Below are positions 1-64,000 of a DNA stretch of 64,000 bases, one piece after another. The notes under the pieces were generated by a model. That model saw only the letters and a list, made by a program, of their open reading frames with translations. It did no database searches and was not told where the DNA came from. The translations under genes and the position numbers were made by a program. The stretch's first letter is position 1, and every line of letters begins with the position of its first letter. Origin of the DNA: Candidatus Blastococcus massiliensis AP3 (GTDB lineage Bacteria > Actinomycetota > Actinomycetes > Mycobacteriales > Geodermatophilaceae); the NCBI RefSeq assembly GCF_000582785.1, contig NZ_HG931173.1, positions 929,387 through 993,386 on the forward strand, given 5' to 3'.

Positions 1-289
1 CCTCGGCCTCGGCGACGGTCACGGCGGCCTGGGGCAGCACCTCGGGCTGCTCCTCCGCGCCGAGCATCTGCTGCTGGGCGACGAGGACCGACGTGTTGTC
101 CGACGCGGCGCCCGCAGGGCCGGCGACGCCGAGCGCGGCGGCGGCGAGGCCACCGGCCAGCAGCGCACCGAGCAGCACTCCGGGGCGGCGGGCGGCTCCC
201 CGTGGTGCCGCCGCGCGCCGGACGGCGGCGTGCCGACCGGACGGGGGGCCCACCGCGACCAGGAGATCGGTCGGGGCGTGGGAGCCCAT
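1..289 (-). CDS. Secreted protein, N-terminal part only (runs off the window)
   Basis: The frame is open from an ATG at 289 to the window edge, so only the first 96 residues are seen. A basic Arg/Ala-rich stretch is followed by a hydrophobic Leu/Ala/Gly segment ending in GPAGAASDN, a good signal peptide of the actinobacterial type. After the likely cleavage site the protein is Gln/Glu/Val-rich. Another in-frame ATG lies at 301, and neither start has a clear ribosome binding site. The style resembles exported cell-wall enzymes such as resuscitation-promoting factors or NlpC/P60 hydrolases, but no catalytic domain is visible and the function is unknown. Confidence 0.55.
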   Translation of the reverse strand, partial: MGSHAPTDLLVAVGPPSGRHAAVRRAAAPRGAARRPGVLLGALLAGGLAAAALGVAGPAGAASDNTSVLVAQQQMLGAEEQPEVLPQAAVTVAEAE

Positions 290-412
290 CCGTGAATGCA
301 TGCATCTGCCCGTTCGCGCGAGGTGGTTCGGTCGCCGGTTCCGGCTCCGCCATCGAAACATTCCGTGACGTGTTCGTGACCGGCCGTCCGGCGGGTCGTC
401 CGGGACACGCCG

Positions 413-437
413 CGTGGGGCGCACCACTCGCCCCACG
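413..437. other. Perfect 9-bp inverted repeat
   Basis: CGTGGGGCG (413-421) pairs perfectly with CGCCCCACG (429-437) around a 7-nt loop. It lies in the leader side of the minus-strand secreted gene and upstream of the polyol operon, so it could be an mRNA leader hairpin or a protein-binding site. No U-tract follows in either direction. Confidence 0.4.
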
Positions 438-648
438 AGTCACAGGAGGAACTGACATCGATGTCATTCCGGACGCCACCACGCCCGTTCGAGCCCGCCG
501 GCACAGGTCCCGCGAGGAGACCTTCAGCACTCCGGCGCGCGTGCGGAGCGTGGCACGGCCACACGAGCGGGCGACGCCGGTTTGGAGGAGTCCGATCCGG
601 GCAACCATGCTCCTCTCGGCGTGGAACATCACGCGCCGGCCGAACGTC

Positions 649-677
649 TTGAGATCCGGTTGCGACCTGGATACATC
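649..677 (+). promoter_or_regulatory. Possible promoter of the polyol operon
   Basis: TTGAGA (649-654) and TACATC (672-677) are separated by 17 nt, the usual sigma-70-type spacing. The stretch is less GC-rich than its surroundings and precedes the first gene of the operon by about 115 nt. The -10 match is imperfect, so this is only a candidate. Confidence 0.3.
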
Positions 678-793
678 GACGCCGGAACCATTGCGCGGCT
701 CGTGCCGCACCCGTGTACTGCAGCTTCAGCACCGGTCCTACGCGGGTCGGCCGCCGGAGTCGGCAGCACGGACGCAGACGTTGGAGGGGTGTG

Positions 794-2329
794 ATGACGC
801 AGGTCGAGATCCGCCCGCTCTCCACGACCGCTCCCAGCGTGCCGTCGGAGGAGATCCGCCCGCTCACCGAGCAGTCGCTCGGCCAGTACGGCGACCAGCT
901 CGTCGTCCCCACCTACGACAGGTCGGCGCTGACACCCGCCGTCGTGCACTTCAGCGTCGGGGGCTTCCACCGCTCCCACCAGCTCCTGTACTTCGACGAG
1001 GTCGCCGAGCGCCGCATCAGCTCCGACTGGGGCGTCGTGGGCGTCGGCCTGCACAGCCGCACCATGAAGGACGCGCTGGCCCCCCAGGACCACCTCTACA
1101 CCGTCGTGGAGCGCAGCCCCGACGGCGAGCGCGCCCGCGTCGTCGGGGTGATGATCGACTACCACTTCGCGCCCGACGACCCGGCACGCGTGCTCGACCT
1201 GCTCACCGACGAGCGCACCCGCATGGTGTCCCTGACGATCACCGGCAGCGGGTACCGGCTCTGCCCGTCCCGCGGCACCTTCGACGCCGACGACGTCGAC
1301 ATCCGGGCCGACCTGCGCTGCCCCGACCGCCCCCGCACCGTCTTCGGCTACCTCGTCGAGGCGCTCGACCGGCGCCGCCGCGCGGGCCTGCCGCCGTTCA
1401 CCGTCGTCTCCTGCGACAACATGCACCGCAACGGCGACGCCGCCCGCGCCGCGGTCGTGGGCTTCGCCCGGCTGCGCGACGAGGTGCTCGCCCGCTGGAT
1501 CGCCGACCGGGTGGCCTTCCCCAGCAGCATGGTCGACCGGATCACGCCGCACACCTCCCCGGGCGAGCGCGCGGCCGTGGCCCGGCGCTACGGCGTCGAC
1601 GACCGCTGGCCGGTCATCACCGAGCCGTTCTCCCAGTGGGTCATCGAGGACACGTTCAGCAACGGGCGTCCGCCGCTGGACGAGGTCGGCGTCCGGTTCG
1701 TGCCCGACGTCGGTGACTACGAGCTGATGAAGACCCGGCTGCTCAACGCCAGCCACTGCGCGCTGGGCTACCTGGGTTCCCTCGCGGGCCTCCGCACTCT
1801 CGACGAGGTGATGGCCGAGCCGGTCTTCGCGCACTACGTCGAGCGGCTCATGGACGACGAGGTCACCCCGCTGCTGCCGCCACCCGACGGCATCGACCTG
1901 GCCGACTACAAGCGCACCCTGATGCAGCGGTTCGCCAACCCGGCGATCTCCGACGGGTTGGCCCGCCTGTGCCGCCGCGGCTCGACGAAGATGCCGCACC
2001 ACCTGCTGCCCTCGCTGCGGGAGGCGCTGGACCAGGGCCGGCCGCACCGCCTGCTCACCCTCGGCGTCGCCGGCTGGCTGCAGTACCTGCGCGGCGTCGA
2101 CGAGCACGGAGCGGCGCTGGTCGTCGACGACCCGCTCGCCGAGCGCCTGCAGGCCCTCGCCCGGGCCGGCGGCACCGATCCGCGCCCGGTGCTCGGCCTC
2201 CGCCAGGTCTTCGGCGACCTGGTCGACGACGACGGGTTCGTCGCCGAACTGCGCGAGGCCCTCGAACGCCAGCAGCGGGACGGCGTGCGGGCCGCGCTCG
2301 CCGCGAGCACCGCCGTCCCGCTCCGCTGA
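794..2329 (+). CDS. Mannitol dehydrogenase family oxidoreductase (polyol-specific long-chain dehydrogenase)
   Basis: This 511-residue cytosolic enzyme should interconvert a polyol and a ketose with NAD(P). The N-terminal GGFHR motif (residues 56-60) and the later CDNMHRNG and QWVIEDTF motifs (about 281-287) are those of the mannitol dehydrogenase family. The catalytic triad spacing of this family, Lys-x4-Asn-x2-His, is present as K313, N318 and H321 in KTRLLNASH. GGAGG at 783-787 sets the ATG start six bases on. It opens an operon with a HAD phosphatase, a CDP-glycerol glycerophosphotransferase-like protein and a nucleotidyltransferase, which points to making a polyol phosphate for a wall polymer rather than to sugar catabolism. 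Substrate (mannitol, arabinitol, other, or a phosphate ester) cannot be read from sequence. Confidence 0.88.
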   Translation: MTQVEIRPLSTTAPSVPSEEIRPLTEQSLGQYGDQLVVPTYDRSALTPAVVHFSVGGFHRSHQLLYFDEVAERRISSDWGVVGVGLHSRTMKDALAPQDHLYTVVERSPDGERARVVGVMIDYHFAPDDPARVLDLLTDERTRMVSLTITGSGYRLCPSRGTFDADDVDIRADLRCPDRPRTVFGYLVEALDRRRRAGLPPFTVVSCDNMHRNGDAARAAVVGFARLRDEVLARWIADRVAFPSSMVDRITPHTSPGERAAVARRYGVDDRWPVITEPFSQWVIEDTFSNGRPPLDEVGVRFVPDVGDYELMKTRLLNASHCALGYLGSLAGLRTLDEVMAEPVFAHYVERLMDDEVTPLLPPPDGIDLADYKRTLMQRFANPAISDGLARLCRRGSTKMPHHLLPSLREALDQGRPHRLLTLGVAGWLQYLRGVDEHGAALVVDDPLAERLQALARAGGTDPRPVLGLRQVFGDLVDDDGFVAELREALERQQRDGVRAALAASTAVPLR

Positions 2330-2364
2330 CCACCACCATCCGACGACCGAAGGGACTCCTCCCT

Positions 2365-3120
2365 GTGCCGACCGTTGCGCCGACGCCCGTCGAGCGGGTG
2401 ACGCACCTGCTCTGCGACGCCGACGGCAACCTCTTCCCGTCCGAGGAGCCGGCCTTCGACGCGTCCGTCGAGGTCACCAACGCCTTCCTCGCCTCGCTCG
2501 GGATCGACCGGCGCTTCACCGCGACGGAACTGCGGGCGGCAGCCACGGGGATGAACTTCCGGACGACGGCGCGCACCCTCGCCGAGCAGGGCGGGGTCCC
2601 CGACGCCGACGTCGAGCCGTGGGTCGCCGAGGAGCGCCGTGCGGTCACCGAGCACCTGGCCCGCACCCTGCAGCCGCACCCGCCGACGCAGGCGGCGCTG
2701 CGCACCCTCGCCGGCTCCCTGGAGCTGGCGGTGGTCAGCTCCAGCGCCCTCGCGCGGCTGGCCGCCTGCTTCACCGCCACCGGCCTGGACGAGCTGCTGC
2801 CGCCCGGGCGCCGGTTCAGCGCCGAGGACTCCCTCCCGACCCCGACCAGCAAGCCCGACCCGGCCGTCTACCTGCACGCCTGCCGGATGCTCGGCATCGC
2901 GCCGGAACAGGGGCTGGCCGTCGAGGACGCCGTCGCGGGGGTGCAGTCCGCAGTGGCGGCCGGCTGTCCCGTCATCGGCAACGTGCTGTTCGTGCTGCCC
3001 GAGGAGCGCGACGAGCGGGCCGCCGCGCTGCTGGCCGCCGGCGCACTGGCCGTCGTCGGCTCGTGGGAAGAGCTGGCCGACCTGGTCCTGCCGGCGCCGG
3101 CCGTGGGGGTGAGCCGGTGA
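2365..3120 (+). CDS. HAD-superfamily hydrolase, beta-phosphoglucomutase-like
   Basis: This 251-residue protein has the HAD nucleophile motif as CDADGNLFP, with D18 as nucleophile and D20 as acid/base. Asn replaces the usual Thr after DxDG. SKPDP with K163 is motif III and VEDAVAGV with E187/D188 is motif IV, as in beta-phosphoglucomutase/phosphatase-type HADs. A helical cap lies between motifs I and II. It starts with GTG after an AGGG stretch, 35 bases after the dehydrogenase, and overlaps the next gene by GTGA. The context suggests a polyol- or sugar-phosphate phosphatase or mutase acting with its neighbours; the substrate is inferred, not seen. Confidence 0.82.
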   Translation: MPTVAPTPVERVTHLLCDADGNLFPSEEPAFDASVEVTNAFLASLGIDRRFTATELRAAATGMNFRTTARTLAEQGGVPDADVEPWVAEERRAVTEHLARTLQPHPPTQAALRTLAGSLELAVVSSSALARLAACFTATGLDELLPPGRRFSAEDSLPTPTSKPDPAVYLHACRMLGIAPEQGLAVEDAVAGVQSAVAAGCPVIGNVLFVLPEERDERAAALLAAGALAVVGSWEELADLVLPAPAVGVSR

Positions 3121-4244
3121 ACATCGTCTACGTCGCCTTCCGCGGCCACTTCTCCGACAGCCCCCGCGCGCTCTACGAGGAGCTGCTCGCACGGGGCATC
3201 GACGCCACCCACACGTGGCTGTCCGCCCCGCACACGCAGGACACCTTCCCGCCCGACGTGTCGACGGTGACCTTCGGCAGCCCCGAGTCGATCGCCGCCC
3301 TCGAGTCCGCGGACCTGGTCATCTCCAACGACCACATCCCGCTGGACTGGGAGAAGCGCCCCGGCACCACGTACCTCCAGACCTGGCACGGGACGATGCT
3401 CAAGCGCATCCACAACGACGTGCTGTGGGCGCCCGAGGGCCGGCTGGCCTACCTCGACCAGGACATCGCCCGCTGGGACCTGCTGCTCTCCCCCAACGCC
3501 GTCACCACCGACCGGCTGCGCAAGGCGTTCGGCTTCCGTGGTCCGATCCAGGAGACGGGCCTCCCCCGCAACGACCTGCTGTCCAGCCCCCGGCGCGACG
3601 AGGTGCGCGCCCAGGTGCGCGCGGACCTCGGCGTCAGCGAGGACCAGACGGTGGTCCTCTACACCCCGACCTGGCGCGACGACCTGGTCTTCGAGGGCAA
3701 CCAGGGTCAGGACTTCGAGTTCCCGATCGACCTGGAGGCCTTCACCGAGCGCCTCGGCAGCGACCACGTGCTGCTGCTGCGGCTGCACAACATGGTGATG
3801 AGCCGGCTCGAGGTCGTCGAGGGCTCGGTGGTGCGCGACGTCTGCAGCCACCCGGACATCCGCGACCTCTACCTGGCCGCCGACCTCATGGTCACCGACT
3901 ACTCCTCGACGATGTTCGACTTCGCCATCACCGGACGGCCGCTGGTCTTCTTCACCTACGACCTGGACCGCTACCGGGACGAGCTGCGAGGCTTCTACTT
4001 CGACCTGGAGGAGGTGGCTCCGGGCCCGCTCGTGCGGACCAGCCAGGAACTGGTCGAGGCGATCGCCGACATCGACCGGATCAGCGAGCGGAACGCCGGG
4101 CGGTACGCCCGGTTCCAGCAGATGTTCACCCACCTCGAGGACGGCGCCGCGACCCGGCGGGTCCTCGATCTCATCCTCCCGTCCGCAACCGCGTCCGGGC
4201 AGACCAGCAGAACCGAGGGAGATGATGTCCGTGCGCAACGGTGA
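3117..4244 (+). CDS. CDP-glycerol glycerophosphotransferase family protein (TagB/TagF-like)
   Basis: This 375-residue enzyme resembles the catalytic domain of teichoic acid glycerophosphotransferases, which move a polyol phosphate from a CDP-polyol to an acceptor or growing chain at the inner face of the membrane. Visible family motifs are TWHGTMLKR near residue 90, YTPTWRDD near 180, and the C-terminal DLYLAADLMVTDYSS block, whose DYSS sits in the nucleotide-binding region. No transmembrane helix is seen, as expected of a peripheral enzyme. The GTG start overlaps the stop of the HAD gene, implying translational coupling. It may be a primase or a polymerase, and the polyol need not be glycerol. 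Confidence 0.87.
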   Translation: MNIVYVAFRGHFSDSPRALYEELLARGIDATHTWLSAPHTQDTFPPDVSTVTFGSPESIAALESADLVISNDHIPLDWEKRPGTTYLQTWHGTMLKRIHNDVLWAPEGRLAYLDQDIARWDLLLSPNAVTTDRLRKAFGFRGPIQETGLPRNDLLSSPRRDEVRAQVRADLGVSEDQTVVLYTPTWRDDLVFEGNQGQDFEFPIDLEAFTERLGSDHVLLLRLHNMVMSRLEVVEGSVVRDVCSHPDIRDLYLAADLMVTDYSSTMFDFAITGRPLVFFTYDLDRYRDELRGFYFDLEEVAPGPLVRTSQELVEAIADIDRISERNAGRYARFQQMFTHLEDGAATRRVLDLILPSATASGQTSRTEGDDVRAQR

Positions 4245-5055
4245 CCGCGTACTCAACCCCGTCCGGCGGGGTAGGGCACCCCTCTCGACGCGATCGACCG
4301 GCCGACGGGCCCTCGCCCCCTCGGTGCAGGTGATCATCCTGGCCGCGGGCATGGGCACCCGCCTGGGGCGACAGGACCCCAAGCCGCTCACCCCGCTGCG
4401 CGACGGCCGCAGCATCCTGCAGCGCCAGATCGACGGCCTGCGCTCCGTCCTCGGCGAGGACGTCAGCGTCACGGTCGTCGTTGGCTACCGCAGCAAGCGG
4501 ATCATGAAGGCGGCCCCGGACCTGCTGTTCGCCTACAACCCCGACTTCGCCGTCACGAACACGTCGAAGAGCCTGCTGCGCGGGCTGCGCTCGACCCGCG
4601 AGGGCGGCGTCCTGTGGCTCAACGGCGACGTCGTGTTCGACCCCGCGGTGCTCGAGGTGGCCCTGCCGACGATGACGGCCGACCAGAGCTTCGTGTGCGT
4701 CGACACCAGCACCGTCGCCGAGGAGGAGGTCAAGTACACCCTCGACTCCGACGGTTTCGTGCGCGAGCTGTCCAAGACCGTCGTCGGCGGGCTCGGTGAG
4801 GCCGTCGGCATCAACTACGTGTCCTCGGCCGACAAGGCCACCCTCGTCGACCACCTGAGCGCGTGCGACGACCAGGACTACTTCGAGCGCGGCATCGAGA
4901 CCGCCATCGCCACCGAGGGCCTGCGGGTCCGGCCGGTGGACATCTCGGCGTACAGCGCGGTCGAGGTCGACTTCGAGACCGACCTGGCGCGGGCCAACAC
5001 GCTGTTCCCGGGGCCGCTGAACACCGTCGCCGACCTCGCCGCCGAGGTCGGCTGA
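4222..5055 (+). CDS. Nucleotidyltransferase (sugar/choline-phosphate cytidylyltransferase-like)
   Basis: This 277-residue protein carries the nucleotidyltransferase signature VIILAAGMGTRLG with PKPLTPL just after it, and a metal-binding LNGDVVFD later. The fold is that of LicC-like phosphocholine or polyol-phosphate cytidylyltransferases, which activate a phosphorylated head group as a CDP derivative. It overlaps the previous gene by 23 nt. Starts at 4222, 4225 and 4231 share one GAGGGA site, and a GTG at 4324 would remove an unusual 34-residue N-terminal extension. As last gene of the operon it could make the CDP-polyol used by the TagF-like enzyme. CTP use is inferred from context. Confidence 0.83.
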   Translation: MMSVRNGDRVLNPVRRGRAPLSTRSTGRRALAPSVQVIILAAGMGTRLGRQDPKPLTPLRDGRSILQRQIDGLRSVLGEDVSVTVVVGYRSKRIMKAAPDLLFAYNPDFAVTNTSKSLLRGLRSTREGGVLWLNGDVVFDPAVLEVALPTMTADQSFVCVDTSTVAEEEVKYTLDSDGFVRELSKTVVGGLGEAVGINYVSSADKATLVDHLSACDDQDYFERGIETAIATEGLRVRPVDISAYSAVEVDFETDLARANTLFPGPLNTVADLAAEVG

Positions 5056-5056
5056 C

Positions 5057-5096
5057 CCCGCGGCCGGCCGGGATCCACGTCCCGGCCGGCCGCGGG
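5057..5096. terminator. Bidirectional terminator between convergent genes
   Basis: A perfect 17-bp stem (5057-5073 with 5080-5096) closes a 6-nt loop. It starts two bases after the stop of the nucleotidyltransferase and ends five bases before the stop of the SCO gene, so it can serve both transcripts. There is no U-tract, as is common in high-GC actinobacteria. Confidence 0.8.
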
Positions 5097-5101
5097 CCCG
5101 A

Positions 5102-5809
5102 TCAGCCCGCGACGATGGCCAGGTCGTGGGCGATGTCGCGGTTGGTGTTCCCGTCGTCGAACGCGACGTGCGCGGCGTCGTCGGCGCCGAAGAGCAGCAT
5201 GAGGGCCGAGTGCGCCCGGCCGTTGTCCTCGGCGACCTCGATGCCCGAGGCCAGCTGCGCCTGCTCGACGGCCGCCACCTCGCCGGTGAGCCCGACGAAC
5301 GGCCGGGGCAGGCCGCTGTCGAACCGCGCCAGGTACTCCCCCAGCACCTCGGGGGTGTCGGTGGCCGGGTCCGTCGTCACGAACACCACCTGGACCTGCT
5401 CGGCGATCGCCGGGTCCACCATCCGCAGCGCCGTCGCGACGTCGGCCATCGTGTTCGGGCACACGTCCGGGCACGTGGTGTAGCCGAAGAAGAGCAACGT
5501 GGGCCGCCCCGCGGTCTCCGCCTTGAAGTCGTACGGCGCACCGGTGGTGTCGGTCAGCGTGAACGGCGCCTTGCGGTACGGCTCGGCGAGGTCGAAGCCC
5601 GCGTAGACCTGGTCGGGGCCCTTCACCTCCGCGGGAGCGGCTCCCGAGTGGTCGTGCCCACCTGCGGCGCTGGGCGTCGCGTCGTCCGCCGACGACGACC
5701 CTCCACAACCGGCCAGCGCCAGGCCCGCGGCCAGCAGGACGGCCGGGGCCGCCCGCCACCGGGCCGGTGCCGGGCGGGAGCGGGCGCGGCGCAGGACGTC
5801 GGGAGTCAC
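5102..5809 (-). CDS. SCO1/SenC family copper chaperone lipoprotein
   Basis: The protein (235 residues) has a lipoprotein signal with lipobox LAGC (Cys35), so it should sit on the outer face of the membrane. The thioredoxin-like domain contains the copper-binding CPDVCP motif (two Cys, CxxxC) after FFGYTT, and a downstream His-containing stretch NRDIAHDL. SCO proteins deliver copper to the CuA site of cytochrome c oxidase. The mature N-terminus is Ser/Gly/His-rich. The GTG start overlaps the stop of the ycnI-like gene (GTGA), placing it last in a copper operon. Confidence 0.9.
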   Translation of the reverse strand: MTPDVLRRARSRPAPARWRAAPAVLLAAGLALAGCGGSSSADDATPSAAGGHDHSGAAPAEVKGPDQVYAGFDLAEPYRKAPFTLTDTTGAPYDFKAETAGRPTLLFFGYTTCPDVCPNTMADVATALRMVDPAIAEQVQVVFVTTDPATDTPEVLGEYLARFDSGLPRPFVGLTGEVAAVEQAQLASGIEVAEDNGRAHSALMLLFGADDAAHVAFDDGNTNRDIAHDLAIVAG

Positions 5810-6537
5810 GAGCCCACGGTACGACGCCCGGCGCGGGCGGCCAGGACGGCGGCGGCGATCGCCCCGAGCAGCGCCAGGACCGCGACGAACAGCGCGAGAC
5901 CCGCCGGAGCGTTGTCGACGTCGCCGTGCCCGGCGTCGGTGGCCGTGCCGTCGCTGTTCCCGGCGCTCGCGCCGTCCGCCCCGCCCGCACTGCTCGACGC
6001 GGTGCTCAGCGAGAGGACGGGCGCCGGCCGCTCGGGCTCCTCGCCGTCGACGGTCGGCTCGATCCACGCCGCCTCGCTGCCGTCGCTGTAGAGCTGCACG
6101 GACGGATAGGCGAACTCGGTGCTCTCGGGGAAGGGCCCGCCGGAGAGCGCGAACTCCTGGAACTCCCCCGGGGCGATGCCGGGACCCGTGGCCCGGAACT
6201 CCACGAGGGAGACGTAGGAGGTGATCTCCCGCCCGTGCGACTCCATCGGCTCCTCGAGCTCGGACTCGCTGAGCGTCGCGGTCCAGCCCGGCACGGGCTG
6301 CACCCGCAGGGACGCCAGCGCCGCCTCCTCGGGGATCTGGATGCGCAGGCCCACGGTGCTGGCGACGTCGCTCTCGTTGGGCACGCGGAAGGTGAGCTTC
6401 CCGTAGCCGCCGGGGGCGGCGTCGGCCGAGGAGACGGTGACGTGCGCGGACGCGGTCGCGGCGGTGGTCACCGACGCGGCGAGCGCGACGAGCAGCGCCA
6501 CCAGCACGGTGGCGGCCCGGGATCGGGGGCGGGACAT
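5806..6537 (-). CDS. YcnI family (DUF1775) copper-binding membrane-anchored protein
   Basis: This 243-residue protein has a signal peptide ending ATASA, so the mature chain begins with His (HVTVSS), the residue used with others to bind Cu(II) in YcnI proteins. A DUF1775 beta-sandwich domain follows, then an Ala/Gly/Ser/Asp-rich linker and a C-terminal transmembrane helix with an Arg-rich end. AGGAGA nine bases ahead supports the ATG at 6537 over one at 6558. It lies between the CopC-CopD fusion and the SCO gene, so it probably takes part in copper handling outside the membrane. Confidence 0.9.
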   Translation of the reverse strand: MSRPRSRAATVLVALLVALAASVTTAATASAHVTVSSADAAPGGYGKLTFRVPNESDVASTVGLRIQIPEEAALASLRVQPVPGWTATLSESELEEPMESHGREITSYVSLVEFRATGPGIAPGEFQEFALSGGPFPESTEFAYPSVQLYSDGSEAAWIEPTVDGEEPERPAPVLSLSTASSSAGGADGASAGNSDGTATDAGHGDVDNAPAGLALFVAVLALLGAIAAAVLAARAGRRTVGS

Positions 6538-6574
6538 GTGGACGGGTCTCCTGTTCATCGGGTGAGTGGCACGT

Positions 6575-8371
6575 TCAGCGCACCTTCAGGTCGGTGCTCG
6601 CCGTGGTGGCGGTGAACTCGTCGAGACGGACGGTGACGGTGAGGGTCCAGGTGCCGGCGTTCGGGACCGGCATGGCCTCGGCGAGGTAGTGCCCGGGGCC
6701 GGCGGGCCGGAGCTGGACGTCGAGGGGGCCGATGTCCTGGCTCGGCTCGGTGAGGGACACCCCGATGTCGGCCGGCTGGGTGAGGCGGCCCTGGTCGTCG
6801 AAGAGGTAGAGGCGCAGCTCGTTGGGGCCCACCTTGCCCGGGGCGACCGACACCTGGACGCTCCCCACCTCACCTCCGGTGCCCTGCAGCGGGAGCAGCA
6901 CGTCGATGGGCTGGGCGACGGTCGCGCGCGCCGGAGGTGTGCCGACCAGGACGGCCGACAGCACCAGGACGACGACGGCGCCGGCCACCTCGACCAGCAT
7001 CGAGCGGCGCAACGACGGCAGGTGCGCGACCGCGTTCTCCGACTGCGCCCGGCCGCGGGAGACCGCGGTCCCGTCCTCGTCGTCGGGCCGGTCGTCCGCG
7101 CCGGTGGGGGCGGCGAAGGCCTGGGCGGTCACCCGGCGCACACCGCCCGGTCGGGGCCGGCGCACACCCAGCCGCTGCTGGACCCACACCCGTGAGACCC
7201 CGGCCGCCCCGAGCACCACCAGGACCACCGCGATCTTGGCCAGCAGCACGCCGCCGTAGGTGTTCCCGACCAGCGCCGACGGCGTGGCCACCTCCCGGAC
7301 CGCCTGCACGACCCCGCTCACGACCAGGGCGACGACGGCGCCGAAGGCGACGCGGGAGAAGCGGGACATGGCCCGGGCCACGTCGTCGGCGTCCGGAGCC
7401 GGCCGCAGCAGCCCGATCAGGAGCCCGGCCAGCCCGCCGAGCCAGACGGACATCGCCGCCACGTGCACGGCGGCCACCGCGACGGCCAGCACCGGCCAGG
7501 AGCCGGCGACCGGGTGGCCGATCGCGGCGGTGGCGACCACGAGGCCGATCGCGAACACCGCCGCGGCCGCGAGCTGCGGGGTCCCGGGCGCGCGTCCCCG
7601 CCGCCAGGCGGGCGCGAGCGCGGCGGCCAGCGCCAGGGCCAGGGCCGCGCGGGCCAGCAGAGACCAGCCGGTGCCGGAGGAGGCGGTGGAGGAGAGCAGT
7701 TCCGGATCGAACAGCGCGCCCGGACCCCCGCCCGACGTGTACGGGCCCTGGAGCAGGAAGGCCAGCAGGGCGGTGCCGGCGGCGAGCAGCGCACCACCGA
7801 CGGCGAGCCGGCGCAGCCGCGCCGACGCCCAGCCGGTCGGCCAGCACAGCAGCGCCAGCACGGGGATCCCGACGGCCAGGGCGATCCCGGCGAAGCCGAG
7901 GGCGCGCACCACCGGGAGGACCGCGGCGACGACGGGGTCGGCGTCGGCGTCCCCCGCGGTCGACCCCACCGGCACGAGATCACCGTCGCCGACGACGAAG
8001 GAGAAGGCGCCGGAGATGGGATGGGAGTCGGCGGAGACCACCCGGTAGGTGACGAGGTAGCCGCCGTCGTCCACGTCCGCCGGGAGCGGGATGCCGAGCA
8101 CGCGGCCGTCCACCGAGGCGTCGTCGCCGGCCACCTGGTCGCCGTCGGCGGTGAGGACCCGGGCGTAGCCGGCGCCGAGGGAGACGCCCTCGCTGAACTC
8201 CAGCGTCACCTCCGCCGGCGCGCTCTCCAGGCGCGCCCCCTCCCCCGGATCGGTGGCAACGAGGGTGGCGTGCGCGGCCGCCGGCCCCGCGGTCGCGACC
8301 CCGCCGGCGAGCCAGGCGGACAGCGCGAGCAGGACGAGCAGGACGTTCCGGAGGGACGCCTGCCGGGTCAC
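6575..8371 (-). CDS. CopC-CopD fusion: copper-binding domain plus copper transport membrane domain
   Basis: The 598-residue protein joins a periplasm-type CopC domain to a CopD membrane domain. After the signal peptide the mature protein starts AHATLVATDP, placing the copper-binding N-terminal His where CopC has it; DSHPISGAFSFVV carries the second CopC site. Around eight hydrophobic helices of CopD follow, with a cytosolic loop rich in Arg and Asp, and an extracytoplasmic C-terminal beta-rich domain of about 110 residues. It overlaps the zf-HC2 gene by GTGA. The fusion is common in actinobacteria and likely imports or buffers copper. Confidence 0.9.
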   Translation of the reverse strand: MTRQASLRNVLLVLLALSAWLAGGVATAGPAAAHATLVATDPGEGARLESAPAEVTLEFSEGVSLGAGYARVLTADGDQVAGDDASVDGRVLGIPLPADVDDGGYLVTYRVVSADSHPISGAFSFVVGDGDLVPVGSTAGDADADPVVAAVLPVVRALGFAGIALAVGIPVLALLCWPTGWASARLRRLAVGGALLAAGTALLAFLLQGPYTSGGGPGALFDPELLSSTASSGTGWSLLARAALALALAAALAPAWRRGRAPGTPQLAAAAVFAIGLVVATAAIGHPVAGSWPVLAVAVAAVHVAAMSVWLGGLAGLLIGLLRPAPDADDVARAMSRFSRVAFGAVVALVVSGVVQAVREVATPSALVGNTYGGVLLAKIAVVLVVLGAAGVSRVWVQQRLGVRRPRPGGVRRVTAQAFAAPTGADDRPDDEDGTAVSRGRAQSENAVAHLPSLRRSMLVEVAGAVVVLVLSAVLVGTPPARATVAQPIDVLLPLQGTGGEVGSVQVSVAPGKVGPNELRLYLFDDQGRLTQPADIGVSLTEPSQDIGPLDVQLRPAGPGHYLAEAMPVPNAGTWTLTVTVRLDEFTATTASTDLKVR

Positions 8372-9009
8372 GCGGTCACCCGCCGGCCGACGACCCCGCC
8401 CGAGCGTCCCCGGGAGGCGCGCCACGCCACCACGGCAACCAGGACGACGCCGGCCAGGAGCAGCAGGTGGGCGGCCGCCCGTTCCGGGTGCACGTGACCG
8501 GACGACAGGTCGGCGACGGTGACCGGCACGAGCAGGACGCTGAGGGTGCCGAGGAAGGGAAGGGCGCCGGCCGCGAGCCGGGGCGCCGCGGCCACGGCGA
8601 GGAACGAGGCCCCGACGGCGAGGTTCCAGGCGCCGCTCTCGTGGGCCATGTGCACCGGCGCGCTCATCGCGCCGGCGCCGTGGACGAGCACCGGCCAGGC
8701 CAGCCCCGCCTGCGCCACGCCGACCGCGAGCAGTGCCAGCCGCAGGGCGGTGTCGAGCAACCTGGCGCGGGCGGCCGCGGCCACCCCGGGCAGTTCGCGC
8801 GGCAGCGCCGTCAGCACGGCGGCGGTCAGGTCGGGAACGGCGGGCGCCGGTGCCAGGCGGGCGCGGCGGGTCACCGCGGCGGCGTCGTCCGCCCAGCCGG
8901 CGCACGCCGGGCAGACGGACAGGTGGTCGTCGAGCGCGCGGGCGGGCATTCCGAGCGGCTCGTCGTCGAGACGTGCGGAGAGCGCCTCGCGGAACGGCTG
9001 GCAGGGCAT
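8368..9009 (-). CDS. zf-HC2 domain membrane protein (putative anti-sigma factor)
   Basis: This 213-residue protein starts with a zinc-binding anti-sigma motif, HLSVCPAC (H29, C33, C36, spacing Hx3Cx2C), followed by at least four hydrophobic helices, so it would hold a sigma factor at the membrane. Its gene is divergent from the ECF sigma gene (102 nt between starts) and is the first gene of the copper operon, with a GTGA overlap into CopC-CopD. This arrangement suggests that it antagonises that sigma factor and that the system senses copper or envelope state. Several membrane His residues (HMAHE, HVHPE) could bind metal. Confidence 0.8.
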   Translation of the reverse strand: MPCQPFREALSARLDDEPLGMPARALDDHLSVCPACAGWADDAAAVTRRARLAPAPAVPDLTAAVLTALPRELPGVAAAARARLLDTALRLALLAVGVAQAGLAWPVLVHGAGAMSAPVHMAHESGAWNLAVGASFLAVAAAPRLAAGALPFLGTLSVLLVPVTVADLSSGHVHPERAAAHLLLLAGVVLVAVVAWRASRGRSGGVVGRRVTA

Positions 9010-9110
9010 GCTCCGTTGGTCGTCCGCGGGGGCCCGCTGGTTCCCGCGATCCGGGTCACACTTCCGGGCCCGGTCCCGGCCCGGCACCGCGGGACGACGA
9101 GGATGGAGCC

Positions 9111-9674
9111 GTGGACGACCTCCAGCGCGTCGCGGCCGACGCCGCCGAGGGCGATCCCCTGGCTGCCGCGGCGCTCGTGCGGGCGACCCAGTCCGACGTC
9201 TGGCGGCTCTGCTCCGCGCTGGGCGACCCCGGCTCCGCCGACGACCTGACGCAGGAGACGTTCCTGCGCGCCTTCGAGTCGCTGCACCGGTTCGAGGGGC
9301 GTTCGTCGGTCCGCACCTGGCTGCTGACCATCGCCCGCCGGGTCTGCGCCGACGCCGTCCGGTACCGGCGCCGCCGGCGGCTGACGCTCGTCGGTGACGA
9401 CGACGCCCTGGCCGCGGTGCCGGCCTCCGGGGGCGCGGACCCGACCGGCGAGGGCGCCGCGGTGGCCGACCTGCTGGCCCGGATGGAACCCGACCGGCGG
9501 GAGGCCTTCGCCCTGACCCAGCTGCTCGGGCTGTCCTACGCCGAGGCCGCGGAGGTCGCCGGCTGCGCCGTCGGCACGATCCGCTCCCGGGTGGCGCGTG
9601 GCCGGGCCGACCTCATCGGCTCCCTCGGCGGGGTGGACGAGGGCGACGCGGAGGGCGACTCCGCTCGCAGGTGA
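9111..9674 (+). CDS. ECF-type RNA polymerase sigma factor
   Basis: The 187-residue protein has the two ECF regions. Sigma2 contains DDLTQETFLRAF (about 45-55) and FEGRSSVRTWLLTIARRVCADAVR. Sigma4 has LGLSYAEAAEVAGCAVGTIRSRVARGR (about 142-168), the DNA-reading helix-turn-helix. The GTG start is seven bases after GAGGA. The gene faces away from the zf-HC2 gene and copper operon, so it may direct their transcription; the group resembles M. tuberculosis SigC-like factors, but that is an impression from context. No obvious shared -35/-10 motif for self-regulation was identified in 9010-9110. Confidence 0.9.
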   Translation: MDDLQRVAADAAEGDPLAAAALVRATQSDVWRLCSALGDPGSADDLTQETFLRAFESLHRFEGRSSVRTWLLTIARRVCADAVRYRRRRRLTLVGDDDALAAVPASGGADPTGEGAAVADLLARMEPDRREAFALTQLLGLSYAEAAEVAGCAVGTIRSRVARGRADLIGSLGGVDEGDAEGDSARR

Positions 9675-9705
9675 CGCCCAGGGGGTGCTGTCCGGAGGGC
9701 GACCT

Positions 9706-9743
9706 ATGCTGCCGTCGGCCATGCCACCGCTCCGGGCGGTGGC
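9706..9743 (+). promoter_or_regulatory. Possible -10 element and leader hairpin before the DHA2 exporter
   Basis: TATGCT (9706-9711) fits the actinobacterial -10 consensus TANNNT. It is followed by GCCACCG (9723-9729) paired with CGGTGGC (9737-9743) around a 7-nt loop. The hairpin would sit near the 5' end of an mRNA that then encodes a 16-residue peptide and the exporter, an arrangement that could allow attenuation. No -35 box is evident. Confidence 0.35.
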
Positions 9744-9771
9744 CGCCGACCGAACCGAGAAGGAGCCCCGC

Positions 9772-9822
9772 GTGCCCTTCGACCTGACACCCGAGGACTC
9801 GCGCTCCTCAGGGATCGGCTAG
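9772..9822 (+). CDS. 16-residue leader peptide frame upstream of the exporter
   Basis: GTG at 9772 is preceded by a strong AGGAG (9761-9765, six bases away) and opens a short frame reading VPFDLTPEDSRSSGIG before TAG at 9820. The exporter ATG follows nine bases later in another frame and has no good Shine-Dalgarno of its own. The best ribosome site in the region thus belongs to this tiny frame, which suggests translational coupling or leader-peptide control. I do not recognise the peptide. It may instead be the remnant of a longer start region. Confidence 0.4.
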   Translation: MPFDLTPEDSRSSGIG

Positions 9823-9830
9823 CCGCCGCG

Positions 9831-11246
9831 ATGACCGGCGCCGGGGATCCCGCTCCCGCCTCGGTCGCGCTCGGCACCGCCGGCGGGCGGTGGCTGCTCA
9901 CCGCCACGGTGCTCGCCTCCGGGATGGCGTTCCTGGACGCCACCGCCGTCCAGGTCGCGCTGCCGACGCTGGGCCGCGAACTCGGCGCCTCGCTGTCGGA
10001 CCTGCAGTGGATCGTCAACGGCTACCTGCTCCCGCTGGCCGCGCTCATCCTGCTCGGCGGCTCGCTCGGTGACCGCTACGGCCGGCGCCGGGTCTTCCTG
10101 ATCGGCGTCACCTGGTTCGCGGCGGCGTCGCTGCTGTGCGGGCTGGCCCAGACCCCGGGCCAGCTCATCGCCGCCCGGGCGCTGCAGGGGATCGGGGGCG
10201 CGCTCCTGACCCCCGGCAGCCTGTCCCTCATCCAGTCCTCGTTCCGCCCCGGCGACCGGGCACCCGCGATCGGGGTGTGGTCGTCGCTCTCGGGCGTGGC
10301 CGGGCTCGTGGGCCCGTTCCTCGGCGGCGTGCTGATCGACCTGGTCAGCTGGCGGCTGGTCTTCCTGCTCAACGTGCCGCTGGCCGTCCTCGTGGTCGTC
10401 GTCGCCGGGCGGCACGTGCCGGAGAGCCGCGACCCGGGGGCGCATGGTCGCTTCGACGTCCCGGGCGCGGTGCTGGGCGCGGTCGCCCTGGGGGCGCTCA
10501 CCTACGCGCTGATCACCGCCGGGGAGGGCGGCGGGTCCGCCGTGGCGTTCGCGCTGGCCGGAGCGGCCGGGGCCGGCGTGCTCTTCGTCGTCCGCGAGCA
10601 GAGGACGCCCGCCCCCGTGCTGCCGCTGCGGTTGTTCGCCGACCGGCAGTTCACCGGCGCCAACCTGGCCACCTTCGCCGTCTACGGAGCACTCGGGGGC
10701 AGTTCGCTGTTCCTCGTGCTCCAACTGCAGGGGGTGCTCGGCTACGGCGCGACGGCGGCGGGTGCGGCGACGCTGCCGACCATCCTGCTGATCACGCTGC
10801 TCTCGCCCCAGGCCGGCGCGCTCGCCCAGCGGATCGGGCCACGGCTGCCGATGAGCGCCGGACCGCTGACCGTGGCCGTCGGCACGGTCCTGCTCGTCGG
10901 CGTGGACGGCGGAGCCCCCTACTGGGTCGAGGTGCTGCCCGGCACCGTCCTGCAGGGCCTCGGGATGGCGCTCACGGTGGCGCCGCTGACGGCCAGCGTC
11001 CTGGGCGCCGCCCCCGACACGCTGGCCGGCGTCGCCAGCGGCGTGAACAACGCCGTGGCCCGCTCGGCCCAGCTGCTGACCGTGGCCGCGCTGCCCGTGA
11101 CGGTGGGGCTCTCCGGGGACGACTACGCGCTGCCGGACGCGCTGACGGAGGGGTACCGCGCGGCCATGCTGCTCTGCGCCGCGATGTTCGCGGCGGGCGG
11201 CGCGGTGGCGTGGGCGACGATCCGGAACGACGTCCTGCGCTCCTGA
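9831..11246 (+). CDS. MFS transporter, DHA2 family (drug:H+ antiporter, 14 helices)
   Basis: The 471-residue membrane protein has MFS motif A (GGSLGDRYGRRRVF) between helices 2 and 3, the antiporter motif C as GLVGPFLGGVLID in helix 5, and a DAT near the first helix, as in EmrB/QacA exporters. Hydrophobic segments run to the C-terminus, consistent with 14 helices. It probably exports a drug or metabolite by proton exchange; the substrate is unknown. It follows the ECF sigma gene by 156 nt, but has its own -10-like site, hairpin and short leader frame, so it is probably regulated separately. Confidence 0.88.
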   Translation: MTGAGDPAPASVALGTAGGRWLLTATVLASGMAFLDATAVQVALPTLGRELGASLSDLQWIVNGYLLPLAALILLGGSLGDRYGRRRVFLIGVTWFAAASLLCGLAQTPGQLIAARALQGIGGALLTPGSLSLIQSSFRPGDRAPAIGVWSSLSGVAGLVGPFLGGVLIDLVSWRLVFLLNVPLAVLVVVVAGRHVPESRDPGAHGRFDVPGAVLGAVALGALTYALITAGEGGGSAVAFALAGAAGAGVLFVVREQRTPAPVLPLRLFADRQFTGANLATFAVYGALGGSSLFLVLQLQGVLGYGATAAGAATLPTILLITLLSPQAGALAQRIGPRLPMSAGPLTVAVGTVLLVGVDGGAPYWVEVLPGTVLQGLGMALTVAPLTASVLGAAPDTLAGVASGVNNAVARSAQLLTVAALPVTVGLSGDDYALPDALTEGYRAAMLLCAAMFAAGGAVAWATIRNDVLRS

Positions 11247-11304
11247 TCCCACTGGGTGGACCGGCTTTGTCGTATAAGCGCATCGGTCTGGTAGACATAT
11301 CGCC

Positions 11305-11391
11305 GTGACGCGGACGACGACGCTGCTCCTGGTGAGCCGCCTGCACGTCGACCTGCTGCGCGTCTGCACCGCCGCCTGTCCGGGCTGCTGA
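11305..11391 (+). CDS. Putative cysteine-responsive leader peptide
   Basis: GTG at 11305 opens a 28-codon frame containing LLLVSRLHVDLLRV and ending CTAACPGC with TGA at 11389. The SRxHVDLxR core followed by Ala/Cys is the hallmark of actinobacterial leader peptides found ahead of sulfur metabolism operons, where ribosome stalling at Cys codons reports cysteine shortage. Three Cys codons lie in the last eight. AT-rich sequence (TAGACATAT, 11292-11300) ends four bases before the GTG, so a leaderless or near-leaderless transcript is possible. The TauE/SafE permease begins 91 nt after the stop. Confidence 0.72.
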   Translation: MTRTTTLLLVSRLHVDLLRVCTAACPGC

Positions 11392-11482
11392 TCTCCGCGC
11401 CGTCCCCGGCGCCCTCTCGTCTCACCCCTTCTCCGCGGGCCCCGTGCGCCCGCGCCTCTCCTGAGACCCGGAGTCAGTCCCC

Positions 11483-12490
11483 GTGAAGACGCTCGTCCTG
11501 CTCGCCCTCGTCGGCCTGGGCGCCCAGCTCGTCGACGGCAGCCTCGGCATGGCCTACGGCGTCACCTCGACGACGCTGCTGCTGGCCATCGGCACCAACC
11601 CGGCGCTCGCCTCGGCCACCATCCACCTCGCCGAGATCGGGACGACCCTGACCTCCGGGCTGTCCCACTGGAAGTTCGGCAACGTCGACTGGAAGGTCGT
11701 CGCCAAGATCGGCATCCCCGGCGCGGTCGGGGCCTTCGCCGGCGCGACGTTCCTGTCCGGCCTGTCGACCGAGCTGGCCGCCCCGGTCATGTCCCTGATC
11801 CTGGTGACGCTCGGCGTCTACCTGCTGGTCCGGTTCACCCTGCGCGGCATCGACCGGCGCAACCTGGGCAAGCCCGTCCGCAAGCGCTTCCTCGGCCCGC
11901 TGGGCCTGGTCGCCGGCTTCGTCGACGCCACCGGGGGCGGCGGCTGGGGTCCGGTCGGCACGCCGGCGCTGCTGGCCAGCGGGCGGATGGAGCCCCGCAA
12001 GGTCATCGGATCGGTCAGCACCGCGGAGTTCCTGGTCGCCCTGTCCGCCAGCCTCGGGTTCCTGGTCGCGCTGGGTTCCCAGGGGATCAACTTCGCGTGG
12101 GTGACAGCCCTGCTCGTGGGTGGGTCCATCGCCGCACCGATCGCGGCCTGGCTGGTGCGGCACATCCCGCCGCGCATGCTCGGCTCCTTCGTCGGCGGCC
12201 TCATCATCCTCACGAACTCCCGGACACTGCTCCGGAGCGACTGGATCGACGCCGGCGACGCCACTCGCTACGCCGTCTACGCGGCCATCGCGGCGGTGTG
12301 GGTGCTGGCGGTCGTGCACTCCTTCCGCGCGTACCGCAGGGACCGCGCCCTGGAGTCGGCCGAGGCGGTCGCCGAGCAGGTCGAGCAGGTCGAGCAGGTC
12401 GAGCAGGTCGAGCGCAACGTCGTCGCCGAGCTGCCGCAGCCCGTCGCCGGGCCCGTCCCGGCCGGCCGCCCGAGCGCCCCCCGCGACTAG
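11483..12490 (+). CDS. TauE/SafE family sulfite/sulfonate-type permease
   Basis: The 335-residue protein has the duplicated TauE/SafE fold: two halves of about four helices each. The first half has GSLGMAYGVTSTTLLLAIG and the second GFVDATGGGGWGPVGTPALLASG, the typical Gly-rich re-entrant segments. TauE/SafE proteins move sulfite, sulfoacetate or other organosulfur anions. The leader peptide upstream supports a sulfur role regulated by cysteine supply. The C-terminal tail after the last helix is cytosolic, charged and contains a four-fold EQV repeat. Its stop codon shares four bases (CTAG) with that of the convergent epimerase gene. Confidence 0.87.
   Translation: MKTLVLLALVGLGAQLVDGSLGMAYGVTSTTLLLAIGTNPALASATIHLAEIGTTLTSGLSHWKFGNVDWKVVAKIGIPGAVGAFAGATFLSGLSTELAAPVMSLILVTLGVYLLVRFTLRGIDRRNLGKPVRKRFLGPLGLVAGFVDATGGGGWGPVGTPALLASGRMEPRKVIGSVSTAEFLVALSASLGFLVALGSQGINFAWVTALLVGGSIAAPIAAWLVRHIPPRMLGSFVGGLIILTNSRTLLRSDWIDAGDATRYAVYAAIAAVWVLAVVHSFRAYRRDRALESAEAVAEQVEQVEQVEQVERNVVAELPQPVAGPVPAGRPSAPRD
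12374..12409 (+). repeat. Four tandem copies of a 9-bp unit inside the permease tail
   Basis: GAGCAGGTC is repeated four times exactly in frame and encodes Glu-Gln-Val four times (residues 298-309). The exact nucleotide identity implies recent slippage or expansion; the peptide is a short charged helix in a variable tail. Confidence 0.9.
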
Positions 12491-13473
12491 GAACGAGTGT
12501 GTCCGGAGGCGAGCAGGTGCGCCTCCAGGTCCTCCGGCAGGCCGGGCCCCGGCTGCGCCGCCGGCGGGCGTCCGTGCTCCTGCAGCCACGTCCAGGTGTC
12601 GGCCACCGACTCGCGCAGCGGTCGGCCCGGCAGCCCCAGCTCCCGGGCACGGGTGGTGTCCACGTCCCAGGCCGTGACAGCGACGTCGCGCGGTAGCCAC
12701 AGCGGCAGGTGCGTCCACGGCTGCACACCGGCGCCGAGCAGTTCGGCCTCGGGCAGCGGCACCCACTCCGCGTCGCTGCCGGTGACCTCCCGGCAGGTCT
12801 CGAGGAGGCCGCCGAGGGTGGTCATGCCGACCGGGCCGGTCGCGTTGACCGCCCCGGAACGCCCCTGCTCGGCCATCTCCACCAGCCAGCCGGCGAGGTC
12901 GCGGGCGTCGACCAGCGCGATCGGCTGGGCGAGGGCGTCCGGCACGACGACACGCCCGCCACGGGCGATCCGCTCCAGCCACCAGCCGAGCCGGTGGACG
13001 GGGTCGGAGGGCCCGACCAGGAGACCCGCGCGGGCGGTGAGGAACCGGTCGCCGAGCGCCCCGGCGAGGGTCCGCTCGGCGTCGGCCTTGATCGGCCCGT
13101 ACTCGTCGTCGTCGCCGTCCCACACGGGCTCGGAGTCCTCGGGCCCGATCGGCCCTGGGGGCCAGTTCCGGTAGGCGTTGAGGCTGCTGACGAAGGCGTA
13201 GCCGCGCACCCCGGTCAGCGCCGCGGCGGCGTTCCGCCCGGCCTCCCGCGTCTGGCAGGAGGTGTCGACGACGAGGTCCGGCGGCCCCCACGACTCCAGC
13301 GCACGCGGCAGCGCGTCGGGGTCGTCCCGGTCGCCGTGCAGCGGCAGCGCGCCCTCGGGCGGCCCACCGGAGATCCCGCGGGTGAACGTGGCGACGTCGT
13401 GGCCGCGCTCGAGCGCCGCCGTCGCCACGTGCCGGCCGAGGAAGTGGGTGCCACCGAGGACCAGGAGCCGCAT
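12487..13473 (-). CDS. NAD-dependent epimerase/dehydratase family protein
   Basis: The 328-residue protein starts with the Rossmann motif LVLGGTHFLGRHVA (GGTxFxG), as in extended short-chain dehydrogenases of the CDS-like/isoflavone-reductase-like group. The YxxxK catalytic pair appears as EYGPIKADAE near residue 125. The mid region LVDARDLAGWLVEMAE is typical of the same group. It probably reduces or epimerises a small metabolite with NAD(P)H, but the substrate is unknown. It is transcribed toward the permease gene and the two stop codons overlap in CTAG, so no terminator fits between them. Confidence 0.82.
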   Translation of the reverse strand: MRLLVLGGTHFLGRHVATAALERGHDVATFTRGISGGPPEGALPLHGDRDDPDALPRALESWGPPDLVVDTSCQTREAGRNAAAALTGVRGYAFVSSLNAYRNWPPGPIGPEDSEPVWDGDDDEYGPIKADAERTLAGALGDRFLTARAGLLVGPSDPVHRLGWWLERIARGGRVVVPDALAQPIALVDARDLAGWLVEMAEQGRSGAVNATGPVGMTTLGGLLETCREVTGSDAEWVPLPEAELLGAGVQPWTHLPLWLPRDVAVTAWDVDTTRARELGLPGRPLRESVADTWTWLQEHGRPPAAQPGPGLPEDLEAHLLASGHTRS

Positions 13474-13531
13474 GGGCCCACCTCAGCCGACCCGCTCCCC
13501 CGTCGTCCAGCCGGTTCGCGGCCGGCGCAAC

Positions 13532-14074
13532 TCACACCGCGCGGCGGTACTCCGGCACCTGCGGCAGCGGCGTCGACCGGGCGGCGGCCAGGACCATCTG
13601 CGGCGAGCGCGGCAGGCCACGGCGGGTGCACAGCCGCAGCGCCCGCGCCCCGGTCAGCACGTCGGTCTCCGGCGGGACGACCAGCAGGTCGGCGCGCGCG
13701 TTGCCGCCGTTCCAGGTCAGGCAGACCACCTGCGGATCCATGCTGCGGAACCCGCCGGTGCGCACCACGCGGTCGGCGACGACGAGCTTGCGCTCCGCCG
13801 GCTGCCAGGCCTCCAGGGAGTAGGTGAACCGCTCGACCCGGACACCGCGCCGGTCGAGCTCCGCGATCAGCTCCGGCAGTTCGACCTGCAGGTCGCGGCT
13901 GCGCGGGAACCAGGCGCCGTCGAACGCGGAGTTCCCGTCGCCGGCGCCGTCCCGCAGGCTCACCCGCACATCGATGCCGCCCCGGAACCTGTTCTCCACC
14001 GGAGCCGTACGGGTGATCGTCGTCAATGCGCTCGGCCGCCTCTCGTGCTCTCGTCCCCCGGGGTCATGACCCAT
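13532..14074 (-). CDS. DUF5994-like protein
   Basis: The core sequence GAWFPRSRDLQVELPELIAELDRRGV matches the actinobacterial DUF5994 pattern (G-A-W-W/F-P-R-S-R-D followed by ELP). No membrane segment or known active site is visible, and function is unknown. The start is uncertain. ATG at 14074 gives 180 residues but begins with a Gly/Arg-rich stretch; a TTG at 14026 gives 164 residues starting LTTITRTAPVENRF and may be nearer the real start. It lies downstream of typA in the same direction, separated by the palindromic element at 14196-14254. Confidence 0.62.
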   Translation of the reverse strand: MGHDPGGREHERRPSALTTITRTAPVENRFRGGIDVRVSLRDGAGDGNSAFDGAWFPRSRDLQVELPELIAELDRRGVRVERFTYSLEAWQPAERKLVVADRVVRTGGFRSMDPQVVCLTWNGGNARADLLVVPPETDVLTGARALRLCTRRGLPRSPQMVLAAARSTPLPQVPEYRRAV

Positions 14075-14195
14075 GACCCCGGCGAGAACGTAAGCGGGCC
14101 ACCGCGCGTGTCCCGGGGAGCGTCGGCCCCGCGCGCCGGGCCCTTCCGGCCGGTCGTCACGACCCGTGCGCGGCTCGCCACCCGCCAGAAAAGGG

Positions 14196-14254
14196 CGAGA
14201 TCTGCACAGTGGCCCCCATCCGAGGCGCTGATGAGGGCCACTGTGCAGATCTCG
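14196..14254 (-). repeat. Palindromic intergenic element, copy 1
   Basis: A 20-bp perfect stem (14196-14215 with 14235-14254) continues, after one C-A mismatch, as a 4-bp CATC/GATG stem around a 9-nt loop. The outer arm begins CGAGATCTGCACA. A second copy with the same design is at 46206-46263 in the opposite orientation. Here it lies 17 nt after the typA stop, and in that direction is followed by CCCTTTTC, so it may end typA transcription. Confidence 0.85.
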
Positions 14255-14271
14255 TCGTGCGGGAGTGTGGG

Positions 14272-16164
14272 TCAGGAGGGCTTGGGCTTCTTGTTCTTGG
14301 CCTTGCCGCGCTCGGTCTGGTCGAGGATCACCTTGCGGATGCGGACGGTGGCCGGGGTGACCTCGACGCACTCGTCCTCGGCGCAGAACTCCAGCGCCTG
14401 CTCCAGGTTCAGCACCCGCGGCGGGATCAGCCGCTCGAGCTCCTCGGAGGTGCTCTTGCGCATGTTGGTGAGCTTCTTCTCCTTGGTGATGTTCACGTCC
14501 ATGTCGTCCGGACGGGAGTTCTCACCGACGATCATGCCCTCGTAGACCTCGGTGCCCGGCTGCACCATGAGCGAGCCGCGCTCCTGCAGCGAGAACATCG
14601 AGTACGTCGTCGCCACGCCCTGGCGGTCGGCGACCAGCGAGCCGGTCGGCCGGGCACGCATGTCCCCCAGCCACGGCTCGTAGCCCTCGAGGTTGTGGTT
14701 GAGGACGCCGGTGCCGCGGGTCTCGGTGAGGAACTCGGTGCGGAAGCCGATGAGGCCGCGGGACGGGACCATGTACTCCATCCGCGCCCAGCCGGTGTCG
14801 TGGTGCACCAGGTTCTCCAGCCGCGCGCGACGGGTCGCCAGCGCCTGGGTCAGCGTGCCGACGTACTCGCCCGGGGTGTCGATGGTGACGCGCTCGACCG
14901 GCTCGTGCAGCTTGCCGTCGATCTCCTTGGTGACGACGGTCGGCCGGCCGACGGTGAGCTCGAACTCCTCGCGGCGCAGCTGCTCGACGAGGATGGCCAG
15001 CGCCAGCTCGCCGCGGCCCTGCATCTCCCACGTGTCGGGGCGGTCGGTGGGCAGCATGCGCACCGAGACGTTGCCGACCAGCTCCTGGTCGAGGCGGTTC
15101 TTGATCAGGCGGGCGGTGAGCTTCTTGCCCGACTTGCCGGCCAGCGGCGCGGTGTTGATGCCGATGGTGATCGAGATCGACGGCTCGTCGACGGTCAGCG
15201 GCGGCAGCGGGCGCGGGTCGTTCGGGTCGGCGAGCGTGTCGCCGATCATGACGTCCTCGATGCCGGCGATCGCGACCAGCTCACCGGGACCGGCGCTCTC
15301 GGCCGGCGTGCGGGTGAGGCCCTCGGTGACGAGCAGCTCGGTGATCTTGACGTTCTTGATCGTGCCGTCGGTGCGGCACCAGGCGACCTGCTGGCCGCTC
15401 TTCATGGTGCCGGAGTGGATGCGCAGCAGCGCCAGGCGGCCGAGGTAGGGCGAGGCGTCGAGGTTGGTGACCTGCGCGCGCAGCGGCTCCTCGGCGTCGT
15501 AGACCGGCGCCGGGATGGTGTCCAGCAGCGTCTTGACCAGCGGACCGAGGTCCTCGCTGTCGGGCTCCGAGCCGTTCTCCGGGCGGGTCAGCGAGGCCTT
15601 CCCGCTGCGACCGCTGCAGTAGACGATCGGGAACTCGAGGGCGTCGGCGTCGAGGCCGGCGTCCTCCATGAGCTCCATGAACAGCTCGTAGCACTCGTCG
15701 ACGACCTCGGCGATGCGCGCGTCGGCGCGGTCGGTCTTGTTGACCGCGAGGATGACCGGCATCCCCTTGGCCAGCGCCTTGCGCAGCACGAAGCGGGTCT
15801 GCGGGAGCGGGCCCTCGGAGGAGTCGACGAGCAGGCAGACGCCGTCGACCATCGACAGGCCGCGCTCGACCTCGCCACCGAAGTCGGCGTGACCGGGGGT
15901 GTCGACGATGTTGACGACGACGGGGTTGCCGTTCTCGTCGGCCAGGTGGATCGCGGTGTTCTTGGCGAGGATGGTGATGCCGCGCTCACGCTCGAGGTCC
16001 ATCGAGTCCATGACGCGGTCCTGCGTGGAGTCGTTGTCCGTCCCCTCGCCCTTGGCGCGCCCGAGGGCACCTGCCTGGCGGAGGAGGGCGTCGACCAGGG
16101 TCGTCTTGCCGTGGTCGACGTGAGCGATGATCGCCACGTTGCGCAGGTCGTCGCGAGTGGGCAT
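14272..16164 (-). CDS. typA: Translational GTPase TypA/BipA
   Basis: This 630-residue protein has the elongation-factor-like GTPase domain with G1 AHVDHGKTT (14-22), G2 RGITI, G3 [14 protein letters not shown] and G4 NKTDR, followed by the EF-G-like domains and the TypA-specific C-terminal domain. TypA binds the 70S ribosome and aids 50S assembly and growth under stress or cold. The ATG at 16164 has GAGG about 11 bases before it; a GTG four codons earlier lacks such a site. It appears to be a single-gene unit ended by the palindromic element. Confidence 0.96.
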
Positions 16165-16262
16165 GCGGAAGGGCACCTCAGGGTGTTCGGGGAAACCGCT
16201 GCGTCGGCTCGCGGCATCTCGTGAAACGGCCGCCGGCCCGGCGACCTTCCCAATCTACGCGC

Positions 16263-16616
16263 TCAGACCGCGTCGACGGTCTCCGCGGACCGATCTGCCA
16301 CCCCGAACGTCACTCCTGCGGCGGTGAGGGTGACCAGACTCACCGCCAGCCAGGCCGGCATCCCGACGCCGATGGCCAGGACGTGGGCCAGCACGAAGGC
16401 ACCGACGTAGAGGGCGGCGAGCGCGACGGCGGTGGCCGGACCCCGCCGGCGGAGCCAGAGCACGCCGGCCGCCAGGCCGGCCGCCGCGAAGACCGCACCG
16501 CCGAGCGCGCGGATGCCGGTGCCCTGCGCGATGCCGAACCCGGCGGCCAGGCCGACGGCGACGAGGACGGCGGAGGGGAGGCGGGTGCGGGCGCGGGTCA
16601 GCGTGGAGCTCGACAT
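16263..16616 (-). CDS. Small integral membrane protein of unknown function
   Basis: This 117-residue protein consists almost wholly of hydrophobic Ala/Val/Leu/Gly stretches that can form four helices, with short Arg-containing loops (TRARTR near the N-terminus and LRRRG in the middle). No family motif is recognised. It lies 98 nt upstream of typA on the same strand and could be cotranscribed with it. Confidence 0.6.
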   Translation of the reverse strand: MSSSTLTRARTRLPSAVLVAVGLAAGFGIAQGTGIRALGGAVFAAAGLAAGVLWLRRRGPATAVALAALYVGAFVLAHVLAIGVGMPAWLAVSLVTLTAAGVTFGVADRSAETVDAV

Positions 16617-16690
16617 GTCACCCAGTCTCCCCGACCCCCGTTGCTGGGATCAGGTCACCTGATCATGGCGCCTCCTCCCTCACGGTGGGC

Positions 16691-16827
16691 GGCGAGGGAG
16701 GACGCGCTGGGGCGAGGGAGGACGCGCTGGGGCGAGGGAGGACGCGCTGCGACGAGGGAGGACGCGCTGCGACGAGGGAGGACGCGCTGGGGCGAGGGAG
16801 GACGCGCTGCGACGAGGGAGGACGCGC
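16691..16827. repeat. Seven tandem copies of a 20-bp unit
   Basis: Seven head-to-tail copies of a 20-bp unit (GGCGAGGGAGGACGCGCTGG and close variants) fill 16691-16827, the last truncated at 17 bases. Variation is limited to two positions: GGCG or GACG at the start and CTGG or CTGC at the end. The unit is not a multiple of three and sits between the yceI terminator hairpin and the small membrane protein gene, so it is not coding. No spacers separate the units, which excludes a CRISPR array. Confidence 0.95.
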
Positions 16828-16863
16828 GAGAGGCCCCGGACGGTTCTTCGTCCGGGGCCTCTC
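16828..16863 (-). terminator. Terminator hairpin of the yceI gene
   Basis: A perfect 15-bp stem (16828-16842 with 16849-16863) closes a 6-nt GTTCTT loop. It lies 57 nt downstream of the yceI stop and directly abuts the tandem repeats. Confidence 0.8.
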
Positions 16864-16920
16864 TGCCTCGTCCGAGGGCCCGCCCTGAGCGTGCGAAGGG
16901 TGGGGAGGACGAGGTGTTTC

Positions 16921-17481
16921 TCAGGCAGTGCGGAGCACGGCCTCGATCTCGAGCTCGACGGTGACCTTGTCGCCGACGACGACGCCGCCGCCGTCCATCG
17001 GCATGTCGATGTCGACGCCGTACTCCTTGCGGGAGATCTCGGTCTTGGCGCTGAAGCCGGCACGCGTGCCGCCGTAGGCGTCGGGGCCGAAGCCGTTGAG
17101 CTCGAGCGCCAGGGTGACCGGCTTGGTGATGCCCTTGATGGTCAGGTCGCCCTCGACGGCCCAGTCCTCGCCCTTGGCGACGACGGCGGTCGAGCGGAAC
17201 GTCATGACGGTGTGGTTGCCCACGTCGAAGAAGTCGGCGGAGCGGATGTGCGCGTCACGCTGCTCCTGACGGGTGTCGATCGAGTCCATGTCGATCGTGG
17301 CGGTGACCGACGACTGCGACGGGTCCTCGGCGGTGACGAGCTCGCCGGAGAACTCACGGAAGTAGCCGCGGACCTTGCTGACCATCATGTGGCGGACCGA
17401 GAAGCCGACGGTCGAGTGCGAGGCGTCGATGTCCCAGGTGCCGACGACGTAGCCGGGGATCTGGCGGAGGGTGCTGGTCAT
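16921..17481 (-). CDS. YceI family protein (lipocalin-like isoprenoid-binding)
   Basis: The 186-residue protein has the YceI pattern: WDIDASHSTVGFSVRHMMVSKVRGYF at the N-terminus and a C-terminal KEYGVDIDMP block. YceI proteins form a lipocalin-like beta barrel that binds polyisoprenoids such as ubiquinone- or menaquinone-type lipids. There is no signal peptide, so it is probably cytosolic, as in many actinobacteria. It is divergent from a MarR regulator gene, and two similar palindromes between them suggest repression by that regulator. Confidence 0.92.
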   Translation of the reverse strand: MTSTLRQIPGYVVGTWDIDASHSTVGFSVRHMMVSKVRGYFREFSGELVTAEDPSQSSVTATIDMDSIDTRQEQRDAHIRSADFFDVGNHTVMTFRSTAVVAKGEDWAVEGDLTIKGITKPVTLALELNGFGPDAYGGTRAGFSAKTEISRKEYGVDIDMPMDGGGVVVGDKVTVELEIEAVLRTA

Positions 17482-17494
17482 GGGATCTCCAAAT

Positions 17495-17545
17495 GGTTGA
17501 GCGTTTGACCTTCTCGTCGAGCCTAGCGTAGTTGAGCGCTGAACT
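17495..17545. promoter_or_regulatory. Paired operator-like palindromes between yceI and marR
   Basis: GGTTGAGCGTTTGACC (17495-17510) and AGTTGAGCGCTGAACT (17530-17545) are imperfect 16-bp palindromes that share GTTGAGCG and are exactly 35 bp apart. The stretch is markedly less GC-rich than the genes. The spacing and symmetry fit binding of a MarR dimer at both the yceI and the marR promoter. Confidence 0.65.
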
Positions 17546-17567
17546 ATTCCGCCAGTAGGATGCAGAC

Positions 17568-18080
17568 ATGACCGCGCACGTGTCCCCCGCCCCCACCGGT
17601 GCCCCGGCGTCCGACGAGACCCGCTGGCTGGACGCCGACGAGCAGGCGGCGTGGCGCGCGTGGCTCTACAGCGCCCAGCTGCTGATGGACCGGCTCGACC
17701 GCGAGCTCACGCACCGCACCGGGATCTCGCACGCGTACTACGAGATCCTGGTCGCGCTCTCCGAGGCGGACGACCGCCGGATGCGGATGAGCGAGCTCGC
17801 CGACCGCTGCCTGTCCTCCCGGAGCCGGCTCTCGCATGCGGTCTCCCGGCTGGAGGAGCGCGGCTGGGTGCAGCGCCAGGTCTGCGCCGAGGACGGCCGG
17901 GGCCAGCTCGCCGTCCTCACCGACGTGGGCTTCGCCGCGCTCGAGGCAGCCGCGCCCGTCCACGTCGAGGGGGTGCGGCAGCACCTGTTCGACCAGCTCA
18001 CGCCCGAGCAGGTCGGGAACATGCGCGATCTCGGCGAGACGCTGCTGACCCACCTCGACCCCCACCGCGGGCGGCGCTAG
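17568..18080 (+). CDS. MarR family transcriptional regulator
   Basis: This 170-residue protein has a winged-helix domain in the middle: the recognition region RMRMSELADRCLSSRSRLSHAVSRLEERGWVQRQ followed by a wing with CAEDGRGQLAVLT. Helices on each side make the dimer interface. Such regulators usually repress their own and an adjacent gene and release DNA on binding a small phenolic or hydrophobic ligand. It is divergent from yceI and has candidate operators between the two genes, so it likely controls yceI and itself. Confidence 0.9.
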   Translation: MTAHVSPAPTGAPASDETRWLDADEQAAWRAWLYSAQLLMDRLDRELTHRTGISHAYYEILVALSEADDRRMRMSELADRCLSSRSRLSHAVSRLEERGWVQRQVCAEDGRGQLAVLTDVGFAALEAAAPVHVEGVRQHLFDQLTPEQVGNMRDLGETLLTHLDPHRGRR

Positions 18081-18150
18081 GGGCACCCGACCCGGTCCGG
18101 AACGACGCCGCGACGGTCAACTGTGACTGTCGCGACGTGCGGTTCCGCTC

Positions 18151-18162
18151 TACGCTCCGCCG
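18151..18162 (+). promoter_or_regulatory. -10 element placed for a leaderless tetR transcript
   Basis: TACGCT (18151-18156) fits TANNNT and ends six bases before the GTG start. No Shine-Dalgarno is present. Transcription starting at or next to the GTG would give a leaderless mRNA. Confidence 0.5.
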
Positions 18163-18819
18163 GTGACCGCTGCCCCTGACTCCCCGCCGGCCGAGCCCCA
18201 GCCGCGCTCGCGGGCGCAGCGGACCGCCGACAGCCGGCTGCTGATCCTCGACGCGGCCGTGGCCTGCCTCGTCGAGGACGGGTACGCCGGCGCCTCCACC
18301 CTCGCCGTCCAGGCGCGGGCCGGGGTGTCACGCGGGCGGCTGCTGCACCACTTCCCCTCGCGCGCCGAGTTGCTGGTGGCCGCGGCCGAGCACCTCACCA
18401 CGACCGTGCTCGAGGAGGTGCGCCACCGCGCGGCCGCGCTCATGGACGACGGGCCGACCGGTCGGGAGCGCGTCGACCGCGCCATCGAGCTGATCTGGGC
18501 GACGTTCCAGGAGCCGCCGTTCTGGGCGGCGATGGAGCTGTGGACGGCGGCCAGGACGGACCCGGAGCTGCGGACCGCGCTGCGCAGCGTCGAGCGCCGG
18601 CTGCGCGCGGCCATCGCGGCCGTCGCGCACGCCATCTGGGGTCCGGCGATCACGGACGCCCCGCTCTACACCGACCTGGCGGAGCTGCTCTTCACCAGCA
18701 TGCGCGGCGTCGCCCTGGCCTACGCCTTCGAGGACCGCCCGGCCGCCACCGACCCGCACCTCGCGCTGTGGAAGCGGCTGGCCGCCCGCATGCTCGGCCT
18801 CGACGGCGAGGACGGCTGA
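18163..18819 (+). CDS. TetR family transcriptional regulator
   Basis: This 218-residue protein has the N-terminal TetR helix-turn-helix: LILDAAVACLVEDGYAGASTLAVQARAGVSRGRLLHHFPSRAELL (about 27-70). The remaining helical domain would bind a ligand and form the dimer. It is preceded by a -10-like element and palindrome-rich sequence (GTCGCGAC and GGTCAACTGTGACTGTC), which may be its own operator. The convergent patatin-like gene ends four bases after its stop. Its target is not evident; the acyl-CoA ligase and patatin genes nearby make lipid metabolism a reasonable guess. Confidence 0.88.
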   Translation: MTAAPDSPPAEPQPRSRAQRTADSRLLILDAAVACLVEDGYAGASTLAVQARAGVSRGRLLHHFPSRAELLVAAAEHLTTTVLEEVRHRAAALMDDGPTGRERVDRAIELIWATFQEPPFWAAMELWTAARTDPELRTALRSVERRLRAAIAAVAHAIWGPAITDAPLYTDLAELLFTSMRGVALAYAFEDRPAATDPHLALWKRLAARMLGLDGEDG

Positions 18820-18823
18820 CCGG

Positions 18824-19675
18824 TCACCCGATCCAGGCGTCGGCGACCCGGTCGACCACCGTCGCCGCCTGCGCCCGGCCGGCACGCGCCGACGGCGCCC
18901 GTGCGGCGGGGTCGAGCACGTTGCGGCCGATGGCCGCGCGGGCGCCGTCGTCGGGGGTGACGACGGCGACGCGGGCGAGCATGCCGGTGACCTGGGCGTC
19001 GACGCTGGCGATCGGCCCCACCCCGCGCGGGATGGGCGCCAGCACCACGAGCCGGTCGTAGCCCTGCGCGAGGTCGGCGTTGGCCGCCGAGCGCATCCCG
19101 CCGTCGACGTAGCGCTCGTCGCCGATGGTGACCGGCGGGTAGACCCCCGGGACGGCGCAGCTCGCCGCGACCGCCTGGAGGAGGGAGACGCCCGAGGTGC
19201 GGTCGAAGGGGCGGAACTCGCCGGTGTGCGCGTTCACCGCGGTGATCGTGAGATCGCGGTCGGGCCAGTCGCGGCCCACCAGCCGGGAGCCGATGACGTC
19301 CAGCCGCTCCTGCTCCGACGGCGTCAGCCCCGCCTTCTCCGCGGCCAGGGCGATCTGCCCGACCCGGCGGCGGAAGTCGACGTCGCGGCCACGGCTGACC
19401 AGCATCGCCCACGCGTAGCGGGCGAGGTTGGACCGGGACATCCGCGCCACCTTCTCCTGCGCGGGGGGCTCCAGCTGCCGCTGGAACATGGCCTCGAGCT
19501 CGGCACCGCTGGTGACCTGCGCCCCGACCACCGAACCGGCGGAGGTGCCGACGACGAGGTCGGCGCCGGTGAGGTCGACGCCGGCATCGGCGAGCCCGGC
19601 CAGGACACCGATCTCCCACGCGATACCGGTGATCCCGCCGCCGCCGAGGACGAGGGCCGTGCGCTGGTCGCTCAT
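18824..19675 (-). CDS. Patatin-like phospholipase family protein
   Basis: The 283-residue protein begins with the oxyanion-hole motif LVLGGGGITGIAWEIG and the nucleophile elbow GTSAGS (GxSxG), and has the catalytic Asp in YVDGGMRS, giving the Ser-Asp dyad of patatins. It should hydrolyse acyl esters of lipids. No signal peptide is visible, so it probably acts in the cytosol or at the inner membrane face. It is divergent from the acyl-CoA ligase gene (95 nt between starts), so fatty acids it releases could be activated by that enzyme. Confidence 0.9.
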   Translation of the reverse strand: MSDQRTALVLGGGGITGIAWEIGVLAGLADAGVDLTGADLVVGTSAGSVVGAQVTSGAELEAMFQRQLEPPAQEKVARMSRSNLARYAWAMLVSRGRDVDFRRRVGQIALAAEKAGLTPSEQERLDVIGSRLVGRDWPDRDLTITAVNAHTGEFRPFDRTSGVSLLQAVAASCAVPGVYPPVTIGDERYVDGGMRSAANADLAQGYDRLVVLAPIPRGVGPIASVDAQVTGMLARVAVVTPDDGARAAIGRNVLDPAARAPSARAGRAQAATVVDRVADAWIG

Positions 19676-19770
19676 GACCACATCGTCACAGACCCTCGAC
19701 AGCGCGTGTGGTCTGGGCCACGCTGACGGGCGAACGTCTCGACGGAGAGACGACGACACGAAGGATGGGC

Positions 19771-21510
19771 ATGACCGCCACACAGCAGACCACGACGTCC
19801 GCGGCCGCCAGCTGGCCGCCGGGGCTGCCCCGGTCGCTGGAGTACCCCGCGGTGCCGGTCGGCTCGATCCTCCGCGCGGCGGTCCGCAGGTGGGGCGACG
19901 AGGAAGCGTTCATCGACCACGACCTCCCGCTCACCTACACCGAGATGGGCGCCCGCGCGCACGCGGTCGCGAACTGGCTGGCCGACCACGGCATCGGCCG
20001 CGGCGACGTCGTCGCCGTGCACATCCCGAACTGCCGCCAGTACGTGCCGGTCTACTACGGGATCCTGCTGGCCGGGGCCACCTTCTCCCCCACCAACCCG
20101 CTCCTGCCGGCGGCCGAGCTGGCCGCCCAGCTCACCGACGCGGGCGCCACCGCCGTCGTCACCTGGGACCTGGTGCTGCCGCTGGTGCGGACCGCGCTGG
20201 ACGCGACGCCGGTGCGGACCGTCATCGTCACCGGTGAGGCGCACACCCTCGACTTCGCCGCCCGCCTCGACGTGCAGGACGGCGACGTCGACCTCGCGGA
20301 CCTGCTGACCGGCGACCCGACCGACCGGCACCTGGACGCCGGCATCGACGTCGACAGCGATCTGGCGCACCTGGCCTACACCGGCGGCACGACCGGCGTC
20401 AGCAAGGGCGTGGAGCTCCTGCACCGCAACGTGATCACCAACGTGCTGCAGTCGGTCTGCTGGACCACCGGCAGCGTGCCCGAGCTGGACGAGCACGGCG
20501 ACGTCACCATCCGGAAGGTGGTGGGCGACGACGAGTACCCGCTGGCCCCGGGCGAGGGCCGGCTCATCAACCTCACCCCCTGGTTCCACGCGATGGGCGT
20601 CGTCGGCTACCTCAACGGGATGGTCATGGGCGGCACGACCGTCGTGATCCACCAGCGGTTCGACCCGGTCAGGTACGTCGAGGACATGCAGCGCTACCAG
20701 GTCACCTCGATCGGCGGCGCGCCCCCGGTCTTCGTGGCCCTCCTGCAGGTGCCGGCCTTCCTCGAGGGCGATTGGTCGGGCATCCGCGGCGTGTCCAGCG
20801 GCGCCGCTCCGCTGCCGGTCTCCCTCATCGAGCGGCTGGGGAAGCTGCTGCCCAACGCCACGATCGGCGAGGGCTACGGCCTGACCGAGGTCACGATGAT
20901 GGCCACGAGCAACCCGTCGTTCCTCTCGGGCACCCGCAAGCCCGGGACCGTCGGCGTGCCGTGCTTCGACACCGAGATCAGCATCCAGCCGCTGGGCGGC
21001 GGCGAGCCGCTTCCGCAGGGCGAGCGGGGCGAGGTGTGCATCCGCGGTCCGCAGGTCATGCGCGGGTACGCCCACCGCCCCGAGGCGACGGCGGAGGTGA
21101 TCGACGCCGACGGCTGGTTCCACACCGGCGACGTCGGGATCATCGACGAGGACGGCTACCTGGCGATCGTCGACCGCACCAAGGACATGCTGCTCTACAA
21201 GGGCTACAACGTGTTCCCCCGCGAGCTCGAGGAGATCCTGTTCGGCGTCCCGGGCGTCGCCGGTGCCGCCGTCGTCGGTCGTCCCGACGAGGAGGCCGGG
21301 GAGCTGCCGGTCGCCTATGTCGTCCGCAAGGGCGACGACGCGGGCGCCGCGCTCACGGTCGAGTCGGTCATGGCGACGGTCAACGACAAGGTCACGCACT
21401 ACAAGCGGCTGCGGGACGTCGTCTTCATCGACGCCATCCCGGTCTCGGCCGCCGGCAAGGTGCTCAAGCGCGAACTGGCCGCCAAGGAGCGGGAGAAGGT
21501 CGGCGGCTGA
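19771..21510 (+). CDS. AMP-dependent acyl-CoA synthetase/ligase
   Basis: This 579-residue enzyme carries the ANL-superfamily signature YTGGTTGVSKGVELLHRNV (about 203-221), the GEGYGLTEVT motif and the hinge region DGWFHTGDVGIIDEDGYLAIVDRTKDM. The C-terminal catalytic Lys is in SAAGKVLKRELA (near 566). It makes an acyl-adenylate and then the CoA thioester, most likely of a medium- or long-chain fatty acid. AAGGA five bases ahead favours the ATG at 19771 over 19765. A strong hairpin follows the gene. Confidence 0.9.
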   Translation: MTATQQTTTSAAASWPPGLPRSLEYPAVPVGSILRAAVRRWGDEEAFIDHDLPLTYTEMGARAHAVANWLADHGIGRGDVVAVHIPNCRQYVPVYYGILLAGATFSPTNPLLPAAELAAQLTDAGATAVVTWDLVLPLVRTALDATPVRTVIVTGEAHTLDFAARLDVQDGDVDLADLLTGDPTDRHLDAGIDVDSDLAHLAYTGGTTGVSKGVELLHRNVITNVLQSVCWTTGSVPELDEHGDVTIRKVVGDDEYPLAPGEGRLINLTPWFHAMGVVGYLNGMVMGGTTVVIHQRFDPVRYVEDMQRYQVTSIGGAPPVFVALLQVPAFLEGDWSGIRGVSSGAAPLPVSLIERLGKLLPNATIGEGYGLTEVTMMATSNPSFLSGTRKPGTVGVPCFDTEISIQPLGGGEPLPQGERGEVCIRGPQVMRGYAHRPEATAEVIDADGWFHTGDVGIIDEDGYLAIVDRTKDMLLYKGYNVFPRELEEILFGVPGVAGAAVVGRPDEEAGELPVAYVVRKGDDAGAALTVESVMATVNDKVTHYKRLRDVVFIDAIPVSAAGKVLKRELAAKEREKVGG

Positions 21511-21544
21511 CGCTCCGCACCTGATCGCACGCCCCGATCCACCC

Positions 21545-21585
21545 CAGCCGCCCCGCCGGGTCGGATGACCCGATCGGGGCGGCTG
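21545..21585 (+). terminator. Terminator hairpin after the acyl-CoA ligase
   Basis: CAGCCGCCCCG (21545-21555) pairs with CGGGGCGGCTG (21575-21585), and the loop contains a second short stem, GGGTC with GACCC. It lies 35 nt after the stop. Confidence 0.75.
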
Positions 21586-21622
21586 CGCGCGCAGGCGGCT
21601 CCGCCTCACTACTGTCCGCGCC

Positions 21623-22699
21623 GTGGAGAACGACTGGGAGAGCGCCGACGCCGAGCACAGCGGGGTCCGGATCGCCCACGTCGAGCAGTCCCCCGTCCGG
21701 CAGGTGCTGCGGCGGGTGGTGATCGCCGCCATCGTGCTCGTCGTCGTCATCCTCGTCGTCTACATCGACCGGGACGGCTACGAGGACAGCAGGGGTGGCC
21801 CGATCTCCCTGCTCGACGCCGCCTACTACGCGACGGTCACCCTCTCCACGACCGGCTACGGCGACATCACGCCGGTCACCGACGAAGCGCGGCTCATCAA
21901 CATCGTGCTCATCACGCCCCTGCGGATCATGTTCCTGATCGTCCTCATCGGGACGACCCTCGAGGCGCTGACGGCGCGCTCGCGGGAGGAATTCCGCATC
22001 CGACGCTGGAGGTCCCGCGTGCGCCAGCACGTCATCGTGTGCGGCTACGGCACCAAGGGCCGTAGCGCCATCCGCTCGCTCATCGCCAGCGGCACGCCGG
22101 CGGACAAGATCGTCGTCGTCGACCCCGAGACGCGGGCCATCGACGAGGCCAACTCCATGGGCCTGACCGGCATCGTGGGCGACGCCGGTCGCACCGAGGT
22201 GCTGCGGCGGGCCTCGGTGGAGCGGGCCCGGGCCGTGATCGTGGCGGCCAACCGTGACGACGCCGCCGTCCTGATCACGCTGACCGTGCGGCAGCTGAAC
22301 CCGAGCGTGCCCATCACCACGAGCGTCCGGGAGGAGGAGAACGCCAACCTCCTCCGCCAGTCCGGCGCCGACACCGTCATCACGACGTCGGCGACCTCGG
22401 GCCGGCTGCTCGGCCTCTCCACCGACGCCCCCCGGGTGGTGGCCGTGGTCGAGGACCTGGTCACGGGCGGCCAGGGGCTGGATCTGCACCAGCGGACGGT
22501 GACCGCCAGCGAGGTCGGCCTCGGCCCGCGCGACCTGCGCGACATCGTGCTGTCGGTGACCCGCGGGGGCCGGACGCTGCGCTTCGACGACAAGCTCATC
22601 GGGACGCTGCAGCCGGAGGACGTCCTCGTCGTGGTGAAGGCGCACGACCCGGGCAAGCCGAACCGTCCCCCCTCGCAGCCGTCGTCGGTGCAGGCGTAG
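21623..22699 (+). CDS. Potassium channel family protein with RCK (TrkA-N) domain
   Basis: The 358-residue protein has two transmembrane helices around a pore loop with the K+ selectivity filter TTGYGD (about 77-82), then a cytosolic RCK domain beginning VIVCGYGTKGRSAIRSL with a Rossmann nucleotide-binding Gly motif, and a RCK-C-like end. It would form a tetrameric K+ channel gated by a ligand on the RCK ring. TACTGT (21610-21615) is seven bases before the GTG, with no Shine-Dalgarno, so the mRNA may be leaderless. Confidence 0.92.
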   Translation: MENDWESADAEHSGVRIAHVEQSPVRQVLRRVVIAAIVLVVVILVVYIDRDGYEDSRGGPISLLDAAYYATVTLSTTGYGDITPVTDEARLINIVLITPLRIMFLIVLIGTTLEALTARSREEFRIRRWRSRVRQHVIVCGYGTKGRSAIRSLIASGTPADKIVVVDPETRAIDEANSMGLTGIVGDAGRTEVLRRASVERARAVIVAANRDDAAVLITLTVRQLNPSVPITTSVREEENANLLRQSGADTVITTSATSGRLLGLSTDAPRVVAVVEDLVTGGQGLDLHQRTVTASEVGLGPRDLRDIVLSVTRGGRTLRFDDKLIGTLQPEDVLVVVKAHDPGKPNRPPSQPSSVQA

Positions 22700-22735
22700 C
22701 TGTACGGAGCCGGGGTCGCCTGAGCCCGGGACCCC

Positions 22736-24262
22736 TCAGCCGATCCGGCGCACCCAGGTGGTGGTCGGCTCGCCGCGTCCGCGGAGCTCGACCTCGACGT
22801 CCCGGACCCACCGCGTGCGCTCCTCCTCCGCCGCGGCGAGCACGGTCGACTCGCTGGCCACCGCCCGGCCGGGATGGTCCTTGGACAGCTCGGTCAGCCG
22901 CGCCGCCTCGTTCACCGGGTCGCCGATGACGGTGTACTCCAGCCGGCTGGCCGCCCCGACCTGGCCCGCCCACACCGGGCCGCACGCCACCCCCACGCCG
23001 ACGTCGACCTCGCCGGCTTCGGCGACCGCCGCGCAGATGCGGCGAGCCGCCCGCAGTGCCGCCCCCGCGGGATCCGGGTGGTCGGTGGGCGCACCGAAGA
23101 CGCACAGGGCGGCGTCGCCCTCGAACTTGTTGACCAGCCCGCCCTCCTCCTCGACGGTGTCGACGACGACGGCGAAGAACCGGTTGAGCAGTCCGACCAT
23201 CTGCTCCGGCCCGGTGCGGCGGACCAGCGAGGTGGAGCCGGCGATGTCGACGAACAGCGCGGCGACCGTGCGTACCTCGCCGCCGAGGCTCACCCCCGTG
23301 CGCAGCGCCTCCTGGACCACGGTCGCGCCGACGTGCCTGCCGAAGAGGTCCCGCAGCCGCTCCCGCTCGGCGAGTCCGGCGGCCATCGTGTTGACGCCCT
23401 CCTGCAGCAGCCCGATCTCGCCGGCGTCGTCCACCACGACGTCGACGTCGTAGTCGCCCTCCCCCACCCGCTGCACCGCCTGGCGCAGGTCGCGCAGCGG
23501 CTGCCCGACGGCGCGGGCGATGAGCAGGGTGGCCAGCCCGCCGACGAGCAGCGCGACCACGACCAGGAAGACCACCGCCGACTCGCCCGGGCCGTCGGGG
23601 TTGCTGGGGTCCAGGAACAGCAGGACCACGCCGAGCAGCGGCACCCCGCTGGTCAGCGCCCACGTGAGCAGCAGGCGCGGCCGGACGCCCAGGACCAGGG
23701 TGCCGACCGGTGGGTGGGCCGCCAGCGCCCGGGCGGTCACGGCACGGGCGGCGCGGGCGGTGAGCAAGTAGGTGACGCCGGCGGTGGCGATGCCGCCCAG
23801 GGTGACGGCGACGCCCACCCGGAGTCCGACCAGCGGCTCCGGGAAGATCATGGCGGAGGCCACGGCCATCAGCACCGCCCCGACGAACCAGACCGAGGCG
23901 GCGAGGAGCGCGGTGTCGAGGGGCAGGCGCAGCGCGTGGGCAGCCTCCGCCCCGGTCGGCTCGCGGCCGGCCATCAGCCAGTCGTTCGTGGTCCGCTGGC
24001 GGCGGAGCCCGGCGACCGTGGCGACCGGCAGCGCGACCACCAGGTACGCCGCCGCGAACCAGAGCACCTGGGTCCGCCCGGTCTGCCCGCTGCCGTCGTC
24101 GACGCCGAGGAGCAGCAGGGCGACGGTGGCGACGCCGACGAGGTTGGCCAGGATCACCAGCAGGACGATGAAGGGGACGGCGATGCGGTCGCTGGGCGCC
24201 CAGCCCGCCCACACGCCCTCCCGGGCGACCGTGGTCGGCCGCGTCCCGCCCTCCGAGGTCAT
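22736..24262 (-). CDS. Membrane-bound adenylate/guanylate cyclase with HAMP domain
   Basis: This 508-residue protein has six hydrophobic segments in the first half, a HAMP linker (AVGQPLRDLRQAVQRVGEGDY, about 255-285), and a class III cyclase domain from about 330. The metal-binding Asp lies in VAALFVDIAGSTSL and the second in NKFEGDAALCVFG; GDPVNEAARL is the usual later motif. The layout matches the mycobacterial Rv1318c/Rv1319c/Rv1320c/Rv3645 group of adenylate cyclases. It would make cAMP at the membrane in response to an unknown, possibly lipid, signal. It is convergent with the potassium channel gene. Confidence 0.9.
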   Translation of the reverse strand: MTSEGGTRPTTVAREGVWAGWAPSDRIAVPFIVLLVILANLVGVATVALLLLGVDDGSGQTGRTQVLWFAAAYLVVALPVATVAGLRRQRTTNDWLMAGREPTGAEAAHALRLPLDTALLAASVWFVGAVLMAVASAMIFPEPLVGLRVGVAVTLGGIATAGVTYLLTARAARAVTARALAAHPPVGTLVLGVRPRLLLTWALTSGVPLLGVVLLFLDPSNPDGPGESAVVFLVVVALLVGGLATLLIARAVGQPLRDLRQAVQRVGEGDYDVDVVVDDAGEIGLLQEGVNTMAAGLAERERLRDLFGRHVGATVVQEALRTGVSLGGEVRTVAALFVDIAGSTSLVRRTGPEQMVGLLNRFFAVVVDTVEEEGGLVNKFEGDAALCVFGAPTDHPDPAGAALRAARRICAAVAEAGEVDVGVGVACGPVWAGQVGAASRLEYTVIGDPVNEAARLTELSKDHPGRAVASESTVLAAAEEERTRWVRDVEVELRGRGEPTTTWVRRIG

Positions 24263-24365
24263 GATCAGCGCAACGAGACCGGGTGGGCACCGGTTCCGCG
24301 GGCTCGCCCGATCGTGGTCACCCGGTCATGATGGCCCGGATCCAGCGGCCACGCGGACGACCGGG

Positions 24366-24626
24366 GTGCTGCGGCGGATCGGGATCGTCGACCAGATGGT
24401 GGAGGCGAACCTCGGGTGGGTGCCCTACACGCAGCTGGCGAACGTCACCGGCCGCCCGGCGATCAGCCTGCCGCTGTACCGCACCCCCGGCGGCCTCCCG
24501 ATGGGCGTCCAGTTCGTCGGCCGGCTGCGCAGCGAGGACCTGTTGCTGCGCCTGGCCCGACAGCTGGAGCTCGCCGCCCCGTGGGCCCAGCACCTCCCGC
24601 CACCGGCGGTCGCCGCCGCGGTGTGA
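24366..24626 (+). pseudogene. C-terminal fragment of an amidase
   Basis: The 86-residue frame reads like the last part of an amidase-signature enzyme: FTQLAN-type YTQLANVTGRPAISLPLY, GLPMGVQFVGRL, and LLLRLARQLELAAPWAQ. These are the conserved C-terminal strands and helix of GatA/AmiC-type amidases. The catalytic Ser-Ser-Lys region (normally about 300 residues upstream) is missing; upstream DNA belongs to the cyclase gene on the other strand. No plausible promoter or ribosome site was seen. It is a remnant left by a deletion or rearrangement. Confidence 0.75.
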
Positions 24627-24650
24627 CGCGCCCGGCCGGGGCGCACCTCG

Positions 24651-27041
<2,391 letters not shown>

Positions 27042-27154
27042 GCTGCGGTGCCTCCATCCGTGCGGGCCGTCCTCGCCGACGGTCCGTTGTCTACCAGCGG
27101 GATCCGACAGGAGTGACCGCGCGGGGCCCGGATTCTCAGCGGCCGGCCGGGGGC

Positions 27155-28426
27155 TCAGCCGAGGAGCAGCGCCTCGGCCCGATCGGCCGCGCTCGGTCGC
27201 GTGCGCGCCTCCTCGGCCAGCGTGCCGGCGAACCGGCGCGCAGCCGCACCGTAGGCGGGATCGTCCAGCACCTCCCGGACGGCGTCCGCTATCCGCTCCG
27301 GGGAGGCGTCCTGCGGCACCCGCACGCCCGCGCCGAGACGCAGCACCCGCGCGGTGTTGTCCTTCTGGTCCCGTCCCATCGGCATGCAGACCAGGGGCAC
27401 ACCGGCGGCCAGCGCCTTGAGGACGCTGCCGTGGCCGGCGTGCGTGAGGGCCACGGCCGTCTCGGCCAGTACGGCGCGGTGCGGGGCTGCCCGGACCACC
27501 CGCACGTTGCCCGGAGCCGGGATCTCGGCCGGGTCGACCGCCCGGCCTGTGGTGATCAGCCCCCGTACCGGGAGCCGGCCCAACGCGTCCGCCACCCGGC
27601 GCAGGAGGCCGACCTGGTCCTGGTAGATCGAGCTGGTCGCGACCAGCGCGAGGGGCTCGTCCCCCGGCGGCCGCCAGTCCACGCCCAGGGCCCAGTCCGG
27701 ATCGCCCAGGTGGGGCCCGACGAAGTGGACGTTGGCCGGGATCGCGGGGGCCGGGAAGTCGAACGAGGGGCTGGTCATCACCAGCACCGCGCGGCAACGG
27801 TCGAACAGCTCGAACAGATCGCGCACCGGGGCCAGCTCCTGGGCGGCGAGCACGGCGTTCACGCCGGGGACGATCCGGTCGGTCACCGCTCGCACCGCGC
27901 GCCGGGCGACGGCGTCGCGGGCCCGACCCACGACACCCCGACCGGGCTGCCATCCCGACATCATCACCGGCAGCCCCGGCGTGGGACGCGGGTAGACGTT
28001 CGCCACGAGTGCGGCCGTGGGCAACCCGGTCGCCTGGGCGCCGATCAGCAGCCCCGGCAGGGTGTCGGCCAGCACGGCGTCCACCCGGTGCGCCCTGGCG
28101 GCGGCGACCACGTCGTCGGCGAACCGCCCGGCGGGTCCCAGGAGCACGCGGTCGCGAGCGGTCCGCAGCTGGCGCAGCGGGCCGCCGCTCTCGAGGTCGG
28201 TGATCATGGCGGTCTGGTCGGCGACCGTGTCGAGGCGCGGCGCCGTCGACCAGGCGGTAAACCCGCAGCCGGCGGCGCGCGCGGAGTCCGCCGTCATCGG
28301 ATCGCCGACCACCTCGACGTCGTGTCCCCGCCGCACGAGCTCGCCCGCCAGACCCAGGTTGGGAGGCAGCGTGCCACCGACGTCGATCACGGCCAGCAGG
28401 AATCGGCCGCGGCGCTGTCCTGCCAT
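27155..28426 (-). CDS. GT1-family glycosyltransferase (macrolide/UDP-glycosyltransferase type)
   Basis: The 423-residue enzyme has a GT-B fold. The acceptor domain starts LLAVIDVGGTLPPNLGLAGELVRRGHDV, and the donor domain carries APHRAVLAETAVALTHAGHGSVLKALAAGVPLVCMPMGRDQ, the H-G-G-like UGT signature (here HAGHGS) followed by the sugar-contact D-Q. Such enzymes transfer a sugar from a nucleotide donor to a small hydrophobic acceptor and often inactivate macrolides. No membrane helix is seen. It lies upstream of the UvrA-like gene, which fits a resistance pair, though neither substrate is known. Confidence 0.86.
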   Translation of the reverse strand: MAGQRRGRFLLAVIDVGGTLPPNLGLAGELVRRGHDVEVVGDPMTADSARAAGCGFTAWSTAPRLDTVADQTAMITDLESGGPLRQLRTARDRVLLGPAGRFADDVVAAARAHRVDAVLADTLPGLLIGAQATGLPTAALVANVYPRPTPGLPVMMSGWQPGRGVVGRARDAVARRAVRAVTDRIVPGVNAVLAAQELAPVRDLFELFDRCRAVLVMTSPSFDFPAPAIPANVHFVGPHLGDPDWALGVDWRPPGDEPLALVATSSIYQDQVGLLRRVADALGRLPVRGLITTGRAVDPAEIPAPGNVRVVRAAPHRAVLAETAVALTHAGHGSVLKALAAGVPLVCMPMGRDQKDNTARVLRLGAGVRVPQDASPERIADAVREVLDDPAYGAAARRFAGTLAEEARTRPSAADRAEALLLG

Positions 28427-28543
28427 GTGCCTGCGTCCTGGTCTCGGGGCGGGCCGTCAGCATCCCGCCCGCGTGTTCCGCTGTGAAGACGGTCGGACCC
28501 GGAAGAGCGGCGCCGTCGTTCAGTCCGCTGGCACCATGGCGGG

Positions 28544-29653
28544 ATGAGGGCGGCGCCGCGGGTCGCACAGGTGGTGCTGACCCTCGTGCTCCCCCTGCTG
28601 CTCGTCACGGCCCTCGTGGCCGCCGCCGTGGCCGTCGTCCCGGGGTGGCGGGCGGCGGCCAAGGCCCCGGCGGTGCTCGGCGAGGCCTTCGGTTTCGACC
28701 CGCCGCGGCCGCTGGCGCCCGACGTCGAGCGGATCGACGACGAGATCGCCGGTGTGCCGGTCGACCGCTACTCCCCCGGCCGGGCCGCGCCCCCGCTCCT
28801 CGTCGTCCCGGGTGCGGCGGAGGAGGGCCGCGACGACGACCGGGTCATCGATCTGGCCACATCACTGGCCCGCGCGGACCGGGAGGTCGTCGTCCCGGAG
28901 CTCGCGTTGTACGGACAGACGCTCGACACCGAGGACGTCGAGCGGGTCGTGCGGATCGCCGAGCACCTGTGCGAGCGGGACGGCGGGCTGGTGCTGTTCG
29001 GCTTCTCGTTCGGCGGCTCGCTGGCTCTGCTCGCCGCCGCCGACGAGCGGGTCGCCGGATGCATCGACCTGGTGGCCTCGTTCGGCGCCTACGCCGACCT
29101 CGTGGGCGTCGTCCAGGCGGCGGCGACGGGGGTGTCGCTGGTGGAGGGGCAGGAGCATCCCTGGACGGCGGCGGACGAGGACACGGTCCGGGACGTGCTC
29201 GACGCCGCCGCCGTCGACCTGGTGCCCGCACGGGAGCGCGCACCGCTGCGCGCGGCGCTCGACCGCCGGGATCCTGCCGGCCTGGGCCCCGCCGCGCTGG
29301 CCGTCTACCGGATGGTCACGACCGAGGACCCCGCCGAGGTCCCCGACCTCGCCGAGCGGTTGCCGGCCGAGCAGCGCGCACTGCTCGAGGACCTCTCCCC
29401 GGTCACGGTCGCCGGCGGCGTCTCCGCACCGATCATCGCCGTGCACGCCCGGGACGACCCGACCGTTCCCCACGCCGAGCTGCGGCGGCTGCAGCGGGCG
29501 TTCCCGGACGCCCGCACGACGACGGTCGAGTCGTTCCAGCACGTCGACCTCGAGGCCGGCGCCGACACCGTCGCGCTCGTGGGGGACCTGATCGCGGCGT
29601 GGCAGTTCATGGCCGCGGTCCTGCGGCCCCAGGAGCGGTGGCCCTGGGAGTAG
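28544..29653 (+). CDS. Alpha/beta hydrolase with N-terminal membrane anchor
   Basis: The 369-residue protein has one N-terminal hydrophobic segment (VLTLVLPLLLVTALVAAAVAVV), then an alpha/beta-hydrolase fold. GFSFGGS supplies the nucleophile Ser in a GxSxG elbow, HARDDPTVP the acid, and SFQHVDLE the catalytic His. The anchor would place it on the outer face of the membrane. The substrate is unknown. It is divergent from the glycosyltransferase gene with 117 nt between starts. Confidence 0.82.
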   Translation: MRAAPRVAQVVLTLVLPLLLVTALVAAAVAVVPGWRAAAKAPAVLGEAFGFDPPRPLAPDVERIDDEIAGVPVDRYSPGRAAPPLLVVPGAAEEGRDDDRVIDLATSLARADREVVVPELALYGQTLDTEDVERVVRIAEHLCERDGGLVLFGFSFGGSLALLAAADERVAGCIDLVASFGAYADLVGVVQAAATGVSLVEGQEHPWTAADEDTVRDVLDAAAVDLVPARERAPLRAALDRRDPAGLGPAALAVYRMVTTEDPAEVPDLAERLPAEQRALLEDLSPVTVAGGVSAPIIAVHARDDPTVPHAELRRLQRAFPDARTTTVESFQHVDLEAGADTVALVGDLIAAWQFMAAVLRPQERWPWE

Positions 29654-29681
29654 GCCGGGGGCACCGGCACCCCGCGTCCGC

Positions 29682-30347
29682 TCACATGTCGCGGTAGCGG
29701 ACGGCCGCCTCGAGCCCCTTGCGCAGCCAGTCCTCCTTGACCGGCCGACCCGGCTGGGAGAAGACGGCGTAGGCCTTGGTGTCGCGCTGGTAGCGCCAGC
29801 CCTCGGCGAGCGGGCCCACGTCGTAGGCGTCGTAGCCGATCGCGTCGAGGAAGTCGGTCACCGTCTCCTTGGCCCCGGCGTCGTCCCCCGCGATGGCGAG
29901 GACGGACCGGTCGGGGTCACCGGCGGGCTCGGCCAGCGGGACCATCCCCGCGGCGGGGACGTTGTTGAAGCACTTGACCACCCGCGACTCCGGCAGGTGC
30001 GCCTGCAGCAGCTCGCTGACCGTCGTCGACTCGTCGTCGAGCTCCGGGATCTGGCCGTCGCGCTGCGCGTAGTAGTTGTTGGTATCGATGACGACCTTGC
30101 CGCGCAGCGGCTCCACGGGAACCTCGCGGTAGGCCTTCAGCGGCACCGAGACGACGACGAGGTCGCCCGCTTCGGCTGCCTCGGCCGGGGTCGCCGCCCG
30201 AGCGTTCGGGCCGAGCTCCGCGACGAGGTCGGCGAGGGTCTCCGGCCCGCGGCTGTTGCTGAGCACCACGTCGTAGCCGGCCGCGACCGCCAGGCGCGCG
30301 ATCCCGCTGCCGATGAGTCCGCTGCCGATGAGCCCGAGAGTCGTCAT
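29682..30347 (-). CDS. NADPH-dependent F420 reductase-like oxidoreductase
   Basis: The 221-residue protein has an N-terminal Rossmann motif GLIGSGLIGSGIARLAVAAGYDVVLSNSRGPE, where SNSR at the end of the second strand is the usual NADPH-type site. Later motifs (VVIDTNNYYAQRDG, KCFNNVPAAGM) match the F420-dependent NADP reductase/pyrroline-5-carboxylate reductase-like family. It may reduce coenzyme F420 or a quinone-like compound with NADPH. It ends 29 bases from the convergent hydrolase gene. Actinobacteria have several such paralogues, so the true substrate is unsure. Confidence 0.78.
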   Translation of the reverse strand: MTTLGLIGSGLIGSGIARLAVAAGYDVVLSNSRGPETLADLVAELGPNARAATPAEAAEAGDLVVVSVPLKAYREVPVEPLRGKVVIDTNNYYAQRDGQIPELDDESTTVSELLQAHLPESRVVKCFNNVPAAGMVPLAEPAGDPDRSVLAIAGDDAGAKETVTDFLDAIGYDAYDVGPLAEGWRYQRDTKAYAVFSQPGRPVKEDWLRKGLEAAVRYRDM

Positions 30348-30395
30348 GCCCCTCGCAAGCCGGGCGTGACGCAGGCCATTCCCGGGCCGCCGTGC

Positions 30396-30530
30396 TCAGC
30401 GGCCGGGCGGCCGATTCTCGGACCGTCCCTCGACGGCGCCCTGGCTCACCAGGCTCGCGATGGCCGTGGCCAGGCCGCCCCAGATCACCACCATCGCGAC
30501 GACCATCATGACGATCGCACTGGCGCTCAT
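30396..30530 (-). CDS. Methionine/alanine import NSS transporter small subunit (MetS-like)
   Basis: This 44-residue frame encodes MSASAIVMMVVAMVVIWGG, one transmembrane helix, and a short polar tail ending ENRPPGR. Its ATG overlaps the stop of the NSS transporter gene (ATGA at 30527-30530). Single-helix proteins of this size immediately downstream of an actinobacterial NSS transporter are the small subunit of the methionine/alanine importer described in Corynebacterium glutamicum (MetP with MetS). It would sit in the membrane with the large subunit. Confidence 0.85.
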   Translation of the reverse strand: MSASAIVMMVVAMVVIWGGLATAIASLVSQGAVEGRSENRPPGR

Positions 30531-32146
30531 CGCTGACCTCCTTCGACGTGGCCGGTGTCAGGGGCCGCCGGCGCAGACGCACCCAGCGGCACGGCCGGAT
30601 CGGACCCTGGTGGCGGACCGTCCAGGTGGGTGCCCGCCCGCCACGGCAGGCGGGCGAGGACGAAGGCGACGATCGGCAGTGCCAGGACCATCAGCCAGCC
30701 GAACGTCAGCAGCAGCCAGGTGGGGTAGCCCTCGTAGGGCTCGGCGAGGTCGTCCCGCAACGCGAAGACGAGCACGATGGCCAACCCCAACGGGGCGACG
30801 ACGCTGATGAGCACGCGCCAGCCGGTGCCCAGCCGTGGCCGGCCGTGGACGTTGAGGTGCTCGGCAAGGGCGGGCAGGGCCCGGAGCACCCAGGCGACGA
30901 CCAGCATGCTGATCAGCGCGACGACGAGGATGCCGTACTGGTTGACGAAGCGGTCGACGACGTCGAGCACGTAGATGCCGCTCGTCGTGCTGAACAGCAC
31001 GAGGCTCAGCACCGCCGTCGGGATCACGACCGCGAGGGTCGCGGTGAGCCGGCCGGTGTCGAGCTTGTCGCGGACGGCGGAGATCACGACCTCGATGACG
31101 CTGATCAGCGAGGTGATGCCGGCGATGACCAGGGACCCGAAGAACAGGACGCCGATGAGGGCACCGCCCGGAGCCTCGCTGATGATCGTCGGGAACGCGA
31201 TGAAGGCCAGCCCGATCCCGTCGCTCGCCACCTCGTCGACCGCGACGCCATTGGCCTGGGCCATGAAGCCCAGCGCGGCGAACACCCCGATGCCGGCCAG
31301 CAGCTCGAAGCTGGAGTTCGAGAAGCCGACGACGAGACCGGAGCCGGTCATGTCCTCCCGGCGGCGGACGTACGACGCGTACGTGATCATGATGCCGAAG
31401 CCGATGGACAGCGAGAAGAAGATCTGGCCGAATGCGGCGGCCCAGACCGAGGCCGAGGTGAGCGCCGACCAGTCGGGTGTGAACAGCGCGTCCAGTCCGG
31501 AGCCCGCCCCCGGCAGGAACAGCGCCCGCACGACGAGCGCGACGAAGGCGAGCACCAGCACGGGGATGAAGACGAGCGAGACCGCGCCGATGCCCCGCTG
31601 GACGCCCAGGGCCATGACCGCCAGCACGACCAGCCAGACGATCAGGAGAGGCACCAGCACCCCGGCGACGACGTCGGTGGTGACCTCGACGTCGTCGCTG
31701 AGCTGGAGGAACTCGCCGAAGAAGAAGGCGTCGGGGTCGTCGCCCCAGGCTTCGTCGAGCGAGAAGAAGGTGTAGCGCAGCGCCCAGGCCAGCACCGCGG
31801 CGTAGTAGACCGCGATGACGAAGCAGATGCCCACCTGCCACCAGCCGAACCCCTCGCTCCCGCGGCGCAGGCGGGCGAACGAGAGCGGCGCGGACCCCCG
31901 GTGCCGGTGCCCGAGCGCGTAGTCCAGCAGCAGGAACGGGATGCCCGCGGTCAGGAGTGCGACCAGGTAGGGCAGCAGGAAGGCGCCCCCGCCGTTCTCG
32001 TAGGCGACGTAGGGGAAGCGCCAGATGTTGCCCAGCCCTACGGCCGAGCCGATCGCCGCCAGGATGAAGACCCTGCGGGAGCTGAAGCCGCCCCGCCGTT
32101 GCTCCTGGGTCTCCTGGTCGTTCGCCCGCCCTGCCGTCGCGCTCAT
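30527..32146 (-). CDS. Sodium-dependent amino acid transporter, NSS family (MetP-like)
   Basis: The 539-residue membrane protein starts with the NSS signature FILAAIGSAVGLGNIWRFPYVAYENGGGAFLLPY, where the unwound first helix binds sodium and the amino acid. About 11-12 hydrophobic helices follow. The cytosolic C-terminal tail is Pro/Gly/Ala-rich. GGGAGG five bases ahead supports the ATG at 32146. With the overlapping small subunit gene it is likely a Na+/methionine or alanine symporter. Confidence 0.92.
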   Translation of the reverse strand: MSATAGRANDQETQEQRRGGFSSRRVFILAAIGSAVGLGNIWRFPYVAYENGGGAFLLPYLVALLTAGIPFLLLDYALGHRHRGSAPLSFARLRRGSEGFGWWQVGICFVIAVYYAAVLAWALRYTFFSLDEAWGDDPDAFFFGEFLQLSDDVEVTTDVVAGVLVPLLIVWLVVLAVMALGVQRGIGAVSLVFIPVLVLAFVALVVRALFLPGAGSGLDALFTPDWSALTSASVWAAAFGQIFFSLSIGFGIMITYASYVRRREDMTGSGLVVGFSNSSFELLAGIGVFAALGFMAQANGVAVDEVASDGIGLAFIAFPTIISEAPGGALIGVLFFGSLVIAGITSLISVIEVVISAVRDKLDTGRLTATLAVVIPTAVLSLVLFSTTSGIYVLDVVDRFVNQYGILVVALISMLVVAWVLRALPALAEHLNVHGRPRLGTGWRVLISVVAPLGLAIVLVFALRDDLAEPYEGYPTWLLLTFGWLMVLALPIVAFVLARLPWRAGTHLDGPPPGSDPAVPLGASAPAAPDTGHVEGGQR

Positions 32147-32243
32147 GCGGCCTCCCGCGTCCCGACTCGCACAGTCGAGGACGAGGATGACAGGACTCGC
32201 GCGCTCCGGCAGACCGGAAGCCGGCGCTGGCACGATGCAGGCC

Positions 32244-32462
32244 ATGACGCACTCGCCGGGAGGCTTCGCCTACGAGGTCCTCGGGGACGACGTCGTCATC
32301 ACCCACCACGCCCGCCGGGCGACGACGCTGCGCTCGGCAGCGGCGCGGAAGTTCCTGGCCGACGTCGAGGTGGAGGACCCGCAGCACCTCATGGCGAGGC
32401 TGACCGGCAACTACAAGCGGGGCAACGAACGCGTCGCCAGGCAGCACCCGAGGAACCGGTAG
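32244..32462 (+). CDS. Small conserved-looking protein of unknown function
   Basis: This 72-residue protein has a beta-rich start (GFAYEVLGDDVVITHHARRATTL) and a basic helix-rich end (NYKRGNERVARQHPRNR). No membrane segment or known motif. It is divergent from the NSS transporter gene with 97 nt between starts. The regular codon use argues it is real; function is unknown and nucleic acid binding is only a guess from the basic tail. Confidence 0.6.
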   Translation: MTHSPGGFAYEVLGDDVVITHHARRATTLRSAAARKFLADVEVEDPQHLMARLTGNYKRGNERVARQHPRNR

Positions 32463-32593
32463 CGGCCCTCGCGCGCCCCGGAGGCCGCCGGCGCACTCCG
32501 CTCACCCGCAGCGAGTCGCGACTCACCATCGGCGACGTCCTCCTGGCATGGTGAGGCCGCTCCCGCGGCCCCCCACCCAGCGAAAGAGACCTC

Positions 32594-33766
32594 GTGACCT
32601 CCACCCGCACCCAGTCCCTGCGCGCGCTCGCGGCTCTCGCACTGCTCGGATCCCTCGTGGCCGGCTGCTCGAGCGAGGACTCCGCGCAGGCCGACGACTC
32701 GGCGCAGACCTCGTCGACCCCGGAGCGCGAGTACGACTTCTCGGCGGTCGAGCCGATCATCGAGGCGTTCATCGCCGAGCACGGCCTGAACGGCGCCGGT
32801 CTGGTCGTCGTCGAGAAGGACGACGGGATCGTGGGCGAGCAGTACTTCGGCGACGTCGACGCCGACCGGGTGTCGCTGGTCGCCTCGGCGTCGAAGATGG
32901 TCACGGCCGGGGTGCTCGTCCGCCTCGCCGACCAGGGCGTGCTCGACCTCGATCAGCCGATCGCCGAGTACGTCGACTGGGCGGAGGGGCACAACCCCGA
33001 GGTCACCGTCGCCCAGCTGCTCTCGAGCAGCTCCGGCCTGGTGGGGCTCATGCCCAACCCCACCTACGGGCCCTACATCTGCCAGTTCGTCCCGACGGCG
33101 AAGATGCAGGACTGCGCGGGCACCGCCTGGGCGACGCCCGACGACGACGCCGACATCGTGGCGCCGGACACCGAGTGGCGCTACGGCGGCGTGCAGTGGC
33201 AGATCGCCGGGGCCGTGGCCGAGACGGTCTCGGGCAAGCCGTGGTCGGAGCTGCTCGAGGAGACCTACATCGAGCCGTGCGGCGTCGAGTCGCTCGGCTA
33301 CAACAACCACTGGGCCCAGATCGGCGACGGCCTGTCGGGCTACCCGGACGAGTTCGGGGGCGACCCGGGCACGCTGGCGCCGACCGAGAACCCGCACATG
33401 GAGGGTGGGCTGTACATCGACCCGGTCGACTACGGCGAGCTGCTCCTTCTGCACCTGCGCGAGGGGCGGTGCGGCGACACGCAGGTCCTGGAGCCGGAGT
33501 CGGTCGAGCGGATGCACGCCGACCGGGTCGGGGAGACGTACGGCGGGGAGACCATGACCGGCGCGGGCTACGGCTTCGGCTGGTGGGTCGACCGCGACGA
33601 CACCGGCCGCATCACCGACCCCGGCGCGTACGGGACCCTGCCGTGGCTCGACCTCGACGACGACTTCGGCGCCTACCTCGTGCTCGAGGCCGAGGCGGAG
33701 CTCGGCCTGATGCTGGCGGCGCAGCTGTACGACGAGGTCGAGGCCGCCGTCGCCGCCGCGCGGTGA
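32594..33766 (+). CDS. Serine hydrolase lipoprotein (beta-lactamase class C / penicillin-binding protein-like)
   Basis: The 390-residue protein has a lipoprotein signal with lipobox VAGC (Cys24) followed by a Ser/Asp/Gln-rich linker. The serine hydrolase domain has SASK (SxxK) as active-site Ser/Lys, and WRYGGVQW where class C enzymes have the YxN/YSN motif, with Gly in place of Asn. A KTG-like third motif is not obvious. It may be an esterase or D-amino-peptidase-like enzyme on the outer membrane face rather than an antibiotic hydrolase. GTG start. Confidence 0.83.
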   Translation: MTSTRTQSLRALAALALLGSLVAGCSSEDSAQADDSAQTSSTPEREYDFSAVEPIIEAFIAEHGLNGAGLVVVEKDDGIVGEQYFGDVDADRVSLVASASKMVTAGVLVRLADQGVLDLDQPIAEYVDWAEGHNPEVTVAQLLSSSSGLVGLMPNPTYGPYICQFVPTAKMQDCAGTAWATPDDDADIVAPDTEWRYGGVQWQIAGAVAETVSGKPWSELLEETYIEPCGVESLGYNNHWAQIGDGLSGYPDEFGGDPGTLAPTENPHMEGGLYIDPVDYGELLLLHLREGRCGDTQVLEPESVERMHADRVGETYGGETMTGAGYGFGWWVDRDDTGRITDPGAYGTLPWLDLDDDFGAYLVLEAEAELGLMLAAQLYDEVEAAVAAAR

Positions 33767-33795
33767 CACCGCAGGCGCCGGCAGCGCGGCCGTGA

Positions 33796-35424
33796 TCAGG
33801 ACATGTGGGGGTAGGCGTAGTCCTTCGGCGGGACGAACGTCTCCTTGATCGACCGCGGCGAGACCCAGCGCATCAGGTTGGCCGCGGCTCCGGCCTTGTC
33901 GTTCGTGCCGGACGCCCGGCTGCCGCCGAAGGGCTGCTGTCCGACGACCGCGCCGGTCGGCTTGTCGTTGACGTAGAAGTTGCCGGCGGCGAACCGCAGC
34001 TCCTCGCTCGCCCACGCGATCGCGGCCCGGTCGCGTGCCAGGACGGCGCCGGTGAGTGCGTAGGGCGCCACGCTCTCCAGCTGGCGGGTGACCGTCTCGA
34101 AGTCGCCGTCGTCGTAGACGTGCAGGGCGAGGATCGGACCGAAGCACTCGGTGCTGAACATCTCGTCGGTCGGGTCGACCCCCTCGACGATCGTCGGCCG
34201 GACGAACCAGCCGACCGAATCGTCGGTCCGGCCGCCCACGAGGACGTCGAGGGAGTCGGTCGACCTGGCACGGGCGAGAGCGGTCTCGTGCCGGGCGAAC
34301 GCGCGGTCGTCGATGACCGCACCCATGAAGGTGGACAGGTCGGTGACGTCGCCCATGGGGATCGCCTCGATCTCACCCAGCAGGTCGTCCCGCATCCGGT
34401 TCCACAGCGAACGGGCGACGTAGGCGCGCGAGGCGGCCGAGCACTTCTGCCCCTGGTACTCGAAAGCCCCTCGGATGAGCGCCGTGCGGACGACGTCGGG
34501 ATCGGCGGAGGCGTGCGCCAGCACGAAGTCCTTGCCGCCGGTCTCCCCCACGATGCGGGGGTAGGACCGGTAGCCCGCGATGTTGCGGCCGACCTCGCGC
34601 CAGAGGTGCTGGAACGTGGCCGTGGAACCGGTGAAGTGGATGCCGGCCAGGTCGGGCGAGGCGAGCGCGACCTCGGAGACGGCGAGCCCGTCGCCGGGGA
34701 GCATGTTGATGACCCCCGGCGGCAGGCCGGCCTCCTCGAGCAGTTCCATGGTCAGCGAGGCGGCGAGCTGCTGCGTGGGCGACGGTTTCCAGAGCACCGT
34801 GTTGCCCATGAGCGCGGGCGCGGTCGGGAGGTTCCCGGCGATCGCGGTGAAGTTGAACGGCGTGATCGCGTAGACGAAGCCCTCGAGCGGGCGGTGGTCC
34901 GTGCGGTTCCACGTGCCCGTGCTGTTCGCGATGGGCTGCTCGGCGAGGATCCGGGCCGCGTAGTGGACGTTGAACCGCCAGAAGTCGACGAGCTCGCAGG
35001 CGGAGTCGATCTCGGCCTGGAAGGCGGTCTTCGACTGCCCCAGCATGGTGGCGGCGTTCAGCCGTTGCCGCCAGGGACCGGCCAGCAGGGCGGCGGCCTT
35101 CAGGAGGACCGCGGCGCGCTCGTCGAACGGCATCGCCCGCCACGCCGGTGCGGCGTCGACCGCGGCACGGACGGCGGCCTGCGCGTCGGCCTGGGTGGCG
35201 GCCGTGAACGTGGCCAGGACGTGTCGGTGGTCGTGCGGCTGGACGACGACGGTCTCCTTCCCGCCGCCCGCCCGCCAGGAACCGCCCACGTACGCGGTGA
35301 GCGTCCGTTGGGTGGCCTCCTGCTCCGCCAGCTCGGCGAGCAGCGCCTCGCGCTCGCGAGTGCCGGGTGCGTAGGTCAGCTGCGGTTCGTTGACCGGGGC
35401 CGGCGGGGTCGTGGTGGCGTCCAT
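33796..35424 (-). CDS. pruA: L-glutamate gamma-semialdehyde dehydrogenase (1-pyrroline-5-carboxylate dehydrogenase)
   Basis: This 542-residue aldehyde dehydrogenase has the catalytic Cys328 in EYQGQKCSAASR and the general base Glu294 in GETGGKDFVLAHA, with ITPFNFTAIAGNLPTAPALMGNTVLWKPS as the NAD-binding core. This is the group-specific form of P5C dehydrogenase (P5CDH type 1, about 540 residues). It oxidises glutamate semialdehyde to glutamate, the second step of proline catabolism. The proline dehydrogenase gene lies 28 nt upstream in the same operon, supporting the assignment. Confidence 0.96.
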   Translation of the reverse strand: MDATTTPPAPVNEPQLTYAPGTREREALLAELAEQEATQRTLTAYVGGSWRAGGGKETVVVQPHDHRHVLATFTAATQADAQAAVRAAVDAAPAWRAMPFDERAAVLLKAAALLAGPWRQRLNAATMLGQSKTAFQAEIDSACELVDFWRFNVHYAARILAEQPIANSTGTWNRTDHRPLEGFVYAITPFNFTAIAGNLPTAPALMGNTVLWKPSPTQQLAASLTMELLEEAGLPPGVINMLPGDGLAVSEVALASPDLAGIHFTGSTATFQHLWREVGRNIAGYRSYPRIVGETGGKDFVLAHASADPDVVRTALIRGAFEYQGQKCSAASRAYVARSLWNRMRDDLLGEIEAIPMGDVTDLSTFMGAVIDDRAFARHETALARARSTDSLDVLVGGRTDDSVGWFVRPTIVEGVDPTDEMFSTECFGPILALHVYDDGDFETVTRQLESVAPYALTGAVLARDRAAIAWASEELRFAAGNFYVNDKPTGAVVGQQPFGGSRASGTNDKAGAAANLMRWVSPRSIKETFVPPKDYAYPHMS

Positions 35425-35452
35425 GATTGCTCCAGAGACGGGGTCGTGAGAG

Positions 35453-36379
35453 TCAGCGACCGGCGAGGGCGCGGAGGAAGAAGACGACGTTCGCGGGGCG
35501 CTCGGCCAGCCGGCGCATGAGGTAGCCGTACCAGTCGGTCCCGAACGGGACGTACACGCGCATCGTGTCCCCGCGGTCCCGCACCTGCCGCTGGAGGTCG
35601 GTGCGGACCCCGAAGAGCATCTGCACCTCCCAGTCGCCCGGTGCGCGCCCGTGCCGGGCGGCGCTCGCCCGTGCGTGCTCGAGCATCGCGGGGTCGTGGG
35701 TAGCGATCATCGGGTGGCAGCCAGAGGCCATGAGCGCCTCGATCTGGCGCGCGTAGGCCCGGTCGACGTCGCGCTTGCGCTCGTGGGCGACGGTCCCGGG
35801 CTCGCGGTAGGCCCCCTTGACCAGACGCACCCGGGCCGGGGGGTCGGCGACGGCCGCGATGTCGCCGTCGGTCCGCCGCAGGTTCGACTGGAGGACGGTG
35901 GCGACCCAGGGGAACGTCGCGCGGAGCTGCTCGCCGATGCGCAACGTCGAGTCGACCGTGGTGTGGTCCTCCATGTCGAGGGTGACCGTGCTGCCCACGC
36001 TGGCGGCGACCTCGCAGATGCCGTGGGCGTGCTCGGCCGCCATGGCCTCGCCTCCCTGGGGCAGCGCCCGCCCCAGGGCGGAGAGCTTGAGCGAGACGTC
36101 GGCGCCGCTCGCCAGTCCCCGCTCGTCCAGCAGCTGCAGGAGGTCCACGTACGCCTGGCCGGTCCGTCGGGCGCCCCCGCCGTCGACGACGTCCTCGCCC
36201 AGAACGTCGATGCTCACGCGCATGCCGCTCGCGGCGAGAGCGGCCGCGACCTCGACCGCGTCACGGCTGGTCTCCCCCGCCACGAACCGGTCGACGACCC
36301 GCCGGGTGAGCGGGAAGGTCTCGACCAGGTGCCGGCTGCGAGAGCTCCGCGAGGCGCGGTCGAGGAGAGCACTGATCAC
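35453..36379 (-). CDS. Proline dehydrogenase
   Basis: The 308-residue flavoprotein has the TIM-barrel motifs of monofunctional proline dehydrogenases: VTLDMEDHTT, VLQSNLRRTDGD, RVRLVKGAYREP, MIATHDPAML, and the C-terminal WYGYLMRRLAERPAN that binds proline. It oxidises proline to pyrroline-5-carboxylate with FAD and feeds electrons to the quinone pool. AGGAG five bases ahead of the GTG fixes the start. It is the first gene of a two-gene operon with pruA. Confidence 0.94.
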   Translation of the reverse strand: MISALLDRASRSSRSRHLVETFPLTRRVVDRFVAGETSRDAVEVAAALAASGMRVSIDVLGEDVVDGGGARRTGQAYVDLLQLLDERGLASGADVSLKLSALGRALPQGGEAMAAEHAHGICEVAASVGSTVTLDMEDHTTVDSTLRIGEQLRATFPWVATVLQSNLRRTDGDIAAVADPPARVRLVKGAYREPGTVAHERKRDVDRAYARQIEALMASGCHPMIATHDPAMLEHARASAARHGRAPGDWEVQMLFGVRTDLQRQVRDRGDTMRVYVPFGTDWYGYLMRRLAERPANVVFFLRALAGR

Positions 36380-36441
36380 GCTGACTCCTGAGCGGGTGCG
36401 GTCCGGCGGCTCATCGTCGGCTCCGCGCCCGCCGACGGCAA

Positions 36442-36478
36442 GAGCCGGGGACACCGCGGTGCGCGGTGTCCCCGGCTC
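36442..36478. terminator. Strong 16-bp hairpin
   Basis: GAGCCGGGGACACCGC (36442-36457) pairs perfectly with its complement at 36463-36478 around a 5-nt loop. It lies between the M14 peptidase gene and proline dehydrogenase and probably separates the two minus-strand transcripts. Confidence 0.75.
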
Positions 36479-36491
36479 CTGCCGGACGGCA

Positions 36492-36531
36492 CGGGAGCCG
36501 GACGCCGGGTCTGCTCGGCGTCCCGCTCCCG
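36492..36531 (-). terminator. Second hairpin, just after the M14 peptidase gene
   Basis: CGGGAGC and GGACGCCG pair with CGGCGTCC and GCTCCCG, with one C-C mismatch between the two halves. It begins 12 bases past the peptidase stop, so it and the 36442-36478 hairpin form a tandem terminator. Confidence 0.7.
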
Positions 36532-36543
36532 CACACCCTGCGG

Positions 36544-38634
36544 TCAGCGCCTGCCGCAGGCGGAGAGGTCGACCCGAAGCTGCTGCCCGCGGTCGACGAC
36601 CACCGGCACCCGCTGGACGACGCGGCCGTCGCGCTCGCAGGTGAGCGTCCACGCCTCGACCAGCCCGGGCACCGTCGACGACTCCGCCTGGAACAGCGCC
36701 GCGGTCAGCGTCCAGCTCGGGGCCACCGAGGCGAAGTTGATCGCCCGCAGGACGTAGGTGCCCTGCTCCGGGTCCTGCAGGAGCACCCGCTCCTTGTCCC
36801 CGATGAAGTTGCCCGAGCTCCCCACCTGGGTCAGCGACCCGTCGGCGGCCTTCCGGTACACCTCGAGGTCCATGTCGTCCGGCGTCGGCCAGTCGAGGGT
36901 GATCTCGAGCAGGTCGGCGTCCTGGGCGACCGTGAACTCCCGGTCGGCGGACTGCAGCGGCGCCGTCGTCCCCGTCCACGTCTCCCGCGCCACCGGCTCG
37001 CCGGAGAGCGTCTCCACCTGCCGGTCCATGACCACCGGCCGGGTGGACGGGTTGACGTGCCAGGTGAACTTCCCGTTCTGCCCGACCGTCATCGTGGTGT
37101 CGAGGGTGTCCTGGATCGACCCGTCCCACGTGGGCGTGGCGAAGGTCTTCTTCAGCCGCAGGGTCGCGCCGGCGGGGGCCTTGCCGGTGAGCACCGAGTG
37201 CGTCTCCGGGTTGACCGCGTTCTCCAGCGCGACCAGGTAGGCCTCGCGGTTGCCCTTGCCGGCGTACTCCTCGGCCCCCAGGTACTCGTCGACGACCTCG
37301 GGGAACGGCGGGTGGAACTCGTGCTCGCCGATCTCGAAGGTGTAGCCGAATCCGCCGGTGGCGTTGTACGACCAGTCCTCGGTGGAGCCGGTGGTGTCGT
37401 ACAGCTCCCAGGCGTGCTGGCTGGTGTAGCCGTTCTGCGCGGCCATCGCGTCACCCAGCGCCTTGAGCTCCGCCTCGTCGTGCGGGTCACCGAGCGGGAT
37501 GCCCTCGCTGCCGGGCACGAGATCCGGGGCCGCGCCGTTGGGCCGCAGCACCAGGTTGGAGAAGGTGTGGTTGGTGATGAGCGTCGTCACGTGCCGGCCG
37601 CTGACCAGCTCGCGGATGTTCTGCGTCTCCGGCTCGGAGAACGGCGCCGCCCCGCGGTAGGTCGGGTCGGCGAACAGGTCCGATGCCCCGGGACCGCCCC
37701 AGTACCCGCCGTAGTTGCGGTTGAGGTCTACGCCCGTGCCATACCCGCCGGGGCTGGTCAGGCTGCCGACCCGGCAGGTGCCGTCAGGGGTGTCCTGGCC
37801 GTCGACGAGCCGGCAGTTCTTGCGCTTGTAGGCGTTCCCGGGCGTGCCCAGGATCGTCGCGGTGCCGCCGCGGTCGGCCTCGCGCAGGTCGATCACACCG
37901 CCGTCGGTCCGCGACAGGTCGAACCCGTCGGGGTTGACCACCGGCACCACGACCACCCGCGACCGGTCCACCAGGTCGGTGATCCGGCGGTCGGTGCCGT
38001 AGTTCTTCACCAGATCGACGGCGAACTCCATGGCGTGCTCACCGGAGGGCCACTCCCGGGCGTGGTGCACGCCGAGCATGAGGAACACGGGCAGCCCACG
38101 GTCCGGGCCGGTCACGTCCTTGCCGATCTCCAGACCGAAGATCTCCCGCCCGTCCATCGACCGGTGCGGGAGGGCGAAGCGCTTCACCAGGTCGGGCCGC
38201 TGGGTCTCCAGCGCCGTCATGTCGGCGTTGTAGTCCTCGAGCGTCCGGTAGCTGTCCCGGCCCGACGGCAGCGGCGAGGTGTCGGTGGCCGCCGCGTAGG
38301 CGGCGTTGAGCTCGTTGATCTCTGCTCCGCGCGCCACCAGGTCGGGGATGCGGACGTCGTAGTCGAGCCCGGCGCCGACCAGCGCGGTGAGGTCGGCCGG
38401 GGTGTGCAGCACCACCTCGACGTAGTCGTGGCCGGCGTGCTCGGTGAGGTCCAGGCCGAGGGTCTGCAGGAGCTGCTTGTCCTCGCGCATCGGGGTGTCG
38501 ACGGTCACCAGTTGCGGGCGGAACGCCTCGTCCTCGGCGGCGGCCGGCACGGTGAGGCCAGCGGTGGTGAGGCCGATCAGCACTGCGGTGCTGATCGCCG
38601 CGAGGGCGGTCCGTCTGCGGCGCGCAGGAAGCAT
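36544..38634 (-). CDS. Secreted M14 family zinc carboxypeptidase
   Basis: The 696-residue protein has a signal peptide (RRRRTALAAISTAVLIGLTTAG ending VPAAA), a propeptide-like segment, and an M14 catalytic domain. The zinc ligands are in GVHHAREWPSGEH (HxxE) and the later NHTFSNL His; the substrate Arg/Asn motif is VDLNRNYGG, and the catalytic Glu is in GFGYTFEIGEHEFHP. A C-terminal beta-rich region of about 230 residues with WPTPDDMDLEVYRK resembles a pre-peptidase or jelly-roll domain. It should degrade peptides outside the cell. It probably has its own terminator pair. Confidence 0.93.
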   Translation of the reverse strand: MLPARRRRTALAAISTAVLIGLTTAGLTVPAAAEDEAFRPQLVTVDTPMREDKQLLQTLGLDLTEHAGHDYVEVVLHTPADLTALVGAGLDYDVRIPDLVARGAEINELNAAYAAATDTSPLPSGRDSYRTLEDYNADMTALETQRPDLVKRFALPHRSMDGREIFGLEIGKDVTGPDRGLPVFLMLGVHHAREWPSGEHAMEFAVDLVKNYGTDRRITDLVDRSRVVVVPVVNPDGFDLSRTDGGVIDLREADRGGTATILGTPGNAYKRKNCRLVDGQDTPDGTCRVGSLTSPGGYGTGVDLNRNYGGYWGGPGASDLFADPTYRGAAPFSEPETQNIRELVSGRHVTTLITNHTFSNLVLRPNGAAPDLVPGSEGIPLGDPHDEAELKALGDAMAAQNGYTSQHAWELYDTTGSTEDWSYNATGGFGYTFEIGEHEFHPPFPEVVDEYLGAEEYAGKGNREAYLVALENAVNPETHSVLTGKAPAGATLRLKKTFATPTWDGSIQDTLDTTMTVGQNGKFTWHVNPSTRPVVMDRQVETLSGEPVARETWTGTTAPLQSADREFTVAQDADLLEITLDWPTPDDMDLEVYRKAADGSLTQVGSSGNFIGDKERVLLQDPEQGTYVLRAINFASVAPSWTLTAALFQAESSTVPGLVEAWTLTCERDGRVVQRVPVVVDRGQQLRVDLSACGRR

Positions 38635-38785
38635 GGGTGTGCCTCTCGGTCTGGACAGCGAATCTGTCGCGTTGCCGAGAGAACGAGCGCTCTGCCGGGA
38701 GGTCACGCGGCGGGCGGCAGGCCCAGTGGACCGCGCGGCGTGCGACAGCTGCACCCACGGGATGAGCGTGTCGTGGGCAGACGAC

Positions 38786-38824
38786 GAAGCCGGGACCACC
38801 GCTGTCCGCGGTGGCCCCGGCTTC
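38786..38824 (-). terminator. Terminator of the tmRNA gene
   Basis: GAAGCCGGG-A-CCACCGC (38786-38802) pairs with GCGGTGG-C-CCCGGCTTC (38808-38824) with one internal A-C mismatch and a 5-nt loop. It follows the tmRNA 3' end by 36 nt. Confidence 0.8.
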
Positions 38825-38860
38825 TCGCCAACTTGGGGGCCGGCATTTCGCCGAGACCCC

Positions 38861-39236
38861 TGGTGGAGGTGGCGGGAATCGAACCCGCGTCCTTCGACGC
38901 ACAACCAGGGCTTCTCCGAGCGCAGTCTGCGTTGCCTCTGCTCGACCCCGTCGATCATGCAGACAAGTCGACGTGACGGGCCCAGTCGCTGTGTGGTGTC
39001 CCGCACGCACCCGCGACCGGCACGTGCGGTGAGTCATCTAGCTGATGCCAGGATCCGGGCCGATGACGAACCCGGGCTGACAGACTCGCCTAGCTGCTAT
39101 CAGGCAGCGAGAGCGAAGTCGCGCTGATTGGAATCGGCGCTTGTGTTTTTTGCAACGGATCGTTAACGAGATGATCGTTGCCTTCCTCGGCTCGCTTCCC
39201 CTGGTCCAACGACCGAAGTCGAGACCATTCACCCCC
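38861..39236 (-). ncRNA. ssrA: Transfer-messenger RNA (tmRNA)
   Basis: The 376-nt RNA begins GGGGGUGAAUGGUCUCGAC and ends with a T-arm (GGGUUCGAUUCCC type) and CACCUCCACCA with encoded CCA. The 5' GGGGGUG pairs with 3' CACCUCC to form the acceptor stem. The tag frame reads ADSNQRDFALAA (39100-39138) ending in TGA, close to the mycobacterial tag ADSHQRDYALAA. tmRNA with SmpB rescues stalled ribosomes and tags products for proteolysis. smpB is 6.4 kb away in the same window. Confidence 0.97.
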
Positions 39237-39282
39237 TGTGTAGTTGTGCACCCAGCCTAACGGCAGGCGCCCCCGGCGTGTT

Positions 39283-39313
39283 CCCCCTGACGGGGGGCGT
39301 CGCCCGTGGCGAC
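39283..39313 (-). terminator. Tandem hairpins after the phosphatase-SLC13 operon
   Basis: CCCCC (39283-39287) pairs with GGGGG around TGAC, and GTCGCC (39299-39304) pairs with GGCGAC (39308-39313) around a 3-nt loop. They lie 30 nt downstream of the phosphatase stop and upstream of the ssrA promoter, and probably keep the two transcripts apart. Confidence 0.6.
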
Positions 39314-39342
39314 TCCAGGCGCCCGGGTCAGCGGACCAGCAC

Positions 39343-39756
39343 TCAGCAGACGCGGCGCAGCCACCACCGCTGCCACGGCGTCTCCACCGCCCGCCGGTGG
39401 TACGCCGACCGCACCCATGCGACGGCGGCGGCAGGCTCCATCCCGTCGAGCACGGCCAGTGCCGCCAGCGCCGTCCCGGTGCGGCCCACTCCCCCGGCGC
39501 AGGCCACCTCGACCCGCTCACCGGCGAGCGACCGGTCCCGCGCCTCCCGCAGCGCGCCTAGGAGGTCGTCGCCATCCCGCGGCAGCCCGAAGTCGCGCCA
39601 CTCCACCCGGCGGAACGGCCACGGCGGCGTCGGCCCCTTGCCGAGGACGACCGTGAAGTCGGCCGGACTCGGGGCGTCGCCCAGTCGCCGGCCGCGCACC
39701 AGGGCGCCGCCGGGCAACCGGACGACGCCGTCCTCACCTGCCCAGTGCGTGGTCAT
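39343..39756 (-). CDS. Protein-tyrosine phosphatase-like protein
   Basis: The 137-residue protein has the P-loop CAGGVGRTGTALA (Cx5R then T/S), the active-site motif of Cys-based phosphatases, with Ala rather than the usual His before Cys. WRDFGLP is near the expected general-acid loop, with Asp in that stretch. The small size fits a minimal tyrosine or dual-specificity phosphatase. It begins 15 nt after the SLC13 transporter stop, so the two are likely cotranscribed. Confidence 0.8.
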   Translation of the reverse strand: MTTHWAGEDGVVRLPGGALVRGRRLGDAPSPADFTVVLGKGPTPPWPFRRVEWRDFGLPRDGDDLLGALREARDRSLAGERVEVACAGGVGRTGTALAALAVLDGMEPAAAVAWVRSAYHRRAVETPWQRWWLRRVC

Positions 39757-39770
39757 CCGTGCGGCTGCGC

Positions 39771-41384
39771 TCAGCCGACGCTGCCGAGCACCAGGTCGAC
39801 CAGGACCGGCAGGAGCAGCACGATCAGCAGGGCGCCGAGGACGTCGAAGGAGATGCCGCTGCGGATCATCTTCGTGATCGGCACGACGCCCGAGCCGTAC
39901 GCGATCGCGTTCTGCGGCGTCGACACCGGCAGCATGAACCCGAACGACGCCGCGAACGTCGCCGCCAGGGCCGGCACGAACGGGTTGATCCCGGCGGCCA
40001 CGGCCACCGGGATGATGATCGGGACGACGACGGCCGCCGAGGCGGTGTTGCTCGTCGTCTCGCTGATGATGATCGCCAGGATCACCGCGAAGACCGTGAT
40101 CGCGAGCGTGCTCGTGAGGCCCAGCGAGTCCGCCGACGCCTCGCCGATCGTCTCGGCCAGGCCGGTGCTCGCCAGCAGCGAGCCGAAGATGATCCCGGTC
40201 CCGAACAGCAGGATCGTGCCCCAGTCGATCTTCGCCGCGTCGCTCCAGTTGAGGGTGAACTCCCGCGACTTCCAGTCGGTGGGCAGCAGGAAGAGAAGGG
40301 AAGCGCCGAGGACGGCGACGATGCCCTCGTCGAGCCGGTCGCTGATGGTCGCGTAGAGGTCGGACTCGGTGCCGGCGGTCAGCGCGATGATCCCGGGGAA
40401 GATCCACAGCGCGACGGTCACGCCGAAGGCGATGAGGGTGTTCCGCTCGGCACCCGAGAAGGGCCCGATCTCCGCGCGCTCCTTCGAGACGTACTCGTGC
40501 ACGCCCTCGATCCGCTTGATCTCCGGCTTGTTGAGCAGCAGCAGGATGATCGTCAGCGCGACGAACATCAGCGCGCAGATCGGCAGGGCCATCAGCATCC
40601 AGTCGAGGAAGCCGATCCGCTCACCGGTCGCCTCCTCGATCAGCCCGCGGCCGATCAGGTTGGGCGGGCTGCCGACCGGCGTGAGCAGGCCGCCGACGCC
40701 GGCGCCGTAGGCGAGCATGAGCATCAGGGCGACGCCGACGCGCAGCCGCAGCGGGTCGAAGTCCGGCTTCACCAGCTCCTTGTCCTGCAGCAGCTTGGCG
40801 ATGACCGACAGGATCCCGATCGCCGTCGGCAGCAGCATGGCCACGGTGGCGGTGTTGGACACGAACGCCGACAGCACCGCGGTGATGAACCCGAACGCGA
40901 TCACCACCCGCGCGGTCGAGGCCCCGACCCACGTCAGCGACAGGATGAACATCGCGAACCGCCGGGCCACCCCGTGCTTGAGCATCGCCGCGGCCAGGAT
41001 GAACGCGCCGATGAAGGTGAAGACGGTCGTCGACCCGAACGGCGCCAGCGCGTCGTCCGCGGGCACCACCCCGAGCACGACGATCGCGCCGACGCCGATC
41101 AGGCCACCGATGGGGATCGGGACCGGTTCGGTGATCCACAGGACGATGACGCCCAGCAGGACCGCCGCCAGGAGGTGCTGGTCGCGCGGGAGGTCGACCG
41201 GCAGGAGGGCGAAGACGGTCGTGACGACCGGCGCGAGGAAGAGCCCGATCGTGCGCCGCGCCTTCTCGAACCGCTCCTCTGCCGGGCTGAGCTCCTGCTC
41301 CCCCAGACTGCGATAGGTGGCGCTCCCCTGGAAGGCGGCGTCGACGTCGGTGCGCTTGCCTGGCTGCCGCTCGGTCGCGGTCAT
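39771..41384 (-). CDS. SLC13 (DASS) family anion:sodium symporter
   Basis: The 537-residue membrane protein has about 11-12 helices with the two SNT-type motifs of DASS carriers: SNTATVAMLLPTA in the first half and SETTSNTASAAVVVPI in the second. GSPPNLIG and MLPVSTPQNAIAYGSG are the matching second-site loops. These carriers import di- or tricarboxylates or sulfate with Na+. The ATG at 41384 has GGGAGG four bases ahead. It lies upstream of the phosphatase gene in the same operon. Confidence 0.9.
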   Translation of the reverse strand: MTATERQPGKRTDVDAAFQGSATYRSLGEQELSPAEERFEKARRTIGLFLAPVVTTVFALLPVDLPRDQHLLAAVLLGVIVLWITEPVPIPIGGLIGVGAIVVLGVVPADDALAPFGSTTVFTFIGAFILAAAMLKHGVARRFAMFILSLTWVGASTARVVIAFGFITAVLSAFVSNTATVAMLLPTAIGILSVIAKLLQDKELVKPDFDPLRLRVGVALMLMLAYGAGVGGLLTPVGSPPNLIGRGLIEEATGERIGFLDWMLMALPICALMFVALTIILLLLNKPEIKRIEGVHEYVSKERAEIGPFSGAERNTLIAFGVTVALWIFPGIIALTAGTESDLYATISDRLDEGIVAVLGASLLFLLPTDWKSREFTLNWSDAAKIDWGTILLFGTGIIFGSLLASTGLAETIGEASADSLGLTSTLAITVFAVILAIIISETTSNTASAAVVVPIIIPVAVAAGINPFVPALAATFAASFGFMLPVSTPQNAIAYGSGVVPITKMIRSGISFDVLGALLIVLLLPVLVDLVLGSVG

Positions 41385-41454
41385 CACGCCTCCCGATGTG
41401 GGGAACGATGCGACCCTAGGCAGCGCGGTGACCTGCGGCGACCGCTGGCGGCGG

Positions 41455-42333
41455 TCAGCCCTTGGCGAGCCCCGAAGCGTTCAGCGCTCCGTTGGCGACC
41501 AGCCGACGCGAGAGGTCCTTGGCGATCTCGACCACCCGGGCGGTGCGCTCGGGCCCGAGGTACAGCCACGGGTCCGCGGAGAGCGCGTCGGTGTGCACCT
41601 CGAGTCGCGCCCGGAGCTCGACGCCCTCCTCGGTCAGGCCGGCGTCGTCGAGGAGCCCCCGGTCGGCCAGGGCCTTCGCGCCGGCCGCCCACTCCTCGTC
41701 GCTCCAGCCACGGGTCGCCTTGGCCGCCTCGGGCGTGAACCCGCGACCCATGGCGGTGTGGGTGACCAGCGCCTCCAGCCCGGAGAGCCCGGAGTGCAGC
41801 AGCGCGGCGATGTGCCCGTCACCGCGGTGCTCGCGCAGCAGCGTGGCGCCGTGCCACAGGACCAGCACCGGCTCCTCGGGCCAGGGCAGGTCGGCGTGGC
41901 CGGCGTAGAGCGCGCGGCCCTCCGGCGTCAGGACCGTGGTGGCCTCGCGGAGCAGCTCACCGAGCTCGGCGACCTCCGGGGAGGACGCCGCGTCGCCGAG
42001 CAGGCGGGTGAGCGACGCGCGGGCGGCGTCGAGGCGGGCAGCGAGCACCTGCTCGGGGGTGGCCAGGGTCCACGCCTCGGGGATCGTGCGGGCGACGAGG
42101 GCGGGCGAGAAGTTGTAGAACGTCGCCGTCACCGTGCCCGCACCGACCGCGCCCATGGCCGCGGACCGGCCGGCGAAGTAGCACATCCGGCCCGGGCGCA
42201 GCCCGGCCCCGGTCAGGTGCTGCTCGGTCTCCGGGGCGAAGTAGACGTGCGAGTGCAGGAGCTCGACGGCGCGGTGCGCCCGGGCGATCTGCCGGGGGTC
42301 GAGGGCGGCGGTGGACGGATCGGCGCTGACCAT
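41455..42333 (-). CDS. SCO6745 family protein
   Basis: The 292-residue soluble protein is largely helical and Ala-rich, starting RQIARAHRAVELLHSHVYFAPE, with GRMCYFAGRSAAMG near the N-terminus and the mid motif VLWHGATLLREHRGDGHIAALL. It fits the actinobacterial SCO6745 family, whose members have two similar helix-rich halves and winged-helix-like traits. Function is unknown. The H-R-G-D-G-H motif hints at a metal or ligand site. It follows the GNAT gene closely (11 nt) and is likely cotranscribed. Confidence 0.78.
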   Translation of the reverse strand: MVSADPSTAALDPRQIARAHRAVELLHSHVYFAPETEQHLTGAGLRPGRMCYFAGRSAAMGAVGAGTVTATFYNFSPALVARTIPEAWTLATPEQVLAARLDAARASLTRLLGDAASSPEVAELGELLREATTVLTPEGRALYAGHADLPWPEEPVLVLWHGATLLREHRGDGHIAALLHSGLSGLEALVTHTAMGRGFTPEAAKATRGWSDEEWAAGAKALADRGLLDDAGLTEEGVELRARLEVHTDALSADPWLYLGPERTARVVEIAKDLSRRLVANGALNASGLAKG

Positions 42334-42343
42334 GTGCCGCACC

Positions 42344-43342
42344 CTAGCCACCCGCGGCCGGGGGCAGAGCGGTCGACCAGGCGACGCGGGAGCGCACGGT
42401 GCGGAACCCGAGTCCCTCGTAGAGCCGCAGCGCGCCGGTCACGTTGTCGCTGTCGACGTCGAGCGCGGCGGTGGCGCACTCGTGCGCGGCCGCTTCGCGC
42501 AGTGCGGCGGCGATCATGGCCGAGCCGAGCCCCCGGCCCCGGCCCGCGGGCAGGACGCCGATCTGGCCGTAGTGCACCTCGCGGTAGCCCCGGGCCGCGG
42601 TGTCGGCCTCGAACACCGACGCGAGCACGAAGCCGACGACGCCGTCGTCCCCGATCGCGAGCACCGAGAGGTCGGGGCGGAAGGAGCGCGTGCCGGTGTA
42701 GAGCCGCCGCCACGATTCGGCGTCCCGCTCGCTCGTGCCGTGGTGCTCGGCGAACGCCACGTTGTAGGTCCGCCGCACCTCGTCGTCGAGCGCCGGGTCG
42801 AAGGGCACCAGCCGCACGCCGTCCACGGCGCGCGGGTCGGGCAGCGCGTCCAGCGGGCGCACCATCTGGCGGTACCAGCGCTCGGCGGTCAGGCCGGCAC
42901 CGGCGACCAGCCGCTCGAGCGCGGGCAACGTGGCGTGGACCTCGACCATCAACCGGCCCGGCACCTCCGGGTGCCGCTCGCGGTGCAGCTCGCCGCCGCG
43001 CGCCAGCTGCCAGCCCAGCAGCGCCCGCCCGATGCCTCGCCCGCGGACGTCCGGCCGCACCCGGCCCTCGAGGTAGACGTAGTACACGTCGCGGAAGGTC
43101 GGCGAGGCCATGACCGTCGCGAAGCCGGCCAGCCCGCCGTCCGCGTCGACGACCGCCAGGGCGTCGCGGCCGAACTCCAGCCCCCAGCCGGTCCACCACT
43201 CGCGGACGTCGTCGGCGTCGGGGAACTCACCGGTGTCGTCCTGCGCCTCGGCGGCGGCCAGCAGCTCGGCCACGGCCGGGACGTCGTCGGAGGCGAGCGG
43301 GCGGACGGTGTAGCCCTGGGCGAGGGTCGACAGCGCGGGCAC
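42344..43342 (-). CDS. Double-GNAT acetyltransferase
   Basis: The 332-residue protein has two GNAT domains: acetyl-CoA pyrophosphate loops RPDVRGRGIGRALL (near residue 100) and PAGRGRGLGSAMI (near 270). Two-domain GNATs of this type resemble mycothiol synthase in form, but the mycothiol-specific motifs are not seen. The GTG at 43342 is preceded by TAATCT (43351-43356) eight bases away and no Shine-Dalgarno, so a leaderless transcript is likely. Substrate unknown. Confidence 0.85.
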   Translation of the reverse strand: MPALSTLAQGYTVRPLASDDVPAVAELLAAAEAQDDTGEFPDADDVREWWTGWGLEFGRDALAVVDADGGLAGFATVMASPTFRDVYYVYLEGRVRPDVRGRGIGRALLGWQLARGGELHRERHPEVPGRLMVEVHATLPALERLVAGAGLTAERWYRQMVRPLDALPDPRAVDGVRLVPFDPALDDEVRRTYNVAFAEHHGTSERDAESWRRLYTGTRSFRPDLSVLAIGDDGVVGFVLASVFEADTAARGYREVHYGQIGVLPAGRGRGLGSAMIAAALREAAAHECATAALDVDSDNVTGALRLYEGLGFRTVRSRVAWSTALPPAAGG

Positions 43343-43362
43343 GGGCGGCAAGATTAGGCGAG

Positions 43363-43740
43363 TCAGGTACGGACGAACAGGCAGAAGACGTGCCCGGCGG
43401 GATCGGCGAAGATGCGCACCAGCTCGCGGGGGTCGTCGTACCCACCGATCTGCTCCGCCCCGGCCTCCAGCGCGGTGGCCGTCGCGGCCGCCAGGTCCTC
43501 GACCAGGAAGTCGAGGTGCTGCTGCATCTGCTGGGTGCCCGGCTCGGGTGGCCACACCGGCCGGACGTGGTCGCGCTCCAGCTGGAAGGACAGCCCGGTA
43601 CCGCCGTCGGCCGGCCGCAGCGTCGCCCACTCGTCGGTGTCGTCGCGCAGCGGCCAGCCCAGCATCCGCTGGTAGAAGCGGGCCAGACCGCGCGGGTCCG
43701 GCGTCCCCAGGACGGTCGCGGTGAACGTGAAGCCGGGCAT
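43363..43740 (-). CDS. VOC family protein (glyoxalase/bleomycin-resistance fold)
   Basis: The 125-residue protein has the paired beta-alpha-beta-beta-beta modules of VOC proteins: LGTPDPRGLARFYQRMLGWP at the start and IFADPAGHVFCLF at the end, with HLDFLVEDL in the middle supplying the metal-ligand His. It overlaps the amidohydrolase gene (ATGA) and is last in a three-gene operon. It may be a dioxygenase, glyoxalase or binding protein; substrate unknown. Confidence 0.84.
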   Translation of the reverse strand: MPGFTFTATVLGTPDPRGLARFYQRMLGWPLRDDTDEWATLRPADGGTGLSFQLERDHVRPVWPPEPGTQQMQQHLDFLVEDLAAATATALEAGAEQIGGYDDPRELVRIFADPAGHVFCLFVRT

Positions 43741-44639
43741 CAGCCCTCCAATCCGAACAGGCGGGCGCCGTTCTCCCAGAGGACGGCGCGCAGCCACTCC
43801 TCCCCCAGGTCCAGCCGGTGCAGCGCCTCGAGCTGGTGGGCGTACGGGTACGGGATCGAGGGGAAGTCGCTGCCGAGCAGCACCTTGGCCCCCAGGTCCG
43901 ACAGTCTCGGCAGCTCGGTCCGGTCGAAGGCGTTGCTCCCGCGCTCGGTGAAGTCGGTCGCGAACATCGTGGTGTCCAGGTGCACCCGCTCGTACCGCTC
44001 CGCCAGATCGAGGAACTCCCCGTACTCGGGCATCCCGAGGTGAGCGATGACCAGTTGCAGGCGCGGGTACCGCTCGAGCAGGCCCTGCATCGGGACCGGC
44101 CCGGTGTGCTCGCCGGCCAGCGGCCCCGAGCCGCAGTGGATGACCACCGGGGTGCCGGTCTCCTCCAGGCGGGCCCAGACGTCGTCGAGCTGCCGGTCGC
44201 GTGGGTCGAAGGCGCCCACCTGGACGTGCACCTTGAACAGCCGGGCGCCACGGTCGAGCGCGTCCGCCACGTACTCCGTCACCCCGGGCTCGGGGTAGAA
44301 CGTCGCGGACTGCAGCACCTGGGGGCGCCCCTGGGCGAACTCGGCCGACCACTCGTTGAGCCATGCGGCCATGCCCGGCTTGTGCGGGTAGGGCAGCGTC
44401 GAGAACGCCCGGACACCCAGCCGCTCGAGGACGGCGAGCCGCTCCTCCACCGACAGCTTGTAGGTGATGGGCCAGGTGGCGGTGCCGTAGTGGTCGCGGG
44501 CCATCCCGAAGTAGTCCCAGACCTTCGCCTGCACACGCTCGGGCAGGAAGTGCACGTGCACGTCGATCAGCCCGGGCAGCCCGAGCTCGCGCCAGAAGCG
44601 GGGGACGTCCTCGTCGTCCGCGGGTGGCCGGAGGCTCAT
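43740..44639 (-). CDS. Amidohydrolase family protein (amidohydro-2 type)
   Basis: The 299-residue TIM-barrel metalloenzyme has the HxH motif as IDVHVHFLPE (H28, H30), then VIHCGSG, LVIAHLGMPEY and the catalytic Asp in VLLGSDFPSIPYP. The order matches decarboxylase-type amidohydrolases. It overlaps both neighbours by ATGA, so translation of the three genes is coupled. It may hydrolyse or decarboxylate an aromatic or lactone intermediate. Confidence 0.87.
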   Translation of the reverse strand: MSLRPPADDEDVPRFWRELGLPGLIDVHVHFLPERVQAKVWDYFGMARDHYGTATWPITYKLSVEERLAVLERLGVRAFSTLPYPHKPGMAAWLNEWSAEFAQGRPQVLQSATFYPEPGVTEYVADALDRGARLFKVHVQVGAFDPRDRQLDDVWARLEETGTPVVIHCGSGPLAGEHTGPVPMQGLLERYPRLQLVIAHLGMPEYGEFLDLAERYERVHLDTTMFATDFTERGSNAFDRTELPRLSDLGAKVLLGSDFPSIPYPYAHQLEALHRLDLGEEWLRAVLWENGARLFGLEG

Positions 44640-45559
44640 CGGAGGGTGACCACGACCTTGCCCCGCACGTGTCCCTCGCCGACCAGGCGGTGCGCCGCGA
44701 CCAGGTCCTCGAGCGGGAAGGCCTTGGCGATCGGGACCCGCAGCTGTCCGGCGTCGGCCATCCGGCCGAGCTCCTCGAGGTCGTGCTGCTCGGGGCGCAC
44801 GAACACGTAGCGGCCGCCCATCCCGTTCACCGCCGGGTCGACCACCGAGGCGATGCGCGAGACGTCCCGCACCTGCTTCGGCGCGTCCGCGAGGGTGGCC
44901 CCGCCGACCAGGTCGAGGACGGCGTCGACCGGCTCGGACAGCTGCGCGCTGATCGGCCCGGCCGAGTAGTCGATCACCTCGGCGCAGCCGGCGTCCCGGA
45001 GGAACCCGTGGTTGCGCGGGCTCGCCGTCCCGATGACGTGCGCGCCGAGGGCCACGGCGATCTGCACGGCGTTGAACCCCACTCCGCCGGAGGCGCGGTG
45101 GACGAGCACCCGGTCGCCCTCGCCGACGTCGAGCGCCTCGGTCAGCGCCTGGTAGGCGGTCAGCCCGGCGAGCGGGAGTGCGCCGGCCTCCGCGAAGGAG
45201 AGCGATGCGGGCTTGTGCGCCAGACAGCGCTGGGGCGCAGGGACCAGTTCCGCGGCCGTCCCCCACTGGACGTCGTCGCGGCGGACGTAGCCGAACACCT
45301 CGTCGCCGGGGGCGAACGCGACCACCGCGGGGCCGACCGCCTCGACGACGCCGGCGACGTCCCAGCCGGGGATGATCGGGAAGTTGTGCGGGAAGAAGTT
45401 CGCCAGCCCGCCGGCCCGGATGCCCAGGTCGACGGGGTTCACTCCCGCCGCGTGCACGCGCACGAGCACCACGTCCGGCCCGACGGGCGGCTCCGGAAGG
45501 TCGTCGCGCAACGCCAGGACGTCGTCGTCCCCGAACCGGTCGTAGGCCATTCCCCGCAT
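44636..45559 (-). CDS. NADP-dependent quinone oxidoreductase-like (MDR) enzyme
   Basis: The 307-residue protein is a zinc-free medium-chain dehydrogenase/reductase: GroES-like N-terminal domain with AAGVNPVDLGIRAGG and WDVAGVVEAVG, then a Rossmann domain with HRASGGVGFNAVQIAVALGA. It should reduce quinones or enones with NADPH. An alternate ATG is at 45550. It heads an operon with the amidohydrolase and VOC proteins, perhaps for breakdown of a small aromatic or lactone. Confidence 0.86.
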   Translation of the reverse strand: MRGMAYDRFGDDDVLALRDDLPEPPVGPDVVLVRVHAAGVNPVDLGIRAGGLANFFPHNFPIIPGWDVAGVVEAVGPAVVAFAPGDEVFGYVRRDDVQWGTAAELVPAPQRCLAHKPASLSFAEAGALPLAGLTAYQALTEALDVGEGDRVLVHRASGGVGFNAVQIAVALGAHVIGTASPRNHGFLRDAGCAEVIDYSAGPISAQLSEPVDAVLDLVGGATLADAPKQVRDVSRIASVVDPAVNGMGGRYVFVRPEQHDLEELGRMADAGQLRVPIAKAFPLEDLVAAHRLVGEGHVRGKVVVTLR

Positions 45560-45684
45560 GCGCTCACCGTAGGCGTCGCCCACCGGAGCCGCGGCGCGGC
45601 AGCAGAGCCGGCGCACACCGCGGCTGCGCTGCTGCACGGCGGCTGCGGTCAACGGACGGGATGCCCGACGCGTTCACCGCAGGA

Positions 45685-46161
45685 TCAGCGGCGGCCCTTC
45701 ACGTACCGGCCGAACGCCTTCTGGATCTCGCGGCGCGAGTCGCGCTCGGCGAGGTCGTGCCGCTTGTCGTAGGACTTCTTGCCCTTCGCGAGCGCGAGGG
45801 TGGCCTTGACCTTGCCGTCCTTGAAGTACAGGTCCAGCGGGACGAGCGTGAGCCCGCCCTCCTTGATCTTGCCGAGCAGCTTGTCGATCTCGCTGCGGTG
45901 CATGAGCACCTTGCGCTTGCGGCGAGGGGCGTGGTTGGTCCAGGTGCCCTGCACGTACTCGGGGATGTGGACGTGCTGGAGCCACACCTCGCCGTCGTCG
46001 ATCGAGGCGAAGCCGTCGACGAGCGAGGCCCGGCCGGCCCGCAGGCTCTTCACCTCGGTGCCGGTGAGCACCAGGCCCACCTCGAAGGTGTCGAGGATCG
46101 AGTAGTCGTGCCGCGCCTTCTTGTTCTGGGCGATGAACTTGCGCCCCTGTTCCCGCGGCAT
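45685..46161 (-). CDS. smpB: SsrA-binding protein SmpB
   Basis: The 158-residue protein has all SmpB features: [33 protein letters not shown], the OB-fold core, and a basic tail [25 protein letters not shown]. It binds the tRNA-like domain of tmRNA and carries it to stalled ribosomes. It lies downstream of ftsE-ftsX in the same direction, as in mycobacteria, with the palindromic element between ftsX and smpB. Confidence 0.97.
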
Positions 46162-46205
46162 GGCCCCAGGTTACTTGCCATGCCGATCTTGCCCCCGCGG
46201 AACGA

Positions 46206-46263
46206 CGAGATCTGCACACTCGCCCGCATCAGCGGCCGGATGAGGGCGAGTGTGCAGATCTCG
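46206..46263 (+). repeat. Palindromic intergenic element, copy 2
   Basis: A 20-bp perfect stem (46206-46225 with 46244-46263) continues, after one G-A mismatch, as CATC/GATG around an 8-nt loop. Compared with copy 1 at 14196-14254, the arms differ at two positions (ACAGTG versus ACACTC) and both changes are compensated on the opposite arm. It lies seven bases after the ftsX stop and 45 bases ahead of smpB. Confidence 0.85.
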
Positions 46264-46270
46264 ACCGGAA

Positions 46271-47155
46271 CTACAGGCGGACGTACAGGCGCAGCGTCAC
46301 GTAGGCGGCGACGCCGGCCAGGCCGACACCGGCGGCGGCGATGATCGGGCTGATGAGGGCGATCTGCCCCCAGTCGACCGGCGGGATGATGCCGGCCTTG
46401 ATCGGCCCGGACAGCGTCCGGTCGACGAACAGGATCTTGGTCAGCACCAGTCCGCCGACGGCGAGCAGCGCGCCGATCAGGCCGGCGACGGCGGCCTCGA
46501 GGATGAACGGCAGCTGCGTGTACCAGCGCGAGGCGCCCACCAGCCGCATGATGTTCGTTTCGTTGCGGCGGTTGAACGCGGCCAGCTGGATGGTGTTGGA
46601 GATCAGCAGCAGCGCCGCCAGCGCCTGGACCACCGCCACGGCGATGGTGGCGTTGCGGGCCCCGTTGAGCAGGCTGAACAGGCGGTCGAGGAAGTCACCC
46701 TCGTCGCGGACCTGGTCCACGCCGTTCTCGCCGTTCGGGAACTGCTCGGCGATGACCGGGTAGCGCTCGGGGTTGATCAGCTCGACGCGGAAGCTCTCCG
46801 GCAGCGCGTCCGGCGGCGTGTTCTGCACCAGCTCGGGCTGCTGGCTGAACTGCTGCTGGAAGCGCTCGTAGGCCTCGTCCTTGTTCTCGTAGATGTAGCT
46901 CTTCACCTCGGACGAGGCGTCCAGCTTGGTCTCGATGGCGAGGCGCTGCTCCTCGGTCACACCCTCGGCGAGGAAGATGGAGACCTGGACCTTGTCGTAG
47001 TAGATCTCCTTCATGTCGGAGATCATCCCGGCGATGAGCAGGCCGGTGCCCATGAGACCGAGCGAGATGGCCGTCGTCAGGATCATCGCGACCGTCATGG
47101 TCAGGTTGCGACGCAGCCCGGTGGCCACCTCGGAGAGCACGAAGTTGACGCGCAT
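46271..47155 (-). CDS. ftsX: Cell division ABC transporter permease FtsX
   Basis: The 294-residue protein has an N-terminal cytosolic stretch (VLSEVATGLRRNLTMTVAMILTTAISLGLMG), one helix, an extracellular domain (about 50-165) and three more helices, the topology of FtsX. With FtsE it transmits ATP hydrolysis across the membrane to activate peptidoglycan hydrolases at the septum. It is 53 nt after ftsE. Confidence 0.95.
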   Translation of the reverse strand: MRVNFVLSEVATGLRRNLTMTVAMILTTAISLGLMGTGLLIAGMISDMKEIYYDKVQVSIFLAEGVTEEQRLAIETKLDASSEVKSYIYENKDEAYERFQQQFSQQPELVQNTPPDALPESFRVELINPERYPVIAEQFPNGENGVDQVRDEGDFLDRLFSLLNGARNATIAVAVVQALAALLLISNTIQLAAFNRRNETNIMRLVGASRWYTQLPFILEAAVAGLIGALLAVGGLVLTKILFVDRTLSGPIKAGIIPPVDWGQIALISPIIAAAGVGLAGVAAYVTLRLYVRL

Positions 47156-47208
47156 GGATCTCCTGTCGTGGAGGTCGGAGGAAGGCTGTCAGCGGCGGGC
47201 CAGGCCGC

Positions 47209-47898
47209 TCATCGACCCACGCCGTAGACGCCGCGCGACTGATCGCGCGTCAGCTGTCCCCCGTTGAGCTCGATGACGCGGCGGCGCATGGAGTCGACGA
47301 TGTGGTAGTCGTGCGTCGCCATGATCACCGTGGTGCCGGTGCGGTTGATCCGCTCGAGCAGCAGCATGATGCCCTCGCTGGTCTCCGGGTCCAGGTTGCC
47401 GGTCGGCTCGTCGGCCAGCAGCACCAGCGGACGGTTCACGAACGCGCGGGCGATCGCCACCCGCTGCTGCTCACCACCGGAGAGCTCACCGGGCAGCCGG
47501 TTGGCCTTGCCCTCCAGGCCGACCATCTCCAGCACCTCGGGCACCACCCGGCGGATGGTGCGCTGGGGCTTGTTGATGACCTCCAGGGCGAACGCCACGT
47601 TCTGGGCCACCGTGCGGTTGCGCAGCAGGCGGAAGTCCTGGAAGACGCAGCCCATGGTGCGCCGGAGCTTGGGCACGTTCCACTTGCTCATGGTGTTCAG
47701 CGCCTTGCCGTTCACCTTGATCGTGCCGGAGGTCGGCTCCTCCTCCTTCAGCAGCAGCCTCAGGAACGTCGACTTGCCCGAACCCGAGGAGCCGATGAGG
47801 AAGACGAACTCGCCTTTGTCGATCTCCGTCGACACGTCGTCCAGGGCCGGCCGGCCGCTGGCCGGATAGAGCTTGGTGACGTGTTGCATTTCGATCAC
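47209..47898 (-). CDS. ftsE: Cell division ATP-binding protein FtsE
   Basis: The 229-residue ABC ATPase has Walker [10 protein letters not shown] (about 37-45), signature [14 protein letters not shown] and Walker [13 protein letters not shown]. The start [12 protein letters not shown] is typical of actinobacterial FtsE and uses GTG at 47898. TAGTAC lies about 12 nt upstream with no Shine-Dalgarno. It pairs with FtsX. Confidence 0.95.
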
Positions 47899-48092
47899 GA
47901 GGCGCCACGGTACTAGCAAGAGGGCCCTCGACCGGGCGTTCGCCACGGAACTCGCGAGGCTCGTTCTCGCCGTCCGTGACCGTCCCCGGCAAAGCCGCAG
48001 GACACCGGTGACGCTGGGTCGAGATCCGGCCCGGATCAGCCCGCCGGAGTGACGTCTCCTACAGCCACTGCAACGACCACCTGGAGGCGCCG

Positions 48093-49202
48093 CTAGGCGG
48101 CGGGGGCCTCCTGCTGGCGGCGCCAGCGGATGCCGGCCTCGATGAAGGCGTCGATCCCGCCGTCGAGCACGTCCCCGGGGTTGCCGCTCTCCTGCTCGGT
48201 GCGCAGATCCTTGACCATCTGGTACGGGTGCAGCACGTAGGAGCGCATCTGGTTGCCCCAGCTGGAACCCTCGCCCTTGAGCGCGTCCATCTCCGCCTTC
48301 TGCTCCTGCTGGCGGACGACGAGCAGCCGGGCCTGGAGCACTCGCAGTGCGGCGGCACGGTTCTGGATCTGCGACTTCTCGTTCTGGCAGGAGACGACGA
48401 TGCCGGTCGGGATGTGCGTCATGCGGACGGCGGAGTCGGTGGTGTTCACGCTCTGCCCGCCGGGACCGGACGAGCGGAAGACATCGACCCGGATCTCGTT
48501 CTCGGGGATCTCGACGTGGTCGGTCTGCTCGACGACCGGCAGCACCTCGACCCCGGCGAACGACGTCTGCCGGCGGCCCTGGTTGTCGAACGGCGAGATG
48601 CGCACCAGCCGGTGGGTGCCCTGCTCGACCGAGAGGGTGCCGTAGGCGTAGGGCACCTTCACCGCGAAGGTCGCGGACTTGATGCCCGCCTCCTCGGCGT
48701 AGCTGACGTCGTAGACCTCGGTGGGGTACTTGTGCCGCTCGGCCCAGCGCAGGTACATGCGCATGAGCATCTCGGCGAAGTCGGCGGCGTCCACGCCGCC
48801 GGCCTCCGAGCGGATGGTCACCAGCGCCTCGCGGGCGTCGTACTCGCCGTTGAGCAGCGTGCGGACCTCGAGCTCGTCGATGACCGAGCGGATGCTGTCC
48901 AGCTCCCGCTCGGTCTCGGCGAGGGTGTCGTCGTCGCCCTCCTCGGCCGCCATCTCGTGCATCAGGGCGACGTCGTCGAGTCGGCTGCGCAGTTCCTCGA
49001 CCCGGCGCAGCGTGCCCTGCAGGAAGGACAGCCGGGAGGTGAGCGCCTGAGCTGCCTCGACGTCGTTCCAGAGGTCGGGCGCGGCGGCCTGCTGCTCCAG
49101 GTCGGAGATCTCCTGGCGGAGGTCGTCCACGTCGAGGACGGCCTCGATGGACTTCAGTGTCGTGTTGAGTTCGTCGAGTACGACGGAGAAGTCTGCGGCC
49201 AC
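48093..49202 (-). CDS. prfB: Peptide chain release factor 2
   Basis: The 369-residue protein has the peptidyl-tRNA hydrolysis motif GGQ (248-250, in [10 protein letters not shown]) and the surrounding class I release factor domains. It reads UAA and UGA stops. There is no in-frame UGA near codon 25, so the programmed frameshift of many bacterial prfB genes is absent, as usual in actinobacteria. The GTG at 49202 has TACCCT (49211-49216) eight bases ahead and no Shine-Dalgarno; starts at 49241 and 49250 are possible but would overlap the divergent gene region. Confidence 0.95.
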
Positions 49203-49248
49203 GTCGACCCAGGGTAGTGCGCTCTCCTCCCGGGTAGGCATCCGTGGC

Positions 49249-49536
49249 ATGAGCGAGCCCCGTGAACCCCGATCCCGGGAGGACTACGCCCGGGGACTGC
49301 CCGACCACCACGACCCGACGGCGGGCTTCGCCGGTGCGGCACCGGCGCAGTCCGCGCTCACCCTGCGGCTGATCCTGGCCCTGTTCGGCCTCGTCGTCTG
49401 CACGCTGGGCGGGATCGGCTGGCTGCTCACCGACCTGCCGGTGTGGCCGGCGATCGTGCTGCTCTTCTTCGCGGCCGTGGCGGTCGTGGACATCGGCGTC
49501 ATCGTGCGCCGCAAGGCGCGCGGCGAGCCCGGCTGA
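49249..49536 (+). CDS. Small membrane protein, DUF6343-like
   Basis: The 95-residue protein has an acidic and basic polar start ([19 protein letters not shown]) and two hydrophobic helices, [22 protein letters not shown] and [19 protein letters not shown], with a basic C-terminal end. The SALTLRLxLALFGL core resembles DUF6343 proteins. It is divergent from prfB with 46 nt between starts. Function unknown. Confidence 0.68.
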
Positions 49537-49549
49537 CCGAGCCCGTCCG

Positions 49550-51307
49550 TCAGTGCACGCCGACGAGCGCCCGGGCGTGCAGCCAGTCGGCCAGCTCGCC
49601 GGCCGGCATCGGCCGGGCGATGAGGTAGCCCTGCGCGAACGAGCAGCCGAGCTCGGTGGCGACGGCGAGCTGCTCCTCCGTCTCGACACCCTCGGCGAGG
49701 GTGCGCATCCCGAAGGCCGAGGCGAGGCTCACGACCGCCGCGATGGCTGCCGCCGCCTCGCTCATCCGGCCGTCGACACCGACGACCAGGCTGCGGTCGA
49801 TCTTGAGCACCCCCACGGGCAGCGAGATCAGCTGGCTGAGCGAGGAGTAGCCCCGGCCGAAGTCGTCGATCGAGACCTCGACCCCGGAGATCCGCAGCCG
49901 GGCGAACTGGGCGGCGGCCAGCGCGGGGTCCTCCGCCACGCTGGTCTCGGTGAGTTCCAGGACCAGCCGCTCCGGGGGCAGCCCCGAGACCGCCAGGGCG
50001 TGGGCGACGTCCTGCACCAGCGTGCCGGCGGGAAAGTGGTGAGCGCTGATGTTGACGCCGACCACCAGGGGCAATCCGGCGGCGTCCCAGGCGGCGGCCT
50101 GCCGGGTCGCGGTGGCGAGCACCCACCGGGTCAGCGGCACGATCAGGTCGTGCTCCTCGGCCAGGGGCACGAACTCCGACGGCGGCAGCAGGCCGCGCTC
50201 GGGGTGCTGCCAGCGCACGAGGGCCTCGACGCCGGTGCACTCGCCGGAGGGCAGGTGCAGAACCGGCTGGTAGTGCAGGACCAGCTGGTCGCCCTCGATG
50301 GCCTCGCGCAGCTGGGAGGCCAGCTGCATCCTCTGCTGCGCGGCCGACCTCAGATCCGGGCTGAAGTGCCGGACGCGGTTGCGGCCGGCCGCCTTGGCCG
50401 CGTACATCGCCAGGTCGGCGTCGCGGACGAGGTCGGTCGAGCGGACCGACGGTCCGCCGGACCGCCCGACGGCGGCGATGCCGATGCTGGCGCTGAGCCG
50501 CACCGCGTGGCCGCCGAGTTCGAAGGGCTGGTCGAAGGTGCTCTGGAAGCGCTGGGCCAGCATCTCGGCGCCGTCGACGTCGCAGTCACGGCACAGGACG
50601 ACGAACTCGTCGCCGCCGAGCCGGCCGACGGTGTCCTCGGCCCGCGTGCCGTCCGTGAGCCGGCCGGCCAGCTCGCGCAGCAGCTGGTCGCCGACGTCGT
50701 GGCCGAGGGAGTCGTTGACGGCCTTGAAGCCGTCGACGTCGAGGAAGAGGACGGCGACCGGCGGGCCCTCGGGCCGCTGCAGCTCCGCGTCGATCAGTTC
50801 GTGCAGGTAGGCCCGGTTGGGCAGGTTGGTGAGGTGGTCGTGCCGGGCCCGCCACGACGAGGCGCGCTCGGCCCGCACGCGGGAGGTCACGTCGGTGTGG
50901 GTGACCACGATGCGGCCGCTCTCCCCCACCCGGGACGCCTGCAGGTGGAACCAGATGACCCCGTCGCTGTAGGGCAGCGCGTAGTCCGAGGACACCCATC
51001 GGCGCTCGCCGCGGGAGAGCTCGTTCAGCGTGCTGATGAGCGTGCGGTTGGTGGCGTCGTCCTTCATGTCGAGCACCATCGCGAAGTAGTTGCCACCGAC
51101 CCGGACGAGCAGGTCGCCCCCGACGAGGTCGGCCATCGCGTCCCACGCGGAGTTGGTGAGGAGCAGGGTGCCGTCCTCGTCGATGAGGACGGTCGGCGAG
51201 GGCAGCGCGTCCAGCACCGATGCCACGAGGGCGGCGTCCCGTGCGTCGTCGCGTTCGTGCCGGGGCGCAGCGAGGGTCGGGTCGTCACCACCCGGTTGTG
51301 GGCGCAC
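49550..51307 (-). CDS. PAS-GGDEF-EAL signalling protein (cyclic-di-GMP)
   Basis: The 585-residue soluble protein has a PAS domain (about 25-150, [21 protein letters not shown]), a GGDEF domain with intact GGDEF (231-235) and an EAL domain with EALVRW (361-366), plus DDFGRGYSS and the catalytic ELTETSV and EGVET motifs. Both catalytic halves look intact, so it may make and degrade c-di-GMP under control of the PAS sensor. GGGAGG five bases ahead of GTG 51307 sets the start. Confidence 0.93.
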
Positions 51308-51401
51308 TGGGACCTCCCGCTGTCGTGGACGCACCCCGCGGCGTCCCTGCACTGCAGCATCGACACCGGTGACCCGCGCCACACCACGACGGCGGGGGCG
51401 G

Positions 51402-51749
51402 TCACCCCGAATGGGGGGCCGCATCCGCGGCCCGCGTCTCCTCGCGGATCCAGCGCAGGTACGCGGGGTTGCCTCCGACCACCGGCAGCGCCAGCACGCA
51501 CGGCACGTCGTACGCGTGCAGCTCGATCGCCCGGGCCACGACGGCGTCCACCAGCGAGCGCCGGGTGTGCAGCGCCACCCGCGCCTCCGGCTCGTCGTGC
51601 ACGGCGCCGTCCCAGCGGTAGATGGACCGGATCGGCGCGACCTGCTGGCCGCAGGCCACGAGCCGTTCCTCCACCAGCGTGCGGGTGAGCGCCACCAGCC
51701 GCTCCGGGTCGGCGTCGGTGATCACGATCTCGCAGCACTCCTCGTCCAC
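51402..51749 (-). CDS. cutA: CutA-type divalent cation tolerance protein
   Basis: The 115-residue protein matches CutA1: EIVITDADPERLVALTRTLVEERLVACGQQVAPIRSIYRWDG, then ARVALHTRRSLVDAV and a final LHAYDVPCVLALPVVGGNPAYLRWI. It forms a trimer and is linked to copper and other divalent metal tolerance. GTG at 51749 gives the usual length; an ATG at 51800 would add a non-conserved leader. Confidence 0.92.
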   Translation of the reverse strand: MDEECCEIVITDADPERLVALTRTLVEERLVACGQQVAPIRSIYRWDGAVHDEPEARVALHTRRSLVDAVVARAIELHAYDVPCVLALPVVGGNPAYLRWIREETRAADAAPHSG

Positions 51750-51832
51750 GGGGGCATCCTGGCGCACCGGCCGGCCGGGCGAGTTCCGGCCCGACGGCAT
51801 AGGAACGGCGCCCGCAGGGGTAGGGGGCGGTC

Positions 51833-52069
51833 ATGACCGACGACATGACGATCGATATCGACGGCGAGCAGTACGTGCTGCGCCGTGACGGTGACGGCCT
51901 GCAGGTGGGTCAGCGCGTCGACGAGAACGTGACCTGGCTCGACACCGTGGACGGCAGCCTGCTGCCCGAGTCCGCGCGCACCGCGCTGGAGTCGGGCAAC
52001 ACCTCCGACGAGGCTCTCCGGACCGCGGTCCGGGGCGTGGTCGAGGCCCAGGTGAACCGGGGCGGCTGA
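51833..52069 (+). CDS. Small acidic protein of unknown function
   Basis: This 78-residue acidic protein starts MTDDMTIDIDGEQYVLRRDGDG and continues with beta-rich then helical sequence ending EAQVNRGG. AGGGGG five bases ahead supports the ATG. No family is recognised. It is divergent from cutA. Confidence 0.6.
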   Translation: MTDDMTIDIDGEQYVLRRDGDGLQVGQRVDENVTWLDTVDGSLLPESARTALESGNTSDEALRTAVRGVVEAQVNRGG

Positions 52070-52111
52070 CTCCTGGGCGGGTGGCCGCGGGACTCCCGCG
52101 GCCACCCGTGC

Positions 52112-53155
52112 TCATCCGCCGTTCCCGCGGCCCTTCCCGTTGCCGCCGCCATTGCCACGGCCGTTGCCGTGGCCCCGGTCCGCGTCCCGGTCCCGGTCGT
52201 CGTCCCGGGTCTGCTGCTGGCGGTACCACTCGACCCAGTCCTGCCAGTCGCCCCCCGTCGCCGCCCGCTGCTGGGACGGAGCCGGGGCGGGAGCTGGAGG
52301 AGGCGGAGGCGCGGGAGCTGGGGCCGGCGCGTGGGTCCGGGTCGGCGCGGGAGCCGCATCCGTTCCGGCAGCCGGCGTCGGCGTGCCCGCCGCCGGCGCG
52401 GGCAGGACGGGCGGTGCGGGCACGGGCGCCGGCAGCTGCCACAGGGTGCCCTCGGGCGCATCGGGCCAGTCGGGATCGACCGCCGCCCACTCGTCCCAGG
52501 CCTCGGCGTCGAGCAGGGCGGGCAGCACCTCCCCGGCGGTGGCACGGTCGAGGCGGGCAGCCGTGGCCGCGCCGATCGCGGTCGCCGCCGCCACGTCGCA
52601 GGCCGTCGTCCCCAGGAAGTTGCGACCCTCCGTGCACGCCTCCCGCGCGCGCAGGGCCGCCTGGACGTCACCGACCAGCCCCGCGACGGACCGCCGCAGC
52701 GTTCCGGCCGCCGGCTCCTCGCGGACGTCGTCGAGCACCTCGCGCAGGCGGCCGGCCATCTCGGGCGCGGCCGTGACGGGCATCGGCCCGACTGTCAGGA
52801 AGCCGGTGCCCGCCCCCAGCGGCCAGCGGGCGACCTCGCCGGGCAGCAGCACCTCCGGCCCGCCGGAGGTCAGCCGGACGACGGCGGCGACGGCGCTGTT
52901 CTCGCTGCGCAGGCGGACAGGGGCACCGACGTCGCCGAGCGGCCGGACGACGACCGGCCGGCTCCGGTCGTTGTGCAGCGTCATCGCGGAGCCGTCGACG
53001 CAGGCCCGCACCGGGAACGTCACGGGCACTCCGCCGCGGACCGGGTCGAACGCGCACAGCGCCGTTCCGCCCTCCGCAGGCGCGGCAGCGGCTCCGGGGA
53101 TGCCGAGCAGCGACAGCAGGAGGAGCGCCACCGGCACGAGGGACCAGCGCGTCAT
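52112..53155 (-). CDS. Secreted protein with Pro/Ala linker and Gly/Asn-rich tail
   Basis: The 347-residue protein has a signal peptide (VPVALLLLSLLGIPGAAAAPA), an N-terminal beta-rich domain of about 110 residues with two Cys, a helical Ala-rich domain with two Cys (EACTEGRNFLGTTACDVAAA), a long Pro/Ala linker, and a tail DWQDWVEWYRQQQ followed by Asp/Arg and Gly/Asn-rich repeats (RGHGNGRGNGGG). It looks like a cell-wall or surface protein. The ATG overlaps the stop of the upstream lipoprotein (ATGA). Function unknown. Confidence 0.75.
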   Translation of the reverse strand: MTRWSLVPVALLLLSLLGIPGAAAAPAEGGTALCAFDPVRGGVPVTFPVRACVDGSAMTLHNDRSRPVVVRPLGDVGAPVRLRSENSAVAAVVRLTSGGPEVLLPGEVARWPLGAGTGFLTVGPMPVTAAPEMAGRLREVLDDVREEPAAGTLRRSVAGLVGDVQAALRAREACTEGRNFLGTTACDVAAATAIGAATAARLDRATAGEVLPALLDAEAWDEWAAVDPDWPDAPEGTLWQLPAPVPAPPVLPAPAAGTPTPAAGTDAAPAPTRTHAPAPAPAPPPPPAPAPAPSQQRAATGGDWQDWVEWYRQQQTRDDDRDRDADRGHGNGRGNGGGNGKGRGNGG

Positions 53156-53607
53156 GTCGGGAACCCGCACACCGGCTGCGCCGTCGCGCCGACCTGCTCG
53201 AGTCCGCTGGTCACGGCGGCGCGCACCTGGTCGGTCGCCTCGCCCTCGATCACCTGACCGAGCGCGGTGACGACGCCGTCGAGCGCCGCCGCCAGGTCGT
53301 CGTGGTCGCCGTCGTCCCGGATGTCGGAGAGCACGTCGCGCAGTTCCCGCACCGCGCGGCTGACCTGGGTCCGCGCCTCGACGTCCGGGCCGGCCGCCAG
53401 GGCACCCATGGACGTCGGCAGGGCGCCGAGCTCACGGGTCGACGCGAGGTCGGCGCAGAAGCCGGGTGCGCCGTCGGGCGGGTCGTAGGAGGGGAGAGCG
53501 ACCTCCACCCCCGCCTCGGGGCGTGCCTCGTCGTCGGCACCGCAGCCGACGATCGCGGCCAGGACGAGTGCCGGCAGGCCGAGAAAGGCGGCGGCACGGT
53601 TGCGCAC
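53152..53607 (-). CDS. Small lipoprotein of unknown function
   Basis: The 151-residue protein has a lipobox AIVGC (Cys22) after a short signal, and a mostly helical mature part with two Cys (GFCADLA and QPVCGFPT) that could bridge. GTG start with TACGTT (53614-53619) six bases ahead and no Shine-Dalgarno. It is translationally coupled to the secreted protein downstream, so they may form an envelope pair. Confidence 0.72.
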   Translation of the reverse strand: MRNRAAAFLGLPALVLAAIVGCGADDEARPEAGVEVALPSYDPPDGAPGFCADLASTRELGALPTSMGALAAGPDVEARTQVSRAVRELRDVLSDIRDDGDHDDLAAALDGVVTALGQVIEGEATDQVRAAVTSGLEQVGATAQPVCGFPT

Positions 53608-53795
53608 CTCCGCAACGTAGAGGCGCAGGTCGACGCGCAGCGACGCGGAACCGTCCCGCCACCCGACCGGGTGACACCCGGTCGTGCGCGGAGGTCACGC
53701 GCGGTGGTCGGGGTCGGAAACGGCGCGTCGCGGCCGACTCACCCCGAGGGGTGAGACCTCGTCAATCCGGGGGGCCCGCGTCCCGATGGGAAGGC

Positions 53796-54806
53796 GTGAC
53801 CCCCGCCCCGCGCGTCCGCCGTCTCCGGACCACCGCCGTCGCCGCCGCTGCGCTCGCCGCCGTCGTGCTGACGACCGGTTGCGACGCCGACGCCCAGCCC
53901 GCCCTGCCGGACAAGGGCCAGGCGAAGACCGCACTGCCTGCCGTCGCCGCTCCGGCGGACGGGACCGCCTCCTCCACCGGGACGGTGGACTGGAAGGGCG
54001 CGGCGTACGGAGCGCTCGACTGCTACCCCCGCGAACAGTGGGTCGCCGACGGTTTCCCCGCCGAGGCGTGGGACGCCGAAACCGTGCAGACCACCGCCGT
54101 CGACGTGACGGGCGACGGCGCCGGCGAGGTGCTCGTGCAGGTCATCTGCCCCGCGCCGACGTCGACCCGCGCGAACCACGTCGTCGTCTTCGACGTCACG
54201 ACGCCGCAGCCCCGGCTGCTCGGCGTCCTCGGGGACGACCTGTTCCACCCCCAGGCGGACGTGACCACCGAGGGGACGACGGTCACCCTCAGCGGCCCGA
54301 CGGTCGCCGGGGACGACCCGTACTGCTGCCCCGGCCACTGGGGCACGGTGACCTACGAGTGGACGGGCTCCCGGTTCGTCGTCGCGTCGATGGACGAGGT
54401 CCGCGGCACCCGGCCGGCAACCGCGCAGCGGCTGGCCGACGGCGAGTACGTCGGCATGCTGCACTCGGTCGGGCACGACCGCTTCACCGTCGACCTGGTC
54501 GAGTGGTTCGAGGGCGAGGACGCCGCGGCGGCCTGCCGCCAGGACGGCGTCCCGAACGACGGCTACGCGTGGTGCAACGACTACTACGTGCGCAATCCCG
54601 ACCGGCAGGCCCTCGGCCTGCACGTCGCCGGCTCGGCGACGGTGAGCTACCTGGACCTCATGACGATGGAGACCGTGGAGGTCGACGACGTCGCCGAGCT
54701 GGGCGGCACGTACTGGGTCTCGACCGACGCGGACGTCGCGGGCTACACCCGGTTCCGGAGCGATGACGGCGTGGTCACCGAGCTGGAGAGCATCTACACG
54801 CCCTGA
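53796..54806 (+). CDS. Lipoprotein of unknown function
   Basis: The 336-residue protein has a signal (RRLRTTAVAAAALAAVVL) and lipobox LTTGC (Cys28), an Ala/Pro linker, and two beta-rich parts. The first includes AVDVTGDGAGEVLVQVIC, an FG-GAP/VCBS-like Asp-rich turn that may bind calcium, and a Cys pair CCPGHWG. The C-terminal part is acidic. AAGG lies close before the GTG. Function unknown. Confidence 0.72.
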   Translation: MTPAPRVRRLRTTAVAAAALAAVVLTTGCDADAQPALPDKGQAKTALPAVAAPADGTASSTGTVDWKGAAYGALDCYPREQWVADGFPAEAWDAETVQTTAVDVTGDGAGEVLVQVICPAPTSTRANHVVVFDVTTPQPRLLGVLGDDLFHPQADVTTEGTTVTLSGPTVAGDDPYCCPGHWGTVTYEWTGSRFVVASMDEVRGTRPATAQRLADGEYVGMLHSVGHDRFTVDLVEWFEGEDAAAACRQDGVPNDGYAWCNDYYVRNPDRQALGLHVAGSATVSYLDLMTMETVEVDDVAELGGTYWVSTDADVAGYTRFRSDDGVVTELESIYTP

Positions 54807-54901
54807 CCTCTCGCCACTCTCTTTGTAGCAGTTCTGGTCAAGCCTCATGAGGTCGAATTTTTCGTTCTAGGGTCGCGCTCCTCCAGATGGGAGCTGATGC
54901 C

Positions 54902-57043
54902 GTGGAACCGCTGACCACCAGCACGTTCACCCTTCCCGACACCCTCGCCGCCAAGGCCGATCCGGCGCTGATCGCCGCCGACGAGCAGCACTTCGCCGCC
55001 ATCGCCGGGAGCCTCGCCCACTCCATCGCCGAGCTCTCGGGGCGCCTCGACGCCGAGCGCCGCTCCCCGGGCGGTGACGGCCAGGCCGCGCTCGACCGCG
55101 ACCTCGAGATCCACCGGCTGACCGCCCGGCTGCGCACCCTGCGCCGCTTCGGCCTGGACCTGTGCCTGGGGCGGATCGTGGCCACCGACGACGAGCCGGT
55201 CTACGTCGGCCGGCTCGGGCTGACCGACAGCACGGGGCGCCGGCTGCTGGTCGACTGGCGCTCCCCCGCGGCCGAGCCGTTCTTCGCCGCGACCCACGCG
55301 AACCCGATGGGGCTGGTCAGCCGCCGCCGGTATCGCTGGACCCGTGGCCGGATCACCGACTACTGGGACGAGGTGTTCACTCCCGACGGGCTCGAGGGGC
55401 ACGCCGCGCTGGACGACCAGTCGGCGTTCATCGCGTCGCTCGGCGGCAACCGCTCGCCGCGGATGCGTGACGTGCTCGGCACCATCCAGGCCGACCAGGA
55501 CGCGATCATCCGCGCGGACTCGCCCGGGGCGCTCGTGGTGGACGGCGGCCCGGGCACGGGGAAGACCGTCGTCGCGCTGCACCGCACCGCGTACCTGCTC
55601 TACGCCGATCCCCGCGTCGGGCACGACCGGGGCGGCGTGCTGTTCGTCGGGCCGCACGAGCCGTACCTGGCCTACGTCTCCGACGTGCTGCCCAGCCTCG
55701 GCGAGGAGGGGGTGCGGACGGCGACGCTGCGCGACCTCGTCGCCGAAGGAGCGGCGGCCGGCGCCGAGACCTCGGCCGAGGTAGCCCTGCTGAAGGCGAC
55801 GGCGCGGGTGGGTGAGGTGATCGAGGCGGCCGTCCGCTTCTACGAGGAGCCACCCAGCCGGGGTCTCACGGTCGAGACGCCGTGGTCGGACCTCCGGATC
55901 ACCGCGGACGACTGGGCGGAGGCGTTCGAGGCTCCCGACCCCGGCACTCCGCACAACGAGGCGCGCGAGCGGGTCTGGGAGGAGCTGCTCGCCATGCTGC
56001 TCGACCAGGTGGACGACGAGGACGCCTCCCCCGACGAGGTGCGGGTGTTCCTGGACCAGGAGCGGGAGCTGCGGGCGACCTTCGACCGGGCCTGGCCGCT
56101 GATCGAGGCGACCGATCTGGTGGCTGACCTGTGGTCGGTGCCGGCGTACCTACGGCGGTGCGCGCCGTGGGTCTCGGCGGACGAGGTGCGGGCGCTGCAG
56201 CGGGCCGACGCCGCCGCGTGGACGGAGTCGGACCTCCCGTGGCTGGACGCCGCGCGGCAGCGGCTCGGGGATCCGGGGGTGGAGCGACGGCGACGAGCGC
56301 AGCGGGCGGCCGACGCCCGGGAGCGGGAGCGGATGTCCGGGGTGATCGACGAGCTCATCCAGGCCGACGACTCGGAGCTGCTGCTGATGACGTCGCTGCG
56401 GCACGGCGACCTGCGCGATGCCCTGGTGGACGAGGGTGCGCTGCCCACCGCCGAGCGGGATCCGCTGGCCGGGCCGTTCGCGCACGTCGTGGTGGACGAG
56501 GCGCAGGAGCTGACCGCCGCGGAGTGGCAGATGCTGCTGCTCCGCTGCCCGTCGGGGAGCTTCACGATCGTCGGGGACCGGGCGCAGGCGCGGCACGGCT
56601 TCGCCGAGTCATGGGAGGAGCGGCTGCAGCGCGTCGGGGTGCGGAACGTGCGGCCGGCGTCGCTGACCATCAACTACCGGACGCCTGCGGAGGTGATGGC
56701 CGAGGCGGAGCCGGTCATCCGGGCGGCGCTGCCGGACGCCAACGTGCCGACGTCGATCCGGTCGAGCGGGGTGCCGGTGCTGCACGCGTCGGTGGCCGAT
56801 CTCGAGTCCGTGCTGGACGACTGGCTCGCCGAGCACGCCGAAGGTGTCGGGTGCGTCATCGGGGACCCGACGTTCTCCGGTACCGAGCGCGTGCGCTCGC
56901 TGACGCCGGTGCTCGCGAAGGGGTTGGAATTCGACCTCGTCGTGCTGGTGCGCCCGGAGGCGCTCGGTTCCGGCATCGAGGGAGCCGTGGACCGCTACGT
57001 CGCGATGACCCGGGCGACCCAGCGCCTCGTCGTCCTCACCTGA
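54902..57043 (+). CDS. helR: RNA polymerase recycling motor ATPase HelR (HelD class)
   Basis: The 713-residue protein is a superfamily 1 helicase-like ATPase with Walker A GGPGTGKTVVALHRTAYLLY (about 215-234), Walker B VVVDEAQELT and the C-terminal YVAMTRATQRLVVLT. The N-terminal coiled-coil (ADPALIAADEQHFAAIAGSLAHSI) is the HelD arm that reaches into RNA polymerase. HelR of Streptomyces dislodges rifamycins from RNAP. GGGAG eight bases ahead favours the GTG at 54902. The AT-rich upstream region has a 10-bp palindrome CCTCATGAGG (54843-54852); I found no rifamycin-associated element. Confidence 0.88.
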   Translation: MEPLTTSTFTLPDTLAAKADPALIAADEQHFAAIAGSLAHSIAELSGRLDAERRSPGGDGQAALDRDLEIHRLTARLRTLRRFGLDLCLGRIVATDDEPVYVGRLGLTDSTGRRLLVDWRSPAAEPFFAATHANPMGLVSRRRYRWTRGRITDYWDEVFTPDGLEGHAALDDQSAFIASLGGNRSPRMRDVLGTIQADQDAIIRADSPGALVVDGGPGTGKTVVALHRTAYLLYADPRVGHDRGGVLFVGPHEPYLAYVSDVLPSLGEEGVRTATLRDLVAEGAAAGAETSAEVALLKATARVGEVIEAAVRFYEEPPSRGLTVETPWSDLRITADDWAEAFEAPDPGTPHNEARERVWEELLAMLLDQVDDEDASPDEVRVFLDQERELRATFDRAWPLIEATDLVADLWSVPAYLRRCAPWVSADEVRALQRADAAAWTESDLPWLDAARQRLGDPGVERRRRAQRAADARERERMSGVIDELIQADDSELLLMTSLRHGDLRDALVDEGALPTAERDPLAGPFAHVVVDEAQELTAAEWQMLLLRCPSGSFTIVGDRAQARHGFAESWEERLQRVGVRNVRPASLTINYRTPAEVMAEAEPVIRAALPDANVPTSIRSSGVPVLHASVADLESVLDDWLAEHAEGVGCVIGDPTFSGTERVRSLTPVLAKGLEFDLVVLVRPEALGSGIEGAVDRYVAMTRATQRLVVLT

Positions 57044-57061
57044 CGTTCCCGCGGGAACGTC
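57042..57061 (+). terminator. 20-bp palindrome at the end of helR
   Basis: GACGTTCCCG (57042-57051) and CGGGAACGTC (57052-57061) form a perfect inverted repeat without a loop that includes the last base pair of the helR stop codon. It may act as a terminator or a dimer-binding site. Confidence 0.6.
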
Positions 57062-57107
57062 TGCCGGTCCACGGGCGGTCGCGCGCGGGACGTGATCGAC
57101 TGCGCCC

Positions 57108-58100
57108 GTGGCTCTCGTGGACCGGCTCGACCGTCTGCAGCGCCGCCATCCGGCCGCCGGCTTCCCCATCGCCGTCGTCTACAAGTACGTCGACGATTCC
57201 GGCCCGTTCCTGGCCGCGCTGATCACCTACTACGCGTTCGTCTCGCTGTTCCCGCTGCTGCTGCTCGCTACGACGATCCTCGGCACCGTGCTGGCCGGGA
57301 ACCCGGAGTTGCAGGAGCGGCTGATCGACTCGGCGCTCAGTCAGCTCCCCGTCGTCGGCGACCAGCTGGGCGAGCCGCAGGGCCTCGGTGGCGGGACGCT
57401 CGGCGTCGTCGTCGGCGTGCTCGGCGCGCTGTACGGCGCGCTCGGGGTCGCCCAGGCCGTGCAGCACACGATGAACATCGCGTGGACGGTGCCGCGCAAC
57501 AACCGGCCCAATCCGATCCTGGCCCGGGGTCGCAGCCTGGTGCTGCTGGCCACCGCCGGGCTGGCGGTCATCGGGACGACGACGCTGGCCACGCTGGGCG
57601 CAGGGGTGGCGGGATCCCTGGGCATGGCCGTCCGCGCGTTGATCCTGCTCGCTTCGGTCCTGATCAACGCGGCGGTCTTCACCTTCGCCTTCCGGCTGGC
57701 CACCACCCGGCGCCTCACGGTGCGGGACGTACTCCCCGGAGCAGTGCTCGCCGCCGTCTTCTGGCAGGTGCTGCAGACCTTCGGCGTCACCTTCGTCAGC
57801 CGGGTCATGGACAGCGCCAGCGCCGTGAATGGGGTGTTCGCCCTGGTCATCGGGTTGCTGGCGTTCCTGTACCTGGCGGCGGTCGTCGGCGTCCTGTGCG
57901 TGGAGATCAACGTGGTGCGCGTCGACCGGCTCTACCCGCGCGCGCTGCTCACCCCGTTCACCGACGCGGTCGACCTCACGCCCGGCGACCGGCGCAGCTA
58001 CACCGGCAAGGCGAAGTCCGAGCGGCTGAAGGGCTTCCAGAACGTGCACGTCACGTTCGACCCTCCCGACTCCGACCCGCCCGACCGCGACCGCGACTGA
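57108..58100 (+). CDS. YihY/virulence factor BrkB family membrane protein
   Basis: The 330-residue protein has about six helices and the YihY-family sequence YYAFVSLFPLLLLATTILGTVLAGNPELQE at the start, and AWTVPRNNRPN with a GVLYGALGVAQAVQHTMNIAW stretch. Members are often annotated as ribonuclease BN or BrkB, without firm evidence. The tail is polar and acidic. It uses GTG. It ends one base from the convergent DUF6572 gene. Confidence 0.88.
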   Translation: MALVDRLDRLQRRHPAAGFPIAVVYKYVDDSGPFLAALITYYAFVSLFPLLLLATTILGTVLAGNPELQERLIDSALSQLPVVGDQLGEPQGLGGGTLGVVVGVLGALYGALGVAQAVQHTMNIAWTVPRNNRPNPILARGRSLVLLATAGLAVIGTTTLATLGAGVAGSLGMAVRALILLASVLINAAVFTFAFRLATTRRLTVRDVLPGAVLAAVFWQVLQTFGVTFVSRVMDSASAVNGVFALVIGLLAFLYLAAVVGVLCVEINVVRVDRLYPRALLTPFTDAVDLTPGDRRSYTGKAKSERLKGFQNVHVTFDPPDSDPPDRDRD

Positions 58101-58101
58101 G

Positions 58102-58842
58102 TCAGCCGGCTTGAGCCACCCGCTCGGCCAGCCAGTCCGGAACCGATGCCGGCAGCCGCGGGAACCGGCGCAGCTCCTCGGCGTAGACCTCCGCCGGCAG
58201 CAGTTCTCCGGCGGGTTCGAGGCTGTAGTTGAACCCGGGCTTGAGCTGCCCGGCCGCGCGGTCGATGGTGAAGTCCAGTTCGAGCCAGGTGCCGCGTTCC
58301 GGCGTCCACATCAGCTGCTTGAGCTCCTCGACGGCCGCGCGGACGGGGTTCGGAGCGCCCTGGAGGTCCTGCCGCCCCTCCGGGGTCTCGGCGGTGAGCC
58401 GGTCGCGGCGGCGGTCCCCGATGCACGTCGCGACGTAGCGCAGGTGGGTCCAGGTGTCCGGAACGGCCTGCGTGAGTCCGACGGCGATCTCGCGCAGCAC
58501 CTCGGTGTGGTCGCGGACGGGGGCGTCCTCGAGCAGGCGCCAGTCGACGGAGACGCCCATCGAGGAGAGCACGTGACCGGCGGCGCGGAGGACGTCGAGA
58601 ATCTCCTGCGGCGGCTCGCTCACCGTGTACAGGAGGACGACGGCCGGCTCGCCGTCCTGCCGCTCGGCGATCTGGTCCGTCTTCACCGCGTAGATGTAGG
58701 CGTTCAGCTTCGACCGCAGTTCCTCGGCGAGCACCGACGTGCTGAGCGGCGTGTAGGCGCGGTCCTCGGTCAGCGCGAGGGTCAGCACCCCCTCGGGCGA
58801 CCGGGCGATGGTGTCGATCGTCTGCGCGTCGCGAACCGCCAT
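58102..58842 (-). CDS. DUF6572-like domain fused to an immunity-like (YezG/DUF600-like) domain
   Basis: The 246-residue soluble protein has an N-terminal part (about 1-100) like DUF6572: DAQTIDTIARSPEGVLTLALTEDRAYTP and KLNAYIYAV. The C-terminal part (about 125-245) has EIAVGLTQAVPDTWTHLRYVAT and WLELDFTIDRAAGQLKPGFNY, reminiscent of YezG/DUF600 immunity proteins of polymorphic toxin systems. No toxin gene is visible here. GGGAGG seven bases ahead sets the ATG. The domain matches are by eye only. Confidence 0.55.
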   Translation of the reverse strand: MAVRDAQTIDTIARSPEGVLTLALTEDRAYTPLSTSVLAEELRSKLNAYIYAVKTDQIAERQDGEPAVVLLYTVSEPPQEILDVLRAAGHVLSSMGVSVDWRLLEDAPVRDHTEVLREIAVGLTQAVPDTWTHLRYVATCIGDRRRDRLTAETPEGRQDLQGAPNPVRAAVEELKQLMWTPERGTWLELDFTIDRAAGQLKPGFNYSLEPAGELLPAEVYAEELRRFPRLPASVPDWLAERVAQAG

Positions 58843-58975
58843 GACCGAATCCTCCCAGCCGCGACGCGCCATCGGACGCGTCACGTCGAGGTCGCCGTAG
58901 CCGGCACGAGGAATGCGCCGCTGCCGCGACGGAACCCCTGTGCGTCGCACGCCGGCGAGAGGACCCTGCTGCGTG

Positions 58976-59015
58976 CGCCACGCCACGCCACGCCACGCCA
59001 CGCCACGCCACGCCA
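58976..59015. repeat. Microsatellite: eight copies of CGCCA
   Basis: The pentamer CGCCA is repeated eight times without interruption between the divergent DUF6572 gene (start 58842) and the small membrane protein gene (start 59045). Slippage could change promoter spacing in five-base steps. Confidence 0.95.
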
Positions 59016-59044
59016 CTCCGATCCGATCGCAGAGGAGCTCCGAC

Positions 59045-59425
59045 ATGGCCGCGACCGCACTCGGCTTGTCCAGACCGCAGTGGGTGCAGGTGCTGGGCGG
59101 CAGCGCCTTCGCCTTCGGGGTCACCGGCCTCCTGGCGCCCCGGGTGATCGGGTCGGCCTACGGCGTCCCCCCTTCCCCGCACAGCACGCAGCTGATCCGC
59201 CTGTTCGGCACCCGCATGCTCGCGATCGCCGCGTGGACCTTCTCCGCCCGCACCCGGGAGGAGACCAACCGGGCGCTGGCCGTCGCGACCGCGATGAACG
59301 TCGCCGACGCGCTGACCGCCCTGGGCTCCGCCCGCTCGACGGGCGGAGCCACCGCGCTGCGCTCGGCAGCGACGAGCGGGGTGTTCGCGGGCCTCACATG
59401 GGTGGTCCGCTCGCTCGACGACTGA
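59045..59425 (+). CDS. Small membrane protein, DUF4267-like
   Basis: The 126-residue protein has four hydrophobic segments with the sequence VLGGSAFAFGVTGLLAPRVIGSAYGVP and LIRLFGTRMLAIAAWTF, whose G-x-R-L pattern resembles DUF4267-type proteins. GAGGAG eight bases ahead of the ATG is a good ribosome site. Function unknown. It ends nine bases before the tad operon stop on the other strand. Confidence 0.6.
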   Translation: MAATALGLSRPQWVQVLGGSAFAFGVTGLLAPRVIGSAYGVPPSPHSTQLIRLFGTRMLAIAAWTFSARTREETNRALAVATAMNVADALTALGSARSTGGATALRSAATSGVFAGLTWVVRSLDD

Positions 59426-59433
59426 GCGGCCGC

Positions 59434-59901
59434 TCAGCCGTCGACGTAGCGGTCGCGCTCGACGACGAACTGGCCGGTCGCCGTGTTGGACTCGATGAAC
59501 TCCGGCAGCATCGGGATCCGCACCGTCACCGTCACGCAGACGGAGAACTCCTCTCCCGGCGTCAGCGTCGGTAGGTACGTGCCGGCCGCGTCGCAGTCCG
59601 CACCCCGCGGTGCGTACTCCAGCCGCACGTCGGTCGCCTGCACCGCCTGGTCCTCCACGGCCAACTCCACCGCCCGCTGCGCCCGCACCTCACCGGTCGC
59701 CAGATCGGGCGCCGTGCCCAGCGCCCGGCCGGCCTCCCGCGCCGCCGCCGTCGACGCGAACACCCCGCGCTGCACCGCCGAGAACCCGGCCACGATGTAG
59801 ACCAACGGCACGAACACCACCAGCGCGATGAACACGAACTCGACCAGCGCCGAGCCGCGCTCGCCCTCGATCTGCCCGAGCCGGGCGCGCAGCCACCTCA
59901 C
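59434..59901 (-). CDS. TadE-like pilus assembly/minor pilin protein (second)
   Basis: The 155-residue protein has a short basic start, then ERGSALVEFVFIALVVFVPLVYIVAGF, the TadE-type pilin-like helix with Glu after the cleavage-type Gly-Ser, and an extracellular domain with two Cys. It probably is a minor pilin of the Tad system. The GTG overlaps the stop of the upstream tadE gene. It ends the operon. Confidence 0.8.
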   Translation of the reverse strand: MRWLRARLGQIEGERGSALVEFVFIALVVFVPLVYIVAGFSAVQRGVFASTAAAREAGRALGTAPDLATGEVRAQRAVELAVEDQAVQATDVRLEYAPRGADCDAAGTYLPTLTPGEEFSVCVTVTVRIPMLPEFIESNTATGQFVVERDRYVDG

Positions 59902-60308
59902 GCGCCCTCCTTCACCGCACGTCCGCTGACCTCCAGCGGCAGCAGGTTCCCCAGCGCCGACAGCAGAGAGGGCACCGACCCCGCGCAGCGGACGACCACC
60001 ACGGTCAGGCCGCTCGGGTCGGTCTCCTCCCCCGACGTGCACGCCAGCCCCTCGGCGGTCCGCTGGGTGGTCGCCCGCGAGACCACGTCCAGCGTGCGCG
60101 CCGCGCCCGATGCCGAGTCGACGTCGGCGTTGGCCGCGAACCGGGCGCCCTCCTGCGCGCTGGCCACCACCACGTTGCGCACGTGGGCATAGACCGCCAC
60201 CTGCAGCACCGCCAGCAGCAGCGCCACGATCAGCATCGAGACCAGCACGAAGTCGACGACGGCGCTCCCGCGCTCGCCGTCGTCAGCAGGCTGAGGTTCC
60301 TCAGCCAC
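59898..60308 (-). CDS. TadE-like pilus assembly/minor pilin protein (first)
   Basis: The 136-residue protein has ERGSAVVDFVLVSMLIVALLLAVLQVAVYAHVRN near the N-terminus, a TadE-like membrane helix with the Gly-Ser before it, then NVVVASAQEGARFAA (the conserved TadE Ala/Gln/Gly block) and an outer domain with two Cys. GTG start; it overlaps the flp-like gene by 8 nt and the next gene by 4 nt. Confidence 0.82.
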   Translation of the reverse strand: MAEEPQPADDGERGSAVVDFVLVSMLIVALLLAVLQVAVYAHVRNVVVASAQEGARFAANADVDSASGAARTLDVVSRATTQRTAEGLACTSGEETDPSGLTVVVVRCAGSVPSLLSALGNLLPLEVSGRAVKEGA

Positions 60309-60507
60309 CGCTCGTGACGGACGTCAGAGCGTTGGTCACCGCGTCGACGATCGCCGTCCGGAAGGGAATGAGGATGGCGAGAACGAGCGCCGCCGTCATC
60401 ACGGTGATCATGACCCAGCCGGGCACGTCACCCCGCTCGGGATCGTCGGCCCGGTACCGGGCCGCCAGGGCAGCGAGTGCCGCCGTCAGGTGTGCGAACG
60501 GGCGCAT
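60301..60507 (-). CDS. Flp-like Tad pilin, small
   Basis: The 68-residue protein has a polar leader of about 30 residues with RYRADDPERGDVPGWV, then the hydrophobic helix MITVMTAALVLAILIPFRTAIVDAVTNAL, as in short Flp/TadA-type pilins of actinobacteria. A processing site of the usual G/xxxxEY form is not clear. GAAGGA six bases ahead fixes the ATG. It is probably the major pilin. Confidence 0.72.
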   Translation of the reverse strand: MRPFAHLTAALAALAARYRADDPERGDVPGWVMITVMTAALVLAILIPFRTAIVDAVTNALTSVTSGG

Positions 60508-60535
60508 GATGCGTCCTTCCTCCGTGTCCGCCGGC

Positions 60536-61477
60536 TCATTGCGCCAGCGAGACGATGCTGATCAGCCCCGGGAACAGGGCGAAGAGAACGGTGACCGGCA
60601 GGACGAGGAAGACGACCGGCACCATCATGGCGATCTCCTTGCGTCCTCCGGCCTCGAGCAGCCGGCGCTTGCCGGCCTCCCGGACGTCGGCGGCCTGGGC
60701 GCGCAGCACCTCGGCCAGCGGGGTGCCGCGTTCGATGGCCACGAGCAACCCGTCGATGAACCGGGCCAGCTCGTCCAGCGAGGTCCGGTCGGCGACCTGC
60801 TGCAGCGCCTCGGTCAGCGGCACGCCGGCGCGGGCGCGGCCGAGTGCGTTGCCGAGCTCGCGGGCCAGTTCGCCACCGGACAGCCGGGTTACCCGCGCGA
60901 TCGCCGCTGTCGGGCTCTCCCCCGCCGTCACCGCCAGGGCGAGCAGCTCGGCGACCACCGGGAACTCCGCGAGCAGCAGCTCCTCGCGCCGGTTCACCTC
61001 CTGCGTCAGCCACCAGTCGCGGCCGAGCACGCCGCCGACCAGCCCGGCCACGCAGACCAGCCCGGCGCTGAGCACGTTGATGCTGCCGGCGGCCACGGTC
61101 CCCACGCCGACGGCGACCAGGCCGGCCAGCAGCCCGAGTCCGCCCCACACCACCTGCTCGACGCGGAAGTCCTCGACGGTCATGTCGCCGCTCAGCGCGT
61201 CCAGCCGACGGCGCACCGCCGCCCGCCCGCCGACGAACCGGTCGACCAGGCGGGCGCCGTCACCGATGGCCGGGCCGAACACCCGCCGGACGGCGAGCAG
61301 CAGACCCGGCTCGGTGACCGTGCCCAGCAACCGCGACGGCGGCGGGGTGTCGTGCACGTAGGGCGCGAGCCGGTCGACCAGCCGCACCGACCGGAACGGC
61401 GGAGCGAACCGGACCGCCAGGATGAGCCCGCCGGCCGCGACCAGGCCGAGCAGCATGCCGGTCAGCGCGGGACTCAC
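60536..61477 (-). CDS. Tad pilus inner membrane protein TadC-like (type II secretion F domain)
   Basis: The 313-residue protein has a GspF/T2SF domain: ELLLAEFPVVAELLALAVTAGESPTAAIARV and LADRTSLDELARFIDGLLVAIERGTPL, with TM segments at both ends. It forms the platform for pilus assembly with TadB. GTG start overlaps the tadB stop (GTGA). Confidence 0.88.
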   Translation of the reverse strand: MSPALTGMLLGLVAAGGLILAVRFAPPFRSVRLVDRLAPYVHDTPPPSRLLGTVTEPGLLLAVRRVFGPAIGDGARLVDRFVGGRAAVRRRLDALSGDMTVEDFRVEQVVWGGLGLLAGLVAVGVGTVAAGSINVLSAGLVCVAGLVGGVLGRDWWLTQEVNRREELLLAEFPVVAELLALAVTAGESPTAAIARVTRLSGGELARELGNALGRARAGVPLTEALQQVADRTSLDELARFIDGLLVAIERGTPLAEVLRAQAADVREAGKRRLLEAGGRKEIAMMVPVVFLVLPVTVLFALFPGLISIVSLAQ

Positions 61478-62337
61478 TGGAGCACCCGCACGTCCACGGG
61501 CAGCCGCCCGATCCGCAGCATCAACCGGTAGGCCACCAGACAGACCGCGCCCCCGCCGACGAGGATCACCGTGCCCATGGCCGAGTCGTAGGCGGCCAGC
61601 GTCGTCGACTGCGTGGCCAGCAGGAGGAGCACGATCCAGGGCGCCGCCACGGCCAGCCGCGCGGCCGACACGACCCAGCCCTGCCGGGTCTCCAGCTCCG
61701 CGCGGGCCCGGGCGTCCTCGCGCAGGAAGGTGGCCAGCGTGCGCAGCACCCGCCCGAGGTCGGTGCCGCCCACCTCGCGGGCCACCCGCAGCGTCTCGAC
61801 GATGCGGTCGCCCACCGGGTCGGCGAGGTCGTCCTTGAGCGTGTCCAGCCCGGCGTTGAAGCGACCGCTGGAGCGATAGCCGGCGGCGAACCGGGCGAAC
61901 GGCGGCCGCAGCACCTCCGGCCCCCGGGTGCTCAGCGCCACCAGGGCCTCCGGCAGCGACATACCGGCGCGCACCGCGGACGAGAGGTTGTCCACCACCT
62001 CGGGCCACACCTCGCGCAGGTCGGCCTGTCGCCTGGTCGCCAGCCGGCGCACCTGTGCGTAGGGCAGCGCGAACCCGAACAACCCGAACGCGAGGCTCAC
62101 CGTCACCGTGCTCGTGGCCAGCAGGACCGCCACCAGCACGATCAGGCCGAGCGCCACCTGCAACGCCACCAGCTGCGCGGTGTTGATCCCGGTGAGGCCG
62201 GCGGCGGCCAGCAACTGCGCGTACCTGCCCGGCCGCTTCGCGGACGTCGACGGCTGCGGCGCGCGCGGGCCGCTGCGCCAGACCAGCAGCAGCCCGAGGC
62301 CGAACAGGAAACCGAGCAGCGCCCCGGACTCCGTCAT
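61474..62337 (-). CDS. Tad pilus inner membrane protein TadB-like (type II secretion F domain)
   Basis: The 287-residue protein has two N-terminal helices and a T2SF domain: EVWPEVVDNLSSAVRAGMSLPEALVALSTRG and REVGGTDLGRVLRTLATFLREDARARAELETRQGWV, with two more helices at the end. It forms the inner-membrane platform with TadC. It starts 13 nt after tadA. Confidence 0.89.
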   Translation of the reverse strand: MTESGALLGFLFGLGLLLVWRSGPRAPQPSTSAKRPGRYAQLLAAAGLTGINTAQLVALQVALGLIVLVAVLLATSTVTVSLAFGLFGFALPYAQVRRLATRRQADLREVWPEVVDNLSSAVRAGMSLPEALVALSTRGPEVLRPPFARFAAGYRSSGRFNAGLDTLKDDLADPVGDRIVETLRVAREVGGTDLGRVLRTLATFLREDARARAELETRQGWVVSAARLAVAAPWIVLLLLATQSTTLAAYDSAMGTVILVGGGAVCLVAYRLMLRIGRLPVDVRVLQ

Positions 62338-62350
62338 CTCAGGTGCTCCG

Positions 62351-63571
62351 TCATGCCAGCAACCCGGCGAGGTCGAAGCCGCGCGCGGCGAACCGGTCGG
62401 GGTGCGGCGGGTACCCGTCGGCGCGTACCAGCCGCCCGTCCCGGCTGGTGAACACGTCGGCGGTCTCGATGACGCCGCCCTCGGCCCGGCCCGGCAGCGC
62501 CACGATCTCACGCACCCGCCGCTGACCGGACGGGTCGGTGCCCACGTGCACCACGAGGTCGATGCTGGCCGCCACCGTGGGGACGACGAACGCCGTCCCG
62601 ATGTTCTCGCCGGCCAGCAGCGGCAGGGTGCACATCTTCACCACGGCCTCGCGCGCGCTGTTGGCGTGCAGCGTGCACATGCCCGGCAGGCCCGAGTTGA
62701 GCGCGATCAGCAGGTCAAGGCACTCCTCCTGCCGCACCTCGCCGACCACGATGCGCGAGGGCCGCATGCGCAGCGCCTCCTTGACCAGCCGGCGCAGCGG
62801 GATCTCCCCGGCTCCCTCGAGGTTGGGCTGGCGGGTCTGCATCGAGACGACGTCGGGCAGCGGCACCCGCAGCTCGAAGACCTCCTCGCAGGTGATCACC
62901 CGCTCCTGCGCCGGGATCGCCGCGCACAGGCAGTTGAGCAGCGTGGTCTTGCCGGCCTGGGTCCCCCCGGACACCAGCACGTTGAGGCCCGAAGCGATCG
63001 CCGCCTCCAGGAACCGGGCCGCCTGCACCGTGATCGTGCCCAGCGCGATCAGTTCGTCCAGCGAGTGCGCCTGCAGCACGAACTTGCGGATGTTCACCGC
63101 CATGTGCCGGCGGGTGATGTCCGGGATGACGACGTGCAGCCGCGAGCCGTCCGGCATGGTCGCGTCCACGAACGGGGTCGACATGTCGATCCGTCGACCC
63201 GAGGTGCGCAGCATCCGCTCCACCAGGTCGGCCAGCTCGCCGGGCGCCAGGATCGTCGTCGTCAGCTCCGAACGACCCCGCCGGGCGATGAACACCCGCC
63301 CGGGCTCGTTGACCCAGATCTCCTCGATCTCCGGGTCGTCGAGGTAGCGCTGCAGCGGTCCGAAACCGGCCACCCGGTCCAGCACGTCGCGCACGACCGA
63401 CTCCGGGTCGCCGATCGGCGGCAGCGCCGAGGTCAGCGACCGCTCCGAGTAGTCCGCGACGACGTCGCGCACCAGCAGCCGCACCGGCCCGGGATCGGTG
63501 AAGGGGTCCAGTCCGCGGCGGCGGATGAGCTCGCGGACCTCGCCGTCCACCACGTCGAGTGCCGTCGCCAC
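62351..63571 (-). CDS. tadA: Tad pilus ATPase TadA/CpaF
   Basis: The 406-residue ATPase has an N-terminal helical domain, Walker A GGTQAGKTTLLN, and the AAA-type Asp and His boxes in RPSRIVVGEVRQEECLDLLIALNSGLPGMCTLHANSAREA. It powers pilus assembly. TACAGT (63578-63583 reversed) lies six bases ahead of the GTG at 63571, with no Shine-Dalgarno, so a leaderless transcript is likely. It is first gene of the operon; tadZ and a prepilin peptidase are not seen in the window. Confidence 0.93.
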   Translation of the reverse strand: MATALDVVDGEVRELIRRRGLDPFTDPGPVRLLVRDVVADYSERSLTSALPPIGDPESVVRDVLDRVAGFGPLQRYLDDPEIEEIWVNEPGRVFIARRGRSELTTTILAPGELADLVERMLRTSGRRIDMSTPFVDATMPDGSRLHVVIPDITRRHMAVNIRKFVLQAHSLDELIALGTITVQAARFLEAAIASGLNVLVSGGTQAGKTTLLNCLCAAIPAQERVITCEEVFELRVPLPDVVSMQTRQPNLEGAGEIPLRRLVKEALRMRPSRIVVGEVRQEECLDLLIALNSGLPGMCTLHANSAREAVVKMCTLPLLAGENIGTAFVVPTVAASIDLVVHVGTDPSGQRRVREIVALPGRAEGGVIETADVFTSRDGRLVRADGYPPHPDRFAARGFDLAGLLA

Positions 63572-63786
63572 GGGCGGACTGTAAGAGAACGGGTCAGTCC
63601 GGCGCCGCCTCCCGCCGGCTTCCTGTGGACGACGAGCCCCAGGTCCACCCGCGCGGGTGAACGCCGGAAGGCCAGGTGCGGCGGACTCGCGGTGCGCCCG
63701 CGGCGCCACGGGCTCCCGGGAGGGCGCCGTGCGCGTAGCGTCGCCTCACGGAGCCGTCCAGGCTCCCGATGAGCGGAGCGCACGCC

Positions 63787-63924
63787 ATGGGTGACAAATC
63801 GCCGCGACAGTCGATGACCAAGAAGGCCAGCGGGAAGTCCATCAAGGAGAAGCGTCAGGACAAGCGGAACGCCGCCGACACGTCCTCTCAGATGGACAAC
63901 CTGACCCACGGCAAGAAGCACTGA
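63787..63924 (+). CDS. Small Lys-rich protein, 45 residues
   Basis: MGDKSPRQSMTKKASGKSI begins a 45-residue basic protein that continues KEKRQDKRNAADTSSQ and ends LTHGKKH. GGAG eight bases ahead of the ATG is a good ribosome site, and a perfect hairpin follows. Small Lys/Arg-rich proteins with this start are common in actinobacteria, with no assigned role; nucleic-acid or ribosome binding is a guess. Confidence 0.75.
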   Translation: MGDKSPRQSMTKKASGKSIKEKRQDKRNAADTSSQMDNLTHGKKH

Positions 63925-63935
63925 GCCGGTGAGCC

Positions 63936-63961
63936 GGGCGGCGCACTCGAGTGCGCCGCCC
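63936..63961 (+). terminator. Terminator after the 45-residue protein
   Basis: GGGCGGCGCACTC (63936-63948) and GAGTGCGCCGCCC (63949-63961) form a perfect 13-bp inverted repeat. An outer GAGC/GCTC pair (63931-63934 with 63962-63965) extends the stem past a one-base bulge. It lies 12 nt after the stop. Confidence 0.8.
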
Positions 63962-64000
63962 GCTCACACAGTGGACAGGCCCCTCGGTCTCAGCGCAGGA

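Follow-up and report, generated by a model that had tools for sequence, protein, structure and literature searches.

In the Geodermatophilaceae, the type of a TagF-like transferase co-segregates with a two-gene polyol module encoded upstream of it, a dehydrogenase (DH) and a HAD hydrolase (HAD), whereas the adjoining nucleotidyltransferase (NT) does not, and this co-segregation is the new point of the present analysis. The locus was studied in a window of 64,000 nucleotides (the whole stretch of DNA that was analysed) from a Blastococcus genome, which has its relatives among named genomes in Blastococcus and other Geodermatophilaceae. TagF and NT form a constant core, to which DH and HAD are added as an accessory upstream block. 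Our preferred explanation, a serious possibility that we put forward tentatively, is that this exchangeable block makes a free polyol for the acceptor side of TagF.

Table 1. Positions and assignments of the four genes in the window.
Gene	Position	Strand	Length	Assignment
DH	794..2329	+	511 aa	long-chain polyol dehydrogenase, mannitol 2-dehydrogenase type; PF01232 + PF08125
HAD	2365..3120	+	251 aa	subfamily IA hydrolase, motifs intact
TagF-like	3117..4244	+	375 aa	single-domain PF04464 GT-B transferase, DH/HAD-associated type
NT	4222..5055	+	277 aa	LicC/PntC/IPCT-like nucleotidyltransferase, probable CTP:polyol-phosphate cytidylyltransferase

All four genes exist, and their naming from the sequence alone was about right, with every frame on the forward strand and a Pfam match for each protein (Table 1). 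DH and TagF score far over the Pfam cut-offs, HAD and NT over them, the match of NT being to the MobA-like NTP transferases. The description as one tightly overlapping operon holds for HAD and TagF, which share 4 bases, and for TagF and NT, which share 23 bases, but not for DH and HAD, which are separated by a gap of 35 bases. The arrangement is not due to chance, as most Blastococcus genomes and further genera of the Geodermatophilaceae have the four genes in the same order.

Within the family, TagF and NT are adjacent in nearly all genomes that have them. DH and HAD lie directly upstream of TagF in 58 of the 88 family loci sampled and are cleanly absent, both genes together, in the other 30. 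Recurrence of all four genes together, which the sequence-only reading had proposed as a check, is thus seen for the constant TagF-NT pair and only in part for DH and HAD; separation in relatives, which it had named as evidence against a joint route, applies to DH/HAD and NT but not to TagF and NT. Alignment of syntenic pairs displays a clean insertion or deletion of a block of about 2.5 kb at one chromosomal site, between matching flanks. In one such pair (L120 and L049) the DNA is 96-98% identical over nearly all of NT and beyond, with NT cores identical at 97-98%, and 93% identical in the upstream flank, but only 64-83% identical in TagF. No replacement gene was found in the block-negative loci: upstream of TagF, the nearest gene invariably lies on the opposite strand, so that nothing takes the place of DH and HAD. 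Among 12 block-negative family genomes that were searched, no related HAD was detected elsewhere, save for one weak match (E 4e-9).

Conversely, DH-HAD pairs are found without TagF and NT in the Geodermatophilaceae and elsewhere in their order, as well as in further actinobacteria, one stand-alone pair (locus L160) being flanked by sugar-transport-like genes. They also occur with TagF but without this NT, and at L162 HAD and TagF are paired while DH is missing. Because DH-HAD occurs alone, or with TagF but without NT, it is an independent polyol module that was recruited to TagF.

Comparison of block-positive and block-negative loci revealed two types of TagF. In each of the four genera holding both kinds of locus, the identities of TagF to the protein from the window fall into disjoint ranges (block-positive versus block-negative, 79-91 vs 66-70, 72-78 vs 59-64, 68-80 vs 54-61 and 61-64 vs 54-59%), whereas the ranges of NT overlap. 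On family trees obtained by short tree searches, the block label changes 3 times for TagF and 14 times for NT, at least 8 of the latter being forced by well supported branches; a careful search with 38 rows gave 2 changes for TagF and 5 for NT. Eighteen of the block-negative TagFs, drawn from three genera, group in a single clade (SH-aLRT 99), which indicates that alleles move between genera. Fifty-eight TagF columns separate the two kinds of locus beyond the maximum of within-genus permutations, which keep the shared ancestry of TagF alleles, so that these columns are not independent; the tree forces at least 2 switches. Columns 73, 75, 100 and 112 are perfect separators. Of the 12 columns that separate best (accuracy ≥0.95), 11 are located in the GT-B N-domain; the best separators lie mostly in the N-terminal half of TagF, close to the catalytic base H91. 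By the same permutation test, no NT column separates block-positive from block-negative loci.

Beyond the family, the residues follow this pattern less well. The TagF of L051, from a genome without HAD, has some of the block-positive residues, and those of L159, L161 and L162 have only part of them. A universal code, tried on these loci and on outgroups, was only partly borne out, and the block-positive residues are therefore kept as a family-internal marker. In a distance correlation, DH tracks TagF better than NT, which does not hold for HAD, and no co-transfer of DH/HAD with TagF is therefore claimed. It is very improbable that DH and HAD constitute a separate sugar-alcohol pathway lying merely beside TagF-NT. 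Such a neighbourhood would account for the pairs that stand alone in many genomes, one of them near the sugar-transport-like genes of L160, but not for a TagF type that tracks DH/HAD in four genera and across exchanges between genera, nor for the HAD-TagF pairing that persists in the distant genomes of L159, L161 and L162.

The TagF-like protein belongs to the PF04464 family (310 bits, curated cut-off 22.1) and contains both catalytic histidines, H91 and H224, which correspond to H444 and H584 of S. epidermidis TagF and are invariant in 88/88 loci. It stays below the cut-off of the TarF equivalog NF041712 (252.5 against 550 bits) and is nearer to TarF (252 bits) than to TarL (84 bits). Residues holding CDP-glycerol are known in S. 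epidermidis TagF and in Cps3D (PMC11666461). Mapped onto the TagF-like protein, these contacts are H91, G92, T93, R151, R222, H224, S263, S264 and D268, and they are the same in both TagF types, apart from a single damaged gene and from positions 94 and 183, which are variable. In GT-B enzymes the N-domain typically recognises the acceptor (PMC11666461). The like CDP-glycerol contacts of both types, in combination with separating columns in the N-domain, are most simply accounted for by a common CDP-donor and an acceptor that depends on DH/HAD. However, since donor polyol and acceptor lie close together in the cleft, the changes in the N-domain could also reflect the donor polyol. The TagF-like protein is the only PF04464 protein of the source genome (G000), which accordingly has neither a TagB-type primase nor a TagB/TagF pair; the primase expected besides TagF/TarF in canonical wall teichoic acid synthesis is thus absent from this genome.

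In DH, the full Lys-Asn-His catalytic set claimed for it is confirmed as K313, N318 and H321, invariant in 33 orthologues. Alignment with mannitol 2-dehydrogenases of known structure shows further conserved residues, N209, D248, E310, R391 and K399, which we take to be polyol contacts by their roles in the Pseudomonas enzyme. The Lys-Asn-His set together with the Arg, Lys, Asn and Asp contacts (N209, D248, R391, K399) and the PF01232/PF08125 match bear out the assignment to the mannitol 2-dehydrogenase type; the best match among solved structures is 7rk4 (462 bits). DH nevertheless scores under every NCBIfam equivalog cut-off, and its clade has TITG or TITD in place of the TITE of the four solved relatives. 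It is no MtlD mannitol-1-phosphate dehydrogenase by the equivalog test (best score 67.7 against 368 bits) and keeps the residue set of enzymes acting on free rather than phosphorylated polyols. In HAD all four motifs of subfamily IA phosphatases are intact (D18xD20, S125, K163 and E187-D188); the enzyme may be a phosphatase or a phosphotransferase.

The sequence of NT gave no match among solved structures. Its predicted structure (mean pLDDT 86, with low confidence in the N-terminal 31 residues) is closest to PntC, LicC and inositol-1-phosphate cytidylyltransferase (Foldseek E 3e-16 for PntC and 4e-14 for LicC), at about 20% identity to these enzymes, and the GxGTRL..PK signature is present. 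The predicted proximity to CTP-using enzymes is consistent with the LicC-like label given earlier and makes CTP and an alcohol phosphate the likely substrates. In the preferred reading, NT would make a shared CDP-polyol, probably CDP-glycerol. Glycerol phosphate is favoured, indirectly, by the proximity of TagF to TarF rather than TarL, by a glycerophosphodiesterase gene that closely follows NT in four loci, including those of Actinophytocola and Actinokineospora, and by the genomes of L159, L161 and L162, in which HAD-TagF lacks a close NT and which carry a TagD-like gene (117-134 bits; n=3). It is further favoured by the mutual exclusion of NT and TagD-like genes, which co-occur in 0 of 365 sampled genomes, only 3.7 overlaps being expected in a phylogenetically clustered set of taxa; one Blastococcus (G008) has both. 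For a replacement of TagD by NT, the anti-co-occurrence thus lies in the predicted direction, but the signal is weak.

In other actinobacteria, NT is found beside genes for PF04464 proteins, an ABC-2 transporter (TagG-like) and CDP-alcohol transferases, a neighbourhood that points to surface polymers. The association with transporter and PF04464 genes, as for polymers, speaks against a non-wall product, for which TagF would add glycerol phosphate only once to a free polyol, yielding a soluble glycerophospho-polyol solute, for instance under drought or salt stress. We regard such a solute as distinctly unlikely, even though the single PF04464 protein without a TagB-type primase, an operon that comprises no exporter, glycosyltransferase or ligase gene, the free polyol that HAD and DH together should yield, and the stand-alone DH-HAD pairs of other actinobacteria, as in solute metabolism, would all suit it.

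According to the preferred explanation, NT would use CTP to activate a polyol phosphate, which is most likely glycerol phosphate and would yield CDP-glycerol, and the TagF-like enzyme would transfer the activated polyol phosphate to an acceptor. HAD would dephosphorylate a ketose phosphate or a polyol phosphate, DH would interconvert ketose and polyol, and the free polyol supplied by both would bypass NT and be recognised on the acceptor side of TagF, either as the acceptor itself or as the end group of a chain; the TagF allele that accompanies the block would be suited to it. Since the TagF type follows DH/HAD and NT appears blind to them, the two enzymes should supply something that TagF, and not NT, recognises. 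Moreover, HAD is expected to leave an unphosphorylated sugar or polyol, DH is of a type for free polyols and the operon contains no kinase gene, so that the role of acceptor fits their product better than that of NT substrate. We infer the acceptor role, the substrates, the direction of the reactions and the nature of the product, wall polymer or soluble phosphodiester. A promiscuous NT would likewise show no adaptation. A more specific proposal is somewhat unlikely, namely that the TagF-type enzyme evolved an acceptor site for the free sugar alcohol from the adjacent DH and HAD phosphatase, leading to polyol-capped or polyol-primed glycerol-phosphate chains or to a glycerophospho-polyol solute, and that related actinobacteria toggle this trait through exchange between the DH-HAD-TagF block and a TagF that is independent of DH/HAD.

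The sequence-only reading had seen in the operon a single linear route of four steps to a CDP-polyol and a polyol-phosphate polymer. Its link to polyols and teichoic acids survives, given the types of the genes and their genetic linkage. The order DH to NT to TagF is not supported, because DH and HAD are dispensable and NT shows no co-variation with them, which equally weakens a simple four-step CDP-mannitol operon; only a promiscuous NT would allow it. In such a route, which we consider rather unlikely, DH would reduce a ketose, HAD would act as a phosphotransferase (or DH would take the ketose phosphate), NT would make the CDP-polyol polymerised by TagF, and block-negative strains would pass another polyol phosphate through the same lax NT. 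Against it, neither the residues nor the tree of NT carry a signal of DH/HAD, not even in the comparison of L120 with L049, the operon lacks a kinase, the residues of DH are those for free polyols and its score lies far under the MtlD cut-offs, and DH-HAD as well as HAD-TagF exist without NT. Gene set and gene order nevertheless agree with a linear route, as do the predicted resemblance of the NT fold to CTP enzymes and the similar enzyme set of the pneumococcal CDP-2-glycerol route, which consists of a reductase, a phosphotransferase and a cytidylyltransferase. Furthermore, a mannitol teichoic acid is documented in the actinobacterium Brevibacterium iodinum (PMC6801904), so that a polyol other than glycerol or ribitol would not be outlandish.

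Sequence alone rarely reveals the sugar alcohol used by a teichoic-type transferase. Here, related strains with the same cytidylyltransferase and two TagF types, one of them tied to a polyol module, amount to a natural replicated experiment, which suggests that, through exchange of a small gene block, they alter the chemistry of a phosphate-linked surface polymer or solute. Residues 73, 75, 100 and 112 and their neighbours provide a short list that should control the specificity of TagF, and sister strains allow a direct comparison of wall or solute chemistry. Besides correcting the view, easily arrived at, that the operon encodes a single linear CDP-polyol pathway, the analysis draws attention to a nucleotidyltransferase that is widespread in actinobacteria and may substitute for TagD. 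A search of the open literature returned nothing relevant on teichoic acids or CDP-mannitol in Geodermatophilaceae.

With the TarF/TagF glycerophosphotransferases, the TagF-like protein shares the fold family, the catalytic histidines and the CDP-glycerol contacts; unlike in these systems, it is encoded by a lone single-domain gene of 375 aa that occurs as two alleles tied to a polyol module. DH has the catalytic and polyol-contact residues in common with mannitol 2-dehydrogenases. The pneumococcal sets for CDP-mannitol, CDP-arabinitol and CDP-2-glycerol likewise combine a reductase with a cytidylyltransferase, to which the CDP-2-glycerol set adds a phosphotransferase, but the Blastococcus-type locus can do without reductase and HAD, and its NT varies independently of them. 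In the pneumococcal CDP-mannitol route an MtlD-type enzyme feeds a dedicated cytidylyltransferase; the likeness drawn earlier to this route is not upheld, as DH is not of the MtlD type and NT does not follow DH/HAD. Capsule or teichoic-acid types are switched by cassette exchange, in which, as here, alternative alleles are swapped at one locus between constant flanks. What differs is that a two-gene precursor module is exchanged together with its transferase, across four genera of the Geodermatophilaceae, and the locus is best described as that of a teichoic-type transferase, with a precursor module that can be swapped.

The downstream side of the operon is occupied by convergent genes of putative copper function (window 5102-8905, minus strand), whose synteny is kept in Blastococcus relatives both with and without the mannitol-2-dehydrogenase-type (DH) and HAD hydrolase genes. 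On the upstream side, a tyrosine-recombinase-like gene accompanied by tRNA-Ala(GGC) precedes the operon in the compared loci L033, L028, L035, L036 and L043. Many Blastococcus genomes carry this pair a few kb 5' of the operon, which suggests an integration site for mobile elements that would adjoin the exchanged DH and HAD block.

Features in the window and in compared loci
Feature	Coordinates	Strand	Remark
tmRNA gene	window 38861-39236	-	tag ADSNQRDFALAA
SCO1-like, YcnI-like and CopC/CopD-like copper genes	window 5102-8905	-	judged by eye
Tyrosine-recombinase-like gene; tRNA-Ala(GGC)	L033 11602-13176; 12868-12942		just before window position 1
Distant nucleotidyltransferase relative, predicted iron-type alcohol dehydrogenase, probable CDP-alcohol transferase	L027 8378-10858		judged by eye

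In a genome lacking the block (L226; G484 C193), both the TagF-like and the nucleotidyltransferase genes contain stop codons, and this locus is probably in decay. The L027 gene group possibly represents another CDP-alcohol pathway. DH-HAD-DH triplets, present in two genomes of the same order as the window's organism (L163 and L164), constitute a second context for the window-type HAD hydrolase.

Codon 151 of the dehydrogenase (window 794-2329) could hold a substrate marker of its clade: TITG/TITD is found there in place of TITE, the motif present in all four solved long-chain polyol dehydrogenases compared with it.

Follow-up and report, generated by a model that had tools for sequence, protein, structure and literature searches.

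Dispersed intergenic palindromes linked to a dedicated gene are known from the REP/RAYT systems of gammaproteobacteria, in which the TnpA-REP gene is flanked by two palindrome copies, gene and palindrome co-evolve, and palindrome copy number is tied to the cognate gene (PMC2817692, PMC3686654). By the class definition, a REP is a palindrome of 20-40 bp with a GTAG or CGTC tag at one end (PMC3733652). Related features occur in the EDxHD/Vsr-like free-standing homing endonucleases such as I-Bth0305I (reviewed in PMC6083498), whose genes lie at sites uninterrupted in relatives; in actinobacterial intrinsic terminators (rho-independent or tractless), which are GC-rich hairpins just past stop codons and often common to convergent genes; in the AbiE type IV toxin-antitoxin systems, with inverted repeats near the gene and AbiEi proteins that bind 23-bp inverted repeats (PMC7319586); and in MITEs, ERIC and Correia repeats, which are short non-coding dispersed palindromes. 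MTES_1575, a Vsr-like REase that is related, is mentioned for other reasons in a HEPN survey (PMC3710099).

The locus described here combines several of these features. The window, the whole stretch of 64,000 nucleotides that was analysed (C1:929387-993386 of the 3.87-Mb genome of a Blastococcus-like soil bacterium of the Geodermatophilaceae), holds two hairpins with the following neighbours:

14196-14254, no strand: palindromic element copy 1, solo, GAGATCTGCACA dialect, 59 nt
14272-16176, minus strand: typA; element 1 begins 17 nt 3' of its stop
13532-13999, minus strand: uncharacterised gene, the next downstream of typA on the same strand
46206-46263, no strand: palindromic element copy 2, solo, GAGATCTGCACA dialect, 58 nt, between ftsX and smpB
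46271-47155, minus strand: ftsX; element 2 begins 7 nt 3' of its stop
45685-46161, minus strand: smpB; its start is 44 nt from element 2

Both hairpins stand where the original prediction had placed them, and its 17-nt distance between element 1 and the typA stop is exact. The architecture that it had described, a 20-bp outer stem with one mismatch, a CATC/GATG inner stem and a short loop, is seen in both elements, and the differences between their arms (ACAGTGG in copy 1, ACACTCG in copy 2) are matched by compensation on the opposite arm. RNA folding of the two elements gave -49 to -53 kcal/mol (z = -8 to -10), with none of 200 shuffled sequences folding as well. On the 3' side of typA, the hairpin of about 20 relatives is an ordinary GC-rich one, lying 5-20 nt past the stop in most of them; element 1 occupies the place of this terminator hairpin and is followed by CCCTTTTC. 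A weak covariance-model match elsewhere in the window (20139-20196, 18 bits) lacked the conserved arms and was judged to be chance.

A covariance model built from 65 family members detected 31 copies in the genome (62 hits, each copy being found on two strands), of which 25 have GAGATCTGCACA arms, some of them degenerate in one arm, and six have CATGCGAAC arms, this second-dialect arm being given as CGARNCATGCGAACTCGTGG. The genome contains 40 occurrences of the 13-mer arm, of which 32 lie within 16 perfect two-armed copies, whereas a reversed control pattern had no occurrence. The family was also found in many Geodermatophilaceae, and therefore the possibility, raised with the original prediction, that only these two copies exist does not hold. 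The palindromes are near-perfect hairpins of 57-65 bp, and those of the window's dialect measure 57-59 bp and end in CGAG...CTCG. In an alignment of 65 copies drawn from many Geodermatophilaceae, double-sided changes were seen at 12 of the 27 base pairs, and none of 500 shuffles reached the observed covariation score. The stem is selected for pairing. Changes in the inner stem are compensated, and the outer 12 bp are near-invariant in sequence, partly by construction since the search pattern fixed nine bases per arm; this near-invariance means that pairing alone does not explain the arm sequence. A reading of the arms as DNA uptake sequences was rejected, as the copies are too few and nearly all occur as paired arms. 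Literature searches with the arm sequence returned matches on unrelated subjects only. Two further observations concern related palindromes. In Microbacterium and other actinomycetes (L057, L065, L066, L097 and L145), nested palindromes carry GATCTGCACA twice per arm, and a similar arm thus recurs with a distant DUF559 protein. In three species, elements in a shared neighbourhood (L014 at 1945-2002, L087 at 4451 and L067 at 236) are predicted to lie inside genes, which may reflect gene mis-prediction or real in-gene copies.

The elements are concentrated at gene 3' ends. With genes called by a codon-usage gene finder, the median distance to the nearest stop codon was 7-8 nt and that to the nearest start 52-62 nt (31 own and 50 foreign copies). 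Copies were enriched in convergent intergenic regions (31 of 76 copies, compared with 32 of 237 regions in the background; p=1e-6) and depleted in divergent ones. In G007, a palindrome dialect unrelated to these follows the same stop-proximal rule. Like intrinsic terminators, the elements present a GC-rich hairpin shortly past the stop codon. Of 54 elements found in other species, 16 adjoin a gene that also neighbours an own element, indicating that sites recur; this fits hotspots but long vertical retention as well.

Palindrome pairs about 1 kb apart enclose a single gene encoding a protein of about 280 aa. Its C-terminus is a DUF559 domain (PF04480, E 2e-9 and 4e-9 for two own copies), which is Vsr-like (PD-(D/E)XK), and its N-terminus matches AbiEi antitoxin models at 5e-16; in a defence library, the protein matched AbiEi and ZorE-like entries. 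Two complete palindrome-DUF559-palindrome cassettes, of two dialects, lie outside the window:

C1:1125159-1126205: complete cassette (L013), nuclease gene at C1:1125323-1126147
C1:854833-855889: complete cassette (L184), CATGCGAAC dialect, paralogous nuclease gene at C1:854999-855805

The window's genome has nine DUF559 genes, five with same-dialect palindromes on both sides, three with a palindrome on one side, a status that holds at the threshold used, and one with none detected. The five doubly flanked genes have one dialect each: GATCTGCAC, CATGCGAAC, ACCGTTGAACC, GGACTTTCGG and GATCACCACC. Across Geodermatophilaceae, matched palindromes were present at both ends of 42 of 79 DUF559 loci but of only 2 of 348 control genes similar in length to DUF559 genes (p=1e-33). 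No matched palindrome pair was detected at the other 37 of the 79 loci, some of which are degenerate, while others may belong to different families. Flanking geometry is regular: the downstream palindrome usually starts <20 nt past the stop, and at nearly all loci the upstream palindrome has its end 924-1045 nt ahead of the stop, roughly 70-110 nt before the start of the nuclease gene. In 17 of 17 clade-1 cassettes (for example L334), the upstream palindrome is followed at once by a CTGTGGAC / CTGTGGACGRCGCC motif, which none of 27 own solos has and which marks an inner boundary of the cassette. The TGTGGAC core of the CTGTGGACGRCGCC motif resembles a DnaA box, and the motif could be a promoter, a boundary or a replication-linked signal. 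Paired GGACTTTCGGTACCGAAAGTCC palindromes were also observed four times within 400 kb of G017 C1 (L314-L333), and palindromes of this kind stand on either side of one DUF559 gene in the window's genome (L338).

In the 42 flanked proteins, S-x2-E, D, E-x-D-G, H and D are invariant, except that the second D of E-x-D-G is kept in 95%. An AlphaFold model from a three-sequence alignment was usable for the nuclease domain only and poor elsewhere (mean pLDDT 51). Foldseek placed the homing endonuclease I-Bth0305I first for this domain, the one part in which the model is confident, with a probability of 0.97 but an E-value of 0.09; by sequence, the domain matched a solved endonuclease-like protein, 3hrl (E 8e-4). 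Of the genomes sampled, 197 of 297 in the class and all 69 in the family have DUF559. Matched flanks are not confined to this family, being seen also in Microbacterium azadirachtae (L066) and, in a further family, in G212 (L363). Viral contigs encoded no relative of the nuclease and plasmids only four weak ones, and phage or plasmid carriage is thus unsupported. In the open-access literature, to which the search was confined, no publication linked DUF559 with palindromes.

Nuclease and palindrome vary together. Between genomes, similar proteins come with similar palindromes (Mantel rho 0.40, reached in none of 2000 permutations): one protein clade is associated with CGAG...CTCG types only, like the window elements, and another with GGCATRGGAAGC and related types. 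Genomes with a clade-1 gene flanked by GATCTGCAC hold 2-46 two-armed copies (n=15, median 11), whereas the median is 0 in genomes without such a gene (n=40, p=1e-7); these counts include cassette-flanking copies where both arms are perfect. Exceptions were G057, with 16 two-armed GATCTGCAC copies and no clade-1 nuclease at E<=1e-40, and G015, G017 and G025, with 11 GATCTGCAC copies each and clade-1 genes of other dialects. G057 may be explained either by gene loss or by mobilization by another nuclease. The four exceptions together indicate that solos outlive the gene, and that gene loss must be assumed.

Individual sites were then compared among relatives. The ftsX-smpB gap holds a hairpin in many relatives, with an arm that differs by genome: a GATCTGCAC solo in the window's genome and in G110, G035, G038, G032, G057, G040 and G049; GCGACGAAC or close variants in G004-G006 and G025; CATGCGAAC in G007 and G019; and GATCGGCG in G017. 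No palindrome was found in this gap in G015 and G033. In G060, the ftsX stop is followed by 5 nt, a palindrome, a DUF559 gene, a second palindrome and smpB, the cassette being of the same GATCTGCAC dialect as the solo copy 2 of the window. A DUF559 gene also stands here in G016, G100, G094 and G106, in the orientation opposite to that of G060, and coordinates suggest one in G091 and G092 as well. The gene has a palindrome on each side in G016, G060 and G106 and on one side only in G094; in G100 both detected palindromes are on the same side. Cassettes in both orientations are what insertion into a symmetrical palindrome predicts. A second site, between the genes for an acyl-CoA dehydrogenase and an aldo-keto reductase, is occupied by a cassette in the window's genome and in G017, and by solos of two other dialects in Blastococcus sp. 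URHD0036 (L136) and G007. At both sites the gene stands at a place that is uninterrupted in gene-free relatives, as is typical of homing, and we infer that the palindrome is the recognition site of the nuclease. Among 66 GATCTGCAC elements, there was no excess of 3-7 nt direct repeats that would represent a target-site duplication. Apart from these palindromes, the ftsX-smpB gap of two genera (L265 in G048 and L269 in G018) holds another conserved structured sequence, GGACCCCGT-CTCCT...GGCGAGCCTCTG-ACGGGGCC, possibly a known RNA.

These comparisons bear on whether the palindromes serve the host in the first place, as terminators or mRNA 3'-end hairpins under concerted evolution, with the nuclease genes as incidental hitch-hikers, an explanation that we regard as unlikely. 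It would account for copies lying 7-8 nt past stop codons, for the enrichment in convergent regions, for the co-varying inner stem and for an element at typA in the place that an ordinary GC hairpin has in about 20 relatives, with CCCTTTTC after it. It predicts neither the matched flanks of DUF559 genes, nor a dialect linked to protein clade, nor a copy number linked to the gene; pairing alone would not call for the near-invariance of the outer 12 bp, and the ordinary terminators of the same genomes are unlike one another. The simpler view that the elements are host terminators only was rejected, as the arms keep their sequence and follow the nuclease gene.

The AbiEi-like N-terminus, matched at 5e-16, raises the question of whether the palindromes are operators of a repressor, the upstream copy autoregulating the nuclease gene and the dispersed copies forming a regulon. 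AbiEi family proteins repress their own promoters via inverted repeats, and the upstream copy lies at a suitable place, roughly 70-110 nt ahead of the start. However, nearly all dispersed copies are at 3' ends (7-8 nt to the stop and 52-62 nt to the start), divergent promoters are depleted, the second flanking copy stands past the stop codon, and solo and cassette alternate at one site, all of which makes an operator role very unlikely. A role in defence or in self/non-self marking, with the enzyme attacking DNA and the chromosomal palindromes marking or protecting the host, is highly improbable. The defence-library matches to AbiEi and ZorE-like entries and the active-site residues intact in all flanked copies are what it would lead one to expect, but the cassette holds a single gene, without AbiEii or another partner, and that gene would be mobile into palindromes in either orientation, which is unexpected for a defence locus.

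The reading that we favour is mobility. The window elements are quite likely the non-coding solos of a palindrome system that is mobile in a REP/RAYT-like or homing-like way and is built on an unrelated nuclease. At the level of sequence, the data document dispersal, the stop-proximal rule, twin flanks, nuclease-palindrome co-evolution and a copy number dependent on the cognate gene, and they indicate that empty site, solo palindrome and full cassette interchange at one locus in either orientation. Three natural comparisons, at ftsX-smpB, at the acyl-CoA dehydrogenase site and of copy number with the gene, support movement. DNA binding, cleavage and transposition would be the activities of the system, as judged from these patterns.

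The autonomous unit would be the cassette of about 1 kb, consisting of a palindrome, a CTGTGGAC-type motif, the AbiEi-like and DUF559 nuclease gene and a second palindrome; for the window's dialect in this genome, the cassette at C1:1125159-1126205 would be that unit. Every nuclease lineage would have its own palindrome dialect, the arm sequence of which may be read by the AbiEi-like N-terminal domain. The Vsr-like nuclease would then cut at or next to the palindrome, as duplex, cruciform or hairpin, and repair from another copy would spread palindromes and carry the gene into them, as in homing. The hairpin may replace the terminator of the host gene or act as one, and sites past stop codons would be tolerated because the hairpin can serve as a terminator.

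The original prediction had offered a REP-like mobile palindrome, a terminator or a protein-bound hairpin as readings. All three lead in the right direction, given the dispersal, the location at gene 3' ends and the replacement of terminator hairpins. The TnpA-REP partner did not materialize: a profile search for the Y1 transposase (PF01797) had no match in the genome, and the same search was positive in control genomes, such as E. coli. The likeness to REP/RAYT extends to dispersed intergenic palindromes, a dedicated gene between two copies, co-evolution and gene-tied copy number, here with a different gene. Unlike REP/RAYT, the enzyme is AbiEi-like with a DUF559/Vsr-like nuclease and not a Y1 HUH transposase, the palindromes are longer near-perfect hairpins without a GTAG or CGTC tag, and the system is actinobacterial, with the cassette in both orientations at one palindrome site. 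Since the defining enzyme and tag are absent, the system is an analogue of REP/RAYT and not a member. With the EDxHD/Vsr-like homing endonucleases it shares the occupation of sites uninterrupted in relatives, and its nuclease fold may be similar, as the fold search suggests, but its apparent target is its own short dispersed palindrome and not a conserved gene, its protein has an AbiEi-like N-terminus, and there is no intron or intein. Intrinsic terminators, in turn, lack what the outer arms show here, sequence conservation inside each dialect and a link to a nuclease gene. From the AbiE systems, which likewise combine an AbiEi-type domain with inverted repeats close to the gene, the present system differs in that the C-terminus is a nuclease and the repeats are at both gene ends and dispersed; no AbiEii (DUF1814) toxin gene lies next to the AbiEi-like gene, a single gene standing between the palindromes in L013, L184 and G017. 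In contrast to MITEs, ERIC and Correia repeats, no target-site duplication was found, and the cognate gene is not a DDE transposase.

The matched enzyme-plus-palindrome sets have the look of mobile DNA of a kind not described before. We lean towards a hitherto undescribed class of mobile elements in actinobacteria, in which a nuclease of Vsr/EDxHD type spreads the palindrome of its own dialect, and sometimes its own gene, between gene-end sites, swapping out terminator hairpins, as an analogue of RAYT/REP that arose independently from a restriction-like nuclease. This suggests two origins of the REP/RAYT lifestyle, the second from an unrelated nuclease, and also that mobile palindromes are able to take the place of transcription terminators. 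DUF559 proteins thereby gain a testable candidate substrate, their own palindrome, and dozens of protein-palindrome pairs make a natural data set for decoding how the AbiEi-like domain reads DNA. For Geodermatophilaceae, the system would explain a population of repeated hairpins.
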